Assembly (NCBI GenBank): GCA_024707145.1 | Contig: JANQAI010000001.1 | Span: 64,501-128,500, forward strand | Source of the DNA: Magnetospirillum sp. | GTDB taxonomy: Bacteria > Pseudomonadota > Alphaproteobacteria > Rhodospirillales > Magnetospirillaceae | Reading direction: 5' to 3' | DNA length: 64,000 nt | In this document: in pieces, positions 1 through 64,000 of the stretch | How positions within the stretch are numbered: the stretch's first letter is position 1 | Layout of the letters: each line of letters opens with the position of its first letter | Notes under the pieces: generated by a model | Told to the model about the DNA's origin: nothing | The model's database searches: none | What the model saw: the letters and a program-made list of their open reading frames with translations, nothing else | Translations under genes and position numbers: made by a program

Positions 1-1
1 C

Positions 2-400
2 CTTAGCCGATTGATCGCCATCGATCCCTCGGTTCTGGATTTGCCGCCCAGCGACGTGAGCGAGCATTTCTATCGCCGGCTTTCCGACCTGACCGAGGAA
101 ATCGTCGTCTTCAAGTCCGTCCCGCCCTTCCAGCGTCTTGCCCGTTTGCTGCTGGACCATGTCGGCCCCCGATCCGGTTCGGCGAACGGCGAACTCCCGT
201 TGCTGAAAAAGACCGTGGCCGCGAAGATCGGCGTCGACCCCGCTTCACTATCGCGTCTGCTCCGGCGCATGAAGGATCTCGGGGTCAGCGTGCAGGGCAA
301 TTCCATCAAGGTTGCGGATGTGGGGGTGCTGCGCGGGGTGGCGGAACAGGTCTCGCCCGTGCGGGAATTCCGGCGCCCCGAATGTGGTGTGGCTGGATGA
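2..400 (+). CDS. Crp/Fnr-type regulator, C-terminal part (5' end outside window)
   Basis: The reading frame is open from base 2, so the gene begins before the window. The visible 130 or so residues hold the end of a dimerisation helix and a winged helix-turn-helix with a segment (AAKIGVDPASLSRLLRRM) typical of Crp/Fnr DNA-recognition helices. The cyclic-nucleotide or effector domain is not visible. Position upstream of nosR suggests a denitrification regulator of the NnrR/Dnr/FixK kind, but that is inference, since the sensing part is missing. Confidence 0.7.
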   Translation, partial: LSRLIAIDPSVLDLPPSDVSEHFYRRLSDLTEEIVVFKSVPPFQRLARLLLDHVGPRSGSANGELPLLKKTVAAKIGVDPASLSRLLRRMKDLGVSVQGNSIKVADVGVLRGVAEQVSPVREFRRPECGVAG

Positions 401-530
401 GTGGTTAGTGATGCGATCATTGTGAGGATCGTATTGACCTCCGTCAATTTTCCAGAGGCCAATGATCGGCAATATCAGGGGCAGCCCGGTAGCATAGGCC
501 CGGGGCGGCAGGTCACCGGATGGAACCCCG

Positions 531-1920
531 ATGAGATCGAAGGCCGAATGCGCTTGGTCGCCCGACATTAGTCAATCGCAGGGGCCGCTGTATCTCGCCA
601 TCAGCGACGCGATTGCTGGTGATATTCGCGATGGGCGCCTGCGCGCCGGCGACCGGTTGCCCGCCCATCGCGATCTGGCGCTTCGCCTTGGGGTCGACGT
701 GACCACTGTCACGCGGGCTTATGCCGAAGCTCGGCGCCGGGGGCTGGTCGACAGCTGTGTCGGCCGGGGGACCTTCATCCGCCTGTCCGCCACCGTCGAT
801 CCGGCTCCGAAGGTCGAGCTGCCTGGTATCGACATGACCATGAACCGGCCGCCGGACATTCCGGGCGGGCTGGTGAATGCACGCCTGCGGGCCGGCATTG
901 CCGATGTGTTGGCGCGCGAGGATTCCGCAGACTTGCTGGCATACGGCGATTCCGCCGGGTCGGAAGTTTCGCGCGAGGCGGGCGCGCTGTGGCTCAAGCC
1001 GAGGCTGGGTGAGGTCTGCCCCGATCGTGTGGTCGTATGCCCCGGTTCCCAGGGCGCCCTGGCGGCGACCCTGTCCGCCTTGGTGGTTCCCGGCGACGTC
1101 GTCTGTTGTCCGTCCCTGGCCTATCCGGGCCTGCGCATGTTGGGAACGCAGCTGGGCCTCGACCTCGTCGGCCTGCCCCTGGACGCCGATGGCGTGCTTC
1201 CCGATGCGTTCGAAGCCGCCTGCCTGCGGCATCGGGTCAAAGTGATCTATTGCTGTCCGACTTTGGCCAATCCCACCGCCGAAGTGATGCCGCCCGGGCG
1301 GCGGCGCGAGATTGTCGCCGTTGCGCGAAACTACGGCGTTGCCATCGTCGAGGACGACGCCTATGGCTTGTTGCCCCGGCACTCCCCCCGCCCTTGGCGG
1401 CTTTGGCCCCCGAAATCACCCACTACGTCGGCAGCCTGTCCAAGGTGGTGGCGCCGGGCCTGCGCATCGCCTATCTGGTGGCCCCGGACGGCACTGCGGC
1501 GGGGCGGGTCAGTGCCCGTCTCCGGGCGACCTCCCTGATGACCGCACCCTTGATGACAGCCTTGGCGACGCGCTGGATCACCGACGGCACAGCCGGCGAG
1601 ATCTTGCCGCCATCCGGGCGGAAAGCGCGGCCCGTCAAACGTTGGCGGCGGCCGAACTGCCGCCTGGGCTGGTGCGTGCGCATCCCGACTGTTTCCACTT
1701 GTGGCTTCCGTTGCCTGCCGGCTGGTCGGCATCGGCCTTTTCCAACCGCTCGGCGGCCCTGGGCGTGTCCGTCGTCCCCGCCGACGCGTTCGCCGTCTCG
1801 CTGGCGCCGCCGGCGGCCGTCCGCCTTTCCCTTGGTGCCGTGAGCGAGCGGGCGCGCCTGTCGAAGGCCTTGCGTGTGCTGGCCGACCTCCTGGGCAGTC
1901 GGGAAGGCAGTGCGACTTAG
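531..1920 (+). pseudogene. MocR/PdxR-type regulator (GntR HTH plus aminotransferase domain), frameshifted
   Basis: An N-terminal GntR winged helix (about residues 15-85, LPAHRDLALRLGVDVTTVTR) is followed by a class I/II aminotransferase fold. The PLP-lysine region (YVGSLSKVVAPGLRIAYL) is present, but in another frame. The frame changes twice, near 1385 beside a run of six C and again near 1600; each is consistent with one missing base. The three pieces together make a normal-length MocR protein of about 460 residues. These regulators often control PLP, GABA or taurine metabolism; the target here is unknown. Either a pseudogene or two sequencing errors. Confidence 0.75.
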
Positions 1921-2009
1921 GTCATAATGAATGCATAATGTACGGATTGCTGTGTAAGTTTTGAGAGGTGTATGCATCAAGTGTTGTGACCAGTTTGGCG
2001 CGCACTGAT

Positions 2010-4214
2010 ATGAATATAAAACTAGACAAATTCTTATATTGCGAGCCCCTTAAGAAAATGAACTTGGGGTGTGTTGCGCATGTAGTCTCTGCGTTCATTC
2101 TAACATTTGGATTCATTTTTTCCTGTCTGACGGAAGCATCTGCCGCGGTATTGCTCTCCGGGTTCGTCGACAAGGCCCGGCCGGCGGAACTGGTTCCCGG
2201 AGCGACGCGATACGGCACCGTCGACCCCGATGGGCGCATCATCGAGGTCTTCGCCGGCGACAAATTGGCCGGCTACGCCTTCCTGACCTCGGATCACTCC
2301 AACACTACGGGCTATTCCGGCAAGCCGATCCACGTGCTGGTCGGTCTCGATCTGGCGGGCGTGGTGACGGGCGCCAAGCTGGTCGACCACAAGGAGCCGA
2401 TCGTGCTGATCGGGATCCCCGTCGCCAAGATCGCCGGGTTCATCCAGGGCTATGTGGGGCGCAACGTTGGGGCGCTGGCCAAGGCTGCGGCGGGAGGCCC
2501 CGGCGGCGTCGACATCGTCAGCGGCGCCACCGTCACCGTCATGGTGATCGGCGATTCCATTTCGCGCTCGGCCATGAAGGTCGCCCGCCTCAAGCATCTG
2601 CCAGGTGCCGAACAGAGTGCCGAGAGCGCCGACAAGCGCGTGCTCGACGAATCCGTGCGGACGGTTTCCGACTGGCAGACCCTGGTGGGCGAGGGGGCGA
2701 TCCGCCGCCTGCACGTGACCGTGGACGAGGTCAACCGGGCCTTTGCCGCCTCGGGCAATGCGGGCGCGGCGAGCCGGCCCGAGAGCGGCAACGGCGACGA
2801 CGCCTTCGTCGAGCTGTATGCCGCCCTGGTCAGCCAGCCGGCCATCGGCCTCTCGCTGCTGGGCGAGGCGGGCTGGAACACCCTGCAGCAGCGCCTGAAG
2901 CCCGGCCAGCAGGCGATCATCGTCATGGGCGGCGGGCGTTACTCGTTCAAAGGCTCGGGCTATGTGCGCGGCGGCATCTTCGACCGTGTCGAGCTGTCCC
3001 AGGAAAGCGGGACCATCCGCTTCCGCGACCGGCACCACGAGCGTTTGGCCGAGCTTGCCGCCGCTGGCGCACCGCAATTCCCGGAAATCAGCATCTTCGC
3101 CATCCCCGAGGAGGTGGAGTTCGATCCGGCGCGCGACTGGACCCTGCGGCTGCTGGTGCAACGCCAGTTGGCGGCGTTGGACAAGGCGTTCCTGACCTTC
3201 GACCTTGGCTACACGCTGCCCGATCGCTTCGTCCGTGTGGAGAAGGCGGCGCCCGTCACGTCCGAAAACGCGCTGTGGCAGCGGATCTGGCAAGAACGGA
3301 CCGTCAGCATTGCCGTGCTGATGGTCGCCATCGCGGTGTTGACCGGCCTGTTCTTCTTCCAGGACTGGTTCGTGCGGCGCCCGCGTCTGGTCACCGGCGT
3401 CCGCTTCGCTTTCCTGGTCTTCAGTCTGGTCTGGCTGGGCTGGTGGAGCAGCGCCCAACTGTCGGTGGTCAATGTCCTGACCCTGGCCCACGCCGTGGTG
3501 ACCGACTTCCGCTGGGACTACTTCCTGATGGACCCGCTGGTGTTCATCCTGTGGGGTGCGGTCGCGGCGGCCTTGCTGTTCTGGGGGCGCGGCCCGTTCT
3601 GCGGCTGGCTGTGCCCGTTCGGCAGCCTGCAGGAGCTTGCCGCCATGGCGGCGCGCCGCCTGGGGATTCGCCAGGTCACGGTTCCCTGGGGGCTGCACGA
3701 GCGCCTGTGGTCGCTCAAATACGTCATCTTCCTCGGGCTGCTGGCGGTGTCGCTCTATTCGGTCGCCGAGGCCGAGCGTCTGGCCGAGATCGAGCCCTTC
3801 AAGACCGCGATCGTGCTGCACTTCCTGCGCGACTGGTGGTTCGTCCTGTTCGCCGTCGCCCTGCTTGCCGCCGGTCTGTTCATCGAACGCTTCTTCTGCC
3901 GCTACTTGTGCCCGCTGGGCGCCGCCCTGGCCATTCCCGGCCGGCTGCGGATGTTCAACTGGCTCAAGCGCTACCGCGAATGCGGCGCGTCGTGCCGCCG
4001 CTGCGGCGTGGAATGCCCGATCCAGGCCATCCACCCCGAGGGCGCCATCAATCCCAACGAGTGCATCTACTGCATGCACTGCCAAGTCTTGTACAGCCAC
4101 GACCAGCACTGCCCCGTGCGGCTGGTCAAGGCGCGCAAGAAGCGGGCGGTCCGGTCCGCCGACGCAGACGTGCGGAAGCCTGCAGAGGTCCTGCCGCCGC
4201 CCGCCAATTTCTGA
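2010..4214 (+). CDS. nosR: NosR, membrane flavoprotein and Fe-S electron donor for N2O reductase
   Basis: NosR passes electrons from the quinone pool towards N2O reductase and is needed for nosZ expression and activity. An N-terminal signal-like hydrophobic stretch is followed by a periplasmic FMN-binding domain with the SGAT motif (covalent FMN threonine). Several membrane segments follow, with two CxxxCP motifs (CGWLCPFG near residue 531, CRYLCPLG near 630). A C-terminal cluster region holds CGASCRRCGVECP and CIYCMHC for [4Fe-4S] centres. Length (734 residues from this ATG) fits the family. The start is uncertain: GTG at 1968 and ATG at 2058 are in frame, and 2058 would place the signal peptide at the very N-terminus. 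No canonical Fnr box is seen upstream. Confidence 0.95.
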   Translation: MNIKLDKFLYCEPLKKMNLGCVAHVVSAFILTFGFIFSCLTEASAAVLLSGFVDKARPAELVPGATRYGTVDPDGRIIEVFAGDKLAGYAFLTSDHSNTTGYSGKPIHVLVGLDLAGVVTGAKLVDHKEPIVLIGIPVAKIAGFIQGYVGRNVGALAKAAAGGPGGVDIVSGATVTVMVIGDSISRSAMKVARLKHLPGAEQSAESADKRVLDESVRTVSDWQTLVGEGAIRRLHVTVDEVNRAFAASGNAGAASRPESGNGDDAFVELYAALVSQPAIGLSLLGEAGWNTLQQRLKPGQQAIIVMGGGRYSFKGSGYVRGGIFDRVELSQESGTIRFRDRHHERLAELAAAGAPQFPEISIFAIPEEVEFDPARDWTLRLLVQRQLAALDKAFLTFDLGYTLPDRFVRVEKAAPVTSENALWQRIWQERTVSIAVLMVAIAVLTGLFFFQDWFVRRPRLVTGVRFAFLVFSLVWLGWWSSAQLSVVNVLTLAHAVVTDFRWDYFLMDPLVFILWGAVAAALLFWGRGPFCGWLCPFGSLQELAAMAARRLGIRQVTVPWGLHERLWSLKYVIFLGLLAVSLYSVAEAERLAEIEPFKTAIVLHFLRDWWFVLFAVALLAAGLFIERFFCRYLCPLGAALAIPGRLRMFNWLKRYRECGASCRRCGVECPIQAIHPEGAINPNECIYCMHCQVLYSHDQHCPVRLVKARKKRAVRSADADVRKPAEVLPPPANF

Positions 4215-4245
4215 CGGTTTTTCCTGAGGAGAGGGAGTTCATTTT

Positions 4246-6180
4246 ATGTCGAAACGAGAAGACAAAGGCGAGATCAGCCGTCGCGGCCTGTTGGGCGGCG
4301 GCGCGAAGGTCGCGACCCTGGCGGGATTGGCCGGTGTCGCCGGTGCTGGCGGGGCTGGCTTGGTGACATCGACCATCGCCGGCGCCGCCCAGGCGGCACC
4401 GGCGGGGAAGGGGCCGCGCGTGCATGTCGCTCCCGGCGAACTGGACGACTATTACGTCTTCGGCAGTTCGGGCCAGGCCGGCGAGGTTCGCGTCCTCGGC
4501 CTGCCGTCCATGCGCGAACTGGTCCGCATCCCGGTGTTCAACCGTTGCTCGGCCACCGGCTGGGGTCTGACCAACGAGAGCCGGAAGATCCTGACCGAGA
4601 ACATGCTGCCGGAAACCAAGGAGTTTCTGAAGAAGCGCGGTCAGGTCGTGCCGCACACCGGCGACGCCCACCACCCGCACATGTCGTTTACCAACGCCAC
4701 CTATGACGGTCGCTACGTCTTCATCCAGGACAAGGGCAACACCCGCGTCGCCCGCATCCGCTGCGACGTGATGAAGGTCGACAAGGTCGTCGAGGTGCCC
4801 AACGCCAGCGACATCCACGGCATGCGGCCGCAGCGCTACCCGCGCACCGGCTACCTGTTCTGCAACGGCGAGCATGAAATCCCGATCCCCAACGACGGTT
4901 CCGTGCTCGACGATCCCAAGAAGTACAAGGCCATCTTCACCGCGCTCGACGGCGACACCATGAAGGTGGCGTGGCAGGTCTTCGTCGACGGCAATTTGGA
5001 CAATTTGGACGCCGACTACCAGGGAAAGTACGCCTTCTCCACCTGCTACAACTCGGAGAAGGGCACCAACACCGCCGAAATGTCCGCCAACGAGCAGGAC
5101 TGGGTGGTCGTCTTCAACATCAAGCGCATCGAGGATGCGGTGAAGGCCGGCAAGGCCAAAATGCTGAACGGTGTGCCGGTGCTGGAGGGCTACCATGGCT
5201 CGCCCTACACCGCCTACATCCCGGTGCCCAACAGCCCGCACGGCTGCAATGCCGCCCCGGACGGCATTCATCTGGTCGCCAACGGCAAGTTGTCGCCGAC
5301 CGTCACCGTCATCGACGTGCGCAAGCTGGACGCCCTGTTCGAGGGCAAGGCCGAGCCGCGTTCCGCCGTGGTGGCCGAACCCCAGCCGGGTCTCGGCCCG
5401 CTCCACACCGCCTTCGACGGTCGCGGCAACGCCTACACCACGCTGTTCCTCGACAGCCAGATGGTGAAGTGGAACATCGACAAGGCCAAGCGTGCCTTCG
5501 CCGGCGAGAAGGTCGATCCGGTGCTGGAGCGCATCGACGTCCACTACCAGCCGGGCCATAACCACACCTCCATGGGCGAAACCCGCGAGGCGGACGGCAA
5601 ATGGCTGATCTCCCTGAACAAGTTCTCCAAGGACCGCTTCCTCAACGTGGGTCCGCTGAAGCCCGAGAACGATCAGCTCATCTATATCGGCGACGACAAG
5701 ATGACGCTGGTGCATGACGGCCCCAGCTTCGCCGAGCCCCACGACGTGATCATCGTGCGCTCCGACATCATCAAGCCGCGCCACGTGTGGGACCGCAACG
5801 ACCCCATGTGGGAGGACGCCCGCAAATGGGCGGCCAAGGACGGCGTGAAGCTGGAAAGCGGCGAGAACGTCATCCGCGACGGCAACAAGGTGCGCGTCTA
5901 CATGTACTCGGCGGCACCCGCCTACAGCCTGGAGAAATTCACTGTCAAACAGGGCGACGAGGTCACGCTGTTCATCACCAACATCGATGACGTCGAGGAC
6001 CTGACCCACGGCTTCTGCCTGTCCAACCACGACATCAGCATGGAAATTCCGCCGCAGGCGACGGTTTCGGTGACGTTCACCGCCGACCGCCCTGGTGTCC
6101 ACTGGTTCTACTGCACCTGGTTCTGCCACGCCATGCACATGGAAATGCGTGGCCGCATGCTGGTGGAACCGCGCAAGTAG
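4246..6180 (+). CDS. nosZ: Nitrous-oxide reductase, Tat-exported (clade I)
   Basis: The terminal denitrification enzyme, reducing N2O to N2 in the periplasm. A twin-arginine signal ([12 protein letters not shown], near residue 11) marks the Tat-dependent type. The N-terminal seven-bladed propeller carries CuZ histidines in segments such as [16 protein letters not shown] and [11 protein letters not shown]. The C-terminal cupredoxin domain ends with the CuA ligand motif [12 protein letters not shown]. 644 residues is the usual length and no disruption is seen. It lies 31 bases after nosR with a purine-rich ribosome site (GAGGAGAGGGAG) and probably shares its transcript. Confidence 0.97.
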
Positions 6181-6190
6181 GGAGGCCGCC

Positions 6191-7456
6191 ATGCGCACGC
6201 TTCTTGCCGCCTTGCTGGCACTCTTCCCACCTTCGATCGGGTGGGCGGCGGAGCGTGCCGTCGAGCCCGGCGGAGATCATCTCCGCCGGGCTGTGGCGGC
6301 GGCCTCGGCCGGGGACGTCCTCAACCTCGCCGACGGTGTGCATGCCGGTCCTATCGAGGTACGGGTGCCGCTGACCATCCGCGGGTCCCGCAAGTCCGTG
6401 GTCGATGGGGGCGGCCAGGGCAGCGTCATCACCGTGTCGGCGCCGGATGTGCTGATACGGGGGATCGCCATCCGTGGGTCCGGCAGCAGCCTGCCCGAGA
6501 TGCATTCCGGCATTTTCGTCACCCAGGAGGGTGACCGCGCGGTCATCGAAGACAACTTCTTCGACCACACGCTTTTCGGCGTCTACCTGCACGGCCCGGA
6601 CGATGCCCTTGTCCGCGCCAACGAGATCACCGGGCGCACCGATTTGCGCATGAGCGAACGGGGCAACGGGGTGAACCTGTGGAACACGCCCGGATCGCGG
6701 GTGGAAGGGAATTACATCCACGACGCCCGCGACGGCATCTTCACCAATGTCAGCCGCCGGAACGTGTTCACGGGAAACCGCATCGAGAACCTGCGCTACG
6801 CCATCCACTACATGTACACCGAGGACAGCGAGGTCTCTTCCAACACGTCGACGGGCAACGACGTGGGCTGGGCGTTGATGTTCTCGAAGAGATTGGTGGT
6901 GCGCGACAACGTCTCGGAAGGGGACCGCGACCACGGCCTGATGCTGAGCACGCTGGAGAACTCGCAGATCAGCGGGAACGTCGTTCGGCGTGGCGGTGAG
7001 AAATGCGTGTTCATCTTCAATGCGAACAAGAACGCCGTCACCGACAATTGGTTCGAAGGCTGCCCTGTCGGAATTCACTATACCGCCGGTTCCGACCGCA
7101 ACCTGATCAGCGGCAACGCCTTCATCAACAATCGCACCCAGGTCAGGTACACCGGCACCCGCAAGATGGACTGGGGCGCGTCGGGGCGGGGCAACTACTA
7201 CAGCGACAATCCGGCCTTTGATTTGAACGGCGATGGCATCGCCGACCAGACCTATCGTCCCAATGACGTGATGGACCAGCTTCTGGCTGCTGCGCCGCTG
7301 GCCAAGGTCACACTCAACAGCCCCGCCGCCCAATTGCTGCGGTGGGCCCAGGCGACCATGCCGGGGTTGCTGCCCGGCAGCATCGTCGACAGCGCGCCGC
7401 TGATGGCACCGCCGCGCCAGATCCCCAACGGGAGAATTGCATGGAACCGACCGTAG
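6191..7456 (+). CDS. nosD: NosD, periplasmic copper-centre maturation protein
   Basis: NosD is a periplasmic right-handed beta-helix protein that works with the NosFY transporter to assemble the CuZ site of NosZ. The start at 6191 follows a GGAGG site directly after the nosZ stop and gives a Sec signal (residues 1-19, ending IGWAA). The body shows repeated NosD/CASH units rich in N-G-I-x and turns, for example SGNVVRRGGEKCVFIFN. 421 residues. Its 3' end overlaps the nosF start by 16 bases, indicating translational coupling. Confidence 0.93.
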   Translation: MRTLLAALLALFPPSIGWAAERAVEPGGDHLRRAVAAASAGDVLNLADGVHAGPIEVRVPLTIRGSRKSVVDGGGQGSVITVSAPDVLIRGIAIRGSGSSLPEMHSGIFVTQEGDRAVIEDNFFDHTLFGVYLHGPDDALVRANEITGRTDLRMSERGNGVNLWNTPGSRVEGNYIHDARDGIFTNVSRRNVFTGNRIENLRYAIHYMYTEDSEVSSNTSTGNDVGWALMFSKRLVVRDNVSEGDRDHGLMLSTLENSQISGNVVRRGGEKCVFIFNANKNAVTDNWFEGCPVGIHYTAGSDRNLISGNAFINNRTQVRYTGTRKMDWGASGRGNYYSDNPAFDLNGDGIADQTYRPNDVMDQLLAAAPLAKVTLNSPAAQLLRWAQATMPGLLPGSIVDSAPLMAPPRQIPNGRIAWNRP

Positions 7457-8336
7457 TGATGTCCGAGACGGTGAAGGCCTTTTCGGCCGGCCGCGCCGTC
7501 GGCCCCGTCTCCTTCAGCCTGTCTCCGGGAGAGACGGTGGCGCTGGTGGGCCATAACGGCGCCGGCAAGACCACGCTGATGAAGTTGATGCTGGGCCTGA
7601 TTCGCCCCAGTTCGGGCACTGTCCGTGTCCTCGGCGGCGACCCGGCCCAGGCACGGGGAAGTCGTGCGCGCCTGGCTGCCGGCTTCCTGCCCGAAACCGT
7701 CGCCTTCCACCACGCCATGACCGGTGTGGAGGTGCTCGATTTTTATGCTCGACTGAAAGGCGAAAACAGCAGGCGCAATGGCGAGTTGCTGGATCGCGTC
7801 GGGCTCGGCGAGGCTCGTCGCCAGCGGGTGGGGACCTATTCCAAGGGCATGCGCCAGCGTCTTGCCCTGGCGCAGGCGCTGCTGGGAGAGCCGCGGCTGT
7901 TGCTGCTGGATGAGCCGACCACCGGCTTGGATCCGGCCCTGAGGCAGAATTTCTACGACATCGTCTATGAGCTGCGTCAGGCAGGGGCCACCGTGCTGAT
8001 GTCCTCTCATGCATTGGCGGAACTGGAGGGGCGGACCGACCGGGTCATCATCATGCACCAGGGCAGCATGCGGGTTTGCGGCACGCTGGACGAGTTGCGC
8101 CAGTTGGCGTGCCTGCCCTCGCACCTTCGGTTGCGCTTTGGGGCGGCGCCCGCGGGCCTGCCGGACTGGCTGCGGCCATCGGCTGGTGCCCCCACAGCTT
8201 CGAGGCCCGCCTACCGTCAGCGCAGGTTGCGGATGCCTTGCGCTCGCTCCCTCAGCTCACTGCCGCTTGCGATATTCAGGCCATCCCGCCGTCGCTCGAC
8301 GACGTCTACGTCCATTTCCGCCGGGAGAACGCGTGA
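7441..8336 (+). CDS. nosF: NosF, ABC transporter ATPase for NosZ maturation (one frameshift)
   Basis: Cytoplasmic ATPase partner of NosY. Walker A is GHNGAGKTT, the signature loop is YSKGMRQRLALAQ, and Walker B with D-loop is LLLLDEPTTGLDP. The first 240 or so residues are in frame from 7441. Near 8172 the frame shifts by one, consistent with a GG run read as G, and the C-terminal part (AAIGWCPHSFEARLPSAQVA to RRENA) continues in another frame to the TGA at 8334-8336. Restoring one base gives a normal protein of about 298 residues, so a sequencing error is likely. The stop overlaps the nosY ATG. Confidence 0.9.
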
Positions 8337-9166
8337 TGCGCACCGTCTTCGTCCTGGCCGTCAGGGAGTTCCGTGACGGCTTTCGCAACAAGTGGGTGGT
8401 GGCCACCGCCGCGCTGCTGGCCGCGCTGGCCTTGACCCTGTCCTTCGTGGGCAACGCGCCGACGGGCGAGTTGGCGGCCGACCCGCTTGAGCTTCTGGTG
8501 GTCGGGCTGTCGTCACTGACCACCTTCCTGGTGCCGCTGATCGCCCTGCTGCTGTCGTATGACGCGGTGGTCGGCGAGCATGAACGGGGCACTCTGCTGC
8601 TGTTGCTGGCCTATCCGGTGGTGCGCTGGCAGGTGCTGTTGGGCAAGTTCGCCGGCCACGTGGCGATCCTCGCCCTGGCCACCGCCGCCGGGTACGGCTC
8701 GGCAGGCGCGGTGCTGGGCTTCAAGCATGGCTTCGCGGCGCTGGCCGGCTGGGGCGCCTTTGCCGCGCTGATCGGTACGTCCACGCTTCTCGGTGTGGCC
8801 TTCCTCGCACTGGGATACCTTATCAGCACCAGCGTGCGCGAGCGTGGCGCGGCGGCTGGTCTGGCGGTGACCGCGTGGCTGTTGCTGGTGGTCATTTTCG
8901 ATCTCGCACTGCTGGGCGTTCTGGTCGCCGATCAGGGCAAGCACCTCAGCGGCTCGGTGGTGGGTGCCCTCATCCTCTTCAATCCTGCCGACGCCTATCG
9001 CGTCCTCAACCTCACGGGATCGGACAAGATACAGCTTCTCTCGGGCCTGGTGGGACTGGACCCTGGAGCCCGCCCGTCGGCGGCGGCACTTGCCACCGCC
9101 TTGTCCGCCTGGGCTCTGGTGCCGCTCGCGGCCGCCTGCCTGCGCTTTTCCCGGCGTCCCATCTGA
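8336..9166 (+). CDS. nosY: NosY, ABC transporter permease for NosZ maturation
   Basis: Integral membrane partner of NosF. It is an ABC-2 type permease of 276 residues with about six membrane segments, for example VVATAALLAALALTLSFV and GLAVTAWLLLVVIFDLALL. It begins on the last base of the nosF stop (TGATG), so translation is coupled. The intracellular segment SYDAVVGEHERGTLLLLLA is typical of the family. The next gene is nosX; no nosL is found in between. Confidence 0.93.
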   Translation: MRTVFVLAVREFRDGFRNKWVVATAALLAALALTLSFVGNAPTGELAADPLELLVVGLSSLTTFLVPLIALLLSYDAVVGEHERGTLLLLLAYPVVRWQVLLGKFAGHVAILALATAAGYGSAGAVLGFKHGFAALAGWGAFAALIGTSTLLGVAFLALGYLISTSVRERGAAAGLAVTAWLLLVVIFDLALLGVLVADQGKHLSGSVVGALILFNPADAYRVLNLTGSDKIQLLSGLVGLDPGARPSAAALATALSAWALVPLAAACLRFSRRPI

Positions 9167-9187
9167 CCTTCGGCGAGGAAATCAGTG

Positions 9188-10183
9188 ATGCAGAAAACTT
9201 CCCTCACTCGCCGGCGTTTCCTGACGATCAGCGCCGTGGCTGGAGCAGCCTTGGCGGTTTCGCGGGGGCGCTCCGCTGCAGCCCAGCAGGTCGAAACCTG
9301 GGCGGGCAGCGCCATGGGCAGCAGCGCTTCGATCCGGCTGTATCATCATACGGATGCGACCGTAGTCCGGCGGGTGTTGGCACGCTGTGCGGCCGAGGCC
9401 GAGCGTCTGGAGCAGATATTCAGCCTCTATCGCTCCGATTCGGAACTCGTCCGCCTCAACAAGGCGGGCGTGCTCGACGCCCCCGCGCATGATCTCGTCG
9501 TCCTGCTGGGCGAAAGCATGGCCATCGCCGGCCGGACCAACGGCGCTTTCGACCCAACGGTCCAACCCCTGTTCCGCGCCTACGCGGACCATTTCGGTGT
9601 GCCTGGGCGCAGCGCCGATGGCCCTCCACGCCAAGTGATCGCCGACGCCCTATCGCGGGTTGGCTGGCGGGACATGGTCGCCGAACCGGGGCGCATCGCC
9701 TTTGTCCGGCCGGGAATGGAGCTGACCCTCAACGGTATCGCCCAGGGATACATCACCGACCGCATCACCGACATGCTGAAAGCCGCCGGGTTTGAGCGTG
9801 TGCTGGTGAACATGGGGGAAATCCGCAGCCTGGGCCGCCATCCCGACGGCAGGCCATGGTCGGTGGCAATCGAGTCGCCTTATCCCCTGGCGGAGGAGGA
9901 CAAGGTGGTGTCACTGGCGGATGCGGCGATCGCCACCTCATCTCCTGCGGGGACCGTCTTTGACCAGCAGGGGCGCTGCCACCACCTCTTCGATCCCGCC
10001 ACCGGGCAATGTGCCAACGCCTGGCAGTCCGTCACCGTCATCGCGCCCCGTGCCACCACCGCGGACGCCCTCTCGACGGCCTTCAGCACAATGAACGAGG
10101 CTCAAATCCGCGCCGTGATGGACAACATTCGTGGCGTTCACGTGCTCGCGACCCGCGCCAGCGGCGTAGTCAAGTTGTCGTAG
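9188..10183 (+). CDS. nosX: NosX/ApbE-family FAD:protein FMN transferase, Tat signal
   Basis: ApbE proteins attach FMN covalently to threonine in SGAT-like motifs of periplasmic flavoproteins; NosR upstream is the expected substrate. A twin-arginine leader (LTRRRFLTISAVAG) starts the protein, followed by the ApbE fold with TNGAFDPTVQPL and the nucleotide-binding segment GIAQGYITDRI. 331 residues from the ATG at 9188; a GTG immediately before it is an alternative. Seventh gene of the nos run, after a 21-base gap. Family assignment is firm; the NosX name rests on location. Confidence 0.9.
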   Translation: MQKTSLTRRRFLTISAVAGAALAVSRGRSAAAQQVETWAGSAMGSSASIRLYHHTDATVVRRVLARCAAEAERLEQIFSLYRSDSELVRLNKAGVLDAPAHDLVVLLGESMAIAGRTNGAFDPTVQPLFRAYADHFGVPGRSADGPPRQVIADALSRVGWRDMVAEPGRIAFVRPGMELTLNGIAQGYITDRITDMLKAAGFERVLVNMGEIRSLGRHPDGRPWSVAIESPYPLAEEDKVVSLADAAIATSSPAGTVFDQQGRCHHLFDPATGQCANAWQSVTVIAPRATTADALSTAFSTMNEAQIRAVMDNIRGVHVLATRASGVVKLS

Positions 10184-10195
10184 TGGGGGAGTGGC

Positions 10196-10360
10196 ATGGG
10201 AAACATGAGCGTCGTTCATTGGCTGATTGTTCTGGTAATTGTCCTGCTCCTGTTCGGGGCGAATAAAATTCCGGGATTGATGGGGGACATGGCGAAGGGA
10301 ATTAAGGCTTTTCGCATGGGGCTGCGTGATGATGAGGGAGAAGTCTCGCCCCCCAAGTGA
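10196..10360 (+). CDS. tatA: Small TatA/TatE-like translocase subunit
   Basis: A 54-residue protein with one N-terminal membrane helix ([20 protein letters not shown]) followed by an amphipathic segment ([15 protein letters not shown]) and a short charged tail, the classic TatA/E layout. ATG at 10196 follows GGGGGAG and lies 12 bases after nosX. A tatE-like gene at the end of nos operons is known from Pseudomonas stutzeri. It would support export of the Tat substrates NosZ and NosX encoded just upstream. It is below the usual ORF-length cut-off and easily missed. Confidence 0.88.
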
Positions 10361-10447
10361 AGTGAGGGCTGACGGGGCGATCAAGGGGGGCAATGAGCCC
10401 GGCAATGATGGCCCTTCGGCATTTGGTCCGCGCAATGCCGCCATTGT

Positions 10448-12130
10448 TCAACGGGTAATCGCTATACGGACGACGTCGACCATGCTTCCACCTAAGGCCT
10501 CAACCGAACGGACTACCTGTCCGGCGGCTTCGGCGAGGTGGCGGGCGCGGGTGCTGTTGTCGTGGGCTTCATGCGAGACGACGGCGATGCGGCCGGCGAC
10601 TTCCTGGGCGGCGAGGATGGTTTCGTCCACGTTGCGACGGATTTCCGCCGTCGAGACACTCTGCTGCTCGACGGCGGCGGCGATGGCGGACGACACCGCC
10701 TCGACGTCGCGGATGGCCAGGGCGATATCCTGCACCGCCCCCACGGCGGTGCCGGTGGCGGCTTGGATGTCGCCAATCTGGCGGGTGATCTCGCGGGTGG
10801 CGTGTGCGGTCTGGTTGGCCAGATTCTTGACCTCGTCGGCGACCACGGTGAAACCCTTGCCGGCCTCGCCGGCGCGGGCCGCCTCGACGGTGGCGTTGAG
10901 GGCCAGCAGGTTGGTCTGCTTGGCGATGGTGGCGATCATGCGGGTCACCTCGCCGATGCGGTCGACGGAATGAGCCAACCGGGAAATGATCTCCTCGGCG
11001 CCGTTGGCGGCGGTAACCGCGCGGCCGGTGATGCTGGTGGCGGTGCTCACCTGATGGCTGATTTCGGCGATCGCACCGGAAAGACGTTCGGACACCGCCG
11101 ACACCGACTGGACATTGGTCAGCGCCTGCGCGGCGGCGGCCACCACCCCTTGCGCGTTGACGCCGACCAGTTCGGCCGAGGCCGCCATGTCGCGGGTGCT
11201 GTCGGCCATCCGCCCGGTTTCCTCGGCGACGAAGGCGACCGCCTGCGAGCTTTCCCGTTCGACGGTTTCCGCCATGGATTGCAAGGCCGCCTGCTTTTCG
11301 GTTTCGACTCGATGGCGCTCCTCGTCCTGGGCGGCGCGCAGTTGGGCAGCCTCCACGGCGTTCTGCTTGAACACGGCGATGGCGGCGGCCATGGTGCCGA
11401 TCTCGTCATGGTTGCCGACATGGGAGATGTCGATCATCACGTCGCCATCGGCCAGCCGCCGCATGGTCCGCGTGATGGCGCCGATTGGGCGGACGATGTT
11501 CACGACCAGCTCACGGCCGGCCGCCAGCAGGCCGAAGCCGAGTCCGACGGCCAGGGTGAGAAGCAGGAGCTTCAGCTCCGTCTCCAGTTCCCGGTCCAGG
11601 TGGTCGCGCAATTCCGTCACCTCGCGCTGGCTGTCGGCGGCCAGGCCTTCGATGACGGCATCCAGCGCCACGCGATTGTCGCGCATGCCTGCGCCGGCCC
11701 CGAAGGTGCGGGCCGCCTCGATGCTGTGCTGGCGGGCCAGCCGCACCACCTCGTCGCGATAGCCGATATAGGCCTCGACCATGCGTTCGGCGGCGGAGAA
11801 GCCGGCGCGGCGCTCCTCGGGCACCGAATCGCGCCATTGCACAAGCCGGGCGTGCAGTCGTTCCATGTTGGCCGACAGCGACGCGGCATGGCCTTCGGCC
11901 TCGGCCGTGGTCCGGGAGAGGTAGATGCCGCGGGCGTCCACCGTGCCCGCCAGGGTCAGGCCGTAGACCTGCTCCGCCAGCACCGCGCTCGCCGACGCCC
12001 GCTCCATGGCCTGGGCGACGCGGGCATAGGAGCGCAGGCTGTTGGCCGCCGTCGCCGCGAGGGCCAGCGATACCGCGGCCAGCGTCAACACGACGCAGAG
12101 CATTCTTCCTTGGATGTTGAGGCGTGGCAT
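10448..12130 (-). CDS. Methyl-accepting chemotaxis protein
   Basis: A 560-residue receptor. The start at 12130 (MPRLNIQG) places the first membrane helix ([19 protein letters not shown]) at the N-terminus. A helical periplasmic domain of about 150 residues follows, then a second helix ([18 protein letters not shown]), a HAMP domain and the cytoplasmic signalling hairpin ([20 protein letters not shown]). The ligand is unknown. It converges on the nos cluster; a role in nitrogen-oxide or redox taxis is only positional inference. An in-frame upstream extension without a leader was not adopted. Confidence 0.92.
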
Positions 12131-12192
12131 GGGGCGGTCTCGGATGGGAAGGACGCGGCTGGGGCGGCGCAATCCTGCGCCGCCCGGCCCCG

Positions 12193-13203
12193 TTACTTGG
12201 CCTTTTCGTCCAGACGCTTGCCGAACGACACCGCGTAGGCGGCGGAGCGGTAGGCCAGGATGGCGTCGGGCGACGGCTCGACCCCCGCACTCAGTACGTT
12301 GGGATCGAAGTTGATGTCCTCGCACTGGCCCACGGCGTCGTTGCCGGCGCGGGTCAGAGTCAGGGTGCCCACCTTGACTTCCTTACGTTGGGCCGGCCAG
12401 GCCACGGCGGGATTGTCGATGGGATCGCCGGGCTCGCCCAGGCTGACCACCATGTCCCACTGGACCGGGCTCTTGCGGGTCCGCTCGGTGATGCGCTGGA
12501 CCAGGAAATCCTTGGGCAGGCTGTTCAGTTCCTCGTCGCTGAGGAAGTGGACGCCGTCGCGGGGTTCGAACCGCCACTTGACCCAGCGCTCGTGCTTGGC
12601 GCCGTCGATGAACTTGAAGGCGTTGAGGCTGTGATAGGCGGTCTCGGCGAAGGACGGCGGCGGGTTGTGGCTGGCCAGCCAGTCACCCTGTCCCTTGCTG
12701 TCGGGGAACTTGGCCTTGTAGGCCGCCAATTTCTCGGGATCGCGCTTGCCGGTGGCGGGATCGGGAATGTCGGCCAATTGACGCTGGTAAAAGCTTTCCA
12801 CCGTGGCGGCACCGAACACCGGCGTGTTCAGCATCGCCATCTGGTGCAGTTCGCCGTTGGGCAACTGGAACTGCAAGGCCAGGGCGCGCGGGTTGCGGGT
12901 GGTGTCGGGCACCGCCGGATTGGGGCCGGCCAGCGAGAAGCGGGCGATCACCGGGACCGCCTGGCCGGAAAACAGTTGCGACGAACTCAGCGACTTGGCT
13001 GCCTCGGTGGCCTGGAAGCTGCCGACCGCGCAGGTCCCCTTGGCATGGTTGCGGCGCAGGCCGGCATGGACACCGGAAATCTTTTCCAGCGCGCCGACCA
13101 CGTCCTCGGGCGCCGGCTCGTCGCCGGCCAGGGCGGAACCCAGCGGCAGGGCCAGGCCCAGTGCGGTCAGAGCGGCCAAATGGCGGAATGCGGGAAAGCG
13201 CAT
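12193..13203 (-). CDS. Periplasmic catalase-related peroxidase (SrpA-like)
   Basis: A 336-residue protein with a Sec signal ([19 protein letters not shown]). It matches the small catalase-related family: [18 protein letters not shown] near the N-terminus is the distal haem-side motif, and [15 protein letters not shown] at the C-terminus contains the expected proximal tyrosine. These proteins are shorter than true catalases, are secreted, and usually act as haem peroxidases. It sits beside msrA, dipZ-like and msrB, which fits a role in removing oxidants in the cell envelope. Confidence 0.88.
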
Positions 13204-13287
13204 GATCCCCTCTCTCTCTAGGTGATTATGGATATTGGTTCAGGTGACATACGCCGCAGGGCGGCGGCTTATTCCCGGGGGAACGGA

Positions 13288-13981
13288 TTATTTTCGGGCC
13301 GGCGACACCAGGACCGCCTGCTCGCGGTAGCGGGCGGGAAACAACCGCTTGAGGTCGGCGATCTTGGGCAGGTCGTAGGTGGTGATGTAGGGCAGGGCGG
13401 GATTGTGCGTCAGGAAGTCCTGGTGATAATCCTCGGCCGGGAAGAAGCGGGTGCCGGTTTCGACGCGGGTGGCGATGGGCTGGGCGAAGGCGTGGACGCC
13501 GTCGAGCTGGGCAATGTAGTCGCGGGCCACCCGCTCCTGTTCCGGCGAACGCGGGAAGATGGCGGAACGGTATTGGGGACCGACATCCGGCTCCTGGCGG
13601 TCGAGCCTGGGTGGGGTCGTGGGCGACGGAGAAGAAGATCTGCAGCAGCGTGCCGTAGGACACCTGGGTCGGGTCGAAGGTGATCTCGACCGATTCGGCA
13701 TGTCGCGTGCGGCCACTGGAAACCGTCTCGTACTGCGCCGTCTCGGCGGTGCCGCCGGCATAGCCCGACACCACCTGGTTGACGCCCTGGACGTGTTGGA
13801 ACACCCCCTGCACGCCCCAGAAGCAGCCTCCGGCCAGCACGGCGGTTTCGCTGTGGCTGGAACCGGCCGCTTGGTCGCGGGCGGGAGGCGCCACCAGGAC
13901 GGTGGTCTCGGCCCGGGCGGGGGCCTGCCACAGCAGCAGGCCGGCAAGGGCAACGAACAAGGGCTTGGCGGTCATGGACAT
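13288..13981 (-). CDS. msrA: Exported peptide-methionine (S)-S-oxide reductase MsrA (one frameshift)
   Basis: Repairs the S-epimer of oxidised methionine. A Sec signal ([17 protein letters not shown]) marks a periplasmic form. The catalytic motif [15 protein letters not shown] is present, followed by SGYAGG and the usual MsrA core. Near 13607 one extra base shifts the frame between AHDPTQ and [17 protein letters not shown], and the second frame runs to the stop at 13288. Removing one G restores a protein of about 230 residues. Probably a sequencing error. It is the last gene of the msrB, dipZ-like, msrA run. Confidence 0.88.
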
Positions 13982-14014
13982 GATCCTTTCAAGACAGGGG
14001 CGGTACCGTTGCCG

Positions 14015-15718
14015 TCAGCCGAAGGTGAAGGCGTAGGCGGCGGCGCCGGGGTCGAGGAATTCGATGGCGAAGGTATGGTCGGACACCACGCCCGGCTGGC
14101 GGACCAGCTGGTAAAGCCGTTGCTCGGTTACCGTGCCGCTGCCGTCGGCGGCGACGTCGGTGCCGTGGGCGTCGCCGGGGGCGGCGCCGTCGATGGTGAC
14201 CTTGAAGCGCACCGGCTTGCCGTCGGCTCCGGGCCCCAGCACCAGATGCAGGTCGCGGGCGTGGAAGCGGTAGATGATGCGTCCGCCGGCAGTGGTGGAT
14301 TGTGAGCGTTCCCCCTCGATGCGCCACGTGCCGGTCAGTCCCCACTCGTCCAGTGCCAGGGTGCTGGGCAGTGCATAGTCGGTGACGGTGTCGGGCCGTG
14401 CCGGGGCCGAGGCGAAACGCTCGCCCCGCTGGTATCCCAGATAGGTTTCGGGCGAGCGGATGTCCTCGCCGGCGGCGGCCTGCTGCACGCCCTGGCCGCT
14501 GACGGCGGCGGCATCGGTGGCGATTCCGGCGGCGCCGGCCTCGCGCAGCAGGTCCTGGATCACTCGTTCGGACTGGGCGTACTCACCCTCGCCGAAATGG
14601 CGATGGCGGACGCGGCCCTGGGCGTCGATGAAATAGTGCGCCGGCCAGTACTGGTTGCCGAACGCGGTCCAGATGGCGAAATCGTTGTCGAGCGCCACCG
14701 GATAGGTGATGCCGAACTGGCGGATGGCGCGGGCGACGTTGTCCGGGTCGCGTTCGAAGGCGAATTCGGGGGCGTGCACACCGACCACCACCAGCCCCTG
14801 GTCGCGGTACTTCTCGGCCCAGGCCTTCACATAGGGCAGGGTACGCAGGCAGTTGATGCAGGAATAGGTCCAGAAATCCACCAGTACCACCTTGCCCTTC
14901 AGGTCGGCGGCGGTCAGTGGCGGGGAATTCAGCCATTGCACCGCGCCGTCGAGGGAGGGGGCCGGGCCTTCCACCGGCAGGTTCGCCGCCGTGTCGCGCC
15001 GGGCAAGGCGATTCACCAGGCGCTGCTCCAGTTCAGCGGTGGAGGCGGTGGACAGATTGGCCAGCAGGCCGGTGTCGAGGCCCAGGGTGATGGCGGCGAC
15101 CCCGGCCAGCATGGCCGCACCCAAGGCCCGGCGAATCCACTCGCCGACACCCAGCGACCGTTTCATGGCGGCGAACACCCGCCCGCCCACCAGCAGCGCC
15201 AGGGCCAAGGATGTCGCCGCCCCTGCGCCATAGGCCAGCAGCAGCAGCGCGGTGCCGGCCGAGGCGCCGTGCAGCGCCGCCCCGGTCAGGACCAGCCCCA
15301 GGATCGGCCCGGCACACGGCGCCCACAGCAAGCCGGTGGCGATGCCCAGCAGGAAGGCGGCGCCGGGATGTCCCCGGCCACGGGACTGCGCCGTTTCCGA
15401 CAGTCGCGCTCCGGCGGCGACCAGCGGCTGGGTCAGCCGTTCGGCCAAGCCGGGCAGCAGCAGGGCCAACGCGAACACGGCCATCAGCGCCAACGCCGCC
15501 CAGCGGCCGGCCTGATTGGCCGCCACCACCCAGCCGCCGCCGATGGCAGCGGCCGTGGCGACGGCGGCGAAGGTCGTCGCCATGCCCGCCAGGAGCGGCA
15601 GGCCGGAGCGGACGAAGGGCTGATCGGCGCGGGCGAAGACAAACGGCAACACCGGCAGGATGCAGGGGCTGAGGATGGTCAGGGCGCCACCCAGATAGGA
15701 CAGCAGGAACAGCAACAT
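14015..15718 (-). CDS. DipZ-type thiol-reductant transporter with thioredoxin domain
   Basis: A 567-residue protein from the ATG at 15718. Residues 1-240 are a CcdA/DsbD-like membrane domain with paired cysteines (LSPCILPVLPFV and LLWAPCAGPILGL) in about six helices. A thioredoxin-like domain follows, with redox motif SCINCLRTLPYVKAWAE, then a C-terminal domain typical of DipZ proteins. It would carry electrons across the inner membrane to periplasmic thiol enzymes. Lying between msrB and msrA, the likely clients are those two reductases. Positional inference only for the partner. Confidence 0.88.
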   Translation of the reverse strand: MLLFLLSYLGGALTILSPCILPVLPFVFARADQPFVRSGLPLLAGMATTFAAVATAAAIGGGWVVAANQAGRWAALALMAVFALALLLPGLAERLTQPLVAAGARLSETAQSRGRGHPGAAFLLGIATGLLWAPCAGPILGLVLTGAALHGASAGTALLLLAYGAGAATSLALALLVGGRVFAAMKRSLGVGEWIRRALGAAMLAGVAAITLGLDTGLLANLSTASTAELEQRLVNRLARRDTAANLPVEGPAPSLDGAVQWLNSPPLTAADLKGKVVLVDFWTYSCINCLRTLPYVKAWAEKYRDQGLVVVGVHAPEFAFERDPDNVARAIRQFGITYPVALDNDFAIWTAFGNQYWPAHYFIDAQGRVRHRHFGEGEYAQSERVIQDLLREAGAAGIATDAAAVSGQGVQQAAAGEDIRSPETYLGYQRGERFASAPARPDTVTDYALPSTLALDEWGLTGTWRIEGERSQSTTAGGRIIYRFHARDLHLVLGPGADGKPVRFKVTIDGAAPGDAHGTDVAADGSGTVTEQRLYQLVRQPGVVSDHTFAIEFLDPGAAAYAFTFG

Positions 15719-15737
15719 GGGGCGGTCTCCTGGCGCG

Positions 15738-16229
15738 TCAGGCCTGGCCGGGGGCGAAGAGCAGCGCAAGGCCGTTCATGCAGTAGCGCAGGCCGGTGGG
15801 CTGGGGGCCATCGTCGAAGACGTGGCCGAGATGGCTGCCGCAACGGGCGCAATGCACCTCGGTGCGCACCATGCCGAAGGAGGTGTCGGTGCGCTCGCCG
15901 ACCGCGCCGGGGAGTGGTTCCCAGAAGCTGGGCCAGCCGGTGCGGCTGTCGAACTTGGCGGCGGACGAGAACAGCTTGTGGCCGCAGCCGGCGCAGGCGA
16001 AGGTGCCGGTACGGTGTTCGGCGTTCAGCGGGCTGGAATAGGGAGGTTCGGTGCCTTCCTCGCGCAGGATGTGGTACTGCGTCGGGGCCAGCCGTTGCCG
16101 CCATACGGAGTCGCTGAGGGTGACGGGGAAGGTTTCGGTGGCCGTGGCAGGCCGGACAAGGCGTGTCGTCAGGCCGCCGCCCAGGGCGAGGGCGCTGCCG
16201 GCAATCAGGAAGGAACGTCGCGACGTCAT
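15738..16229 (-). CDS. msrB: Peptide-methionine (R)-S-oxide reductase MsrB, Tat-exported
   Basis: Repairs the R-epimer of oxidised methionine. A 163-residue protein with a twin-arginine leader (TSRRSFLIAGSALALGGG), so it acts outside the cytoplasm like the adjacent MsrA. Zinc pairs are CAGCGHKLF and CARCGSHLGHVF; the catalytic cysteine lies in GLRYCMNGLAL, where most family members read RYCIN. First gene of the msrB, dipZ-like, msrA operon. Its upstream region holds the 38-base element described at 16281-16318. Confidence 0.92.
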   Translation of the reverse strand: MTSRRSFLIAGSALALGGGLTTRLVRPATATETFPVTLSDSVWRQRLAPTQYHILREEGTEPPYSSPLNAEHRTGTFACAGCGHKLFSSAAKFDSRTGWPSFWEPLPGAVGERTDTSFGMVRTEVHCARCGSHLGHVFDDGPQPTGLRYCMNGLALLFAPGQA

Positions 16230-16280
16230 CGTGTCCTCGCGGAACGGGAAGGGGGATGACGTCAGGCTAGGGGCGTTCCG

Positions 16281-16318
16281 GTGGCGAAGTCCTCACGGAG
16301 AGTTAAACAAATCGTGAT
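16281..16318 (-). promoter_or_regulatory. Shared 38-base upstream element, msrB copy
   Basis: Read on the minus strand towards msrB, this element begins ATCACGATTTGTTTAACTCT. It matches the element at 18561-18598 at 32 of 38 positions and has the same orientation relative to its downstream gene. It lies between the msrB start and the stop of the histidine kinase. Two such copies facing two related genes suggest a common operator or promoter, probably for the response regulator encoded next door. Confidence 0.65.
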
Positions 16319-16320
16319 GC

Positions 16321-17783
16321 TCAAACGGGGAGATCGAAGCGGAACACGGCACCGCGGCCGGGTTCGTCGGCTGCCGTCACCGTTTCGCCGTGCAGGGCGA
16401 GGATCCGCTGCACCACCACCAGCCCCAGGCCGCCGCTGTGGCGAAGGTCGCGCCCGAAGGCCGAGGCGCGGGTGAACAGGCCGGCGCGCAAGGCGGCGGG
16501 AATGCCAGGGCCGTCGTCGGCCACTTCCACCTCGACGGCCTGTCCCTTGGGGCGCAGGGTGACGGTGATATGGGTGCCGTCGGGGGTGTGGCGGGCGGCA
16601 TTGTCGATCAGGTTGGTCAGCACCCGTTCGATCATGCCCAGGTCGGCGCGTACCGGCGGCAACGACGGCGGGATGTCGATGTCCAGGGTCTGGCGGCGGG
16701 CCGCCAGGACCAACTCGAACTTCTGTGCCACGTCCTGGACCAAGTCGGGCAGCGAAAACGTCTCCATCTCCGGCTGCACCAGCCCGGACTCCAGCCGCGC
16801 CAGTTCGAACAGTTCCTGGGCGAGGCGGCCGACCTTGCCGCTTTGCTCCAACGCGATGTCGAGATAGCGCCGCCGTTCCTCGGCCCCTAGGGCGTCCCCC
16901 TTCAGCTTCAGGGTTTCCAGATAGCCGTGCAACGAGGTCAGCGGCGTGCGCAGGTCATGTGAGATGTTGGCGATCAGTTCGCGGCGCTGCTGGTCCTGGC
17001 GGGACAGGTCGCGCCATTGTTCGCCGATGCGCCGGCCCATCTGGGCGAAGGCGGCGCGCAGCACGTCGATCTCGTCGCCGCTTCGGGAGAGGGAGGTTCC
17101 GGGGGCCAGGGTGGCGGCCATTTCGCCGTTGGCGTCGAAGTCGCGCACCGCCTTGGCCAGGGTGCGCAACGGCCGGGTGATCAGGCGAAACGACAGCAGG
17201 CCCATACCCAATCCCAGCAGGACGACCAGGGCGGAAATCCACAGCGTGGTGCGCAGCACCGCATCGTTGGCCAACCGCGTGGCCAGGGCGTGGCGGGCTT
17301 CTCCCTCCAGGATGACGTAGACGTAGCCGGCTTGGCGGTCGTCCATCAGCACCGGCGCGGCCCTGAACACCTTCCTTGAGGCCGAAGTGCGGGGATCGTC
17401 GCCCAATATCGGCAGCGCGGCGCCGGCCAGCAATCGGCGGACGGGTTCCAGGTCCACCCGGTCGCGCTTCAGATGGCCGGGGGCGCGGCGTTGCCGACGA
17501 TGCGGCCGTCGTTGTCGAGCAGGTACACCTCTACCGAGGGGTTGACCGCCATCAGGTTGTCGAACAGGGCGCAGATCGAATCGGGGCGCCAGCCGTCACG
17601 GTCCATCAACTGCGCGGTGCCGGCGATGTGGCCGGCCAATCCGATGGACAACTGCTGGGCCAGCGCCTGTTCATGGCGCATGCTGGAATGGATCTGCAGG
17701 GCCACGGAAGCGGCGCTGCACGCCAAAAGCAGGGCGGCGAAAGCCAGCGACAGACGCTGGGCCAGGGGCAGGCGCTTCATCAC
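16321..17783 (-). CDS. Two-component sensor histidine kinase (one frameshift)
   Basis: N-terminal membrane helix (LSLAFAALLLACSAASVAL), a periplasmic sensor of about 120 residues, a second helix (LWISALVVLLGLGMGLLSF), HAMP, HisKA with phospho-acceptor histidine in ELIANISHDLRTPLTSL, and a HATPase domain with DNAARHTPDGTHI and DDGPGIP. The frame breaks near 17468, where restoring one G joins GNAAPP to GHLKRDRVDLEPV, giving about 487 residues. Its start overlaps the response-regulator stop (ATGA). Placement beside msr and MXKDX genes suggests it senses an envelope oxidant; the signal itself is not visible. Confidence 0.88.
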
Positions 17784-18502
17784 GGCTCCCCGCCGCCGGG
17801 GTTGGCGGCGAATTTATAGCCGCGCCCCCAGACGGTCAGGATACGTTTGGGAGCCGCCGGATTGGCTTCGATCTTGGCGCGCAGGCGGTTGATGTGGGTG
17901 TTGACGGTGTGTTCGTAGCCGTCATGGCTATAGCCCCAGACCTCGTTGAGCAGTTGCAGGCGTGAAAACGCTCGCTCGGGGTGGCGGGCGAAGAAATACA
18001 GCAGGTCGAATTCCCGTGGCGTCAGGTCGAGAAGATGGCCCCCCAGCCGCGCCTCGCGCGCCAGCGGGTCCAGCGTCAGGCCGTGGCATTCCAGTTGCCC
18101 GGCCTCGATGCGGGCGTTGCGGGCCAGGGCGTCGCTCCGGCGCAGCAGGGCCTTGGCGCGTGCCGCCAGTTCCAGCATGGAGAACGGTTTCGCCAGGTAG
18201 TCATCGGCGCCCAATTCCAGGCCGAGGATGCGGTGCACTTCGCTGGAGCGCGCGCTGATGATGATGATCGGCACGTAATGGGCCATGGTGCGGGCGCGTT
18301 TGCAGATTTCCAGCCCATCGATTCCGGGCAGCATCAGGTCGAGTACCAGCAGGTCCCATTGCCCCATTTGCAGCAGGCGCATGCCGGCATCGCCATCGGC
18401 GGCGTGCTCGACGGCGAAGCCCTCTTCGGCCAGATGCAGGCGCAGCAGTTCGGCGATATGGGCGTCGTCCTCGACGACCAGGACACGTTTGGTCCGTTCC
18501 AT
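17780..18502 (-). CDS. OmpR-family response regulator
   Basis: 240 residues from ATG at 18502. A receiver domain with acidic pair EDD, phospho-acceptor aspartate in LLVLDLMLPGIDG and conserved lysine in YLAKPFSMLEL is followed by an OmpR/PhoB winged helix (DLTPREFDLLYFFARHPERAF, HTVNTHINRLRAKIE). It overlaps the kinase by four bases. Upstream, facing the other way, is the MXKDX gene, and the gap carries the 38-base element, so this protein is the natural candidate to bind it and to regulate itself. Confidence 0.93.
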   Translation of the reverse strand: MERTKRVLVVEDDAHIAELLRLHLAEEGFAVEHAADGDAGMRLLQMGQWDLLVLDLMLPGIDGLEICKRARTMAHYVPIIIISARSSEVHRILGLELGADDYLAKPFSMLELAARAKALLRRSDALARNARIEAGQLECHGLTLDPLAREARLGGHLLDLTPREFDLLYFFARHPERAFSRLQLLNEVWGYSHDGYEHTVNTHINRLRAKIEANPAAPKRILTVWGRGYKFAANPGGGEP

Positions 18503-18560
18503 CGGGGCTCCTCGGCGGGATGGCGTGCTCCATTGTCCTCCATTCCCGAGCGTTTCAGGA

Positions 18561-18598
18561 ATCACGAATTGTTTAACTCTCTGCGAGGATTTGGCGAC
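18561..18598 (+). promoter_or_regulatory. Shared 38-base upstream element, MXKDX copy
   Basis: Reads ATCACGAATTGTTTAACTCT at its start and points to the MXKDX gene at 18673. It matches the msrB copy at 16281-16318 (minus strand) at 32 of 38 positions. It also lies upstream of the divergent response-regulator gene, so it may act on both. Whether it is a regulator-binding site or an alternative-sigma promoter cannot be settled from two copies. Confidence 0.65.
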
Positions 18599-18672
18599 CG
18601 GCGGCGACCGAGATTGGGCGGCGTGGCAAGGGCATGCGCACCTTGCCGGCCTGACCATTCGAGGAAAAAGCC

Positions 18673-18960
18673 ATGAACGCCGTCGTCTCCACCATCTTGT
18701 CCGTGTCCCTCTGCCTGGGGGTGGCCGTGGCCGGTGCCTATGCCATCGAAACCATCGGCAAGGGGACTGTGTCCCGTGACGCCACGGGCAAGGCTGCCAT
18801 GCCCACCGGCACCATGAGCCGGACCGCCCCGCCGGTCGGCACCATGGCGAAGGATGCGATGGTCCCCCGCGCCATGACCGGGGACGCCATGACTCGGAAT
18901 GTTCCGCCGAGCGGCGCCATGGTCAAGGACGCCATGAAAAAGGACGCCCAGGCCCGCTAG
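18673..18960 (+). CDS. Exported Met-rich MXKDX-repeat peptide
   Basis: 95 residues. A Sec signal (about 1-24, SVSLCLGVAVAGAYA) is followed by a low-complexity mature part of about 70 residues with eight methionines in loosely repeated units such as TMAKDAMVP, AMTGDAM and AMVKDAMKKDA. This is the pentapeptide MXKDX-repeat family, of unproven function. Such peptides could act as sacrificial methionine sinks for oxidants, recycled by periplasmic Msr enzymes, as described for MrpX in Azospira. Shared upstream element and location with msrA/msrB support that reading, which remains inference. Confidence 0.85.
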   Translation: MNAVVSTILSVSLCLGVAVAGAYAIETIGKGTVSRDATGKAAMPTGTMSRTAPPVGTMAKDAMVPRAMTGDAMTRNVPPSGAMVKDAMKKDAQAR

Positions 18961-18975
18961 GCCGGGAGAGACCGC

Positions 18976-19110
18976 ATGGCCTCGGAACGATCGCAGTTGT
19001 TGGCGGAGATTCCCCATCTGCGCCGCTACGCCCGCGCCTTGCTGCAAGATCCCTGGACCGAGGACGATCTGGTGCAAAGCAGCCTGGAGCGGGCCTTGAA
19101 GGCGATCCCT
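18976..19110 (+). pseudogene. ECF sigma factor, N-terminal remnant
   Basis: The first 42 or so codons (IPHLRRYARALLQDPWTEDD, then VQSSLERALK) match region 2 of ECF sigma factors. After about 19105 the similarity stops and the frame continues as nonsense into the convergent xdhC locus. The rest of region 2 and all of region 4 are absent, so it cannot be functional. It starts 16 bases after the MXKDX stop, suggesting the original order MXKDX-sigma. The break probably marks a deletion or rearrangement joint. Confidence 0.7.
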
Positions 19111-19170
19111 TGGGTGGTGCAGGATCAGACCATCCCGCAACGCGCAGGGGGGCGGGGCAGTTCGGCCCGT

Positions 19171-20094
19171 TTATGCGCCGCTTCGCCACGCACCGATCAC
19201 TTGGGCCAGAATGGCGACGGCGATTTCCGCCGGGGAGCGGGCTCCAATGGGCAGGCCCACCGGGCCGTGGATGCGCTCCAGGTCGGTGGGGCCGAAGCCT
19301 TCGCCCTGCAGCCGCGCCAGCCTTTTTCGCATGGGTCGCCTTGCTTCCCAGCGCCCCGACGTAGAAGGCGGACGAATCAAGCGCGGCGGCCATGGTCGGA
19401 TGATCGATCCTGGGCGTATGGGTCAGGCAGACGATCGCCGTCCGGGTGTCGATGGGATGATCGCGGAAGAAGTCTTCCGGCCACCCCACATAGGGATGCC
19501 GGTCGAAGGTGCCGCGCCGGGCGAATTCCCGCCGGGGGTCGAAGACCATCGTCGAGAAACCGCTCATCTCGGCCATCCGCGCCAGGGTTTCCGCAATGTG
19601 CACGGCACCGGCGATCACCAGCCGGGGCGCCGGCCGGTAGACACGGAGGAAGCGTCCCGAAGTCTCCCCGGCCGGCCCGCCGTCGGCATGGAAAGTGACG
19701 GCGCCATCGGCGAGGCCGAAGGCCAGGGTTCCGCCTCGTCCCGCTTCCAGGGTCGATGAGATCTGTACCAGCGGTGCCGCGTCGGCCAGCCGATGCACCA
19801 GGACGGCGATCTTGCCGCCGCAGGCACCAGGCCGTTCCTCCAGGCGCTGACGCCGAACTCCAGGATCGATGGCCTGTCCGCATCGATGGCGGCCAGGGCC
19901 CCGGAAACCACGGCATTCTCGACGCAGCCGCCCGACACCGAGCCGGCAAAGACGCCATCGGCCCGCACCGCCATATGGCTGCCCACCTGACGGGGCGATG
20001 AGCCCCAGGTGGAGATCACGGTGGCCAGGGCCACCTGTTCACCCGCCCTGTGCCAGTCCACGGCTTGCGCCAGGATGTCCCGGTCATTGTCCAT
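19171..20094 (-). pseudogene. xdhC: XdhC-family molybdoenzyme maturation protein, frameshifted
   Basis: XdhC proteins insert sulfurated molybdenum cofactor into xanthine-oxidase type enzymes. The N-terminal part holds WGSSPRQVGSHMAVR and VFAGSVSGGCVENAVV; the Rossmann part holds RLVIAGAVHIAETLARMA and FYVGALGS; the end holds IHGPVGLPIGARSPAEIAVA. The three parts lie in different frames, with shifts near 19828 and 19345. Together they make a near full-length protein of about 307 residues. The start overlaps the mocA stop by one base. The paoABC product encoded divergently is the expected client. Confidence 0.82.
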
Positions 20095-20618
20095 CAAGGG
20101 TCTTCCTTGCATGGTCCAGGTCGGAAGGGGGTGTCGATATCCAGCACGCAGCCGGGGTCCTCGACGGGAAGGTCGAGCCGGCCAAAGGCCTGGATGACGC
20201 GGCGCGCTCCCAGGTCACCCGACAGGGCCAGAAGATGGCCGCGGCAAGGCGGGCCGAACCCCACCGGATGGCCCCGCCTGCCCCCATGGACAGGCGCTAC
20301 GACGGGGACTTTGGCCAGTGCCGAGGCCACCCGCCGGATGGTGGCGGGGGAAACCAGCGGCATGTCGCCGGGCAGGATCAACCAGCCACCCGCGCCGATG
20401 GTCGCGCTCACCCCCGCCGCGATGGACCAGCCCATGCCTTCCGTCGGCGCGTCGACCACATGCGAGGGCAGCCCGCTAGCCCGCACGGCGGCAAGGGTGC
20501 GCTCCAGGACGGTCATTCCGCCCAGGAGCGCGGACAGCTTGTGGCCGGCACCGCCAGCGGCCCGAAAACGTTCGCCCCGGCCCGCCGCCAGCACCAGCAC
20601 CACAGGAGAACTCCGCAT
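20094..20618 (-). CDS. mocA: MocA-type molybdenum cofactor cytidylyltransferase
   Basis: Converts Mo-molybdopterin to the cytosine dinucleotide form used by xanthine-oxidase family enzymes. The start at 20618 puts the nucleotide-binding motif VVLVLAAGRGERFRA at the N-terminus. LPGDMPLVSPATI and GRRGHPVGFG are the other family motifs. 174 residues, intact, slightly shorter than typical. Its stop overlaps xdhC. It is divergent from paoABC, whose product in Escherichia coli needs MocA; the 290-base gap between them should hold both promoters. Confidence 0.85.
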   Translation of the reverse strand: MRSSPVVLVLAAGRGERFRAAGGAGHKLSALLGGMTVLERTLAAVRASGLPSHVVDAPTEGMGWSIAAGVSATIGAGGWLILPGDMPLVSPATIRRVASALAKVPVVAPVHGGRRGHPVGFGPPCRGHLLALSGDLGARRVIQAFGRLDLPVEDPGCVLDIDTPFRPGPCKEDP

Positions 20619-20910
20619 CGACGGTTCCGATCCGCACCTGCATTTTCCGTCGTCCCGATTGCTGAGGTTGGGTGTCCTCGGTCTCGGGACCAGGGGATTG
20701 GATGGGTAGATCAGAAGGTTATCCATGACCCCATCGAAGATCCCATCGAAGCCCGCGCCGCTCATAAGCAGAGGCTAAGCACCGTTTGCCGGCTGCCGTG
20801 TTGGCAGAGGAGTGGGTTGGACGCCGGAAGCAGGTGCTCCGTTCGTCCCTTCTCAGCCGACGACATCAGCCGAGATCGGCACGCGCTCAGCGAAAGGGTG
20901 GAAGCACGAC

Positions 20911-21566
20911 ATGCAAAATCCCGGCAGCATGGAAATATCGCGGCGAGGTCTGTTGCTTGGGAGCGCCGCCGCCGTTGCGGCGATGACGGCACCGTTCCCG
21001 GTGTCCGCCCAGGCGGCCGTGGGCACGGAGCCGGCCAAGCCGGCTGGAAAGCCTGGTCTGTCGCGGGTGTCGTTCAAGGTCAACGGCACGGCCCGCACGC
21101 TCGCGCTCGACCCGCGGACCAGCTTGCTCGATGCCTTGCGCGAGCACCTGCACCTCACCGGAACCAAGAAGGGCTGCGACCACGGCCAGTGCGGCGCCTG
21201 CACGGTGATGGTCGAGGGGCGGCGGATCAATTCCTGCCTGACGCTTGCCGTCATGCACGAGGGCGACAGCATCACCACCATCGAGGGGCTGGGCACGCCG
21301 GGGATCTGCACCCCCTGCAGGCCGCCTTCGTGACGCATGACGGCTACCAGTGCGGCTATTGCACGCCGGGGCAGATCTGCTCGGCGGTGGCGGTGCTTGG
21401 CGAGATCAAGGCCGGCATTCCCAGCCACGTCACCGCTGACCTGAACGTGTCGCCACAGCTGACGGTCAGCGAACTGCGCGAGCGCATGAGCGGCAACATC
21501 TGCCGCTGCGGCGCCTATTCCAACATCGTCGATGCCATCACCGAGGTCGCCGGGAGGCGGGTATGA
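20911..21566 (+). pseudogene. paoA: PaoA-like [2Fe-2S] subunit of periplasmic aldehyde oxidoreductase, frameshifted
   Basis: A twin-arginine leader (ISRRGLLLGSAAAVAAM) and two [2Fe-2S] domains, with GCDHGQCGACTVMVEGRR first and CGYCTPGQICSAVAVL and [14 protein letters not shown] second. This closely resembles E. coli PaoA (YagT), the Tat-exported subunit of PaoABC. The frame breaks near 21305, beside a run of four G, and continues in another frame to 21566. With one base restored it is about 218 residues. Stop overlaps paoB ATG. Confidence 0.85.
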
Positions 21567-22512
21567 AATCCTTCACCTACGAGCGTGCCCGCACGCCCGC
21601 CGAAGCCGCCGCTTCCGCCCAGCGCATCCAGGGCGCCAGGTTCATCGCCGGCGGTACCAACCTGCTTGATCTGATGAAGCTGGAGATCGAGGCGCCCACC
21701 CACCTGATCGACGTCAACCGCCTCGCCCTCGACAAGATCGAAGCCACACCCGAGGGTGGCCTGCGCATCGGCGCCCTGGTCCGCAACACCGACCTCGCCG
21801 CCGACCGGCGGGTGCGACGCGACTACGCCGTGCTCGCGCGCGCCCTTCTCGCCGGCGCCTCCGGCCAACTGCGCAACAAGGCGACCACGGCGGGCAACCT
21901 GCTCCAGCGCACCCGCTGCCCCTATTTCTACGACACCAGCCAGCCGTGCAACAAACGCCACCCCGGCAGCGGCTGTGCCGCGATTGGCGGGTTCAGCCGC
22001 CAGCTTGCCGTGGTGGGGGAAGCGAGTCCTGTATCGCGACCCATCCGAGCGATATGGCGGTGGCCATGCGCGTGCTCGACGCCACCGTGGAGACGGTAGG
22101 ACCCGACGGCGCGACGCGGAGCATCCCCATCGCCCAGTTTCATCGCCTGCCTGGCGACACGCCGCACATCGAGACGGTGCTGACCCCCGGCGAATTGATC
22201 ACCGCGGTCACGCTGCCCAAGCCGCTCGGCGGCGCGCAGATCTACCGCAAGGTGCGGGATCGCGCATCCTATGCGTTCGCATTGGTTTCGGTCGCTGCCG
22301 TCGTGCAGCGCGACGGCAGCGGGTGCGTTGCCCTGGGTGGGGTGGCCCACCAGCCATGGCGGGTCGAGGCCGCCGAGGCTGAAATGCCGCGCGGCGCCAA
22401 GGCGGTCACTGCCCAACTGCTGGCCGGCGCCAATCCGACGCACGACAACGCCTTCAAGCTGACCCTGGCCGAGCGCACGCTCGGCGCGGTGCTGGCCGAA
22501 GCGAAGGGCTGA
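21563..22512 (+). pseudogene. paoB: PaoB-like FAD subunit of periplasmic aldehyde oxidoreductase, frameshifted
   Basis: FAD-binding PCMH domain with [20 protein letters not shown] and, as in PaoB, an extra [4Fe-4S] cysteine region ([20 protein letters not shown]). After LAVVG near 22015 the frame shifts by one base in a G run; [20 protein letters not shown] and the CO-dehydrogenase flavoprotein C-terminal domain follow in the new frame. About 316 residues when joined, matching the family. Lies between paoA (overlap) and paoC (3-base gap). Confidence 0.84.
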
Positions 22513-22515
22513 ACC

Positions 22516-24711
22516 ATGAAATTCGATACTCCCGCGACCACCAACCCCATCGACCAGCTCAAGGTGGTGGGCCAACCGACCGAGCGGATCGACGGCCCGC
22601 TCAAGACGACGGGCACCGCGCCTTATGCCTATGAACGGCACGACGCGGCGCCCAACCAGGCCTATGGGGCCGTGGTCGGCTCGGCCATCGCCAAGGGGCG
22701 GATCACTGCGGTCGACTTGGCCGAGGCCAAGGCGGCGCCGGGCGTGCTCGCCGTCGTGACGGCGGACAATGCCGGCAAGCTCGCCAAGGAGAACGCAACA
22801 CCGCCACGCTGCTTGGCGGCCCCGAGATCGAGCATTACCATCAGGCGATCGCCCTGGTCGTCGCCGAGACCTTCGAGCAGGCGCGCGCCGCCGCGCAACT
22901 CGTCCGGGTCGACTACGCCCCCGCCGCCGGTGCCTTCGATCTGGCGGGCGCCAAGGACTCCATGGCGAAATCCGCCGACGACAAGCCCGACGCCACCGTG
23001 GGCGATTTCGCCGGTGCCTTCGCCGCGGCGCCGGTCCAACTGGACGCCACCTACACCACGCCCGACCAGAGCCACGCGATGATGGAGCCGCACGCCACCA
23101 TCGCCGCCTGGAACGGGGACCGGCTCACGGTGTGGACCTCGAACCAGATGATCGACTGGGCCGCCAGCGATCTCGCCACCACGCTCGGCATTCCGAAGGA
23201 CAAGGTGCGCGTGATCTCGCCCTTCATCGGCGGGGGTTCGGCGGGAAGCTGTTCCTGCGCTCCGACGTTCTGCTTGCCGCCCTTGGGGCGCGGGCGGCCG
23301 GGCGGCCGGTCAAGGTGGCGCTGGCGCGGCCCTGATGATGAACAACACCACGCACCGGCCGGCGACGATCCAGCGCATCCGCATCGGCGCCACCCCGGAC
23401 GGCAAGATCACCGCCATCGCCCATGAAAGCTGGTCCGGCGACCTGCCCGGCGGCCAGCCCGAGAAGGCGGTCGACCAGACGCGCCTGCTCTATGCCGGCG
23501 CCAACCGTCTGGCCGGAACGCGGCTGGCGGTGCTCGACCTGCCCGAGGGCAACGCCATGCGCGCGCCGGGCGAGGCGCCGGGGATGATGGCGCTGGAAAT
23601 CGCCATGGACGAGATGGCGGAAAAGCTGGGGCTCGACCCGGTCGAGTTCCGCATCCTCAACGACACCCAGGTCGATCCATCCAACCCTGATCGGCCCTTC
23701 TCCAAGCGCCAGCTGGTCGAGTGCCTGCGCACGGGCGCCGACCGTTTCGGCTGGAAGGCGCGCAATGCGCGGCCGGCCCAGGGCCGCGAGGGGCGGTGGA
23801 TGACCGGCATGGGCATGGCCGCCGCGTTCCGCAACAACCTCCTGACCAAGTCGGGAGCGCGGGTGCGGCTTGACCGGCGCGGCGCGGTGACGGTCGAGAC
23901 CGACATGACCGACATCGGCACCGGCAGCTACACGATCATCGCCCAGACCGCCGCCGAGATGATGGGCGTGGGGCTGGACAGGGTCGTGGTGCGCCTGGGC
24001 GATTCGGCCTTCCCGGTATCGGCCGGGTCGGGTGGGCAATGGGGCGCCAACAACGCCACCGCGGGAGTCTATGCCGCCTGTGTCAAGCTGCGGGAGGCCG
24101 TGGCCCAAAGGCTCGGCTTCACATCCGCCGATGTGAGCTTCGCCGACGGTCGGGTGCGTTCGGGCAACCGCAGCGTGCCGCTCGGTCAGGCCGCGGGCGA
24201 GGATGGCATCACCGCCGAGGACCTGATCGAGTACGGCGATCTTGACCAGAGGTACCAGCAATCGACCTTCGGCGCGCATTTCGTCGAGGCCGGCGTCGAT
24301 GCCGCCACCGGCGAGGTGCGTGTGCGGCGCATGCTCGCGGTGTGCGCCGCCGGCCGCATCCTCAATCCCATGTCGGCCCGCAGTCAGGTGATCGGCGCGA
24401 TGACCATGGGGGTAGGGGCGGCGCTGATGGAGGAACTGGCGGTCGACAAGCGCACCGGTTTCTTCGTCAATCACGACCTTGCCGGTTACGAGGTTCCGGT
24501 CCACGCCGATATTCCCCACCAGGAGGTGATCTTCCTGGACGAGACCGATCCGATCTCCTCGCCGATGAAGGCGAAGGGAGTCGGCGAACTCGGTCTTTGC
24601 GGGGTCGGCGCGGCCATCGCCAACGCGGTCTACAACGCCACCGGCATCCGCGTCCGCAGCTACCCGATCACGCTCGACAAGTTCCTCGACCGGCTGCCGG
24701 AGGTGGTGTGA
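22516..24711 (+). pseudogene. paoC: PaoC-like molybdopterin subunit of periplasmic aldehyde oxidoreductase, three frameshifts
   Basis: The catalytic subunit, oxidising aldehydes to acids. The sequence follows E. coli PaoC closely, from NPIDQLKVVGQPTERIDGPL to RSYPITLDKFLDRLPEVV. The active-site glutamate region KGVGELGLCGVGAAIAN is intact. Frame changes lie near 22800, 23236 (IGGG then GGKLFLRSD) and 23333 (LARP then LMMNNTTHR); the last two fit a missing C in a short run. Joined length is about 732 residues, as in the family. Whether it is decayed or mis-sequenced is open. Confidence 0.85.
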
Positions 24712-24857
24712 CTGCGCACGGGCCGTGGACAGGTCGCCATCGCCGTGAAGGTTGGCTGCCGATGCCCGTTGCGTTCTTTCGGGCGAGTGGTCTCGACAGC
24801 GGCGGAACATGGCTTTCCCCGGCCATGTTTGACGGTAAAGCCGACGAGGGCGAGGCG

Positions 24858-25196
24858 ATGGGCCGCGGAGAAAAGGACTTGAACCGGGCGCTGGAAACCC
24901 TCCAGGCCGAGGTGCCCGATCCCTTGTGCCGGGCGATCCGCTGGTTGCGCGATCCGAAGGTCCGATGGGTCCGCATTCCCGTCGGCGTGTTCTTCATCCT
25001 CGGCGGGTTCCTGTGGTTCCTGCCGGTGTTCGGGCTCGAATGGCTGCTGATCGGCGTGGTTCTGATCGCGCAGGACGTGCCCGTCCTCCGCCGGCCGGTC
25101 GGCAGGGCGATGCTGGCGCTGGAGCGCAAATGGGAGGAATTCCGCCGCCGACACTGGCCTTATCGTCATCGTCGCGGGCGCCGCTCCTGCCCCTGA
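24858..25196 (+). CDS. Small two-helix membrane protein of unknown function
   Basis: 112 residues. After about 45 soluble residues come two closely spaced membrane helices (IPVGVFFILGGFLWFLPVFG and EWLLIGVVLIAQDVPVL), then a basic amphipathic tail rich in R, W and E (ERKWEEFRRRHWPYRHRRGR). I recall this pattern (a helix ending FLPVLG, then DVPxLRRP) from many unnamed alphaproteobacterial proteins. No function is known. ATG at 24858; an upstream in-frame extension to about 24714 looks non-coding. Confidence 0.65.
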   Translation: MGRGEKDLNRALETLQAEVPDPLCRAIRWLRDPKVRWVRIPVGVFFILGGFLWFLPVFGLEWLLIGVVLIAQDVPVLRRPVGRAMLALERKWEEFRRRHWPYRHRRGRRSCP

Positions 25197-25256
25197 TCGA
25201 GCGTCCGGTTCCGAAGCCGGTGGACTTCCCCTGTCGACAGAGGCCAGAGGTGACAC

Positions 25257-26039
25257 ATGAAGGCTTCACCCACCCGTAGCCCATCCATTTCCTTCCGGTC
25301 GGCCACCGGCCACGGTGTCACCGTGGAGCCAAGCCCCAAGCACGTGCGCGTCGTCGTCAACGGCAAGACCGTGGCCGATACCCTGTGCGCCGGCCTGATG
25401 CGCGAGAGCGGGCGCATGCCGATCTATCTCTTCGCACCCGAGGATGTGCGGACGGACCTGCTCGAACGCAGCCCTCATCTCACCTATTGCCCCCATCGGG
25501 GCGAGGTCACGTGGTGGACGGTCCAATCCGGCAACCGGCAGGTGGAGAACGCGGCGTGGAGCTATGACGATCCGCCGCCCGATTTCGCCGCCGTCAGGGA
25601 CTGGCTCGCCTTCGACTGGGCCAAGGCCGATCACTGGTTTGAGGAGGATGAGGAGATCTTCGGGCACCCCCGTGACCCCCACCACCGCGTCGACGTCCGT
25701 CCGAGTTGCCGTCAGGTGCGCGTCCGTTTCGCCGGCGAGACCATCGCCCGGACGACGCGCGCCCTGTTTCTGTTCGAGACCGGCCTGCCCACCCGATACT
25801 ATATCCCGCCTGCCGATGTGCGCATGGACATGCTGACGCCTTCGGCCAGCACCACCCTCTGTCCCTACAAGGGCCAAGCTTCCTATTGGTCGCTGCAGGT
25901 GGGGCCGCAATCGGCCGAAGACGTGGCCTGGGCCTATCTCGATCCCCTGCCGGAATGCCCGCGGATCAAGGGACACCTCGCCTTCTATCCGGAAAAGGTC
26001 GAGCTATTGGAGGTGGAGGGCGAGGAGCAGCCGGGCTGA
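25257..26039 (+). CDS. Protein with two tandem DUF427 domains
   Basis: 260 residues. Two related halves, roughly 20-118 and 138-235, each contain the DUF427 pattern: V..S...VRV.F.G.T.A.T, then a Y..P..DVR.D.L segment, then T.CPYKG/T.CPHRG, then W.Y..P. Most DUF427 proteins have one domain, so this is an internal duplication or the known two-domain form. The fold is a small beta structure of unknown role. Intact, with no signal peptide. It sits 2 bases from the convergent nicotinamidase stop. Confidence 0.8.
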   Translation: MKASPTRSPSISFRSATGHGVTVEPSPKHVRVVVNGKTVADTLCAGLMRESGRMPIYLFAPEDVRTDLLERSPHLTYCPHRGEVTWWTVQSGNRQVENAAWSYDDPPPDFAAVRDWLAFDWAKADHWFEEDEEIFGHPRDPHHRVDVRPSCRQVRVRFAGETIARTTRALFLFETGLPTRYYIPPADVRMDMLTPSASTTLCPYKGQASYWSLQVGPQSAEDVAWAYLDPLPECPRIKGHLAFYPEKVELLEVEGEEQPG

Positions 26040-26041
26040 GG

Positions 26042-26680
26042 TCACGCCGGGAAATCCGCCTCATTGAGGATGAGTACGCCCGCCGCGCGCATCTCGCCAA
26101 GGGCCTGGATGTAAGCGTCGCCGCCGGCGATGGCGCGGCAGGCATCTTCGATCACCAGCGCCTCGAAACCGTATTCGCGCGCGTCGATGGCTGAAAAGCG
26201 GACGCAATAATCGGTGGCCAGGCCGGCCAGGACCACGCGGCGGAAGCCCCGTTCACGCAGGTAGCCGGCCAGGCCGGTCGGGGTGCGGCGGTCGTTGTCG
26301 CGGAAGGCGGAATAGGAATCGATGTCCTGCCGGAAGCCCTTGCGGATCACCAATTCGGCATGGGGAAGGTCGAGGCCGGGGTGGAACGCGGCACCCGGCG
26401 AGCCCTGGACGCAATGGTCCGGCCACAATACCTGCGGACCGTAGGGAAGGTCGATGGTGTCGAACGGCTGGTGGCCGGGATGGCTGCTGGCGAAGGAGGT
26501 ATGGCCGGGTGGGTGCCAGTCCTGGGTCAGGGCGACATGGGGAAACCGGCGGCCCAGCCGATTGATCGGCGCCACCACCGCGTCGCCCCCCGCCACCGCC
26601 AAGGTGCCTCCGGGGCAGAAATCGTTCTGGACGTCCGCCACCAGCAGAAGATCGTTTGCCGAAATGGCCAGGCCCGCCAT
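26042..26680 (-). CDS. pncA: Nicotinamidase (isochorismatase family)
   Basis: Hydrolyses nicotinamide to nicotinate for NAD salvage. 212 residues from ATG at 26680. The catalytic triad is visible: aspartate in LLVADVQNDFCPGG, lysine in ELVIRKGFRQDIDSYSAF, and cysteine in LAGLATDYCVRFSA. Metal-binding residues lie in TQDWHPPGHTSFASSH. The start overlaps by one base the stop of the nicotinate phosphoribosyltransferase gene, whose product uses the nicotinate formed, so the pair is a salvage operon. An in-frame GTG one codon earlier is an alternative start. Confidence 0.93.
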   Translation of the reverse strand: MAGLAISANDLLLVADVQNDFCPGGTLAVAGGDAVVAPINRLGRRFPHVALTQDWHPPGHTSFASSHPGHQPFDTIDLPYGPQVLWPDHCVQGSPGAAFHPGLDLPHAELVIRKGFRQDIDSYSAFRDNDRRTPTGLAGYLRERGFRRVVLAGLATDYCVRFSAIDAREYGFEALVIEDACRAIAGGDAYIQALGEMRAAGVLILNEADFPA

Positions 26681-28031
26681 CACTGCCTCCCCTCGGCAAT
26701 GCGCCGGTCCACCTCGTCGGCCAAAGTCCTGAGCGCGGCCGAGGGCACCACCGGGAAAGCTGGTGCCGTCTCAAGTCCCAACAAGGGCGTGGGGAGCCGT
26801 CCCAGTCCTTCCGCGACGCGTGCCCGCACGGTATCCAGCGGTTCGGGCGGAGCGAGGCGGCGGCCGTCCCGCATCACCGGCCGCAGCAGGGTTCGCCCGG
26901 CGCGTCCTCTCCCTCCAGTGCCAGCAGGTCGTCGGCCATGCGCCGGTCCGCGTCGAAGCGTCGGAAGACCTGCTTGCGCCCCGGCCAGGTGGCCTTGCCT
27001 TCCGAGGTCTTGCGCCTTGCTTCGCCGGCATACTCCTGCAGCTTGTAGGCGCAGTCGAGGGCAGCCGCATCCGACGAGGTGGTCAGGCTGGTGCCGACCC
27101 CGAAGCCGTCGATGGGGGCGTGGGCGGCGCGCAGCCGGGCAATCTTGTCTTCATCGAGGCCCCCGCTGGCGAAGATGGTGACGTCGCGGCAGCCGCCGGA
27201 ATCGAGGATCGCTCGCACCGCCCCGGCATGGGCGGCCAGATCGCCGCTGTCGATGCGCACGCCGGCCACCGTGATCCCTTGCGCGGCCAGTCGTGGCGCC
27301 AACTCTGTCACCAGGGTCGCGGCCTGTTCGGTGTCGTAGGTGTCGATCAGCAGCACCAGCCGTTCCGGCCGGGCGCGGGCAAAGGCCAGAAAGCCCTCGG
27401 CCTCGCCGGCATGGGCCTGGATGAAGGAATGGGCCATGGTGCCGTAGAGGGGAATGCCGAAGCGGCGGCCGGCCTCGACCGTGGCGGTGCCGGCGAAGCC
27501 GGCCATGTAGGCGGCGCGGGCGGCCATCACCCCGGCTTCGGCGCCGTGGGCGCGGCGGTAGCCGAAATCCACCAGCGGCCGGCCCTGCGCCGCCAGCATC
27601 AGCCGCGCCGCCTTCGAGGAGATCAGCGTCTGGAAGTGCAGCAGGTTGATCAGCCGGGTCTCGACCAACTGAGCCATCGCGATGGGGGCGGTCACCCGCA
27701 GGACCGGCTCGTCGGCGAAGACGATCGTGCCTTCCGGCATGGCATCCACCGCGCCGGTGAAGCGCAGCCCGGCCAGCCAATCGAGCAGCGCGTCATCGAA
27801 CCGGCCGAGGGAGCGCAGCCAGTCCAGTTCGGCCGCGCCGGGGGCCAGAGCCTCCAGGAAGTCCAGGGCCTGCGCCAGCCCGGCCGTCACCAGGAAGTTG
27901 CGCTGCGGCGGAAGGGTGCGGAAGAACAGCTCGAACGCGGCCGTTCCGGCCATCCCCTCGCCCAGATAGGCCTGGGCCATGGCGAGTTGGTAAAGGTCGG
28001 TGTGTAGAACGCCGTCCGGCCCGGTGGCCAT
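26680..28031 (-). CDS. pncB: Nicotinate phosphoribosyltransferase (one frameshift)
   Basis: Converts nicotinate and PRPP to nicotinate mononucleotide. Starts MATGPDGVLHTDLYQLAMAQ with the usual TDLYQLTM motif. Further family motifs are RNFLVTAGLAQALDFL, the GYRRAHGAEAG region and GVRIDSGDLAAHA, with FGVGTSLTTSSD near the C-terminal third. Near 26880 the frame shifts, consistent with CCCC read as CCC (GEP then LLRPVMRDGRRL), and the last 65 residues continue to 26680. Joined length is about 450. Gene upstream partner of pncA. Confidence 0.88.
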
Positions 28032-28241
28032 CACGCCCTCCGTCTCCAATGCCTTGCAGGACAGCCCCCCTCCATGTGGCGGTGCCGCCCGATTCCCGAG
28101 GGCGTCGCCTTGCCCTCCTTCAGGGTGAAGACATGGGCGGATTCCCCGTCCGTCCCATTCCCTATGCGAGGGGTGTCCAGGCGGAACCGTCATTCCGCTC
28201 CGTTGTTGGTGGGGGAGGCGGTTTCAACCGAGGCGGGGCCC

Positions 28242-29396
28242 ATGTTCGCTCACCGTATCACCTTGTTCACCCTGCGGGGCATCCGCGTGCAGATCGACGC
28301 CAGTTGGCTGCTGCTGGCGGTGCTGATCGCCTGGAGCCTTGCCGTCGGCTATTTCCCGTTCGCGGCCCCGGGCCTGTCGGCCGGCACTTACTGGACGATG
28401 GCGATGATCGGGCTGATCGGTCTGGCGGCCTCCATCATCGTCCATGAATTCGCCCATGCCATTGTCGCGCGGCGCCATGCCATGCCGGTCCACGACATCG
28501 TCCTGTTCGTCTTTGGCGGCATCGCCGAAATGAGCGGAGAGCCATCGCGGGCGAAGGACGAATTGCTGATGGCGCTGGCGGGGCCGGCGACCAGCGTGGT
28601 CCTGGCCGGCATCTTCTATGGGGTGGGCCTGATTGCGGCCGGCGGCCTGGGACCCGGACACCCGCTGGCCGTCGTCCTGGCCTATCTGGTGTTCATCAAC
28701 CTGTTGCTGGCCGCCTTCAACATGGTGCCGGCCTACCCGCTGGACGGAGGGCGGGCGCTGCGGGCCGTCCTGTGGCTCTACAAACGTGACATCGTGCAGG
28801 CCACCCGCATCGCCGCCGCCGTCGGCTCGATCTTCGCCTTCCTGCTGATGGCTTTCGGCATCGCCAGCCTATTTGCCGGCTATCTGATCACCGGCCTGTG
28901 GTGGTTGCTGATCGGCATGTTCGTGCGGGCCGCCGCCGTGGGCGGTTTCCGCCAGCAGGTGGCGCAGGCGAAACTGTCCGGCCTCCCGGTCAGCCGCTTC
29001 ATGCGGCGCGACCCGGTGGCGGTGGTCCCCGATCTTTCTCTCGACCACCTGATCGGGGATTATTTTTACCGCTTCTACTTCAAGAGCTTTCCCGTCACCG
29101 AAAACGGCCGTCTGGTGGGGTACGTGTCGGTGGAGCAGGTCAAATCGATCGACAGAGCGCGCTGGCACCAGCAGAAAGTCGGCGACGTCATGGAGCCCTG
29201 CGGCCCCGAGAATACCGTTTCCGAGGACAGTGAGGCGGTGAAGGCCCTGGGCATGATGCAGCGGACCGGTCGAAGCCGCCTGTTCGTCGCCCGGGGCGAC
29301 CAGCTTGCGGGCGTGCTGTCGTTGCGCGACCTGCTCAACTACCTGTCGTTGCGGCTGGACCTGGAGGGCGAGGCGGCGACCACAGTCCGAGCCTGA
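28242..29396 (+). CDS. Site-2 protease family (M50) membrane metalloprotease with CBS domains
   Basis: 384 residues from ATG at 28242. Membrane helices carry the zinc motif HEFAHA (IIVHEFAHAIVARRH) and the third ligand motif NMVPAYPLDGGRALRA. After about residue 245 come two CBS domains (VSRFMRRDPVAVVPDLSLDH, KVGDVMEPCGPENTVSEDS). This is the SpoIVFB-like S2P subgroup with adenylate-binding CBS pairs, thought to cleave membrane substrates in response to energy state. The substrate is unknown. A nearby gene at 30307 also encodes CBS domains. Confidence 0.9.
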   Translation: MFAHRITLFTLRGIRVQIDASWLLLAVLIAWSLAVGYFPFAAPGLSAGTYWTMAMIGLIGLAASIIVHEFAHAIVARRHAMPVHDIVLFVFGGIAEMSGEPSRAKDELLMALAGPATSVVLAGIFYGVGLIAAGGLGPGHPLAVVLAYLVFINLLLAAFNMVPAYPLDGGRALRAVLWLYKRDIVQATRIAAAVGSIFAFLLMAFGIASLFAGYLITGLWWLLIGMFVRAAAVGGFRQQVAQAKLSGLPVSRFMRRDPVAVVPDLSLDHLIGDYFYRFYFKSFPVTENGRLVGYVSVEQVKSIDRARWHQQKVGDVMEPCGPENTVSEDSEAVKALGMMQRTGRSRLFVARGDQLAGVLSLRDLLNYLSLRLDLEGEAATTVRA

Positions 29397-29445
29397 GCCT
29401 CCTCGATGCCATGCTGGAGATGAGGCGGTGAAAGGGAGCGCAAGC

Positions 29446-29724
29446 ATGGCGCAGCGGGTGACCGGAGGCGATGGCCGGAACATCGCGGAAAGCGGCGACA
29501 TCTGGTTCTTCTACCGCCCCCGCGTCGGCGACGAGGCCCCCGGTGACCTGGGCGTCCGGCTGCTGACCGAGCGAGCGGCTGGGGACCAGCGGCCTGAAGG
29601 CGGGACGGGGCTCCCATCCGCTCGGCGCCCTGCTCCAGGGCAAGTGGGAGTGAGGCCTCTGTTTCGCCTTGGTGCGGGATGGCGTCCTACGGGCCGGTTA
29701 GGGGGCAAGGATGGCGGTCCCTGA
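29446..29724 (+). CDS. Short hypothetical protein, probably a degraded fragment
   Basis: The N-terminal 35 residues contain IAESGDIWFFYRPRVGDEAP, which resembles the start of unnamed proteobacterial proteins beginning GDIxFFYRPKV. The following text is basic and low in expected composition, as if the frame were lost soon after about 29540; another frame there reads SHPLGALLQGKWE before a stop. Either a short real protein or a remnant. No function can be given. The 95 bases between its end and the next gene show nothing recognisable. Confidence 0.35.
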   Translation: MAQRVTGGDGRNIAESGDIWFFYRPRVGDEAPGDLGVRLLTERAAGDQRPEGGTGLPSARRPAPGQVGVRPLFRLGAGWRPTGRLGGKDGGP

Positions 29725-29819
29725 CGAGGTATCCCGCCCAATGAGATGCCCGTTTCCTTCCGACCACCCATATGTAGCCATATCACCCGCATCGTCCGAA
29801 CAGCCACGGGAGGCAGGTC

Positions 29820-30275
29820 ATGGCCTTGCGTGTCCGCAGTCCCGCTTTCTCAGATGGCAGCGAAATTCCCCGCAGGTTCACCGCCGACGGCGACAATCTG
29901 TCGCCGCCTTTGGAATGGTCCGGCATCCCGGACGGCACGCGCAGCCTCGTCGTCGTCATGGAGGATCCGGATGCCCCCTCGGGCATATTCCGCCATTGGG
30001 CCCTGTACGACGTCGCGCCGACGCGGGCTCAATTGCCCGAAGGCGTGAGCGCCGCGGGCCCGGGGCGGGGCGTGAACGATTTTGGCCATGCCGGATATGA
30101 CGGGCCGGCTCCGCCGAAGGGGCACGGCCTCCACCATTACCATTTCCACGTCGTGGCCTTGGACGTGGATCAGCTGCCGGTCAACCCTTCTCCGAAGGTG
30201 GCCGAAGTGTGGAAGGCGGCCCGGCCCCATATCCTGGCCCAAGCCGAGTGTGTAGGCACCTATCAGCGGCGGTAA
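29820..30275 (+). CDS. YbhB/YbcL-type PEBP (Raf-kinase-inhibitor-like) protein
   Basis: 151 residues. Carries the bacterial PEBP motifs: FTADGDNLSPPLEWSGIPDG, VVVMEDPDAPSGIFRHWALYD and the C-terminal YDGPAPPKGHGLHHYHFHV (the usual YxGPxPPxGxHRYxFxxxA). These proteins have a small ligand-binding pocket; their physiological role in bacteria is not settled. ATG at 29820 closely follows a GGGAGGCAGG site. Intact. Confidence 0.9.
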   Translation: MALRVRSPAFSDGSEIPRRFTADGDNLSPPLEWSGIPDGTRSLVVVMEDPDAPSGIFRHWALYDVAPTRAQLPEGVSAAGPGRGVNDFGHAGYDGPAPPKGHGLHHYHFHVVALDVDQLPVNPSPKVAEVWKAARPHILAQAECVGTYQRR

Positions 30276-30306
30276 GGCGACCAGGGGCGCAGGAGGAGGA
30301 GAGGAA

Positions 30307-30749
30307 ATGCAGGTTCGCGAGATCATGAGCACCGATGTCGCCACGCTCAGCCGCAGGGCCAGCGTCCGTGACGCTGCCCTGCTCATGCGGGACGGCGGCA
30401 TTGGCGCCGTTCCGCCGTTCCGGTGTGCGATGGAGACCAGATGCTCGGCATGGTGACCGATCGCGACATCGCCGTGCGCGGTGCGGTCCTGAACCGGCCG
30501 CTCGGCAACGTTTCCATCGGCGAGGTCATGTCCATAGGCGTTTGCTCCGTCCGGGAGGATGATTCCGTCGAGGATGCGGAGCGGCAGATGTGCGCGCACC
30601 AAGTGCGCCGCCTGCCGGTGGTTGATGCCGACGACCGGCTGGTGGGCATCATCAGCCTTGCCGATCTCGCCAGAGCCGGGCAGCAGGTGCTGTCCGCCGA
30701 AGCCCTCGAAGCGATCGTCGAGCCCTCGGAATTTCCGCGCGCCATCTAG
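30307..30749 (+). pseudogene. CBS-domain pair protein disrupted by an 8-base tandem duplication
   Basis: A small regulator-like protein with two CBS motifs. The first frame reads MQVREIMSTDVATLSRRASV up to GIGAVP; the second frame resumes VCDGDQMLGMVTDRDIAVRG and runs through VGIISLADLARAG to 30749. At 30407-30422 the octamer CCGTTCCG is present twice in tandem; removing one copy restores GIGAVPVCDGDQML exactly. The repaired protein would be about 144 residues. Unlike most frameshifts in this window, this is not a homopolymer change and may be a true slippage mutation. Confidence 0.8.
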
Positions 30750-30888
30750 GCTCAGGGCCTATTGAGCGGCTTGCGGTGGCGGCCATGATGCGTTGCTCGG
30801 TAGCGTCGCGTTTCCTATGGACCGGTGTCAGGCTGCGCGTTCTCGAACTGACGTGCTTCCGACGCTGCCCTTGGCTTTCTCATATGCG

Positions 30889-30922
30889 GCATATATACGT
30901 TATATATGCGAAATATATGCGA
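30889..30922. promoter_or_regulatory. Inverted and direct repeats upstream of ParD-like gene (candidate operator)
   Basis: GCATATATA (30889-30897) and TATATATGC (30901-30909) form a perfect 9-base inverted repeat around CGT. ATATATGCGA occurs at 30902-30911 and again at 30913-30922, one helical turn apart, and ATATGCG also at 30882-30888. Such iterated palindromes just before an antitoxin-like gene are typical of autoregulatory operators. The region is also far richer in AT than its surroundings. Confidence 0.6.
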
Positions 30923-30941
30923 ATCATGTATGAGGGTCCCA

Positions 30942-31154
30942 ATGGGCATTGTGAACATAGATGATGATTTGCGCGATCAGGTGCGCAGGGCGAGCAAAGT
31001 GTCGTGTCGTTCGATCAATGCGCAGGCTGCCTATTGGATCAAGGTCGGCATGCTATGCGAGACCAATCCGACCCTCAGTTTCACTGAAATCATCGAGCGT
31101 GAGCTTCGTTCCGCAGGCGTTTCGGCTCAATCACTGGCCGTGAGTGAAGCATGA
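30942..31154 (+). CDS. ParD-like antitoxin-family protein
   Basis: 70 residues from ATG at 30942 (MGIVNIDDDLRDQVRRASKV), chosen because a GAGG site precedes it; ATGs at 30906 and 30930 are in frame. Residues 1-45 fit the ribbon-helix-helix ParD-like family (VNIDDDLRDQVRRASKVSCR, INAQAAYWIKVG), followed by a tail ending in the gene overlap. The stop overlaps the start of a methionine aminopeptidase gene (ATGA). No ParE-like toxin is present. I recall the pairing of this small protein with map from other proteobacteria; its meaning is unknown. Confidence 0.8.
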   Translation: MGIVNIDDDLRDQVRRASKVSCRSINAQAAYWIKVGMLCETNPTLSFTEIIERELRSAGVSAQSLAVSEA

Positions 31155-31951
31155 CGAAGCAGCCTCAGGAACTGGCGTTGCTGGCCGAATCCGGCCGGCT
31201 GCTGGCGTCCGTATTCGGGCTTCTGGATCGAACCTCGCTCACCGGTATGTCAACGCTTCAGATCAATGACATGGTCGAGCGTTTCATCGTTCACGATCTC
31301 CAGGCCCGACCCGCGAGCAAGGGCCAATATGGCTATGGTTTTGTGTTGAATTCTTCGGTGAACGACGTGGTCTGTCACGGCGTTCCATCGCAATCGAACG
31401 TGCTTCGGGATGGCGACATCGTCAATTTCGACATCACGCTTGAGAAGAACGGCTATATCGCGGATTCCAGCAAAACTTATCTCGTCGGTGAGGTGAATCC
31501 AGCCGCTAGGAGGCTAGTCCAGACCACCTATGAAGCCATGTGGATGGGCATCCGGGCGGTTCACCCGGGCGCGCGGCTCGGAGACATCGGCTGGGCGATC
31601 GAACGACATGCCAAGCGAAATGGCTATTCTGTGGTGCGTGAATATTGCGGTCACGGCATCGGCCGGGAGATGCATGAAGAACCACAGGTTCTGCACTTCG
31701 GGAAGCCGGGAACTGGCCTCGCCCTCCGTGAGGGTATGGTTTTCACGATCGAGCCGATGCTCAATCGAGGACGGCGGAGCGTGAGAACTGAGGCTGACGG
31801 TTGGACTGTTGTGACGAGAGACGGGGCGCTTTCCGCACAGTTCGAGCACACCGTTGCCGTTACAGCTTCCGGCGTGTCGGTGCTGACGCTGCGTCCTGAC
31901 GAACTAGGTTCAGGACCAATTAAGCGGCCTGCGTTGGCGACGGTTGGTTGA
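31151..31951 (+). CDS. map: Type I methionine aminopeptidase
   Basis: Removes N-terminal methionine from proteins. 266 residues with all metal ligands in place: DIVNFDITLEKNGYIADSSK (two Asp), GHGIGREMHEEP (His), FTIEPML (Glu) and QFEHTVAVT (Glu). Base composition is less GC-rich than neighbours, as in the overlapping ParD-like gene, which suggests joint acquisition. Because cells have an essential housekeeping map elsewhere, this is probably an extra copy linked to the small upstream regulator. Confidence 0.92.
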   Translation: MTKQPQELALLAESGRLLASVFGLLDRTSLTGMSTLQINDMVERFIVHDLQARPASKGQYGYGFVLNSSVNDVVCHGVPSQSNVLRDGDIVNFDITLEKNGYIADSSKTYLVGEVNPAARRLVQTTYEAMWMGIRAVHPGARLGDIGWAIERHAKRNGYSVVREYCGHGIGREMHEEPQVLHFGKPGTGLALREGMVFTIEPMLNRGRRSVRTEADGWTVVTRDGALSAQFEHTVAVTASGVSVLTLRPDELGSGPIKRPALATVG

Positions 31952-32096
31952 TTGATTGATCTGCGATGGTCGCGGCGAACCGCGATATCACTGCCTGCAT
32001 CCATCGCACTTGCCGCCACCGTCATCTTCCGGCTCTGATCAATGAGTCCCGAGCCTAGGTTTCGCGCCGCTCCCGGGAGTACGGAAGCATGCCTCC

Positions 32097-33095
32097 TCAC
32101 GCCGCGCTTTGGGCGGCGCGCCCCTTTGACGGTATGCGGATCACCACCTTGCATCCGGGTGCCGCGTCCTCGACGGCCATGGTTCCCTGGTGCCGGCCCA
32201 GCATGGATTGGATCAGCTTCCAGCCGGAACCGCCGAGCGCCATGGTTGGACAGCCCTTGCCGTTGTCCTGCACCGTCAACACCAGCGCCGATGCCTCGGC
32301 GCGGAACTGGATCGCCAGATAGCCGGCGGCCTCGTCCGGGAAGGCGTATTTGAGCGCGTTGGTGACCAGTTCGTTGACCGTGATGCCCAGCGTTTCCGCC
32401 AGCGCGCGATCGATATAGTGCTTTTCGGCATCGCAATACACCGTGATGGGCCGGTGGCCCACCAGGGCGGCGTTGATGTCGTCGGTTATCTCTTCGAGGT
32501 AGGCGCACGCTTCGATCTCGTCCGGCATTCCCGGCCGGAACAGTAATTGGTCCAGCCGGGCGATACTGCTGATGCGGTCGGCCACGGTCTGAAGGCTGTC
32601 CCGCGTTTCCCGGCTGGCGGTCTTTGCCATCTGAACGGCGATGGTGGCGCCGATGATCTGCAGGTTGTTGCGGGTCCGATGGTGAAGTTCGCGGTAGAGG
32701 GTTTCCTTCTCCTGGTCTGCGGCGAGGAGCTTGTCGGCGAGCGTGCGGACCATTTCGGCGACCAGCGAGACCAGGAAGCAGGACAGCAGGAAGACGAAGA
32801 GGGAAATCGTGTCGCCTTCCGTCAGGGCGAAGTTGTTGCGCGGCTCCGCGAACAGGTAGGCGACGACGACGGCACTGAGGATGGACGCCCAAAGGCCGGA
32901 GCCGCGCTCGAACAACAGGGAACTGAGGGCCACCACCAGCAGGAACAGGATGTAATTGGCCTCGCCCAGCCACGGGTCCAGCGCCCACCGCAGCGTGGCG
33001 GCAATGGCTACCAGGCCGGTGGCGGCCAGATAGCGCCTGCTGGCGCTCCACCGGCGGGTATGTGCGACGATGGTTCGGGCTTGCGGGATTTGCAT
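32097..33095 (-). CDS. HisKA_2 family sensor histidine kinase with DUF4118-like membrane domain
   Basis: 332 residues. About four N-terminal membrane helices of the KdpD/DUF4118 type (YILFLLVVALSSLLFERGSG, ILSAVVVAYLFAEP) are followed by a HisKA_2 phospho-acceptor region (ETLYRELHHRTRNNLQII) and a HATPase domain (NELVTNALKYAFPD, DNGKG, GSGWKLIQSML). Such kinases often act in general stress or blue-light type pathways. No response regulator lies beside it, so it is an orphan here. The 145 bases between map and this gene hold nothing recognisable. Confidence 0.9.
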   Translation of the reverse strand: MQIPQARTIVAHTRRWSASRRYLAATGLVAIAATLRWALDPWLGEANYILFLLVVALSSLLFERGSGLWASILSAVVVAYLFAEPRNNFALTEGDTISLFVFLLSCFLVSLVAEMVRTLADKLLAADQEKETLYRELHHRTRNNLQIIGATIAVQMAKTASRETRDSLQTVADRISSIARLDQLLFRPGMPDEIEACAYLEEITDDINAALVGHRPITVYCDAEKHYIDRALAETLGITVNELVTNALKYAFPDEAAGYLAIQFRAEASALVLTVQDNGKGCPTMALGGSGWKLIQSMLGRHQGTMAVEDAAPGCKVVIRIPSKGRAAQSAA

Positions 33096-33192
33096 GGGAT
33101 CGCTCCGCCTCCCGGCAGAACCGGGGTATTCCCATTAACGCCCCGTTTCCGTTCCGGTTCGCCCCGATTTCGCCATTCCACGTGCCGTCCGG

Positions 33193-33567
33193 CTATTCCC
33201 TGCCGGGCACCGCCCCATGGCTTGGTTCGGCGAGCGCCAGCCTGTCGGCCGGGATTTCCACCGTCGCATAGACGTGCGGGCCGAGCCCGTTGCCGGACTC
33301 GGGCGGCTGCAATGCCAGGCTCTCGGGGGCGGTGGCGTCGATGGCCAGGACGCAGGCGGAATGGGGGCTGACGCCGAACAGGGTGGCGGCAAAGCTCCGC
33401 GCATCCTCCTCGGCGAGGAACAGCAGGATTTTCGGCAGGCGCCCGTGCGGGGCCGTCGGTTTCAGTCCGTTCTGCAGGATGAAATCCCGCCATTCCCCAT
33501 TGGTGGCGTGGTAGAGGGTGCCCGGAAGCCGCCGGGCGTCCACCATGCCGTTTTCCTTGCTCGTCAT
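33193..33567 (-). CDS. Small protein resembling ADP-ribosyltransferase-fold proteins
   Basis: 124 residues from ATG at 33567 with a GGAGAGGA site. It opens with TLYHATNGEWRDFILQNGLK and continues KILLFLAEEDARSFAA and GPHVYATVEIPADRLAL. The YHAT...GL.P, then LFLA/S, then ...V.A pattern is like the ART fold of KptA-type RNA 2'-phosphotransferases and related unnamed proteins. A catalytic glutamate position cannot be assigned with certainty. Divergent from the dioxygenase gene. Function not known. Confidence 0.55.
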   Translation of the reverse strand: MTSKENGMVDARRLPGTLYHATNGEWRDFILQNGLKPTAPHGRLPKILLFLAEEDARSFAATLFGVSPHSACVLAIDATAPESLALQPPESGNGLGPHVYATVEIPADRLALAEPSHGAVPGRE

Positions 33568-33586
33568 CCTCTCCTCCAATACATTG

Positions 33587-33601
33587 TATATTATTAATAT
33601 A
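33587..33601. promoter_or_regulatory. AT-rich palindrome in divergent promoter region
   Basis: TATATTA T TAATATA is a perfect 7-base inverted repeat around a single T, in the short gap between the ART-like gene (minus) and the TauD-type gene (plus). It may be an operator or overlap a -10 region for either gene. No further copy was noticed in this window. Confidence 0.4.
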
Positions 33602-33650
33602 ATGAATTCTGCTTGGCGCCATGGGCGCCGAAGCGCCGGGGAGGCTGGCC

Positions 33651-34523
33651 ATGGGACCGTTCGATCTCGATGATGCCGCCGCCTATGCGGTCTGGCGCGA
33701 CGCCAAGCTTGTGGCAGCGCCGGCAAATGTCGATGCGCTGGTGGTGGAAATGGGGGACATCGCCGCGCCCACCGCCGCCGAACGGGATGCCATCCTCGCG
33801 CGGGTGCGCCGGGCCAACATGGCGGTGTACGCGGCCGCTCCCAGGCCGGGTGGCGACGACCGGGACGCGATCCGCCGGCTCGCCGGGCAACTGGGCCTGG
33901 TCCGCCTTGACGGCAACGCCCTGGCCGACGGCGACGGCATCACCCCGTTGTGCGTGCATCGGGATGGCGCCCGGTCGCGCTACATCCCCTACACCGACCG
34001 CCCCATCGCCTGGCATACGGACGGCTACTACAACACCGGCGGCCACGCCGTGCTGGGCCTGATGCTGCATTGCACGCGGCCGGCCCGCCAGGGCGGCGCC
34101 AACCGGCTGATGGACCCCGAACTGCTGTATATCCGCTTGCGCGATGAGAATCCGGGCCACGTCGCCGCGCTCATGCGGCCCGACGCCATGACCATTCCCG
34201 GCAACGAGGAGGAAGGGCTGGTGCGGTCGGCGACGGTGGGGCCGGTCTATTTCCTGGACGGTGCCGGCAGGCTCGCCATGCGCTACACGGCGCGGGCCCG
34301 CAATGTGGAATGGTCGCCCGATCCGGCTGTTCAGGCGGCGGCAGCCGCCATCCGCCGGCTGCTGGCCGACGGTGGTGCGGAGGTATTCGAGCACAGGCTG
34401 GAGGCCGGGCAGGGGCTGGTGTGCAACAACGTCCTGCATACCCGCGAGGCGTTTGTCGACGACCCGGCGCAGCCGCGCCTGCTGCTGCGGGCGCGCTTCC
34501 ACGACCGCGTGGCCGGCACCTGA
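33651..34523 (+). CDS. TauD/TfdA-type Fe(II)/2-oxoglutarate dioxygenase
   Basis: 290 residues from ATG at 33651, chosen for the GGGGAGG site before it (33621 is in frame). The iron ligands appear as HTD in IAWHTDGYYNTGGHAVLGLM and a distal histidine in CNNVLHTREAFVDD, with arginines LLLRARFHDR for 2-oxoglutarate. The substrate cannot be told from sequence; in this family taurine, other sulfonates and carnitine-like compounds occur. The neighbouring TauE and YeiH genes make a link to sulfonate or sulfite metabolism plausible. Confidence 0.85.
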   Translation: MGPFDLDDAAAYAVWRDAKLVAAPANVDALVVEMGDIAAPTAAERDAILARVRRANMAVYAAAPRPGGDDRDAIRRLAGQLGLVRLDGNALADGDGITPLCVHRDGARSRYIPYTDRPIAWHTDGYYNTGGHAVLGLMLHCTRPARQGGANRLMDPELLYIRLRDENPGHVAALMRPDAMTIPGNEEEGLVRSATVGPVYFLDGAGRLAMRYTARARNVEWSPDPAVQAAAAAIRRLLADGGAEVFEHRLEAGQGLVCNNVLHTREAFVDDPAQPRLLLRARFHDRVAGT

Positions 34524-34530
34524 GGGCCGC

Positions 34531-35301
34531 TCAGCCCAGCGGCGGCAGGTTGCGTGCGGCCACATAGACACCCACTCCGAACACCATCAGGGCATAAACC
34601 AGGTTGAGGGCGCCGCGGCGGTCGGCCAGCGACCGGGCCGCCGCCACGCCGGCCAGGCCGCCGACGAAGCCGCCGCCGATGAAGGCGGCGGCGACCGGCC
34701 AGTCCACCAGCCGCGACAGCGCATAATTGGCCGCGGTGGTCAGGCCGAAGGCACCCACCGACAGCAGCGAGGAGCCTATCGCCTCGACCATGGGCATGCC
34801 GGTGGAGAACACCAGCCCGGGCACCACCAGGAAGCCGCCGCCGATGCCGAAGAAGCCGGCCAGGCCGCCCACTGCCGCCCCGGTGCCGCCCAGCCGCACC
34901 AGGCACAGGCTGCTGAAGCACTCGCCCTTGCGGCCGGCGGTGGCGCGGCGGCGGGCCATCAGCAGCGCCACCGTCATCATCACCAGGCCGAACAGGAACA
35001 GCAGGTGGCCGCCGTCGAACGCCTTGCCCATGGTGGAGCCGCCATAGGCCCCAACGGCTCCCGCCAGGGCGAACAGGCCGGCGGTGCGCCAGCGCACGTG
35101 GCCGCAGCGGGCGTGGGTGGCCAGGTTGACGGCGGCGCTGACCGCCACCGCCAGGGCGCTGGTGCCGATGGCCAGGTGCACGGGCAGGCCCACCACATAG
35201 ATCAGCATGGGCACCGCCAGGACCGAGCCGCCGCCGCCGATCAGGCCGAGGCTGAGACCCGAGAAGGCGCCGCACAGCGCCGCCAGCAGCAGCGGCGTCA
35301 T
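34531..35301 (-). CDS. TauE/SafE-family sulfite/organosulfur exporter
   Basis: 256 residues, ATG at 35301. Two homologous halves each with glycine-rich family motifs (GLSLGLIGGGGSVLAVPMLI near the start and GGLAGFFGIGGGFLVVPGLV in the middle) and about eight membrane helices. The family moves sulfite, sulfoacetate and similar anions. It overlaps the upstream YeiH-type gene by four bases (ATGA), so the two are co-translated, and it is convergent with the TauD-type gene. Disposal of sulfite made by the Dsr pathway is a reasonable inference. Confidence 0.9.
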   Translation of the reverse strand: MTPLLLAALCGAFSGLSLGLIGGGGSVLAVPMLIYVVGLPVHLAIGTSALAVAVSAAVNLATHARCGHVRWRTAGLFALAGAVGAYGGSTMGKAFDGGHLLFLFGLVMMTVALLMARRRATAGRKGECFSSLCLVRLGGTGAAVGGLAGFFGIGGGFLVVPGLVFSTGMPMVEAIGSSLLSVGAFGLTTAANYALSRLVDWPVAAAFIGGGFVGGLAGVAAARSLADRRGALNLVYALMVFGVGVYVAARNLPPLG

Positions 35302-36338
35302 GCCCCGGCGCCCCGCAACAGCAGCACCGTCAGCACCAGCGCGGCCAGCAGCACGGTCTCGCCCACGATCAGCACGATCGGCCTGACGCCCAGCTGGACC
35401 ATGGACTTGATGGAGGTCTTCATGCCCAGCGCGGCGATGGCGGTGACCAGGCACCAGCGCGACAGCTCCTCGATGCCGGCCTTGACCGGCGGCGGCACCA
35501 TGCCGGTGCTGTTGACCACCACTAGCACGGCGAAGGCGATCAGGAAGGTCGGCAGCAGCGGCGGCCGGTGCCCGTCGCTCCGCCGAGCGCGGAAATGCAT
35601 GGAGATGACCATCACCGCCGGCAGCAGCATGGCCACCCGCATCAGCTTGACGAAGGTGGCGGTGTCGCCGGTCTCGGGCGAGATGGAATAACCGGCGCCC
35701 ACCACCTGGGCGACGTCGTGGATGGTGCCGCCCAGGAACACCCCGGCGCTGGCCGGTCCCAGGCCGAAGGCGTGGACGATCATGGGATAGACGATCATCG
35801 CCACCGTGCTCAGCGTCGTCACGCCGATGACGGTGAAGATGGTGTCGCGCTCGGATTCCTCGTGGCGGGGCAGCACGGCGGCGATGGCCAGGGCCGCCGA
35901 GGCGCCGCAGATGGCGACGGCGCCGCCGGTCAGCATGCCGAAGTCGTGGCGCAGGCCGAGCAGGCGGGCGCCCAGGCCGCCCACCACGATGGTGAAGACC
36001 ACCGCTCCGAACACCACCAGCGGCGGCTCCATCCCCAGGCTGGCCACTTGGTCGATGGTGATGCGCATGCCCAGCAGCGCCACGCCGACGCGCAGGATGG
36101 TCTTGGAGGCGGTGTTGATGCCCTTGGCGCAGCGGCCCTCCTGCGACAGGAAATAGAACGCCATGCCCAGCAGCAGGGCATAGAGCATAGTGGGGCCGCC
36201 GTAATGCTCGGACAGGAAAGTCGCCGCCACGCCCACCGTGAGGCTGGCGATCACGCCGGGGAAATTCGCGGCGATGCCTTGCGATATTATTTGCAAACGC
36301 GATGTTTTGTGCGAGTGCTCAGTGGCGCTGATACTCAT
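35298..36338 (-). CDS. YeiH-family putative sulfate/anion exporter
   Basis: 346 residues with about ten membrane helices and the family motifs LLLGMAFYFLSQEGRCAKGI, GGAVAICGASAALAIAAVLP and FLGGTIHDVAQVVGAG. The family is predicted to export anions such as sulfate or sulfite on weak evidence. First gene of a two-gene operon with the TauE-type gene, divergent from cobA and the dsr operon. The 183-base divergent gap is AT-rich (ATATTCGAAAATAAGCATAT) and should hold promoters for both directions. Confidence 0.87.
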   Translation of the reverse strand: MSISATEHSHKTSRLQIISQGIAANFPGVIASLTVGVAATFLSEHYGGPTMLYALLLGMAFYFLSQEGRCAKGINTASKTILRVGVALLGMRITIDQVASLGMEPPLVVFGAVVFTIVVGGLGARLLGLRHDFGMLTGGAVAICGASAALAIAAVLPRHEESERDTIFTVIGVTTLSTVAMIVYPMIVHAFGLGPASAGVFLGGTIHDVAQVVGAGYSISPETGDTATFVKLMRVAMLLPAVMVISMHFRARRSDGHRPPLLPTFLIAFAVLVVVNSTGMVPPPVKAGIEELSRWCLVTAIAALGMKTSIKSMVQLGVRPIVLIVGETVLLAALVLTVLLLRGAGA

Positions 36339-36521
36339 ATTATGCCTCCCTCAAGGGCGATATCTACTTTTGGAGTGGGTTCTTCGCCCGGTGCCGATTG
36401 CTGCGCTGCGCAATAAGATTCCGCTTGCACCCGCGCTTTATTGTTGCTCACTATATTCGAAAATAAGCATATTCAAAAACGCTAAAACGCGGATGGCCGA
36501 AAGGCCGTGCAGGGAGGCTCA

Positions 36522-37308
36522 ATGTCCGAGGGAATCGTTCATCTGGTGGGCGCCGGTCCCGGCGACCCCGATTTGCTGACCGTCAAGGCGCAGAGGGCTG
36601 CTGCGCGAGGCGGACGTGGTGGTGTACGACCGCCTGGTCAGCCCCGCCATCCTCGCCCTGGTGCCGGTGGGCACCGCGCGCATCTTCGCCGGCAAGGAAT
36701 CCGGCCGTCACCACATGGTCCAGGACGACATCAACCAGTTGCTGCTGCGCTTGGCCCAGGGCGGCCGGCGGGTGGTGCGGCTGAAGGGCGGCGACCCCTT
36801 CGTCTTTGGTCGGGGCAGCGAGGAAGCCCTCCATCTGGCCCGCCACGGCGTGCGCTTCGAGGTGGTGCCGGGCATCACCGCCGCCGCCGGCTGCAGCGCC
36901 TATGCCGGCATCCCGCTCACCCATCGCGGCTTGGCCGACGGCGTCCGCTTCCTGACCGGCCATGCCCAGGACGGGCACGAGGTGGATTACGACTGGGCCG
37001 CGCTGGTGGACCCCGCCTGCACGCTGGTGATCTACATGGGGCTGGCCGCGCTTGGGCACATCGCCGGGCGGCTGGTGGCGGCGGGACTGGACCCGGCCGC
37101 GCCCGCCGCTGCCATCGAAAGCGGCACCACCGGCCGGCAGCGCCGAGTGGTCGCTTCGATTTCCACCCTGGCGGAGCGGGTGCGCGCCGACGGGTTGGAG
37201 GCGCCCGCCCTCATCGTCATCGGCAGGGTGGTCGAACTGGCCGCCGAGTTGGACTGGTTCCTGCCCGGCGCTGGCGAGGCCGCCGCTCAGCCGGCGGTGG
37301 TGTCGTGA
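36522..37308 (+). CDS. cobA: Uroporphyrinogen-III C-methyltransferase (one frameshift)
   Basis: Methylates uroporphyrinogen III to precorrin-2, the first step to siroheme, the DsrAB cofactor. Motifs: VHLVGAGPGDPDLLTVKAQR at the N-terminus, VVYDRLVSPAIL, RLKGGDPFVFGRGSEEA and VPGITAAAGCSAYAGIPLTH. At about 36595 an extra G in a G run shifts the frame between KAQR and LLREADVVVY; removing it gives about 261 residues. Start ATG at 36522 follows GGGAGG. Same direction as dsrA and 565 bases upstream of it. Confidence 0.9.
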
Positions 37309-37532
37309 CCGCCGCTGCCCGCCAGACGGAGCGCCTGCGCCAGGGCTTCCGACAGCCAGGCCGCCGTGGCGGCGTCCAGGTCCAACATGGTGAAGCGGCG
37401 GCCCTCGCGGATGCGCAGCCGGGCCATGGCCATGCCGCTGTCGAAGGCCAGCGCCTGGACGGTCAGCGTCTTGCCCCAGGGGGCGGTGGCGCTGTCCACC
37501 TCGATGACGCGGGCTCCGGTCGGTTCGTCCAT
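37287..37532 (-). CDS. Conserved-looking small protein of unknown function
   Basis: 81 residues on the opposite strand between cobA and dsrA, overlapping the cobA 3' end by 22 bases. ATG at 37532 follows GGAGACCC. The composition is balanced and soluble (TVQALAFDSGMAMARLRIRE, LDLDAATAAWLSEALAQALR), and codon use is GC3-rich, so it looks coding. I do not recognise a family. Its location inside the sulfur-oxidation locus is the only clue to role. Confidence 0.55.
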   Translation of the reverse strand: MDEPTGARVIEVDSATAPWGKTLTVQALAFDSGMAMARLRIREGRRFTMLDLDAATAAWLSEALAQALRLAGSGGHDTTAG

Positions 37533-37591
37533 GGTCGGGTCTCCGTGACTGCGGCTATCGCCTAGTGAATACGCTTCAAGCGATACGATTT

Positions 37592-37620
37592 TTCACTTGT
37601 TTTGTAAATTAGATTATACT
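37592..37620 (+). promoter_or_regulatory. Candidate sigma-70 type promoter of the dsr operon
   Basis: TTCACT (37592-37597) and TATACT (37615-37620) are separated by 17 bases and match the -35 and -10 consensus at four and five of six positions. They lie about 250 bases before dsrA in an AT-rich patch, leaving a long leader (37621-37872) that holds no gene. The leader may carry further control elements; I see no riboswitch pattern in it. Confidence 0.45.
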
Positions 37621-37872
37621 AATGTTTCCTATGGCCTCAGAAAAAATGGGGTCAAACCGAGTGACCGCCGGAACAACCGGGGGCAGAGGGTAGGCTTAGT
37701 CTAAGGAAGGCCAACACGTCTAGCATCGTTGGTCTTTGAGCGATCTTATGCGGTGCGCAGGAATGCTTGCCGCAAACGGAAAATTCTGTGCCGTGCACGG
37801 AACTCCGAACGCTCCCCCTTTGCCTGCCGCCAGCCGCCGGTGACGGACCGTGATGACGACAGGGAGGCATGG

Positions 37873-39156
37873 ATGTCCAATGAGTTGCCCAAGACGCCGA
37901 TGCTCGACGAGCTGGAAGGCGGCCCGTGGCCCAGCTTCGTCAGCGGCCTGAAGCGCCTAGCCCAATCCGACGGCAAGCCCTACGCCCCGATGATGAAGGA
38001 CCTGCTGGGGCAGCTGGAGCGGTCCTACGAGACCCGCAAGGGCTACTGGAAGGGCGGCACCGTCGGCGTGTTCGGCTATGGCGCCGGCGTCATCCCGCGC
38101 TTTTCCGAGATCGCCGACGAATTCCCGGAATCGGCCGAGTTCCATACCCTGCGGGTGATGCCCCCGGCCGGCATGCACTATTCCACCGAGATCCTGCGCA
38201 AGCTGTGCGACATCTGGGAGAAGTACGGCTCCGGCCTGATCGCCCTGCACGGCCAGTCGGGCGACATCATGCTGCAGGGCACCCGCACCGAGAACGTGCA
38301 GCCCTGCTTCGATGAAATCAACGAACTGGGCTTCGACCTTGGCGGCGCCGGGGCCGGGGTGCGCACCTCGGTCTCCTGCGTCGGCGCCGCGCGCTGCGAG
38401 CAGTCGTGCTACGACGAGGCGCGGGCCATGCGCATGATCGTCAATTCCTTCCTGGACGAGATGCACCGGCCGTCGCTGCCCTACAAGTTCAAGTTCAAGT
38501 TCGCCGGCTGCGCCAACGACTGCGCCAACGCCACCCAGCGCTCGGACTTCGCCGTCATCGGCACCTGGAAGGACGACATCCAGGTGGACCAGGAGGCGTT
38601 CAAGGCCTACGTCGCCAGGAACGGCCGCAAATGGATGATCGACCAAGTCATCACCCTGTGCCCGACCACGGCGCTGTCGCTGAACGACGACGATACCCTG
38701 GCGGTCGACAACAAGAGCTGCGTGCGCTGCATGCACTGCATCAACGTGCTGACCAAGGCGTTGAAGCCGGGCAAGGAGCGCGGCTGCACCGTGCTGATCG
38801 GCGGCAAGCGCACGCTGAAGATCGGCGACCTGATGGGCACGGTGGTGACGGCGTTCCAGCCGCTCAAGACCGACGAGGATTACGAGGCGCTGCTCGACCT
38901 CGCCCGCCGGGTCATGGACTTCTTCATCGACAACGCGCTGGAGCACGAGCGCACCGGCGAGATGATCGAGCGCATCGGCCTGGTGAACTTCCTCGAAGGC
39001 ATCGGTGTCGATCTCGACCCCAACATGATCAACCACCCGCGGACCAATTCCTACGTGCGCACCGACACGTGGGACGAGGAAGCCCAGAAGTGGCGCGACC
39101 GCCATCCCGGCGGCGAAGCCGCGCATGCAACTACCGGCGGCCGGGCCGCCGAATAA
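37873..39156 (+). CDS. dsrA: Reverse-type dissimilatory sulfite reductase alpha subunit
   Basis: Oxidises persulfide-bound sulfur to sulfite in the cytoplasm as part of the DsrA2B2 siroheme enzyme. 427 residues. Siroheme-[4Fe-4S] cysteines lie in SVSCVGAARCEQSCYDEARA and KFAGCANDCANATQRSD. A ferredoxin insert shows CVRCMHCINVLTKALKPGKE. With DsrL, DsrEFH and DsrC present downstream, this is the oxidative type rather than the sulfate-reducing type. ATG at 37873 after AGGGAGG. First gene of a run of about 16 genes. Confidence 0.97.
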   Translation: MSNELPKTPMLDELEGGPWPSFVSGLKRLAQSDGKPYAPMMKDLLGQLERSYETRKGYWKGGTVGVFGYGAGVIPRFSEIADEFPESAEFHTLRVMPPAGMHYSTEILRKLCDIWEKYGSGLIALHGQSGDIMLQGTRTENVQPCFDEINELGFDLGGAGAGVRTSVSCVGAARCEQSCYDEARAMRMIVNSFLDEMHRPSLPYKFKFKFAGCANDCANATQRSDFAVIGTWKDDIQVDQEAFKAYVARNGRKWMIDQVITLCPTTALSLNDDDTLAVDNKSCVRCMHCINVLTKALKPGKERGCTVLIGGKRTLKIGDLMGTVVTAFQPLKTDEDYEALLDLARRVMDFFIDNALEHERTGEMIERIGLVNFLEGIGVDLDPNMINHPRTNSYVRTDTWDEEAQKWRDRHPGGEAAHATTGGRAAE

Positions 39157-39180
39157 CCAGACAGATCGAGGGAGGACACC

Positions 39181-40251
39181 TTGGCCGAATTGCGTCGACC
39201 GGTGGAAAGCGGCGTCCCCGACCCGTTTCCCTTCATGCATCCCGTGCTGAAGCAAAATTACGGGAACTGGAAATGGCATGACCGCCCGCGCCCGGGCGTG
39301 CTGCATCACGTCTCGTACTCGGGGCAGGAGGTGTGGACGGTGCGCGCCGGCACCCAGCGCCAGCTGGACGTCTTCACCGTGCGCCAGCTGTGCGACATCG
39401 CCGACGAGCTGGCCGAGGGCCACGTCCGCTTCACCGTGCGCTCCAACATCGAGTTCCTGCTGAGCCGGGCCGACAAGGTGGCGCCGCTGATCGCCCGGCT
39501 GGAGGCCGCGGGCTTCCCGGTGGGCGGCACCGGCAATTCGGTGTCCATGGTGTCGCACACCCAGGGCTGGCTGCATTGCGACATCCCCGGCACCGACGCC
39601 TCGGGCGTGGTCAAGGCGCTGATGGACGCCATGCACCGCGAGTTCGTCAGCGAGGAGATGCCCAACCGGGTGAAGATCACCACCTCGTGCTGCCAGATCA
39701 ATTGCGGTGGCCAGGGCGACATCGCCGTCAACATCCAGCACACCAAGCCGCCGGTGATCAACCACGACCTAGTCGCCAACGTGTGCGAGCGCCCGGCGGT
39801 GGTGGCCCGCTGTCCGGTGGCGGCCATCCGCCCGGCCATGGTCAACGGCAAGCCCAGCCTGGAGGTGGACGAGAAGAAATGCGTCTGCTGCGGCGCCTGC
39901 TATCCGCCGTGCCCGCCCATGCAGATCAACGATCCCGTCCACACCAAGCTGGCCATCTGGGTGGGCGGCAAGCATTCCTCGACCCGCTCCAAGCCCACCT
40001 TCCACAAGCTGGTGGCCGCCGGCATCCCCAACAACCCGCCGCGCTGGCCCGAGGCGACCGAGATCGTGCTGAAGATCCTGCACGCCTACAAGGAGAACGC
40101 CAAGGCGTGGGAACGCATGGGCGAGTGGATCGACCGCATCGGCTGGGCCCGCTTCTTCGAGCTGACCGACCTGCCGTTCACCAAGTTCCACGTGGACAGC
40201 TGGCGCGGTTCGCGCGGCAGCCTCAACGCCTCCGCTCAGCTGCGCTTCTAA
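39181..40251 (+). CDS. dsrB: Reverse-type dissimilatory sulfite reductase beta subunit
   Basis: Partner of DsrA; its siroheme is the active one. 356 residues beginning with TTG at 39181 after a strong GAGGGAGGA site. The siroheme cluster cysteines are in KITTSCCQINCGGQGDIAVN; the ferredoxin domain has CVCCGACYPPCPPMQINDPV. Intact and 24 bases after dsrA. Confidence 0.97.
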   Translation: MAELRRPVESGVPDPFPFMHPVLKQNYGNWKWHDRPRPGVLHHVSYSGQEVWTVRAGTQRQLDVFTVRQLCDIADELAEGHVRFTVRSNIEFLLSRADKVAPLIARLEAAGFPVGGTGNSVSMVSHTQGWLHCDIPGTDASGVVKALMDAMHREFVSEEMPNRVKITTSCCQINCGGQGDIAVNIQHTKPPVINHDLVANVCERPAVVARCPVAAIRPAMVNGKPSLEVDEKKCVCCGACYPPCPPMQINDPVHTKLAIWVGGKHSSTRSKPTFHKLVAAGIPNNPPRWPEATEIVLKILHAYKENAKAWERMGEWIDRIGWARFFELTDLPFTKFHVDSWRGSRGSLNASAQLRF

Positions 40252-40263
40252 GGGGGAGCCGAG

Positions 40264-40623
40264 ATGAAGTTCGCCATTCTGGTCAACGAGGGGCCGTTCA
40301 ACCACCAGGCCTCGGATTCCGCCTACCAGTTCATCAAGGCGGCGCTCGCCAAGGGGCACGAGGTGCTGCGGGTGTTCTTCTATTACGACGGCGTGCTGAA
40401 CGGCAACCGCCTGTCGGAACCGCAATCCGACGACCGCAACATCGTCGCCCGCTGGAGCAAGCTGGCCGAGGCGCACGGCACCGACCTGGCCGTCTGCGTC
40501 GCCGCCGGCCTGCGCCGGGGCATCAAGGACGAGGTGCTGGCCAAGGGGTTCCGCATCACCGGCCTGGGCCAGCTGATCGAGGCCGGCATCGATGCCGACC
40601 GCACCGTCGTGTTCGGCGATTGA
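40264..40623 (+). CDS. dsrE: DsrE, sulfurtransferase subunit of DsrEFH
   Basis: Part of the cytoplasmic DsrE2F2H2 complex that passes sulfur from TusA to DsrC. 119 residues with the sulfur-carrying cysteine at residue 78 (DLAVCVAAGLRRGI), the position known for Allochromatium DsrE. 12 bases after dsrB with GGGGGAG. Presence of this active cysteine is diagnostic for sulfur oxidisers. Confidence 0.96.
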   Translation: MKFAILVNEGPFNHQASDSAYQFIKAALAKGHEVLRVFFYYDGVLNGNRLSEPQSDDRNIVARWSKLAEAHGTDLAVCVAAGLRRGIKDEVLAKGFRITGLGQLIEAGIDADRTVVFGD

Positions 40624-40634
40624 AGGAGAAGACC

Positions 40635-41015
40635 ATGAGCGACACCGAAGACCCCGTGGTCAAGCGGTTCATGATCGTCAACCGCAAGGCCCCGCACGGC
40701 AGCATCTACGCCCTGGAGGTGCTGGAGATGGTGCTCATCTCGGCCATGTTCGACCAGGACGTCCACCTCGCCTTCCTCGACGACGGCGTCTTCCAGATCC
40801 GCAAGGGCCAGACCCCGGCGGCGCTGGAGATGAAGGACTTCTCCAAGACCTATCGCGCCCTCGATGGCTACGGCATCGAGAAGCTGTTCGTCGAACGGGA
40901 ATCCATGGAGGAGCGCGGCCTGACCGAGGCCGACTTCGTGGTGCCGGTCGAGGTCATCGACCGCGCCGCCCTGTCCGGGCTGATGGACACCATGGACGTG
41001 GTTCTGAGCGCCTGA
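40635..41015 (+). CDS. dsrF: DsrF, structural subunit of DsrEFH
   Basis: 126 residues of the DsrE/F-like fold (FMIVNRKAPHGSIYALEVLE, MFDQDVHLAFLDDGVFQI). No cysteine is visible, which fits the view that DsrF is structural while DsrE and DsrH carry the conserved cysteines. Follows dsrE by 11 bases with AAGGAGAAG. Confidence 0.95.
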   Translation: MSDTEDPVVKRFMIVNRKAPHGSIYALEVLEMVLISAMFDQDVHLAFLDDGVFQIRKGQTPAALEMKDFSKTYRALDGYGIEKLFVERESMEERGLTEADFVVPVEVIDRAALSGLMDTMDVVLSA

Positions 41016-41026
41016 AGGAGGGGCCC

Positions 41027-41329
41027 ATGCTGCATACCGTCAACAAGTCGCCCTTCGAGCGCAATACGCTGGAGGCCTGCCTCAAGCGCGCCGTCAAGGG
41101 CTCGGCCATCCTGCTGATCGAGGATGCCGTCTACGCCGCCACCCAGGGTTCCACCCTGGCCGGGGCCATGGCCGAGGCGGCCAAGTCCTTCGACATCTAC
41201 GTGCTCGGCCCCGATTTGGCCGCCCGCGGCCTGGCCGAGGCGCCGCTGGTGACCGGCCTGCGCAGCGTCGACTACGCCGGTTTCGTCGATCTGGCGGTGG
41301 AACAGGGACTGGTCCAATCCTGGTTGTGA
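41027..41329 (+). CDS. dsrH: DsrH, subunit of DsrEFH
   Basis: 100 residues, related to TusB. MLHTVNKSPFERNTLEACLK is the typical start, with a conserved cysteine at residue 18. It completes the DsrEFH hexamer that handles persulfide sulfur. 11 bases after dsrF with AAGGAGGGG. Intact. Confidence 0.95.
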   Translation: MLHTVNKSPFERNTLEACLKRAVKGSAILLIEDAVYAATQGSTLAGAMAEAAKSFDIYVLGPDLAARGLAEAPLVTGLRSVDYAGFVDLAVEQGLVQSWL

Positions 41330-41349
41330 AAGAAGAGGGAGAAAGAACA

Positions 41350-41682
41350 ATGGGTTACATGGTTGAAGGCAAGGACGTCGATCACGACGAGGAAGGCTAC
41401 CTCACCGATATCTCGGTGTGGTCGGAGCCGCTGGCCAAGATGATCGCGGACAAGGAAGGGGTCAATCTGACGGCCGAGCACTGGGAGGTCATCAACTTCC
41501 TGCGCGAATATTACGCCGAATACCAGATCGCCCCGGCCATCCGCGTGTTGACCAAGGCCATCACCAAGAAGCTGGGGGCCGAGAAGGGCTCCAACAAATA
41601 CCTGTACGAGCTGTTCCCGTACGGCCCGGCCAAGCAGGCGTGCAAGATCGCCGGCCTGCCCAAGCCGACTGGCTGCGTGTGA
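41350..41682 (+). CDS. dsrC: DsrC, sulfur carrier protein
   Basis: The substrate carrier of DsrAB; a persulfide or trisulfide forms on its C-terminal arm. 110 residues ending KQACKIAGLPKPTGCV, with the two essential cysteines at 98 and 109 spaced by ten residues, so this is a true DsrC, not a TusE-only form. Start ATG at 41350 after AGGGAGAAAG. It is followed by a 177-base gap with a GC-rich repeat, the largest gap inside the operon. Confidence 0.97.
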   Translation: MGYMVEGKDVDHDEEGYLTDISVWSEPLAKMIADKEGVNLTAEHWEVINFLREYYAEYQIAPAIRVLTKAITKKLGAEKGSNKYLYELFPYGPAKQACKIAGLPKPTGCV

Positions 41683-41714
41683 CTTCAGCCGCTGGGGCGT
41701 CGCTGACCGAGGGC

Positions 41715-41835
41715 ATGCTCCCTCCCCCGGCAGAGCTGGGGGTGGGCCGGGGTGGGGGCTGGCGGGAACGGGAATGCCGGCGGATGCAGGCCCCCTCCCG
41801 ACCTCCCCCGCCTGCGGCGAGGGGAGGGGCGCGGC
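41715..41835. repeat. GC-rich inverted-repeat element between dsrC and dsrM
   Basis: The gap holds CTCCCTCCCCCGGCAGAGCT followed by GGGGGTGGG, then later CCTCCCGACCTCCCCC, then GAGGGGAGGGG. The C-rich and G-rich blocks can pair both locally and end to end. It resembles dispersed intergenic palindromes of GC-rich proteobacteria. In this place it could stabilise the upstream dsrABEFHC mRNA or reduce read-through to the membrane genes. Confidence 0.5.
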
Positions 41836-41859
41836 AAAGAGGGCAAGGAGGATGAATTG

Positions 41860-42579
41860 GTGCTGAGCATGGCGATGGGCATTCTGCTGGCGACGGCGGC
41901 CGTGGTGCTGGTGGTGGGGCTGGCGCTCCGCATCCGCCTGTACTGGGTGACGCCGGCCCCCTTGCGCATCCCCACCATGCCGGCGCCGTTGACCCGGCGC
42001 GGCGCCGCCTTGCGTGTCGCCCGCGAGGTGGTGCTGTTCCACAGCCTGTTCCGGGGGGACAAGCTTTTGTGGCTGGCCTCCATGCTGTTTCATGCCGGTC
42101 TGGCCCTGGTGCTGGCCCGCCACCTGCGCTACGCCTTCGATCCGGCGCCGCTGCCGGTGGTGCTGGTGCAGCCGTTGGGCCTCTACGGGTCCTTCGCCAT
42201 GATGGCCGGGCTGGCGCTGCTGCTCGCCCGCCGCCTGGTGCTGTCGGCGGTGCGCCATGTCAGCCGCGCCACCGATTACGGCTGGCTGCTGCTGCTGCTG
42301 GCCATCGGCGGCTCGGGCCTGGCCATGACCTTCCTGGTCCATACCGACATCATGGGGCTGAAGGCGTTCCTGGCCGGAAACGGGCCGCTGCCCGGCGACC
42401 CTGCCCTGGTCGCCCATCTGGCGCTGGTGGCGGCGCTGGCCCTCGGGCTGCCGTTCTCCAAGCTGCTGCACATCCCCGGCATCTTCTTCAGCCCGACCCG
42501 CAACCAGGCCGACGATGCCCGCGACCGTCGCCATGTCGCCCCCTGGGCACGTTCCTTCGACGAGGCCGGCCATGGCTGA
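41860..42579 (+). CDS. dsrM: DsrM, haem b membrane subunit of DsrMKJOP
   Basis: A NarI-like membrane protein linking the quinone pool to DsrK. 239 residues from GTG at 41860, eight bases after AAGGAGG (TTG at 41857 is equally possible). About five helices, for example MGILLATAAVVLVVGLAL and LLLLLAIGGSGLAMTFLV, with histidines such as LFHSLF, MLFHAGLAL and VAHLAL as haem ligand candidates. Its end overlaps dsrK by eight bases. Confidence 0.92.
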   Translation: MLSMAMGILLATAAVVLVVGLALRIRLYWVTPAPLRIPTMPAPLTRRGAALRVAREVVLFHSLFRGDKLLWLASMLFHAGLALVLARHLRYAFDPAPLPVVLVQPLGLYGSFAMMAGLALLLARRLVLSAVRHVSRATDYGWLLLLLAIGGSGLAMTFLVHTDIMGLKAFLAGNGPLPGDPALVAHLALVAALALGLPFSKLLHIPGIFFSPTRNQADDARDRRHVAPWARSFDEAGHG

Positions 42580-44062
42580 TTTCCAGACCCCCGTCCTGAC
42601 CGCCGATCCCGAGCTGGCGCCGGTTCCCGCCTTGGCTCCGGGCGCTGCCGGGCATCTCAAGCCCTTCGTGGCGCAGCCCGCCCACAATCAGGCGCTGGGC
42701 TTCCCCGGCGAACTGGCAGAGGGCTGGGAAGCCCGCGCGGTGGATAAGCTGGAGGAACTGCTCGGCCGCTACCGCTCGCTGCGGGTCTATCTCGACATCT
42801 GCGTCAAATGCGGTGCCTGCGCCGACAAATGCCACTTCTTCCTCGGCACCGGCGACCCCAACAACATGCCGGTGGCGCGCCAGGACCTGCTGCGCAGCAT
42901 CTACCGCAAGTACTTCACCCCCGCCGGCAAGGTGCTGGGCGGGCTGGCGGGGGCGCGGCCGCTGGACCGGGCGGTGCTGGACGAATGGTACAGCTATTTC
43001 CACCAGTGCTCGCAGTGCCGCCGCTGCTCGGTGTTCTGCCCCTACGGCATCGACACCGCCGAGATATCCATGGCGGCGCGCGAGATCATGGACGCCATCG
43101 GCCAGGGCCAGAAGTACTGCAACGAGATCATCGGCAAGGTCCACAAGATCGGCAACAATCTGGGCCTGCCCGAACCGGCGCTGGCCGACACCCTGGAGGG
43201 GCTGGAGGAGGATGTGCTCGACGCCACCGGGGTGGCGGTCAAGTTCCCCCTCGACGTCCACGGCGCCGACGTCCTGCTGGTCACCCCCTCGGCCGATTTC
43301 TTCGCCGAGCCGCACGTGGACGGCCTGATCGGCTACGCCAAGGTGTTCCACCAGGCGGGACTGTCGTGGACGCTCAGTTCCTACGCCTCGGAAGCGGCCA
43401 ACTTTGCCATGTTCATCGGTTCGTACGAGCAGATGCACAAGATCGCCTTGCGCATCCGTCAGGCGGCGCTGGATTTGGGGGTCAAGCGCATTGTCTTCGG
43501 CGAATGCGGCCATGCCTGGCGGGTGGCGTACTCGTTCCTCAACACCCTGGTGGGGCCGTGGGATTTCCTCGACCCGCGCTATCCGGTGCCGCAGCACATC
43601 CTGGAGGTGACCCTGGGGCTGATCCGCTCGGGCGGCATCCGGCTGGACAAGGACGCCAATGCCGGCATGACGGTGACCTTCCACGACAGCTGCAACGTCG
43701 CCCGCGGCGCCCGCATGGGCGAGGCCCCCGGCGGCCAGTTCGCCATCCCGCGCGAGGTGATCCGCGCCTGCGTGCCGAAATTCGTCGACATGCATCCCGA
43801 CACCATCGGCGACAAGACCTTCTGTTGCGGCGGCGGCGGCGGGCTGCTCACCGACGACCTGATCGAACTGCGGGTCAAGGGCGCCCGCCCGCGCATGGAC
43901 GCGCTGGCCCAGGTGGTCCAGGACCACGGGGTGACGCACATGGTGGCCATCTGCGCCATCTGCAAAAGCCAGTTCAGCAAGGTGCTGCCCTATTACGGCT
44001 TCGACATGGGGATGATCCAGTCCCTGCATCAACTGGTCGGCAACGCCATCCGGCTGGGCTGA
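42572..44062 (+). CDS. dsrK: DsrK, HdrD-like Fe-S catalytic subunit of DsrMKJOP
   Basis: Cytoplasmic subunit thought to exchange electrons with DsrC thiols. 496 residues. Two [4Fe-4S] motifs come first (CVKCGACADKCHFF with GTGDPNN, and CSQCRRCSVFCPYGID), then two CCG-type cysteine domains (GECGHAWRVAYS, FHDSCNVARG, TFCCGGGGGLL and AICAICKSQF) binding the noncubane cluster. Overlaps dsrM, so translation is coupled. Confidence 0.96.
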   Translation: MADFQTPVLTADPELAPVPALAPGAAGHLKPFVAQPAHNQALGFPGELAEGWEARAVDKLEELLGRYRSLRVYLDICVKCGACADKCHFFLGTGDPNNMPVARQDLLRSIYRKYFTPAGKVLGGLAGARPLDRAVLDEWYSYFHQCSQCRRCSVFCPYGIDTAEISMAAREIMDAIGQGQKYCNEIIGKVHKIGNNLGLPEPALADTLEGLEEDVLDATGVAVKFPLDVHGADVLLVTPSADFFAEPHVDGLIGYAKVFHQAGLSWTLSSYASEAANFAMFIGSYEQMHKIALRIRQAALDLGVKRIVFGECGHAWRVAYSFLNTLVGPWDFLDPRYPVPQHILEVTLGLIRSGGIRLDKDANAGMTVTFHDSCNVARGARMGEAPGGQFAIPREVIRACVPKFVDMHPDTIGDKTFCCGGGGGLLTDDLIELRVKGARPRMDALAQVVQDHGVTHMVAICAICKSQFSKVLPYYGFDMGMIQSLHQLVGNAIRLG

Positions 44063-44096
44063 AACAAGAAACGGTTTTGTGGAGGAGACACCAAGG

Positions 44097-46040
44097 ATGA
44101 CCGAACAGGGCTCGACCCCGTCCACAGCGCTCACCTTCCGCCGCTTCAGGGATGGCGACAGCGCCCATCGGCCGTGGCAGGAGGAAATCTTCAAGGCCGG
44201 CTGGTCGCACAAATGCCCGACCTACCTGCACCGCACGCCGCCCTGCCAGGGCGCCTGCCCGTCGGGACACGACGTGCGCGGCTGGCTGGCGGCGGTGCGC
44301 GGCCAGGACAAGGCCAAGGACGGCACCGGCTGGCAGGAATTCGCCTTCCGCCGCATGACCGCCGCCAATCCGTTCCCGGCGGTGATGGGCCGGGTCTGCC
44401 CGGCCCCGTGCGAGGATGGCTGCAACCGCAACGAGGTCGAGGATCACGTCGGCATCAACGCGGTGGAGCATTTCGTCGGCGACTGGGCGCTGGCCAACGG
44501 CCTGGGCTTCGCCAGGCCGGCGGCCGAGACCGGCAAGCGGGTGGTGGTGGTGGGCGGCGGCCCCGCCGGGCTGTCGGCGGCCTATCACCTGCGTCGGCGC
44601 GGCCATGGCGTGACCATCCTGGACGACCACGACCGGCTGGGCGGCATGATGCGCTTCGGCATTCCCGGCTACCGCACCCCCCGCGACGTGCTGGACGGCG
44701 AGATCCAGCGCATCCTCGACATGGGGGTGGAGGTGCGGCTCAACACCCGGGCCGGCCGCGACGTCACCATCGCCGAACTGGAGGAAACCTACGACGCCAT
44801 CTTCTGGGCGGTGGGCACCCATGCCGGGCGTGGCCTGCCCGTTCCCGGCGCCGACGCCCCCAATTGCGTCACCGGCGTCGCCTTCCTGCGCGCCTTCAAC
44901 GAGGGACGCCTGCAGGCCGTCACCGGCAAGGTGGTGGTGGTGGGCGGCGGCGACACCTCCATCGACGTCGCCTCGGTGGCCCGCCGCCTCGGCCATATCG
45001 AGCATGTCCACGACAAAGACCGGCCCGAGGCGGTGGTGCTGGGCAACACCGCCCATGACGTGGCCGCCACGGCCAGTCGCCAGGGCGCCGAGGTGGTGCT
45101 GACCTCGCTGTTCCCGGTCGAGCGCATGATGGCGGCCCAGCACGAAATCGACGACGCCCGCCGCGAGGGAGTGCGCATCGAGGGGGGCGTCATGCCGCTG
45201 GAGGTGCTGAAGGACGCCTCGGGCCGGGCGCGGGCGCTCAGGATGTGCCGTTGCGAGATGGAGGGCATGACGCCCAGGCCCATCGCCGGTACCGAATACG
45301 AGATCGAGTGCGAGCTGGTGGTGGCCGCCATTGGCCAGAAGGGCGATCTCGACGGGCTGAAGGAACTGGATTCCGGCAACGGCTTCATCGCCGCCGACCG
45401 CCAGATGCGGGTGCCCGGCCGCAAGGGCCACTTCGTCGGCGGCGACGTGGTGCGGCCCCATCTGCTCACCACCGCCATCGGTCACGGCCGCATCGCCGCT
45501 GAAAGCATCGACCTCTATCTGCGCGGCGAGGAGATGGACAAGCGCCCCCGGGTGGACGTGGTCTATTTCGACATGATCGACCGCCTGGCCGCCGACGGCA
45601 AGGCGCCGGAACCGGCGCCCGGCCCCACCCGCGGCACCAGCGAGTCCAAATTCGCCGTCCACAATTACGACGACCGCTCGAAATACGACATCGTCACGCA
45701 CGAGGACCTGTTCCTCGGCCATTTCCAGCACACCCCGCGCCATCAACGCCGCCACGAGGGGGTGAATGGTGATCAGGTGCTGGGCAATTTCGACGAGCGC
45801 CTGCGCCCGCTTTCCGAGGCCGACGTGGTGGCCGAGGCCAAGCGCTGCATGAGCTGTGGCCTGTGCCTGGAATGCGATAATTGCCTGGTCTATTGCCCCC
45901 AGGACGCCATCGAGCGGGTGCCGAAGGCCGAACGCGCCCCGGGGCGCTACGTGCAGACCGACTACAGCCGTTGCATCGGTTGCCACATCTGCCACGACGT
46001 CTGCCCGGCGGGCTACATCCAGATGGGCATGGGGGAGTGA
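44097..46040 (+). CDS. dsrL: DsrL, NAD(P)H:acceptor oxidoreductase with ferredoxin domains
   Basis: A 647-residue iron-sulfur flavoprotein related to the small subunit of glutamate synthase, needed for sulfur oxidation and thought to take electrons from DsrAB to NAD. The N-terminal cluster region (CQGACPSGHDVRGW, CPAPCEDGCNRNEVED) is followed by the FAD site VVVVGGGPAGLSAAYHLRRR, the pyridine-nucleotide site VVVVGGGDTSIDVASVARRL, and C-terminal ferredoxin motifs CMSCGLCLECDNCLVYCP and CIGCHICHDVCPAGY. ATG at 44097, nine bases after GGAGGAG. Confidence 0.96.
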   Translation: MTEQGSTPSTALTFRRFRDGDSAHRPWQEEIFKAGWSHKCPTYLHRTPPCQGACPSGHDVRGWLAAVRGQDKAKDGTGWQEFAFRRMTAANPFPAVMGRVCPAPCEDGCNRNEVEDHVGINAVEHFVGDWALANGLGFARPAAETGKRVVVVGGGPAGLSAAYHLRRRGHGVTILDDHDRLGGMMRFGIPGYRTPRDVLDGEIQRILDMGVEVRLNTRAGRDVTIAELEETYDAIFWAVGTHAGRGLPVPGADAPNCVTGVAFLRAFNEGRLQAVTGKVVVVGGGDTSIDVASVARRLGHIEHVHDKDRPEAVVLGNTAHDVAATASRQGAEVVLTSLFPVERMMAAQHEIDDARREGVRIEGGVMPLEVLKDASGRARALRMCRCEMEGMTPRPIAGTEYEIECELVVAAIGQKGDLDGLKELDSGNGFIAADRQMRVPGRKGHFVGGDVVRPHLLTTAIGHGRIAAESIDLYLRGEEMDKRPRVDVVYFDMIDRLAADGKAPEPAPGPTRGTSESKFAVHNYDDRSKYDIVTHEDLFLGHFQHTPRHQRRHEGVNGDQVLGNFDERLRPLSEADVVAEAKRCMSCGLCLECDNCLVYCPQDAIERVPKAERAPGRYVQTDYSRCIGCHICHDVCPAGYIQMGMGE

Positions 46041-46044
46041 GCCC

Positions 46045-46440
46045 ATGGCGGTCTGGTGGCGGGCCCTGCTGATGGTCGTGGTGTTGGTGCTGGGGGCGGC
46101 GGGGGCCGCCCCGGCGGCCGAGCCCACGGCGGATATGCTGTCGGCGGCGGCGGCGAAAGGGGAATGCTTGGCGTCCCGCGACGTCATGCGCCGCACCCAC
46201 ATGGACATGCTGCGGCACCAGCGCGACCAAGTGGTGCGGCTGGGCCTGCGCCGGTCGGGCGCCGGCCTGGGGGAATGCGTCGCCTGCCACGCGGTGGCCG
46301 GTGACGACGGCCGCGCCGTCGCCGTGTCCGACGACCGCCATTTCTGCGCCGGCTGCCACCGCTCGGCGGCGGTGTCGGTGGATTGCTTCGGCTGCCACCG
46401 CTCCACCCCCGACGACCGGACGGCGGGAGGGCGGCCATGA
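46045..46440 (+). CDS. dsrJ: DsrJ, periplasmic triheme cytochrome c
   Basis: 131 residues with an N-terminal membrane anchor (WWRALLMVVVLVLGAAGA) and three CxxCH haem motifs (CVACH, CAGCH, CFGCH). A further cysteine in KGECLASRDVMRRTH corresponds to the unusual His/Cys haem ligand described for Allochromatium DsrJ. Four bases after dsrL; overlaps dsrO by four bases. Confidence 0.95.
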   Translation: MAVWWRALLMVVVLVLGAAGAAPAAEPTADMLSAAAAKGECLASRDVMRRTHMDMLRHQRDQVVRLGLRRSGAGLGECVACHAVAGDDGRAVAVSDDRHFCAGCHRSAAVSVDCFGCHRSTPDDRTAGGRP

Positions 46441-47129
46441 ACCGGCGCGCCGTGGTTCACGGCCTGCTGGCCGGCGCCGCGCTGACCCTGGCGCCCGGAG
46501 TGACGCTGCTGCGGGCCGCGCCCGTCGCCGCGCCGGGCCGGCGCTGGGGGCTGCTGATCGACGCCGGCCGTTGCCGGGAAGGCTGCGACGCCTGCGTCGA
46601 TGCCTGCCAGGCCGAGCACGGCTGGGGGGGCCATGGCCTGGGTGCCGCCGATCCCCACTGGATCCGCAAAGTGGAATTCTCCGGCGGCGGCGCGGCCCGC
46701 TCGGCGCCGGTCATGTGCCAGCATTGCGGCGATGCCCCGTGCGTCCAGGTGTGTCCGACCACGGCGTCGTTCCAGCGGGCGGACGGCATCGTGCTGGTGG
46801 ACCGCCACCGCTGCATCGGCTGCCGCTACTGCATCATGGCCTGCCCGATCAAGGCGCGTTCGTTCGTGCACGACACCATCACCGGCCAGCACGGGCACGC
46901 GCCGCGCGGCAAGGGCACCGCCGAGGGCTGCACCCTGTGCGCCCACCGGGTGGATGCCGGCCGCCTGCCGGCCTGCGTCGAGGCCTGCGCTGGACAGGCC
47001 GGCGCCATGCTGTTCGGCGACCTCAACGACCCGGCGAGCGAGATCGCCCAGGCGGTGCGCCGCCACGCCGCGACCCGCCTGCGGCCCGATCTCGGGCTCG
47101 ATGCCGGCGTCGCCTATCTGGACCTGTAG
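46437..47129 (+). CDS. dsrO: DsrO, periplasmic Fe-S subunit of DsrMKJOP
   Basis: 230 residues. A leader with paired arginines (MNRRAVVHGLLAGAALTLAP) suggests Tat export. Four ferredoxin-type cysteine groups follow: CREGCDACVDACQ, CQHCGDAPCVQVCP, CIGCRYCIMACP and CTLCAHRV with CVEAC. It connects DsrJ haems to the DsrP membrane subunit. Starts inside the last codons of dsrJ (ATGA). Confidence 0.95.
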   Translation: MNRRAVVHGLLAGAALTLAPGVTLLRAAPVAAPGRRWGLLIDAGRCREGCDACVDACQAEHGWGGHGLGAADPHWIRKVEFSGGGAARSAPVMCQHCGDAPCVQVCPTTASFQRADGIVLVDRHRCIGCRYCIMACPIKARSFVHDTITGQHGHAPRGKGTAEGCTLCAHRVDAGRLPACVEACAGQAGAMLFGDLNDPASEIAQAVRRHAATRLRPDLGLDAGVAYLDL

Positions 47130-47144
47130 GAGGGGGAGACATCC

Positions 47145-48327
47145 ATGGCCCTGGCGATTTTCGGCACCCTCGCTCCCCGGCCCGGCCGGCTGGCCCTGCT
47201 GTCGGCGGGGCTGGCGCTGGTACTGGCCGTCGCCCTGGCGGCGGCGCTGCACATGGAGGAGCAGGGCCATTGGGTCACCGGCATGACCAACCACGTGGTG
47301 TGGGGGCTGCCGCATGTCTTCGCCATCTTCCTGATCGTCGCCGCCTCGGGGGCGCTCAACGTCGCCTCGGTCGCCTCGGTGTTCGGCAAGGCCGCCTACA
47401 AGCCGCTGGCCCGGCTGTCCGGCCTGGTGGCCGTCGCCCTGCTGGCCGGCGGGCTGGCGGTGCTGGTGCTGGACCTGGGCCGGCCCGACCGCCTGATGGT
47501 GGCGGTGACCAACTTCAATCCCACCTCGATCTTCGCCTGGAACGTGGTCCTCTACAGCGGCTTCGTCGCCATCGTGGCGCTGTATCTGGCCTGCATGATG
47601 GCGCCCCGCCTGGCCGCGCGGGTCAGGGCGGCGGGCACCGCCGCCTTCGTCTGGCGGCTGGTGCTGACCACCGGCACCGGCTCCATCTTCGGCTTCCTGG
47701 TGGCGCGCGACGCCTTCCATTCGGCGTTGATGGCGCCGCTGTTCATCGCCATGTCGCTGGCCTTCGGCCTGGCGGTCTTCCTGCTGGTGCTCGACCTGCT
47801 GGCGGCGTTGGGGGGCTCGGCGCCGGAGCCCGAATTGGGCGGGCGGCTGGGGCGGCTGCTTGGCGTCTTCGTCGCCGCCAACCTGTATTTCGTCGCCGTC
47901 TGGCACCTCACCAACCTCTACGCCGCCAACGGCCGCGGCCTTGAGCTTTTCCTGCTGGCCGAAGGCGGCGTCTACACCGCCCTGTTCTGGCTGGGGCAGG
48001 TGGGCCTGGGCGGTCTGCTGCCGCTCGTCCTGCTGTGGTGGGGGCGGAGTGCGGCGGCCCGGCGGCTGGCAGCCGCGCTGGTGGTCCTGGGCGGGCTGGC
48101 GCAGCTGTACGTCCAGGTGATCGGCGGGCAGGTGGTCCCCATGCCGCTCATCCCCGGCCGGCAGCTTCACTCCGCCTTCGGCGACGGCGCCGTTGCCGGC
48201 TACGGCCCGTCCGTCTACGAGCCTGGCGCTTGGCCTCGGCGGCGTGGCGCTGGCCCTGGCGCTGGTGCTGGCGGGATGCCTGGCCCTGCGCTTCCTGCCC
48301 TCCAGCCTAGCCGAGGACTCGCCATGA
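47145..48327 (+). CDS. dsrP: DsrP, NrfD-family membrane subunit (one frameshift)
   Basis: Quinone-interacting polytopic protein, about ten helices, with NrfD features such as HWVTGMTNHVVWGLPHVFA and VLDLGRPDRLMVAVTNFNPT. Near 48220 the frame shifts by one; the correct C-terminus (LALGLGGVALALALVLAGCL, ending SLAEDSP) runs in another frame to the TGA at 48325-48327. With the frame restored it is about 394 residues. Because of the shift the original frame appears fused to the next gene; that fusion is artificial. Confidence 0.9.
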
Positions 48328-49343
48328 CCGTGGCCATCGCCGACCGTCCCGAGCATCCTTTCGCCCCCTTCGTCCGCATCCTGGGCAAGGGGCCGCACAT
48401 GTCGCGGACCCTGAGCGAGGAGGAAGCCTTCGCCGCCGCCCGCATGGTGTTTGCCGGTGCCGTCGAGCCGGTGCAGCTGGGCGCCTTCCTCTGCCTGGTC
48501 CGCATGATGACCGAGACGCCCGAGGAACTGGCCGGCTTCGTGCGCGCCGCCCGCGAGACCGTTCCGCGCCCCGCCGATGCGCCGGCGGTGGATTTCGACT
48601 GGCCCGCCTATGCCGGCAAGCGCCGCCGGCCGCCGTGGTTCCTGCTGTCGGCCCTGCTGCTGGCGGAAAACGGCATGCGGGTGTTCATGCACGGCCTGGA
48701 CGGCCACACCGCCGGGCGCCTGTATATCGGCGGCGCCCTGGCGGCGCTGGGCATCCGCCCCGCCGCCGGCCTGGACGAGGCGGCCTCCCGGCTGCGGGCT
48801 TGCGGTTTCGCCTATATGTCCATCGAGCGGCTGTGTCCGCCGCTGTACCGGCTGATGGAACTCAAGCCGCTGCTGGGCCTGCGCAATCCCGTCCATACCA
48901 TGGTGCGCATGCTCAATCCCTTCGACGCCCGCTGCCAGATGATCGGCGTCGCCCATGCTCCCTATCGCATCCTGCACCAGCAGGCCGCCCGCCTGCTGGG
49001 GCAGAACCGCCTGGCCGTGTTCCGTGGCGACGGCGGCGAGGCGGAGCGGCCGCCGGCCGATCCGTGCCAGGTGGTGGGGCTGGTGGAAGGCGGGGCGGTG
49101 CAGGAGGTGTGGCCGGCCCTGGCCGACGCTCAGCCGCCCCCGCCCGCCGGCGGCGACTTGGACGTGCTGCGCCGGGTGTGGCTGGGCGAGGACAGTGACG
49201 CGGAGGGCGAGGCGGCGGCGGTGGGCACCGCCGCCGTCGCCCTCAAGGCGCTGGGGCGCGCGGCCGACCGTGACCAGGCGGCGGCGCTCGCCGCCGCCAT
49301 GTGGCGGGAGCGCAGCCGCTGCCCGCCCGGACAGCCAGCGTGA
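48324..49343 (+). CDS. TrpD-like glycosyltransferase/phosphoribosyltransferase (YbiB-type)
   Basis: 339 residues from ATG at 48324 (MTVAIADRPEHPFAPFVRIL), overlapping the true dsrP stop by four bases. It resembles the anthranilate phosphoribosyltransferase fold: helical N-terminus with LSEEEAFAAARMVFAG and a catalytic-domain segment RNPVHTMVRMLNPFDA. The canonical glycine-rich GTGGD motif of TrpD is not visible (MHGLDGHTAGRLYIGGALAA stands in the region), so anthranilate activity is unlikely. YbiB homologues bind nucleic acid. Its place between dsrP and dsrN is unexplained. Confidence 0.82.
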   Translation: MTVAIADRPEHPFAPFVRILGKGPHMSRTLSEEEAFAAARMVFAGAVEPVQLGAFLCLVRMMTETPEELAGFVRAARETVPRPADAPAVDFDWPAYAGKRRRPPWFLLSALLLAENGMRVFMHGLDGHTAGRLYIGGALAALGIRPAAGLDEAASRLRACGFAYMSIERLCPPLYRLMELKPLLGLRNPVHTMVRMLNPFDARCQMIGVAHAPYRILHQQAARLLGQNRLAVFRGDGGEAERPPADPCQVVGLVEGGAVQEVWPALADAQPPPPAGGDLDVLRRVWLGEDSDAEGEAAAVGTAAVALKALGRAADRDQAAALAAAMWRERSRCPPGQPA

Positions 49344-49354
49344 CGGAGGCGGGC

Positions 49355-50855
49355 ATGGCACGGCTTCTGGTGTCGGCGGCGCACAAATCGTCGGGCAAGA
49401 CGACGGTATCCATCGGGCTGTGCGCGGCGCTGTCGGCGCGCGGCGTCGCCGTGCAGCCGTTCAAGAAGGGGCCGGATTACATCGACCCGCTGTGGCTGTC
49501 GGCGGCCTCGGGGCGGCAATGCCGCAACCTCGACCATTTCACCATGAGCGACGGTGAGATCGTCGCTACCGTCGCCCGCCACGCCGCCGCCACCGACCTG
49601 GCGTTGGTCGAGGGCAACAAGGGGCTGCACGACGGCCTGTCGGAGAACGGCCGCGATTGCAGCGCCGGGCTGGCCAAGCTGCTCAAGGCGCCGGTGCTGC
49701 TGGTGATCGATTGCGGCGGCATCACCCGTGGCGTCGCGCCGCTGCTGCTGGGCTATCAGGCCTTCGATCCGGCGGTGACCATCGCCGGGGTGATCCTCAA
49801 CAAGGTGTCCGGTTCCCGCCACGAGGCCAAGCTGCGCGCCGCCATCGCCGCCCATACCGACATCCCCGTGCTGGGAGCGGTGGCGCGCTCGGCCGAGCCT
49901 GGAGATCGCCGAACGACATCTCGGCCTGGTGCCGGCCAACGAGCTGGCCACCGCCGAGGGGGCGATCGCCCGCGCCGGCCGCCTGGTCGCCGGGCAGGTG
50001 GACCTGGACGCGGTGTTGCGGGCCGCCGGCCGGGCGCGGCCGCTGGCGGCCGTCATGCCCGCCGCCCGGGCCACCGTGCTGCCGCAGGGGCGCATCGGCA
50101 TCGCCCGCGATGCCGCCTTCGGCTTCTATTACGCCGAGGACCTGGACATGCTGGAGGCCGAGGGCTTCGCCCTGGTGCCGTTCGACACCCTGCGCGACCC
50201 GTGCCTGCCGCCCGACCTGGACGGGCTGTTCCTGGGCGGCGGCTTCCCCGAGACCCACATGGCCGGGCTGGAGGCCAACGTCTCGTTGCGCGCCGACATC
50301 CGCCGCGCGCTGGCGGGTGGCCTGCCCACCTACGCCGAATGCGGCGGCATGATGTACCTGTCGCGCTCCATCGGCTGGGCGGGCCGCCGCGCCGCCATGG
50401 TGGGGGCGCTGCCGGCCGACGCGGTGATGGGCGAGCGGCCGCAGGGGCGCGGCTACGCCGTGCTGGAGGAAACCGGGGCATCGCCATGGCCGCGACCCGG
50501 CTCCGGTGGCCGGCTGGCCGCCCACGAATTCCATTACGCCGGGCTGGTCGACATCGCCGCCGAGGCCCGCTTCGCCTATCGCGTGGTGCGCGGCCACGGC
50601 ATCGGCGGCGGCCATGACGGGCTGGTGGTGGGTAACACGCTGGCGTCGTTCTGCCACCTGCGCGGGGTCGGCAGCGATCCCTGGCCGCGCCGTTTCGCCG
50701 CCTTCATCCGGGCCTGCCGGGCCACCGCCCGCCCGGCCTTCATCCCATGGACCATTTTCGAGGAGAGCAGTCATGACCAAGCAGAGTATCGACGCCCGCA
50801 ACACCTTCTGCCCCGGCCCCTTGATGGAGTTGATCGCCGCCATCAAGCAATCTGA
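49355..50855 (+). CDS. dsrN: DsrN, cobyrinate a,c-diamide synthase-like siroheme amidase (one frameshift)
   Basis: Thought to amidate siroheme for DsrAB. The N-terminal P-loop domain (LLVSAAHKSSGKTTVSIGLC, then KKGPDYIDPLW) is followed by a type 1 glutamine amidotransferase domain with catalytic cysteine in PTYAECGGMMYLS and histidine in AAHEFHYAGLV. Near 49900 an extra C shifts the frame (VARSAE then LEIAERHLGLVPANELA). The second frame has no stop until 50855, 83 bases inside tusA, so a second error near 50720 or a real long overlap is possible. GTG at 49340 is an alternative start. Confidence 0.88.
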
Positions 50856-51000
50856 CGTGGGTGACGAGATCGAGGTGCTGTCCTCCGACAAGGGCTCGGC
50901 CGACGACATCCCGGCCTGGGCCAGGAAGGTCGGCCATGCGCTGGTGTCCTCGGAAAACCGGGGCGACCACTGGGCGATCACCATCAAGAAGATGAAGTAA
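50773..51000 (+). CDS. tusA: TusA-family sulfur carrier protein
   Basis: 75 residues. The sulfur-accepting cysteine lies in the CPxP motif of ARNTFCPGPLMELIAAIK; the rest follows TusA/SirA (DEIEVLSSDKGSADDIPAWA, ending WAITIKKMK). In sulfur oxidisers TusA delivers persulfide to DsrEFH. ATG at 50773, six bases after GAGGAGAG. It is followed by the SQR-like gene and DUF1641, forming a three-gene tail of the dsr run. Confidence 0.93.
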   Translation: MTKQSIDARNTFCPGPLMELIAAIKQSDVGDEIEVLSSDKGSADDIPAWARKVGHALVSSENRGDHWAITIKKMK

Positions 51001-51076
51001 CCGGCCGTTCGCAACCGGCTCCGCAAGAAGAGCCGCGGCCAACACCAGACGGGTTAAATTCGGGGAGGTTGAACCA

Positions 51077-52216
51077 ATGAAGCATTGCATCGTCATCGTC
51101 GGCGGCGGCTTGGCGGGAACCATCGTCGCCAACGGCCTGTGCCGCCGGCTCAGCCACGAGGTCCGCACCGGCCAGGCCCAGATCACCGTGCTGGGCGCCA
51201 CCGAGAAGCACATGTACCAGCCGGGGCTGCTTTATATCCCCTTCGGCCGTATCCGCGAGGCCGAGCTGTTCCGCGACGAGCGCACCGTGCTCGACCGCCG
51301 CGTCAGCTTCGTCGTCGATCCGGCCAAGCACATCGACGTGGAGGGCAACAAGGTCACCGGCCAGTCGGGCAAGGTCTACGAGTACGACTACCTGGTCATC
51401 GCCACGGGATCGCGGCTGAATTTCGGCGCCGTGCCCGGCCTGGCCGAGGGCGCCCACAGCTTCTACGACCTGGAGAACGCCCACCGGCTGCGCCAGGCCA
51501 TCGACGAGTTCCAGGGCGGCAAGATCGTCATCAACGTCAATGCCCCGCACAAATGCCCAGTGGCGCCGCTGGAGATCACCCTGATGCTGGACGAGCACCT
51601 GCGCCAGCGCGGGCTCGCCGACAAGTTCGAGATCACCTACACCTATCCCATCGGCCGGCTGCACGCCCTGGAGCCGGTGGCCACCTGGGCGGTGCCGGAA
51701 TTCGACCGCCGGGGCATCAAGTACCAGACCTTCTTCAACACCGCGAGCGTCGATCCGGCGGCCAAGACCATCACCTCGGAAGAGGGCGACACGCTGCCCT
51801 ACGACCTGCTGATCACCGTGCCGCCCCATCGCGGCGCCCAGGTGATCGAGGATTCCGGCCTGGGCAAGATGGGCTGGGTGCCCACCAACACCAAGACCCT
51901 GCTGCGCGAGGGCTCGAAGAACGTGTTCGTGGTGGGCGACACCACCAACATCCCCATCTCCAAGGCCGGCTCCACCGCCCATTTCGAGGCCGACACCATC
52001 ATCGAGAACCTGTCGCTGCTGGTGCAGGAAGGGAGGTGGGCGCGCGACTATGACGGCAAGGTGTTCTGTTTCATCGAGACCGGGCTCGATTCGGGCACCT
52101 ACGTCTGGTTCAACTACACCACGCCGCCGCGCCCCAGCCCGCCGTCGCAAGCGCTGCATTGGTTCAAGCTGGCCTACAACCGGATGTACTGGTTGTCGGC
52201 ATCCGGCCTGCTGTAG
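51077..52216 (+). CDS. SQR-like FAD-dependent oxidoreductase
   Basis: 379 residues of the sulfide:quinone oxidoreductase/flavocytochrome c family. FAD motif is HCIVIVGGGLAGTIVANGL; a second FAD region is NVFVVGDTTNIPISKAGSTA. Two cysteines match redox-active SQR positions, residue 160 (PHKCPVAPLE) and about 331 (GKVFCFIETGLD); the third SQR cysteine (near 124) is absent. It may oxidise sulfide or a protein persulfide. The following DUF1641 gene is a frequent partner of such proteins. Confidence 0.85.
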   Translation: MKHCIVIVGGGLAGTIVANGLCRRLSHEVRTGQAQITVLGATEKHMYQPGLLYIPFGRIREAELFRDERTVLDRRVSFVVDPAKHIDVEGNKVTGQSGKVYEYDYLVIATGSRLNFGAVPGLAEGAHSFYDLENAHRLRQAIDEFQGGKIVINVNAPHKCPVAPLEITLMLDEHLRQRGLADKFEITYTYPIGRLHALEPVATWAVPEFDRRGIKYQTFFNTASVDPAAKTITSEEGDTLPYDLLITVPPHRGAQVIEDSGLGKMGWVPTNTKTLLREGSKNVFVVGDTTNIPISKAGSTAHFEADTIIENLSLLVQEGRWARDYDGKVFCFIETGLDSGTYVWFNYTTPPRPSPPSQALHWFKLAYNRMYWLSASGLL

Positions 52217-52228
52217 GGGAGGGAAGCC

Positions 52229-52759
52229 ATGTCCACCATGCCCCCGCTGCCCGCCAATGGATCACCGCTGGCCGATGTCGGGCAGGCCGCCGCCTACGCC
52301 CTGACCGACGGCATGGTCGAGCGGCTGGTGACCACCGGCTCGACCGGCCTGGAACTGCTGGACCGTCTCAACGACCCCGACACCAAGGCGGCCATCCACC
52401 GCCTGCTCGACGGCGTCACCGCCCTGCACGGCACCGGGGCGCTGGACACCCTGATGGAGATGGTGTCGCTGGCCCATGCCATGCGGGTGGCCGCCACCGA
52501 CAGCATGGTCGAACGCCTGACCCTGTTCATGGAGACCATGATCAACAACCTGGCCACCCAGGAAATCGCCGAACTGGCCCGCGAGACCGAGCAGGCCCTT
52601 TACGATGCGGTCACCAGTTGTTCGGCCGATCCCCAGCCCACCAGCCTGTGGGGCTTGTGGAAGCAATTGTCCAAGCCCGAGACGCTGCAGATGCTCAACC
52701 TGATGGTGGCGTTCGGCAACGCCATGTGCAGGCGGTCTCGGGCGCTGGCGGGGAAATAG
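52229..52759 (+). CDS. DUF1641 protein
   Basis: 176 residues, almost wholly helical, with a central DUF1641 segment (LDTLMEMVSLAHAMRVAATD) and a hydrophobic patch MLNLMVAFGNAM near the end. No cofactor motif. 12 bases after the SQR-like gene. DUF1641 proteins often accompany sulfur-metabolism flavoproteins and formate dehydrogenase clusters; their role is not known. Confidence 0.8.
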   Translation: MSTMPPLPANGSPLADVGQAAAYALTDGMVERLVTTGSTGLELLDRLNDPDTKAAIHRLLDGVTALHGTGALDTLMEMVSLAHAMRVAATDSMVERLTLFMETMINNLATQEIAELARETEQALYDAVTSCSADPQPTSLWGLWKQLSKPETLQMLNLMVAFGNAMCRRSRALAGK

Positions 52760-52770
52760 AGAACGTCTCA

Positions 52771-52816
52771 AGGCGTCATCCCGGTCGTAGCGGAGCGGCT
52801 AGGCGGGATGACGCCT
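52771..52816. repeat. Intergenic palindromic repeat (CGTCATCCC type)
   Basis: AGGCGTCATCCC (52771-52782) and GGGATGACGCCT (52805-52816) form a perfect 12-base inverted repeat around a 22-base loop. It lies just after DUF1641 in the convergent gap before cbbT and may also act as a transcription terminator. The CGTCA/TGACG outer arms recur at 58017-58050. Confidence 0.7.
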
Positions 52817-52879
52817 GTGAGGCGATCTGATCTCCCTGGAATAAAGGCTCATCCCCGAGGCAAGGGCGGCTCTTCCCCG

Positions 52880-52993
52880 GTGTCATCCTGACGACCAACG
52901 GGAGAAAGGATCTCCGCCTGGCAGGCCGAGGCCATCATGGGCGGGTCGTGCCAAGCGGGGATCCCTCGCCGCCGCCGCTTCTCGGGATGACGG
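52880..52993. repeat. Second CGTCATCC-type intergenic element, degenerate
   Basis: GTGTCATCCTGACG at the left and TCTCGGGATGACGG at the right are imperfect inverted arms about 100 bases apart; inside are short pairings such as GGATCTCC. With the element at 52771 it fills most of the 341-base convergent gap 52760-53100. No gene is seen there. Confidence 0.5.
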
Positions 52994-53100
52994 CAAGCAC
53001 TCGACGAGCCGTCCCGCAAATCCCCGATGAAGTGGAAAAAGGGAGGCGGCGTAGCAAGAGGGAGGGAGCTACGCCGCCTGCGTGCGCGGATGCCCGGGGG

Positions 53101-55155
53101 TCAGCCGCGCACGAGTTGGACAAGGCGTTGGGCCACCTTGTCGGGGGTCAAGCCGAAATGGCGGAACAGATCGGGCGCCGGTCCCGACTCGCCGAAGGTG
53201 TCGATGCCGATCACGTCGCCCCTGGCGACCGGGCCGATCACGCCGCCGCCGGCGACCACCTTCCACCACGGATCGGGATGGCCGGCCTCCACCGCCAGGC
53301 GGGGCAGGCCGGGCGGCAGCACCGTGTCGCGATAGGCGGACGGTTGCCGCAGGAACAGCTCCAGGCACGGCATGGACACCACCGACACTGGAATGCCTTC
53401 GGCCCGCAGCTTTTCCTGGGCGGCTAGGCAGAGTCCCACCTCGGAACCGGTGCCGATCAGCACCGCCTTGGCCAGCGGGTCGGCGGACAGCATGTAGCCG
53501 CCACGGCGGATGTCGATGATCTGCTGGCTGCTGCGGTCGGCGCAGGGCAGCGCCTGGCGCGACAGCAGCAGGGCGGTGGGGCCGTCGCGGCGCTCCACCG
53601 CGTCGATCCAGGCCGCCGCCGTCTCGGCGGCGTCGCACGGGCGCCACACCGACAGGTTGGGGATCAGGCGCAGGCTAGCGGCGTGCTCGATGGGCTGGTG
53701 GGTGGGGCCGTCCTCGCCCAGGCCGATGGAATCATGGGTCAGCACCGCCACCACCCGCTGCCGCATGAGCGCCGCCATGCGCAGCGCGTTGCGGGCATAG
53801 TCCGAGAACACCAGGAAGGTGCCGCCGAAGGGCAGGTAGCCGCCGTGCAGGGCCATGCCGTTCATGATCGCCGCCATGGCGAATTCGCGCACGCCGTAGC
53901 TGAGATAGCGGCCGCTGCCGTCGTCGTTGACCCGCGGTACCCCGGGCCAGTCGGTCAGGTTGGACCCGGTGAGGTCGGCCGAACCGCCGAACAGTTCCGG
54001 CAGCACGGCGGCCAGGGCGGCGATGACCTCCTGCGACGCCTTGCGGGTGGCGATGGGCGTGTCGCGGGCGGCGGCCCGGCCCTGGATGGCCCGCACCGCC
54101 TCAGCCCATTGCGCCGGCAGGTCGCCCGCCATGCGGCGGTGCAGTTGGGCGGCCGCGTCAGGATGGGCGGCGGCATAGCGGGCCATGCGCTGCCGCCATT
54201 CCTCCTCCAGCCGGAGGCCGCGCTCGTGGAAATCGAAGGCGCGGTAGATCTCGTCGGGGATGTGGAACGGCGGGTGCGGCCAGTTCAGTTCCTGGCGCAG
54301 GGCGGTCAGCTCGGCCGCGCCCAGCGGGGCGCCGTGCACCTCGTGGGTGCCGGCCTTGCCCGGACTGCCCTTGCCGATGACCGTGCGGCAGCAGATCAGG
54401 CTGGGCCGCGACGGGTCGGCCTTGGCCTGCGCGATGGCGCGGGCCACCGCGCGGGCGTCGTGGCCGTCCACCTCGGCGATCACCTGCCAGCCATAGGCGG
54501 CGAAGCGGGCGGGCGTGTCGTCGCCGAACCAGCCGTCCACCTCGCCGTCGATGGAGATGCCGTTGTCGTCCCACAGGCAGACCAGCTTGCCCAAGGACAG
54601 CGTGCCGGCCAGCGAGCAGGCCTCGTGCGAGATGCCCTCCATCAGGCAGCCGTCGCCCAGGAAGACGTAGGTCCAGTGGTCGACGACGGTGTGGCCGGGC
54701 CGGTTGAACTCCTCCGCCAGCAGCTTTTCCGCCAGGGCCATGCCGACGGCGTTGGCCAGCCCCTGGCCGAGCGGGCCGGTGGTGGTCTCCACGCCGGGGG
54801 TGACGCCCCATTCGGGATGGCCGGGCGTGCGGGAATGCAATTGCCGGAAGTGCCGCAGATCGTCGATGCCGAGGTCGTAGCCGGTCAGGTGAAGCAGCCC
54901 GTACAGCAGCATGGAGCCGTGGCCGTTGGACAGCACGAAGCGGTCGCGGTTCCACCAGTGGGGATTGGCGGGGTTGTGGCGCAGGAAGCCGTTGCCGTTC
55001 ACTCCCCACAGGGCGACGGCGATGTCGGCCATGCCCATGGGCATGCCGGGATGGCCGCTCTGGGCGGCCTCGACGGCGTCCGCCGCCAGCATGCGCAGGG
55101 CGTCGGCGGCCAGGGCCTCGGTGACGGCGGAGGGCAGGGGGACGAGATTGGTCAT
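53101..55155 (-). CDS. cbbT: Transketolase of the cbb operon
   Basis: Thiamine-diphosphate enzyme of the Calvin cycle. 684 residues from ATG at 55155. Motifs: [20 protein letters not shown], cofactor region [20 protein letters not shown] with [10 protein letters not shown], and [19 protein letters not shown] in the pyrimidine domain. Intact. Last gene of the cbbE-cbbF-cbbP-cbbT operon, 23 bases after cbbP. Confidence 0.95.
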
Positions 55156-55178
55156 CGGCGGGTCTCCGGTGGGTGGGG

Positions 55179-56060
55179 TCACTGCCCGAGCGCCTTGCGG
55201 CGCCGTTCCATCAGCCGCCAGATGAACGGCGTGAAGATCAGCTGCATGGCCAGTTCCATCTTGCCGCCGGGCACCACGATGGTGTTGGGGCGCGACATGA
55301 ACGAGTCGTGCAGCATGGTGAGCAGGTAGGGGAAATCGATGCCGGTGGGGTTGGCGAAGCGGATCACCACGAAGCTCTCGTCGGCGCTGGGAATGTGCCG
55401 GGCGATGAACGGGTTCGAGGTGTCCACCGTCGGCACCCGCTGGAAATTCACGTGGGTGCGGGTGAATTGCGGGCAGATGTAGTGCACGTAATCGTGCATG
55501 CGCCGCAGGATGGTGTCGGTCACCGCCTCGGTGGAATAGCCGCGCATGGCCTTGTCGCGATGCAGCTTCTGGATCCATTCCAGGTTGATCACCGGCACCA
55601 CGCCGATCATCAGGTCGGGATGGCGGGCGACGTCCACCTCGGGCGTCGCCACCGCGCCGTGCAGCCCCTCGTAGAACAGCAGGTCGCTGTCGGCGGGCAG
55701 GTCCTCCCACGGGGTGAAGGTGCCGGGGTCCTGGCCGGCGGCGGCGCCCTCGGCGGCGTCGTGCAGGTAGCGCCGCCGCTGGCCGGCGCCGGTGGCGGCG
55801 TAGGTGCCGAACAGCTGTTCCAGTTCGGCCAGCAGGTTGGCGTCGGGGCCGAAATGGCTGAAGCGGAGGTCGCCGCTTTCGGAGCTCTCCTTCATGCGCG
55901 CCTTCATCTCGGCCCGGTCGTAGCGGTGGAAGCTGTCGCCTTCGATGAACACGGCATTGACCTTCTCGCGGCGGAAGATCTGCTCGAAGGTGCGCGAGAC
56001 CGAGGTGGTGCCGGCGCCCGACGAACCGGTGACGGCGATGATGGGATGCTGGGCTGACAT
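55179..56060 (-). CDS. cbbP: Phosphoribulokinase
   Basis: Makes ribulose 1,5-bisphosphate, the RuBisCO substrate. 293 residues of the proteobacterial PRK type. P-loop is [35 protein letters not shown] and [16 protein letters not shown] are the other active-site segments. 13 bases after cbbF. Intact. Confidence 0.96.
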
Positions 56061-56073
56061 GGGGCGTTTCCCT

Positions 56074-57144
56074 TCACGTGGCCACGCGGAACAGGCTGCG
56101 TGTGTTGAACAGCGGGGTGTCGAGGGCGGCTTCGGGCTGGGCGGCGTGGTAGCCGTCGATGCGCTCCACCTCGTGGCGGGCGCCGAAGATCAGCGGGATG
56201 CGCTGGTGCAGGGTGGTGGGAACCACGTCCAGCAGCCGCGCGGTGCCGGTGCTGGCCCGTCCGCCCGCCTGTTCCACCAGGAAGGCGACCGGATTGGCCT
56301 CGTACAGCTGGCGCAGCCGGCCCGGCTTGTCCGGGTCCTTGTTGTCGCGCGGATAGAGATAGATGCCGCCGCGCACCAGGATGCGGTGGACGTCGGCCAC
56401 CAGCGAGGCGATCCAACGCATGTTGAAGTCCTTGGCGCGGGGGCCGGAGCGGCCGGCCAGGCATTCCTCGACGTAGCGCTTCACCGGTGCCTCCCAGAAG
56501 CGGCTGTTGGAGGCGTTGATGGCGAATTCACAGGTGTCCGCCGGGATGGTCATGGCCGGATGGGTGAGTATGAATTCCCCCACCAGCGGGTCGAGGGTGA
56601 AGCCGTGGACGCCGCGTCCCACCGTCAGCACCAGCATGGTCGAGGGGCCGTAGAGGGCGTAGCCGGCGGCCATCTGGGCGGTGCCCGGCTGCAGGAACGC
56701 CGCCTCGTCGGCCGGGGTGCCGTCGCCGGGCGCGCGCAGCACCGAGAAGATGCTGCCCACCGCCACGTTGACGTCGATGTTGGAGGAACCGTCGAGCGGG
56801 TCGTAAACCAGCAGATAGCGGCCGCAAGGGTAATGGGCGGGAATGGGGTGGGGGTCCTCCATTTCCTCCGAGGCCAGGGCGGCCAGATGGCCGCCCCATT
56901 CCGCCTGACGCAGGAACAGGTCGTTGCTGAGCACGTCCAGGGTCTTCTGGGTCTCGCCCTGCACGTTGATGGTGTCGGCCGAGCCCAGCACGCCCCCAAG
57001 CGAGCCGGTGGCCACGGCCTTGGCGACGTACTTGCAGGCCAGGGCGACGTCGAGCAGCAGGGCGGGCAGGTCGGCCGCGTCGGGCAGGTCGCGGCATTGG
57101 GCGGCCAGATGTTGGGCCAGGGTGGTGCGTTCGGTGGTGAACAT
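56074..57144 (-). CDS. cbbF: Fructose-1,6-bisphosphatase, class I
   Basis: 356 residues from ATG at 57144 after AGGAGGACAGC. Metal-binding motif is [20 protein letters not shown]; substrate-binding segments include [16 protein letters not shown] and [10 protein letters not shown]. In Calvin-cycle operons this enzyme may also act on sedoheptulose bisphosphate. 16 bases after cbbE. Intact. Confidence 0.96.
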
Positions 57145-57160
57145 GGCGCTGTCCTCCTGG

Positions 57161-57856
57161 TCAGGCGGCGGGGGCGAAGCGGCCGTCGCGGCCGGCGATG
57201 GCGGCGGCGCGCAGGGCGTCGATGACCGCCGCATAGTCGGGCTGGCTGAACACCGCCGAACCGGCCACCAGCATGTCGGCGCCGGCGGCGGCGATGGCGG
57301 CGGCGTTGTCCACCTTCACCCCGCCGTCCACCTCCAGCCGGATGGGGCGGCCGCCTTCGTCGATGCGCCGGCGGGCGGCGCGCAGTTTGTCCAAGGCGGC
57401 GGAGATGAACCCCTGGCCGGCGAATCCGGGGTTCACGCTCATCACCAGCACCAGGTCGAGCTGGTCAAGCACGTGGTCGAGCACGCAGAGCGGCGTCGCC
57501 GGGTTGAGCGCCAGGCCGGCCTTGCACCCGTGGTCGCGGATCAATCCGATGGTGCGGTGGACATGTTCCGATGCTTCCGGATGGAAGGTGATGATGTCGG
57601 CTCCGGCGTTGGCGAAATCGGCGACCAGACGGTCCACCGGCCTGACCATCAGGTGCACGTCGATGGGAATGGGGCAGAGCGGGCGCAGGGCGGCGCAGAC
57701 CAGCGGCCCCACCGTCAGGTTGGGGACGTAGTGGTTGTCCATGACGTCGAAATGCAGGGCGTCGGCGCCGGCCGCGGCGACCGCCGCCACTTCCTCGCCC
57801 AGGCGGGCGAAATCGGCGGAAAGCAGACTGGGGGCGATCTCGATCGAGCGAGCCAT
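57161..57856 (-). CDS. cbbE: Ribulose-phosphate 3-epimerase
   Basis: 231 residues, TIM-barrel. Family motifs are present: [58 protein letters not shown] and [11 protein letters not shown]. First gene of the minus-strand cbb operon, divergent from cbbR; its promoter must lie in 57857-58103. Confidence 0.95.
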
Positions 57857-58016
57857 GAAACCTCCCGGGGGATGTTCGGCCGGCCCTCTGGAGCGGGGCC
57901 GTGTGGGGCCACGCTAAAGATGTTGCGAATATAAACGCCAATGAGTAATTTTTCTGATCTTACAAGGTTTAGCTTATAGATCGGTATGTGATCAGGTCGG
58001 ATCACCGCCCCCGTAA

Positions 58017-58050
58017 CGTCACCCCCGGGCTTGACCCGGGGGCCATGACG
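58017..58050. repeat. Palindromic repeat between cbbE and cbbR
   Basis: CCCCCGGG (58022-58029) and CCCGGGGG (58035-58042) pair around CTTGA, flanked by CGTCA and TGACG as outer arms. This is the common alphaproteobacterial intergenic palindrome with a CGGGCTTGACCCGG core. It sits in the 247-base divergent region; the rest of that gap (57910-58000) is AT-rich and probably holds the two promoters. Confidence 0.7.
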
Positions 58051-58103
58051 GAAAAGAGGGTGGGTCAATCTGATCGCACAATGCTCTAGATGCGGGGAGG
58101 GGT

Positions 58104-59051
58104 ATGCGCTACGCCACCATCCGTCAGATGCAGGTGTTCGAGGCCGTGGCCCGGCACATGAGCTTCTCGCGCGCCGCCGAGGAGCTGCATCTGTCGCAGC
58201 CGGCGGTGTCGCTGCAGATCAAGCAACTGGAGGGGCTGGCCGGGCTGCCGCTGTTCGAGCAGTTGAAGCGGCGCCTGTACCTCACCGCTGCCGGGGAGAC
58301 GCTGCTCGGTCATTTCCGCGCCGTGCTGGCGGCGGTGGCCGACGCCGAGGCGGCCATGGCGGCCATGCGCGGGCGCCGGGCCGGCGGCCTGCGCCTCGCC
58401 GTGGTCAGCACCGCCAAGTATTTCGCTCCGCCGCTGCTGTCGGCCTTCCTGGCCGGCTATCCCGGCGTCGATCTCAGCCTAGCCATCGCCAACCGCGAGC
58501 AGGTGCTGGCGCAGCTGGCCGCCAACGAGGTGGACCTGGCCATCATGGGGCGCCCGCCCACCGATTTCCCGGTGCAGTCGGTCCCCTTCGCCAAGCATCC
58601 CATGGTGATGATCGCCCCGCCCGATCATCCGCTGGCGCGGCGCAAGGCGCGCATGGCCGACCTGGGCGGCGAGACCTTCCTGGTGCGCGAGCAGGGCTCG
58701 GGCACCCGCATCCTGATGGAAGGCCTGCTGGCCAGCCACAGCGTGGTGCCGGGCCACACCATCGAGATGGCCAGCAACGAGAGCATCAAGCAGGCGGTGA
58801 TGGCCGGCATGGGCGTCAGCCTGCTGTCGCGCCACACCATCGGCCTGGAATTGTCGGTGGGGCGGCTGGCGGTGCTGGATCTCCAGGGACTGCCCATCCA
58901 GCGCGACTGGTACGTGGTCACCCGCGAGGGCAAGCAGCTGCTGCCCGTGGCCGCTGCCTTCGTTCGCTTCCTGCAGGAGGAGGGGGCGGCGCGCATCGAG
59001 GCGGCCACCCGGGCCGGTCCGCCGAGCCGGCGGCGGTCGCGGCATAAATAA
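58104..59051 (+). CDS. cbbR: CbbR, LysR-family regulator of Calvin-cycle genes
   Basis: 315 residues. An N-terminal LysR helix-turn-helix (MQVFEAVARHMSFSRAAEEL, LSQPAVSLQIKQLEG) is followed by a substrate-binding domain with typical CbbR text (VDLAIMGRPPTDFPVQSVPF). Located between the divergent cbbEFPT operon and the co-directional cbbM, which it probably activates. Its stop overlaps the element at 59048. Confidence 0.92.
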   Translation: MRYATIRQMQVFEAVARHMSFSRAAEELHLSQPAVSLQIKQLEGLAGLPLFEQLKRRLYLTAAGETLLGHFRAVLAAVADAEAAMAAMRGRRAGGLRLAVVSTAKYFAPPLLSAFLAGYPGVDLSLAIANREQVLAQLAANEVDLAIMGRPPTDFPVQSVPFAKHPMVMIAPPDHPLARRKARMADLGGETFLVREQGSGTRILMEGLLASHSVVPGHTIEMASNESIKQAVMAGMGVSLLSRHTIGLELSVGRLAVLDLQGLPIQRDWYVVTREGKQLLPVAAAFVRFLQEEGAARIEAATRAGPPSRRRSRHK

Positions 59052-59062
59052 GTTATTCTTAT
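59048..59062 (+). promoter_or_regulatory. LysR-type inverted repeat upstream of cbbM
   Basis: ATAAG-TTATT-CTTAT is a perfect 5-base inverted repeat with a 5-base spacer, a T-N11-A LysR motif of the kind bound by CbbR. It overlaps the cbbR stop codon and lies 80 bases before the cbbM start. A further half-site CTTATG occurs near 59089. Binding is inferred, not shown. Confidence 0.6.
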
Positions 59063-59142
59063 GGAAATGCGGAAAGTCTTTTCTCGAACTTATGAAGGCA
59101 CGCGGCTACCGTCGCAGCCAACCATAATCAGGGAGGATCCCC

Positions 59143-60522
59143 ATGGATCAGGCTGGACGCTATCTCAATCTCGACCTGCGCGAGGCGGATCTGATCGCCG
59201 GCAACGGCCACGTCCTGTGCGCCTATCGCATGAAGCCCAAGGCCGGTCACGGCTATGCCGCCACCGCCGCCCATTTCGCCGCCGAATCCTCGACCGGCAC
59301 CAATGTGGAGGTGTGCACCACCGACGACTTTACTCGCGGCGTCGACGCCCTGGTCTACGAGATCGACGAGGCGCGGGAACTGACGAAGATCGCCTATCCC
59401 ATCGCCCTGTTCGACCGCAATATCACCGACGGCCGCGCCATGGTGGCCTCGTTCCTGACGCTCACAGTGGGCAACAACCAGGGCATGGGCGACGTGGAAT
59501 ACGCCAAGCTGCACGATTTCTACGTGCCGCCGGCGCTGCTCACCCTGTTCGACGGCCCTTCGGCCAACATCGCCGATTTGTGGCGGGTGCTGGGGCGCCC
59601 CTACGACAACGGCGGGCTGGTGGTCGGCACCATCATCAAGCCCAAGCTGGGCCTGCGTCCGCAGCCTTTTGCCGATGCCTGCTACCAGTTCTGGCTGGGC
59701 GGCGATTTCGTCAAGAACGACGAGCCGCAGGGCAACCAGGTCTTCGCCCCCTACAAGGAGACCATGCGCAAGGTGGCCGACGCCATGCGCCGGGCCCAGG
59801 ACGAGACCGGCCAGGCCAAGCTGTTCTCGGCCAACATCACCGCCGACGACCCGTGGGAAATGGTGGCGCGCGCCGAGTTCTTGCTGGAGACCTTCGCTGA
59901 GAATTCCCGCCACCTGGCCTTCCTGGTGGACGGCTACGTGGCTGGCCCGGCGGCGGTGACCACCGCCCGGCGGCGCTTCCCCAACCAGTTCCTGCATTAC
60001 CATCGCGCCGGCCACGGCGCTGTCACCTCGCCCCAGTCCAAGCGCGGCTACACCGCCTTCGTGCTGGCCAAGCTGGCGCGGCTGCAGGGCGCCTCGGGCA
60101 TCCATACCGGCACCATGAGCTTCGGCAAGATGGAGGGTGACCTGGCCGACCGCGCCATCGCCTTCATGCTGGAGCGCGACGTCGCCGACGGCCCGCACTA
60201 CCGCCAGCACTGGCTGGGCATCAAGTCGACCACGCCTATCATCTCGGGCGGGATGAACGCCCTGCGCATGCCGGCCTTCTTCGACAATCTCGGCCACGGC
60301 AACGTCATCAACACCTGCGGCGGCGGCGTCTTCGGCCATATGGACGGGCCGGTGGCGGGAGCCAGGTCGCTGCGCCAGGCCTATGACGCCTGGAAGGCCG
60401 GGATCGACCTGCCACGATATGCCGCCGACTTCCCCGAACTGGCCCGCGCCTTCGATTCCTTCCCCGAGGACGCCGACCGGCTCTACCCGGACTGGCGGAA
60501 AACCGTGCGCCGCGCCGCCTGA
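59143..60522 (+). CDS. cbbM: Form II ribulose-bisphosphate carboxylase/oxygenase
   Basis: Fixes CO2. 459 residues, the form II length, with no small-subunit gene nearby. The base lysine lies in [12 protein letters not shown], the carbamylated lysine in [17 protein letters not shown], and the loop 6 region in [16 protein letters not shown]. Form II suits low-oxygen, high-CO2 habitats. ATG at 59143 after AGGGAGG, probably monocistronic, ending at the hairpin 60533-60561. Confidence 0.98.
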
Positions 60523-60532
60523 CCCTGGGCCC

Positions 60533-60561
60533 GCAGCCGGGCTCAGGTCGAGCCCGGCTGC
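60533..60561. terminator. Hairpin between convergent cbbM and hydrolase genes
   Basis: GCAGCCGGGCT (60533-60543) and AGCCCGGCTGC (60551-60561) form a perfect 11-base stem with a 7-base loop. It begins 10 bases after the cbbM stop and includes the last codons and stop of the convergent hydrolase. There is no U-tract on either strand, so it is a likely but unproven shared terminator or 3' stabiliser. Confidence 0.6.
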
Positions 60562-61376
60562 GCCTCGCTGAAGAAATTCGCCAGCAGGCGGACGAAGCGC
60601 CCGGTGTGCTCGATCTGGACCCAATGGCCGCAGCGGCCGAAGACGTGCAGCTGCGAGCGGTCGATCCAGCGGTTGAGGGTCATGGAGGTTTCCAGCGGCA
60701 CCACCCGGTCCTCGCGGCCGTGGATCAGCAGGGTTTCGTGGGGCAGGGCGCGGATGTCCGCCTCGGCGCTGGCCAGGGCGTCGACCCAGCGCTGGCGCGG
60801 GGCCGGGAACATGGCGGCGAAGGATTCCTGGAAGCCCGGCCGGATGCTGGCGCGATAGCGCAGCTCGGCCAGCTCGTCGGTCACCAGCGAACGGTCGAAG
60901 GCGAAGATGTCGAGCAGTCCGCGCATGGCCTGCAAGGACGGCTGGTATCCCCACACCGCGTCGAGCCCCGGCGTCAGCGCGAAGGGCACGCCGGCGCTGC
61001 CCATCAGCGCCATCCGCCTTACCCGGTCGGGATGGCGGACGGCCAGCGCCAGGGCGATGGCGCCGCCGAAGGAATTGCCCACCAGGTTGACCTGGGGAAG
61101 CTGCAGGGCGTCCAGCAAACCCACCACTTGGCGGACCCAGAGGTCCAGGCCGTAACCGGCCTGCGGCGGACGCTCGCTGAAACCGAAGCCGGCCATGTCG
61201 GGCGCGATGAGGCGGAAGTGGCGCGACAGGTCCGGCAGGACCAGCCGCCAATTGGCCCAGGCGCTGACGCCCGGCCCGGAACCGTGGATCAGGATGGTGG
61301 GAAAGCCGTCGCCGACGTCGTGGTAGTTGGTGGCGATGCCGGCGGCGTTGAGGGAGTGCGAAATCTCGGGGTTCAT
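60543..61376 (-). CDS. Alpha/beta hydrolase, meta-cleavage product hydrolase type
   Basis: 277 residues from ATG at 61376. Nucleophile motif VNLVGNSFGGAIALALA (serine), oxyanion segment LIHGSGPGVSAWANWR, acid in IHGREDRVVPLETSM and histidine in FGRCGHWVQIEH. The pattern is that of 2-hydroxymuconate semialdehyde hydrolases (XylF/DmpD/TodF). The SphA-like and 4-oxalocrotonate tautomerase genes beside it support a role in aromatic degradation, though no ring-cleavage dioxygenase is visible here. Confidence 0.85.
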   Translation of the reverse strand: MNPEISHSLNAAGIATNYHDVGDGFPTILIHGSGPGVSAWANWRLVLPDLSRHFRLIAPDMAGFGFSERPPQAGYGLDLWVRQVVGLLDALQLPQVNLVGNSFGGAIALALAVRHPDRVRRMALMGSAGVPFALTPGLDAVWGYQPSLQAMRGLLDIFAFDRSLVTDELAELRYRASIRPGFQESFAAMFPAPRQRWVDALASAEADIRALPHETLLIHGREDRVVPLETSMTLNRWIDRSQLHVFGRCGHWVQIEHTGRFVRLLANFFSEAQPGST

Positions 61377-61435
61377 GGGCGTCCCCTTGAGGCGGTGGCG
61401 CGGAAGGCGTGATGCCCTCCGCGCCGGCCGAGGTG

Positions 61436-62371
61436 TTAGAAGGGGACCACCAGGCGGGTCCACAGGGTGTCGCCGCTCAGCACGTTCTTGGCGCCGAAGC
61501 CGTGATTGTAATAGGCGGTCACCGACGCCTTGCCGAAATCGTAGCCGACGATCGGGCCGGCGGCGTACTTGGTCTGGCGGTTGCCGTCGGCGGCATTGAT
61601 GCCGGCCTGGATCGCCGCGACCTCGGACTTGTCGTCCTCCAACTGGTTCACCGAATAGCCGCCGACGCCCACCGTCCATGCGCCGATCGCCTTGGTGATG
61701 GTGTAGTCGCCGACCAGGGCGTTGCCCGAGGTGTAGCCGGAATCCTGGTTCTTGAAATTGATGTCGTAGTTGAAGCTGGCCGAGACGTTCCAGCCATCAT
61801 GCAGCCAGCTGATGCCCAGCGACGGTTCCAGCGCCCAGTAATTGGTGCTGTTGGGTACGCCCCGGTAGGTGCCGTTCTGGTAGCTGATCACCGTCTTCTG
61901 GGCGGTGCCGTCGGGAACGTAGACGGCCAGGCCGGCGGAGACATGGAAGTCGGCGGGCAGCTGCCACGCCAGCTTGGCGGGCATCAGGATGGTCTGGAAC
62001 AGGCCCCAGGACGATTCGTCCAGGCCGCCGCCGCTGGCGCTGACATGGGTGATGGGCTGGGCCACGCCCACGGCGTAATCGGCGCCCAGCACCTTCACTC
62101 CCGGATTCCATAGCAGCATGGGGACGTCGACGAAGATGTCGGCCTTCACGCCGTTGGTGTCGCCGTTGTTATCGTAGAGCGAGAACGGCGCCACCATGGT
62201 GGTGTTGAGGAAATAGAAGCCGGGCGGCGGCAGGGCGCCCGCCGGAAGACCTTCGGTCACGCCGGGCAGGTGCGGGGTCCAGTTTTCCGCGGCCAGGGTC
62301 TGGCCGGAGGCGAGGACGGCCGCCAATCCGGCAGTCAACGCAATGCCGTTGTTTCGAATGAAAGTCCACAT
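61436..62371 (-). CDS. SphA-like outer-membrane protein (phenol MetA pathway family)
   Basis: 311 residues from ATG at 62371, with a Sec signal (IALTAGLAAVLASGQTLA). The mature part is rich in alternating beta-strand text and ends in phenylalanine (TLWTRLVVPF), as outer-membrane barrels do. PPGFYFLNTTMVAPFSLYDN fits the family of putative outer-membrane channels found with phenol and other aromatic meta-cleavage genes. Probably an uptake channel. Separated by 59 bases from the hydrolase, likely the same operon. Confidence 0.82.
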   Translation of the reverse strand: MWTFIRNNGIALTAGLAAVLASGQTLAAENWTPHLPGVTEGLPAGALPPPGFYFLNTTMVAPFSLYDNNGDTNGVKADIFVDVPMLLWNPGVKVLGADYAVGVAQPITHVSASGGGLDESSWGLFQTILMPAKLAWQLPADFHVSAGLAVYVPDGTAQKTVISYQNGTYRGVPNSTNYWALEPSLGISWLHDGWNVSASFNYDINFKNQDSGYTSGNALVGDYTITKAIGAWTVGVGGYSVNQLEDDKSEVAAIQAGINAADGNRQTKYAAGPIVGYDFGKASVTAYYNHGFGAKNVLSGDTLWTRLVVPF

Positions 62372-62490
62372 TGTTTCCACCCCTGTTTCGGTTCCTGCGA
62401 GCCTTTGCGGAACCATTCTGTGTTTGGTTTGGCTAGGCCCAGGAAGACTGAGCCAACCCTGGTATACACGGGGGTGGGTGAGGCTTCAAC

Positions 62491-62506
62491 ATAATAACGA
62501 TATTAT
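62491..62506. promoter_or_regulatory. Candidate operator upstream of sphA-like gene
   Basis: ATAATA-ACGA-TATTAT is an inverted repeat about 120 bases before the sphA-like start. A related sequence, AATTAGCGATATTTT, lies at 62785-62799 before the GntR gene; both share AAT.A.CGATATT. The GntR protein encoded at 62809 is the obvious candidate to bind both. Confidence 0.45.
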
Positions 62507-62508
62507 TT

Positions 62509-62538
62509 GAAAAAGCGCCATATTATTGATATGGCGCT
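62509..62538 (-). terminator. Rho-independent terminator after the tautomerase gene
   Basis: On the minus strand, AGCGCCATAT-CAATA-ATATGGCGCT forms a perfect 10-base stem followed by five T. It lies 19 bases after the stop of the tautomerase gene and would end its transcript before the sphA-like promoter region. Confidence 0.8.
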
Positions 62539-62556
62539 AATTCTGAAAAAATCGTA

Positions 62557-62736
62557 TCAGCCCTTGGGGACGCCGCCCACCGCCCAATGAGCGGCGGGAA
62601 CCTCGCGCAGGACCACTCGGATGGCTTCCTTGGGGGCGTTGATGCTGCGGTGTATCGCCTCGGTCACTTCCTTCATCAACGCGCGCTTCTGCTCGGCGTT
62701 GCGGCCTTCGATCAGGGTGATTTCGCACAGCGGCAT
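62557..62736 (-). CDS. 4-Oxalocrotonate tautomerase family enzyme
   Basis: 59 residues, ATG at 62736 after GGAGGAGAGG. MPLCEITLIEGRNAEQKRAL begins with the catalytic proline that becomes residue 1 after methionine removal; REVPAAHWAVGG follows the 4-OT pattern, with a conserved arginine in IRVVLRE. It isomerises 2-hydroxymuconate in the meta-cleavage pathway or a related enol. The gene is short and easily missed, but site, stop and terminator are all clear. Divergent from the GntR gene. Confidence 0.88.
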   Translation of the reverse strand: MPLCEITLIEGRNAEQKRALMKEVTEAIHRSINAPKEAIRVVLREVPAAHWAVGGVPKG

Positions 62737-62782
62737 GGGACCTCTCCTCCTATTGCATGGGACGATTTTATCGCCGTGTGAG

Positions 62783-62799
62783 ATAATTAGCGATATTTT
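62783..62799. promoter_or_regulatory. Candidate operator in the tautomerase/GntR divergent region
   Basis: AATTAGCGATATTTT resembles the repeat at 62491-62506. Together with TTATCGC about 20 bases earlier it gives facing TATCGC/GCGATA half-sites. The 72-base gap between the two divergent starts makes this the natural place for GntR control of both genes. Confidence 0.45.
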
Positions 62800-62808
62800 T
62801 TCCTTCGT

Positions 62809-63663
62809 ATGAGTTCCATGATGAACAATGGAAATGGAATGAATTTCGGATTAACGTTCGTCAGCCCGGGCGCGAGCAGACGCGGCGGGAAACGCCAGAA
62901 TGTCGTCAGAGATGCAGAGATGCCGGCCAAAGCCCAACGTAACGTCAGAGAAGAAGCCGCCGCCGCGGGCGCCACGACGCTGATCAGTTTTGTATACGAG
63001 AACCTGCGGCGCGAAATCATCTCTGGGAAATACCGCCCGGAAGAAAAGCTGAGGGTTGAATACATCCGCGCCGGCTATGCCGTCGCCGCCAGCACCGTCC
63101 GCGAGGCCCTGGCCAGGCTGGTGGCCGAGGGCCTGGTCACCGCCGAGGGCCAGCGTGGCTTCCGCGTGGCGCCCATGTCGGTGGACGACCTGCGCGACAT
63201 CACCCGCCTGCGCATGATCCTCGAAACCGAGGCCATGGTGGAATCCATGCGCCTGGGCGACGTGGCCTGGGAGGGCAAGGTGGTGGCTGCCTTCCACACC
63301 CTGTCGCGCGCCGAGGAGAACCTGGTCCCCAACGACGCCCAGGCCATGTTCCACTGGGAAGAGTGCAACAAGGAATTCCACCAAGCCATCATCTCTGCCT
63401 GCCCGTCGTCGCGGCTGCGCTGGCTGGTGGAAATCCTGTACCGCCAGCACGAGCGCTACCGCATCCACGCCCTGGGCAACACCATGGGCGGCTCCCGCCG
63501 CTCCGGCCCCGCCCGCAACATCCACGCCGAACACGAGGCGCTCATGAAGGCGGTGATCGGCCGGGACGTCGACGCCGCCCGCCGCCAGATCGAAGAGCAC
63601 ATCCAGAACACCGCGCGGGTGGTCGAGCAGTGGCTCGCCGCGCAACTCTCCGGCGAGGCCTGA
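62809..63663 (+). CDS. GntR-family (FadR subfamily) transcriptional regulator
   Basis: 284 residues from the first ATG at 62809; the ATG at 62920 (MPAKAQRNVREE) would give 247, closer to family length, and the first 37 codons are unlike coding neighbours. A winged helix (FVYENLRREIISGKYRPEEK, STVREALARLVAEGLV) is followed by an FCD ligand-binding domain with metal-type residues (HAEHEALMKAVIGRDVDAAR). Likely controls the adjacent aromatic-degradation genes; the effector is unknown. Confidence 0.88.
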   Translation: MSSMMNNGNGMNFGLTFVSPGASRRGGKRQNVVRDAEMPAKAQRNVREEAAAAGATTLISFVYENLRREIISGKYRPEEKLRVEYIRAGYAVAASTVREALARLVAEGLVTAEGQRGFRVAPMSVDDLRDITRLRMILETEAMVESMRLGDVAWEGKVVAAFHTLSRAEENLVPNDAQAMFHWEECNKEFHQAIISACPSSRLRWLVEILYRQHERYRIHALGNTMGGSRRSGPARNIHAEHEALMKAVIGRDVDAARRQIEEHIQNTARVVEQWLAAQLSGEA

Positions 63664-63688
63664 GCGGCTACCCATTAGGTGCCAGCCA

Positions 63689-64000
63689 TCAGGCAATGGA
63701 CCGTAGCACGCCGCCGTCCACCCGCAGGGCGGCGCCGTTGGTGGCCGATGCCTGGGGCGAGCAGGCGTAGACCACCATGTTGGCCACCTCGTCCACTTCG
63801 GCCAGCCGGCGCAGCAGCGAGGTGGGCCGGTGCTGGGCGATGAACTGGCGCTCCATCTGTTCGGTCGGCACGCCCTGTTCGGCCGCCATCTTGCCGAAGA
63901 AATCGGCGACGCCTTCGGAGCGGGTGGGGCCGGGCAGCACCGCGTTGACCGTCACCCCGGTGCCGGCGGTCATCTCGGCCAGGCCGCGCGAAATGGCCAG
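63689..64000 (-). CDS. Short-chain dehydrogenase/reductase, C-terminal part (5' end outside window)
   Basis: The frame stays open to the window edge, so the gene starts beyond 64000. The visible 103 residues are the SDR C-terminus: AISRGLAEM after the active-site helix, GTGVTVNAVLPGPTRSEGV, then RLAEVDEVANMVVYACSPQA and the final GAALRVDGGVLRSIA. The catalytic Ser-Tyr-Lys and the nucleotide-binding glycine motif lie outside. Convergent with the GntR gene. Confidence 0.85.
   Translation of the reverse strand: MAISRGLAEMTAGTGVTVNAVLPGPTRSEGVADFFGKMAAEQGVPTEQMERQFIAQHRPTSLLRRLAEVDEVANMVVYACSPQASATNGAALRVDGGVLRSIA

What the first reader, a model, noticed from the sequence alone, without database searches (positions are those of the whole stretch)
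16281..18598. One 38-base element precedes both msrB and the Met-rich MXKDX gene
16281-16318 (minus) and 18561-18598 (plus) match at 32 of 38 positions and each points to its downstream gene, msrB or the MXKDX peptide. The elements bracket a complete two-component system. This suggests one regulon with a sensor-regulator, two exported methionine sulfoxide reductases, a DipZ-like electron supplier, and an exported Met-rich peptide that could be their renewable substrate.
Basis: partly seen in the sequence, partly recalled or inferred. Interest (0 to 1): 0.75.

Follow-up and report, generated by a model that had tools for sequence, protein, structure and literature searches.

The report
Shared switch for envelope methionine repair
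A short DNA switch lies in front of two neighbouring gene sets for repairing oxidised methionine outside the cell membrane; the same switch recurs in other Proteobacteria that carry the same sensor-regulator pair, almost always in front of such repair genes.

Summary
The two 38-base elements match at 32 of 38 positions, and their core (up to 3 mismatches) occurs nowhere else in the 5.14 Mb genome. A longer pattern found it in 7 of 697 genomes, exactly the 7 of 55 family genomes that carry an orthologue of the adjacent sensor kinase. Five family genomes with msrB-dipZ but no such kinase lack it. In 25 kinase-bearing genomes a 36-base pattern gave 24 places, each before msrB, an MXKDX gene or a cytochrome b(/MsrP-like) gene, some unlinked to the kinase. 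The element is homologous to the promoter stretch bound in vitro by OrhR of E. coli CFT073 (PMC8550376, passages). Invariant bases recur every 11 bp (A3, A14, A25, A36) and a -10-like hexamer follows. I read it as tandem half-sites of an OrhR-type response regulator that activates envelope methionine-sulfoxide repair. New compared with the OrhKR paper: the thiol-based MsrB-DipZ-MsrA module under this operator, and the operator's conservation across Proteobacteria. Binding, inducer and the peptide's sacrificial role are not shown here.

The parts
16281..16318 (-). OrhR-type operator before msrB (TCACGATTTGTTTAACTCTCCGTGAGGACTTCGCCAC, from base 16317 down)
16264..16269 (-). -10-like hexamer TAGCCT of the msrB promoter at positions 49-54 of the site
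18561..18598 (+). OrhR-type operator before the MXKDX gene, in the MXKDX/regulator intergenic region
18610..18615 (+). -10-like hexamer GAGATT of the MXKDX promoter at positions 49-54 of the site
17780..18502 (-). OrhR-like response regulator (receiver plus Trans_reg_C), 57.8% identical to E. coli CFT073 OrhR over 237 residues
16321..17783 (-). OrhK-like sensor histidine kinase, split in two frames (17469-17783 and 16321-17457) in this assembly
15738..16229 (-). msrB, exported methionine-R-sulfoxide reductase (twin-arginine-like N terminus, judged by eye)
14015..15718 (-). DipZ-like DsbD_TM plus thioredoxin-like protein, proposed electron supplier
13226..13981 (-). msrA, Sec-like N terminus (by eye); frame breaks after about residue 127
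12193..13203 (-). catalase-family protein with signal-like N terminus (by eye), next gene in the same direction; no match in the relative loci searched with it
18673..18960 (+). Met-rich MXKDX-type exported peptide (95 aa, 9 Met), just under its family cut-off

Best explanation
The element is the operator-promoter of an OrhKR-type two-component system. On oxidative damage in the envelope, the sensor kinase phosphorylates the OmpR/PhoB-type regulator encoded next to it. The regulator binds head-to-tail to 11-bp half-sites in the element (invariant A at 3, 14, 25 and 36), lying where a -35 box would be, and activates a promoter whose -10 hexamer sits at positions 49-54. In the window this drives msrB-dipZ-msrA (thiol-based repair of methionine sulfoxide, electrons via DipZ) and a Met-rich MXKDX peptide that probably acts as an oxidant sink recycled by the Msr enzymes. 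In relatives the same operator drives a cytochrome b561/MsrP-like molybdoenzyme operon instead of, or besides, the thiol module. Shown here: conservation, placement, co-occurrence with the kinase, promoter geometry, homology to the OrhR-bound region. Inferred: binding, activation, inducer, sink role.
For: Only 2 copies in the own genome. Family: element in 7 of 55 genomes (13 places, control 0), kinase orthologue in the same 7 of 55; the other 262 order genomes and 380 further class genomes have none. 5 of 5 family genomes with msrB-dipZ but no kinase: best match in the stretches fetched 8 to 10 mismatches of 25. Of 18 further kinase orthologues among 398 phylum genomes, 14 have a site with 5 or fewer mismatches before a divergent msrB (8) or cytochrome b gene (6); the 4 without such a neighbour in the held flank have 6 or 9 mismatches or no match within 9. 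24 of 24 pattern places in 25 kinase genomes at methionine-redox genes, including two outside the family on another contig or 770 kb from the kinase gene. 28 dereplicated sites: 12 invariant positions within 1-36, plus A50 28 of 28 and T54 26 of 28, the last two outside the search pattern; the two unlinked sites found later keep A50 and T54 too. All 12 positions kept at the CFT073 promoter bound by OrhR in EMSA (PMC8550376, passages). Recognition helix HTVNTHINRLR identical in all 30 orthologues aligned.
Against: No binding or expression data for this organism. The published EMSA used a 260-nt fragment, so the exact site is deduced there. The authors read an inverted repeat (TCACA-N15-TGTGA); I read tandem repeats, and the period-11 test is only moderate (30 of 5000 permutations; period 12 gave 41, period 10 gave 122). 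In CFT073 positions 33, 50 and 54 differ; a CATAAT lies one base closer. One of the two unlinked later sites loses T11. The recognition helix is also kept in 7 of 10 outer regulators without this site, so it does not by itself explain specificity. Two MsrP-like paralogues in kinase genomes carry no element in the flanks held. The kinase frame is broken in the assembly. Sites were collected with the pattern, which inflates conservation at positions 1-30. The window's MXKDX peptide is Met-poorer (8 Met in 70 residues after position 25) than four relatives (11-13 in 57-64).
Confidence: 0.9

Rival explanations
1. The element is a promoter for an alternative (ECF) sigma factor, as in the ECF16-type BcrS or SigF systems that drive Met-rich peptide genes, not a response-regulator site.
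For: MXKDX genes are known ECF16 targets (PMC8315932, passages), and a truncated ECF-like sigma gene follows MXKDX in the window (18976-19110).
Against: The BcrS sites printed in that paper (GTAAC ... CGAA) do not resemble the element. The sigma fragment found no match in the relative loci, while the kinase tracks the element 7 of 7. The site is long and has a sigma-70-like -10 behind it.
Confidence: 0.04
2. The copies are conserved only because whole gene blocks were inherited or moved together; the similarity is synteny, not function.
For: Regulator, kinase and targets are close together in most of these genomes; within its own genus only 1 of 13 genomes has the system.
Against: The element recurs before non-homologous targets (msrB, MXKDX, cytochrome b) and at unlinked places (G031 contig C5, G989 770 kb away, G1030 other contig), while most flanking positions carry little information.
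Confidence: 0.02
3. The element is an operator of this regulator but represses, or serves mainly to autoregulate the two-component genes; target control is by another factor.
For: The divergent copy lies upstream of the regulator gene too. In five loci with no repair or MXKDX gene found next to the regulator (L042, L067, L094, L098, L100) the left half (positions 1-4, 11, 12, 14, 15) is kept while 2 to 4 of the right-half positions are lost, as if the left half also served the regulator's own promoter.
Against: The full site is oriented to the targets with a -10 at near-fixed spacing; copies unlinked to the kinase exist; OrhR is a positive regulator of its operon in CFT073 (PMC8550376, passages).
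Confidence: 0.04

Closest known systems
OrhK/OrhR (C3564/C3565) of uropathogenic E. coli CFT073, regulating c3566-c3568 (PMC8550376, passages seen)
   Different: The CFT073 targets are a cytochrome b/MsrP-like pair and peptide, plus a downstream toxin operon according to the paper; in the window the targets are MsrB-DipZ-MsrA and the peptide, with two operator copies. The paper describes an inverted repeat and one target promoter.
ECF16-type BcrS/AbcS with bcrXQP of Brucella (PMC8315932, passages seen) and Azospira SigF/NrsF with mrpX-yedYZ (recalled; paper not held)
   Same: Met-rich MXKDX/MrpX peptide co-regulated with a methionine-sulfoxide reductase against hypochlorous acid.
   Different: Regulator is a sigma/anti-sigma pair, not a two-component system; promoter motif differs.
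HprSR-msrPQ of E. coli K-12 (PMC12503329, passages seen)
   Same: Two-component control of an envelope methionine-sulfoxide reductase.
   Different: Window regulator scores 151.6 bits against the HprR model's cut-off of 353; enzymes here are thiol MsrA/MsrB.
Exported MsrAB/PilB-type thiol systems with DsbD or CcdA electron supply (recalled; Haemophilus MsrAB, PMC9404787, seen in search listing only)
   Same: Exported thiol-type MsrA and MsrB fed by a DsbD-like membrane protein.
   Different: Separate genes here, under an OrhR-type operator.

Membership tests
OrhKR-type two-component system | Regulator in the same clade as CFT073 OrhR | tested here: inconclusive
   The RR tree groups window and CFT073 OrhR with 28 other orthologues apart from 10 outer regulators, but support for that node is 0.63; kinase scores are bimodal (20 genomes at 625 bits or more, 36 further matches at 454 or less)
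OrhKR-type two-component system | Operator TCACR-N15-YGTGA just upstream of the target promoter | tested here: met
   Window msrB site TCACG-N15-CGTGA; the MXKDX site has CGCGA on the right; all 12 invariant positions shared with CFT073
OrhKR-type two-component system | Targets are a Met-rich peptide and a methionine-sulfoxide reductase | tested here: met
   MXKDX and MsrB-DipZ-MsrA; no MsrP-like match at E up to 1e-50 in the own genome
OrhKR-type two-component system | Direct binding and induction by oxidant | not testable with these tools
   Needs bench work
HprSR | HprR model NF008567 over its cut-off | tested here: not met
   151.6 of 353 bits
ECF16/SigF-mrpX system | Intact ECF sigma and anti-sigma beside the MXKDX gene | tested here: not met
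   Only the start of a sigma region 2 (18976-19110) follows MXKDX
TIGR02953 pentapeptide MXKDX family | Score over the curated cut-off of 41 bits | tested here: not met
   40.0 bits; of the 6 kinase genomes with a match, 4 are over the cut-off (45.7-70.5 bits), the window's (31.9) and G020's (33.2) are under it
MsrP proper (for the relatives' molybdoenzyme, L023) | NF003767 over its cut-off | tested here: not met
   76.8 of 207 bits; PF00174 met; hence 'MsrP-like'

The most novel reading that the evidence does not exclude
A two-component system and its tandem 11-bp operator form an old, Proteobacteria-wide methionine-sulfoxide regulon in which the switch stayed constant while the repair chemistry behind it was exchanged: molybdenum MsrP-like enzyme with cytochrome b in the clade of E. 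coli and Rahnella, thiol MsrB-DipZ-MsrA in the clade of Cupriavidus, both in some members of the window's family, often with a Met-rich decoy peptide that the enzymes recharge.
Probability: 0.6. Interest if true: 0.72.

Novelty: new variant of a known kind. Interest (0 to 1): 0.62.

Why it matters
A regulator so far described as a uropathogen switch (two papers in the listing, one seen in passages, one in the listing only) looks like one member of a general system for repairing oxidised methionine outside the cytoplasm. The work gives a precise, testable operator that predicts regulon members by scanning: all 24 places of the 36-base pattern in kinase-bearing genomes were at repair or MXKDX genes. 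It also ties two repair chemistries, thiol and molybdenum, to one signal.

Tried and rejected
A scan of genome contigs with one kinase fragment gave only distant kinases (6 loci, 27-35% identity), so I used genome searches instead. The 21-base pattern at 3 mismatches gave two unrelated places (G027, G063), so I moved to 30- and 36-base patterns, whose reversed controls were 0. A purely inverted-repeat reading of the element was set aside because the right arm varies (T23 in 23 of 28 sites) while A3, A14, A25 and A36 do not vary in those 28; the permutation test for 11-bp spacing is moderate, not decisive. I looked for the sigma fragment as regulator: six of its seven other places in the genus (49-68% identity over 31-41 residues) are not beside MXKDX in the roughly 1.5-kb flanks held; the seventh (L081, own genome) was not checked. 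Literature searches for the regulon under other names showed no description of an OrhR-type operator before msrB-dipZ in the rows listed; listings were capped (20 of 74, 20 of 289 and 20 of 36), and the library lacks most subscription papers. The Burkholderia preservative paper reports an msrA mutant but, in the passages seen, no link to this system (PMC7499027). The review PMC7464077 gave nothing on HprSR or MsrPQ in the passages searched.

Full report
Observation. A 21-base core with up to 3 mismatches occurs twice in the window against 0 in 100 shuffles and twice in the whole 5.14 Mb genome, reversed control 0. Each points to its gene: msrB (51 bases to the ATG) and the MXKDX gene (74 bases).

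Surroundings. On the minus strand run the response regulator (17780-18502), histidine kinase (16321-17783), the first element, msrB, a DsbD_TM/thioredoxin-like protein, msrA and a catalase-family protein; the second element and the MXKDX gene are divergent from the regulator. By eye, msrB starts with a twin-arginine-like signal, and msrA, catalase and MXKDX with Sec-like signals (no signal predictor was run). The kinase and msrA each change frame in this assembly; relatives have single frames (kinase; msrA). I treat the breaks as probable assembly errors but cannot tell.

Conservation and specificity. With a 30-base pattern at up to 3 mismatches, 13 places were found in 7 of 55 family genomes; the remaining 262 genomes of the order and 380 further genomes of the class had none, and reversed controls were 0 in all three calls. 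One more copy with 4 mismatches of 25 lies before the MXKDX-type gene in G020 (gene). Of the 14 family copies, 7 precede msrB, 5 precede an MXKDX-type gene and 2 precede a cytochrome b/MsrP-like pair, one of which is followed by MXKDX. G041 has its msrB copy but next to its regulator only a partial site, and no MXKDX match. An earlier, shorter pattern in 99 relatives gave 12 places, 2 of them unrelated, with 5 reversed-control hits, which is why the longer pattern was used.

Co-occurrence. A kinase orthologue (E up to 1e-60) is present in exactly the same 7 of 55 family genomes (at most 28 candidates were scored per genome). TIGR02953 is matched (E up to 1e-3) in 7 of 55: six of the seven kinase genomes (not G041) and, weakly (6e-4), G046. 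A dipZ homologue at E up to 1e-80 is in 11 of 55; the five that lack the kinase (G017, G028, G046, G047, G050) have msrB beside dipZ but no element, the best matches in the stretches fetched having 8 to 10 of 25 mismatches. So the element follows the two-component system, not the repair operon. An MsrP-like gene (E up to 1e-50) is in 3 of 55 genomes, four copies in all, two of which (L119, L120) show no element in the flanks held; the window genome has none.

Beyond the family. A profile of 8 kinases (the window's broken kinase not among them) searched in 398 phylum genomes gave 55 genomes at E up to 1e-110: 20 at 625 bits or more, then a gap to 454 bits (36 further matches). For the 18 orthologues not seen before, 14 have a site with 5 or fewer mismatches upstream of the regulator gene, and in these 14 the divergent gene is msrB (8, three of them from one genus and nearly identical) or a cytochrome b gene (6, two of them from one genus). 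The four others (L089, L094, L098, L100) show neither gene in the flanks held and have 6 or 9 mismatches or no match within 9. Ten of the 36 outer matches had loci (L107-L116); none gave better than 8 mismatches. Scanning all 25 kinase genomes with a 36-base pattern gave 24 places in 17 genomes, all 24 at methionine-redox or MXKDX genes. Two of these outside the family are unlinked to the kinase and lie before msrB-dipZ (G989, 770 kb away) and msrB-msrA (G1030, another contig). Eight genomes gave no place at that stringency; five of them have more diverged sites with 4 or 5 mismatches, and three are the target-less loci L094, L098 and L100. For the cytochrome b cases found in the phylum sample, the MsrP-like gene lay beyond the stretch held and was not checked.

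Identity of the system. B. pyrrocinia has the regulator pair with a degraded site and no match to the repair genes in the stretch fetched. The closest described system is OrhK/OrhR of E. coli CFT073, which controls a cytochrome b/MsrP-like/Met-rich-peptide operon, binds a 260-nt promoter fragment in EMSA, and was assigned the inverted repeat TCACA-N15-TGTGA upstream of the -35 box (PMC8550376, passages). I fetched that promoter: it reads TCACATTTTTTTTAAACTCTTGTGAGGATGTGATGAACA and keeps all 12 invariant positions of the site, but not G33, A50 or T54; a CATAAT lies one base closer. The regulator is 57.8% identical to the window's over 237 residues. In an RR tree both fall among 30 orthologues apart from 10 outer regulators, support 0.63 for that node; a tree of RR plus kinase, without CFT073, puts the window in its family's clade with support 1.0 and shows one clade (Rahnella, E. 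coli and relatives, 0.99) with cytochrome b as the only neighbour type seen.

Anatomy of the site. In 28 dereplicated sites (31 collected; L101, L104, L105 dropped as near-duplicates; CFT073, the degraded sites of L042, L067, L094, L098 and L100, and the later-found L128 and L134 not included), invariant positions are T1 C2 A3 C4, T11 T12, A14 A15, G22 G24 A25, A36, and A50; T54 is kept in 26 of 28. Positions 31 and beyond were not in the pattern used to collect these sites, so A36, A50 and T54 are free of that bias. Checked afterwards, L128 keeps 12 of 12 and L134 11 of 12 (T11 lost), both with A50 and T54. A50/T54 fit a sigma-70-type -10 hexamer at 49-54 with no consensus -35 at the matching place. 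The spacing A3-A14-A25-A36 suggests head-to-tail half-sites of 11 bp as for PhoB and OmpR (recalled), rather than a single inverted repeat; a permutation test gives 30 of 5000 for period 11, 41 for period 12 and 122 for period 10, with lag 11 the strongest autocorrelation. This is support, not proof. The five degraded sites beside regulators without a repair or MXKDX neighbour keep positions 1-4, 11, 12, 14 and 15 and lose 2 to 4 of 22, 24, 25 and 36, which may mean that the left half also serves the regulator's own promoter. The recognition helix HTVNTHINRLR is the same in all 30 orthologues, and in 7 of 10 outer regulators.

Mechanism. Most likely the kinase senses oxidative change in the envelope. 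In the 8 kinases aligned, no cysteine is invariant and one methionine is (M78 of the L023 protein, in LMxxNPxVE), a possible oxidation target, which is speculation. The regulator then activates the repair genes. DipZ as electron donor to MsrA/MsrB and the MXKDX peptide as sacrificial, recyclable sink follow from known families (MrpX as cited in PMC8550376 and PMC8315932), not from tests here. The window's peptide is a weak member: 40.0 bits against 41, with 8 methionines in 70 residues after position 25.

Novelty. The kind (two-component control of a Met-rich peptide and an Msr) is known from CFT073. New are the thiol-based module under the same operator, the conservation of the operator across Proteobacteria (named examples: Cupriavidus, Rahnella, E. 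coli; the window's own taxon is not named by any search), its predictive specificity, and the reading as tandem repeats plus -10. The rows listed showed none of this, with the limits stated under Tried and rejected.

Noticed in passing
window 18976-19110: Start of an ECF-like sigma factor (PhyR_sigma2, about 45 residues) directly after the MXKDX gene, then unrelated sequence: a truncated gene, possibly the remnant of an ECF-type regulator of MXKDX as in Brucella BcrS.
   Followed up: partly
window 17457-17469 and about 13600: The kinase and msrA reading frames each break in this assembly although relatives have single frames; the genome is rated 91.57% complete and 6.31% contaminated, so assembly error is plausible.
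   Followed up: partly
L042, L067, L094, L098, L100: Beside regulators with no repair or MXKDX gene found next door, the left half of the operator is kept and the right half decays; this may point to autoregulation through the left half.
   Followed up: partly
L107, L108, L111, L112, L113: A more distant group of two-component systems (regulator 53-56% identical) also lies near msrA and/or msrB, and in L112 near an MXKDX-like match, without this operator. L111 shows a run TCACGATTTCA-TCACGATTGCA-TGACAATTC, again with 11-bp spacing: a wider methionine-repair regulator family may exist.
   Followed up: no
genus g1 (13 genomes): Only the window genome of 13 in its genus carries the kinase and the element, which suggests horizontal gain or repeated loss.
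   Followed up: partly
E. coli genomes, hits of L068: An OrhKR-like regulator locus at 99% identity or more sits in 73 E. coli records, all 73 places on plasmids, while the distant search adds 287 chromosomal places, about 79% identical in the rows listed: two separate versions in one species.
   Followed up: no
window 12193-13203: A catalase-family protein with a signal-like N terminus follows msrA in the same direction; no match to it was found in the relative loci, so the window operon may have gained a peroxide scavenger.
   Followed up: no
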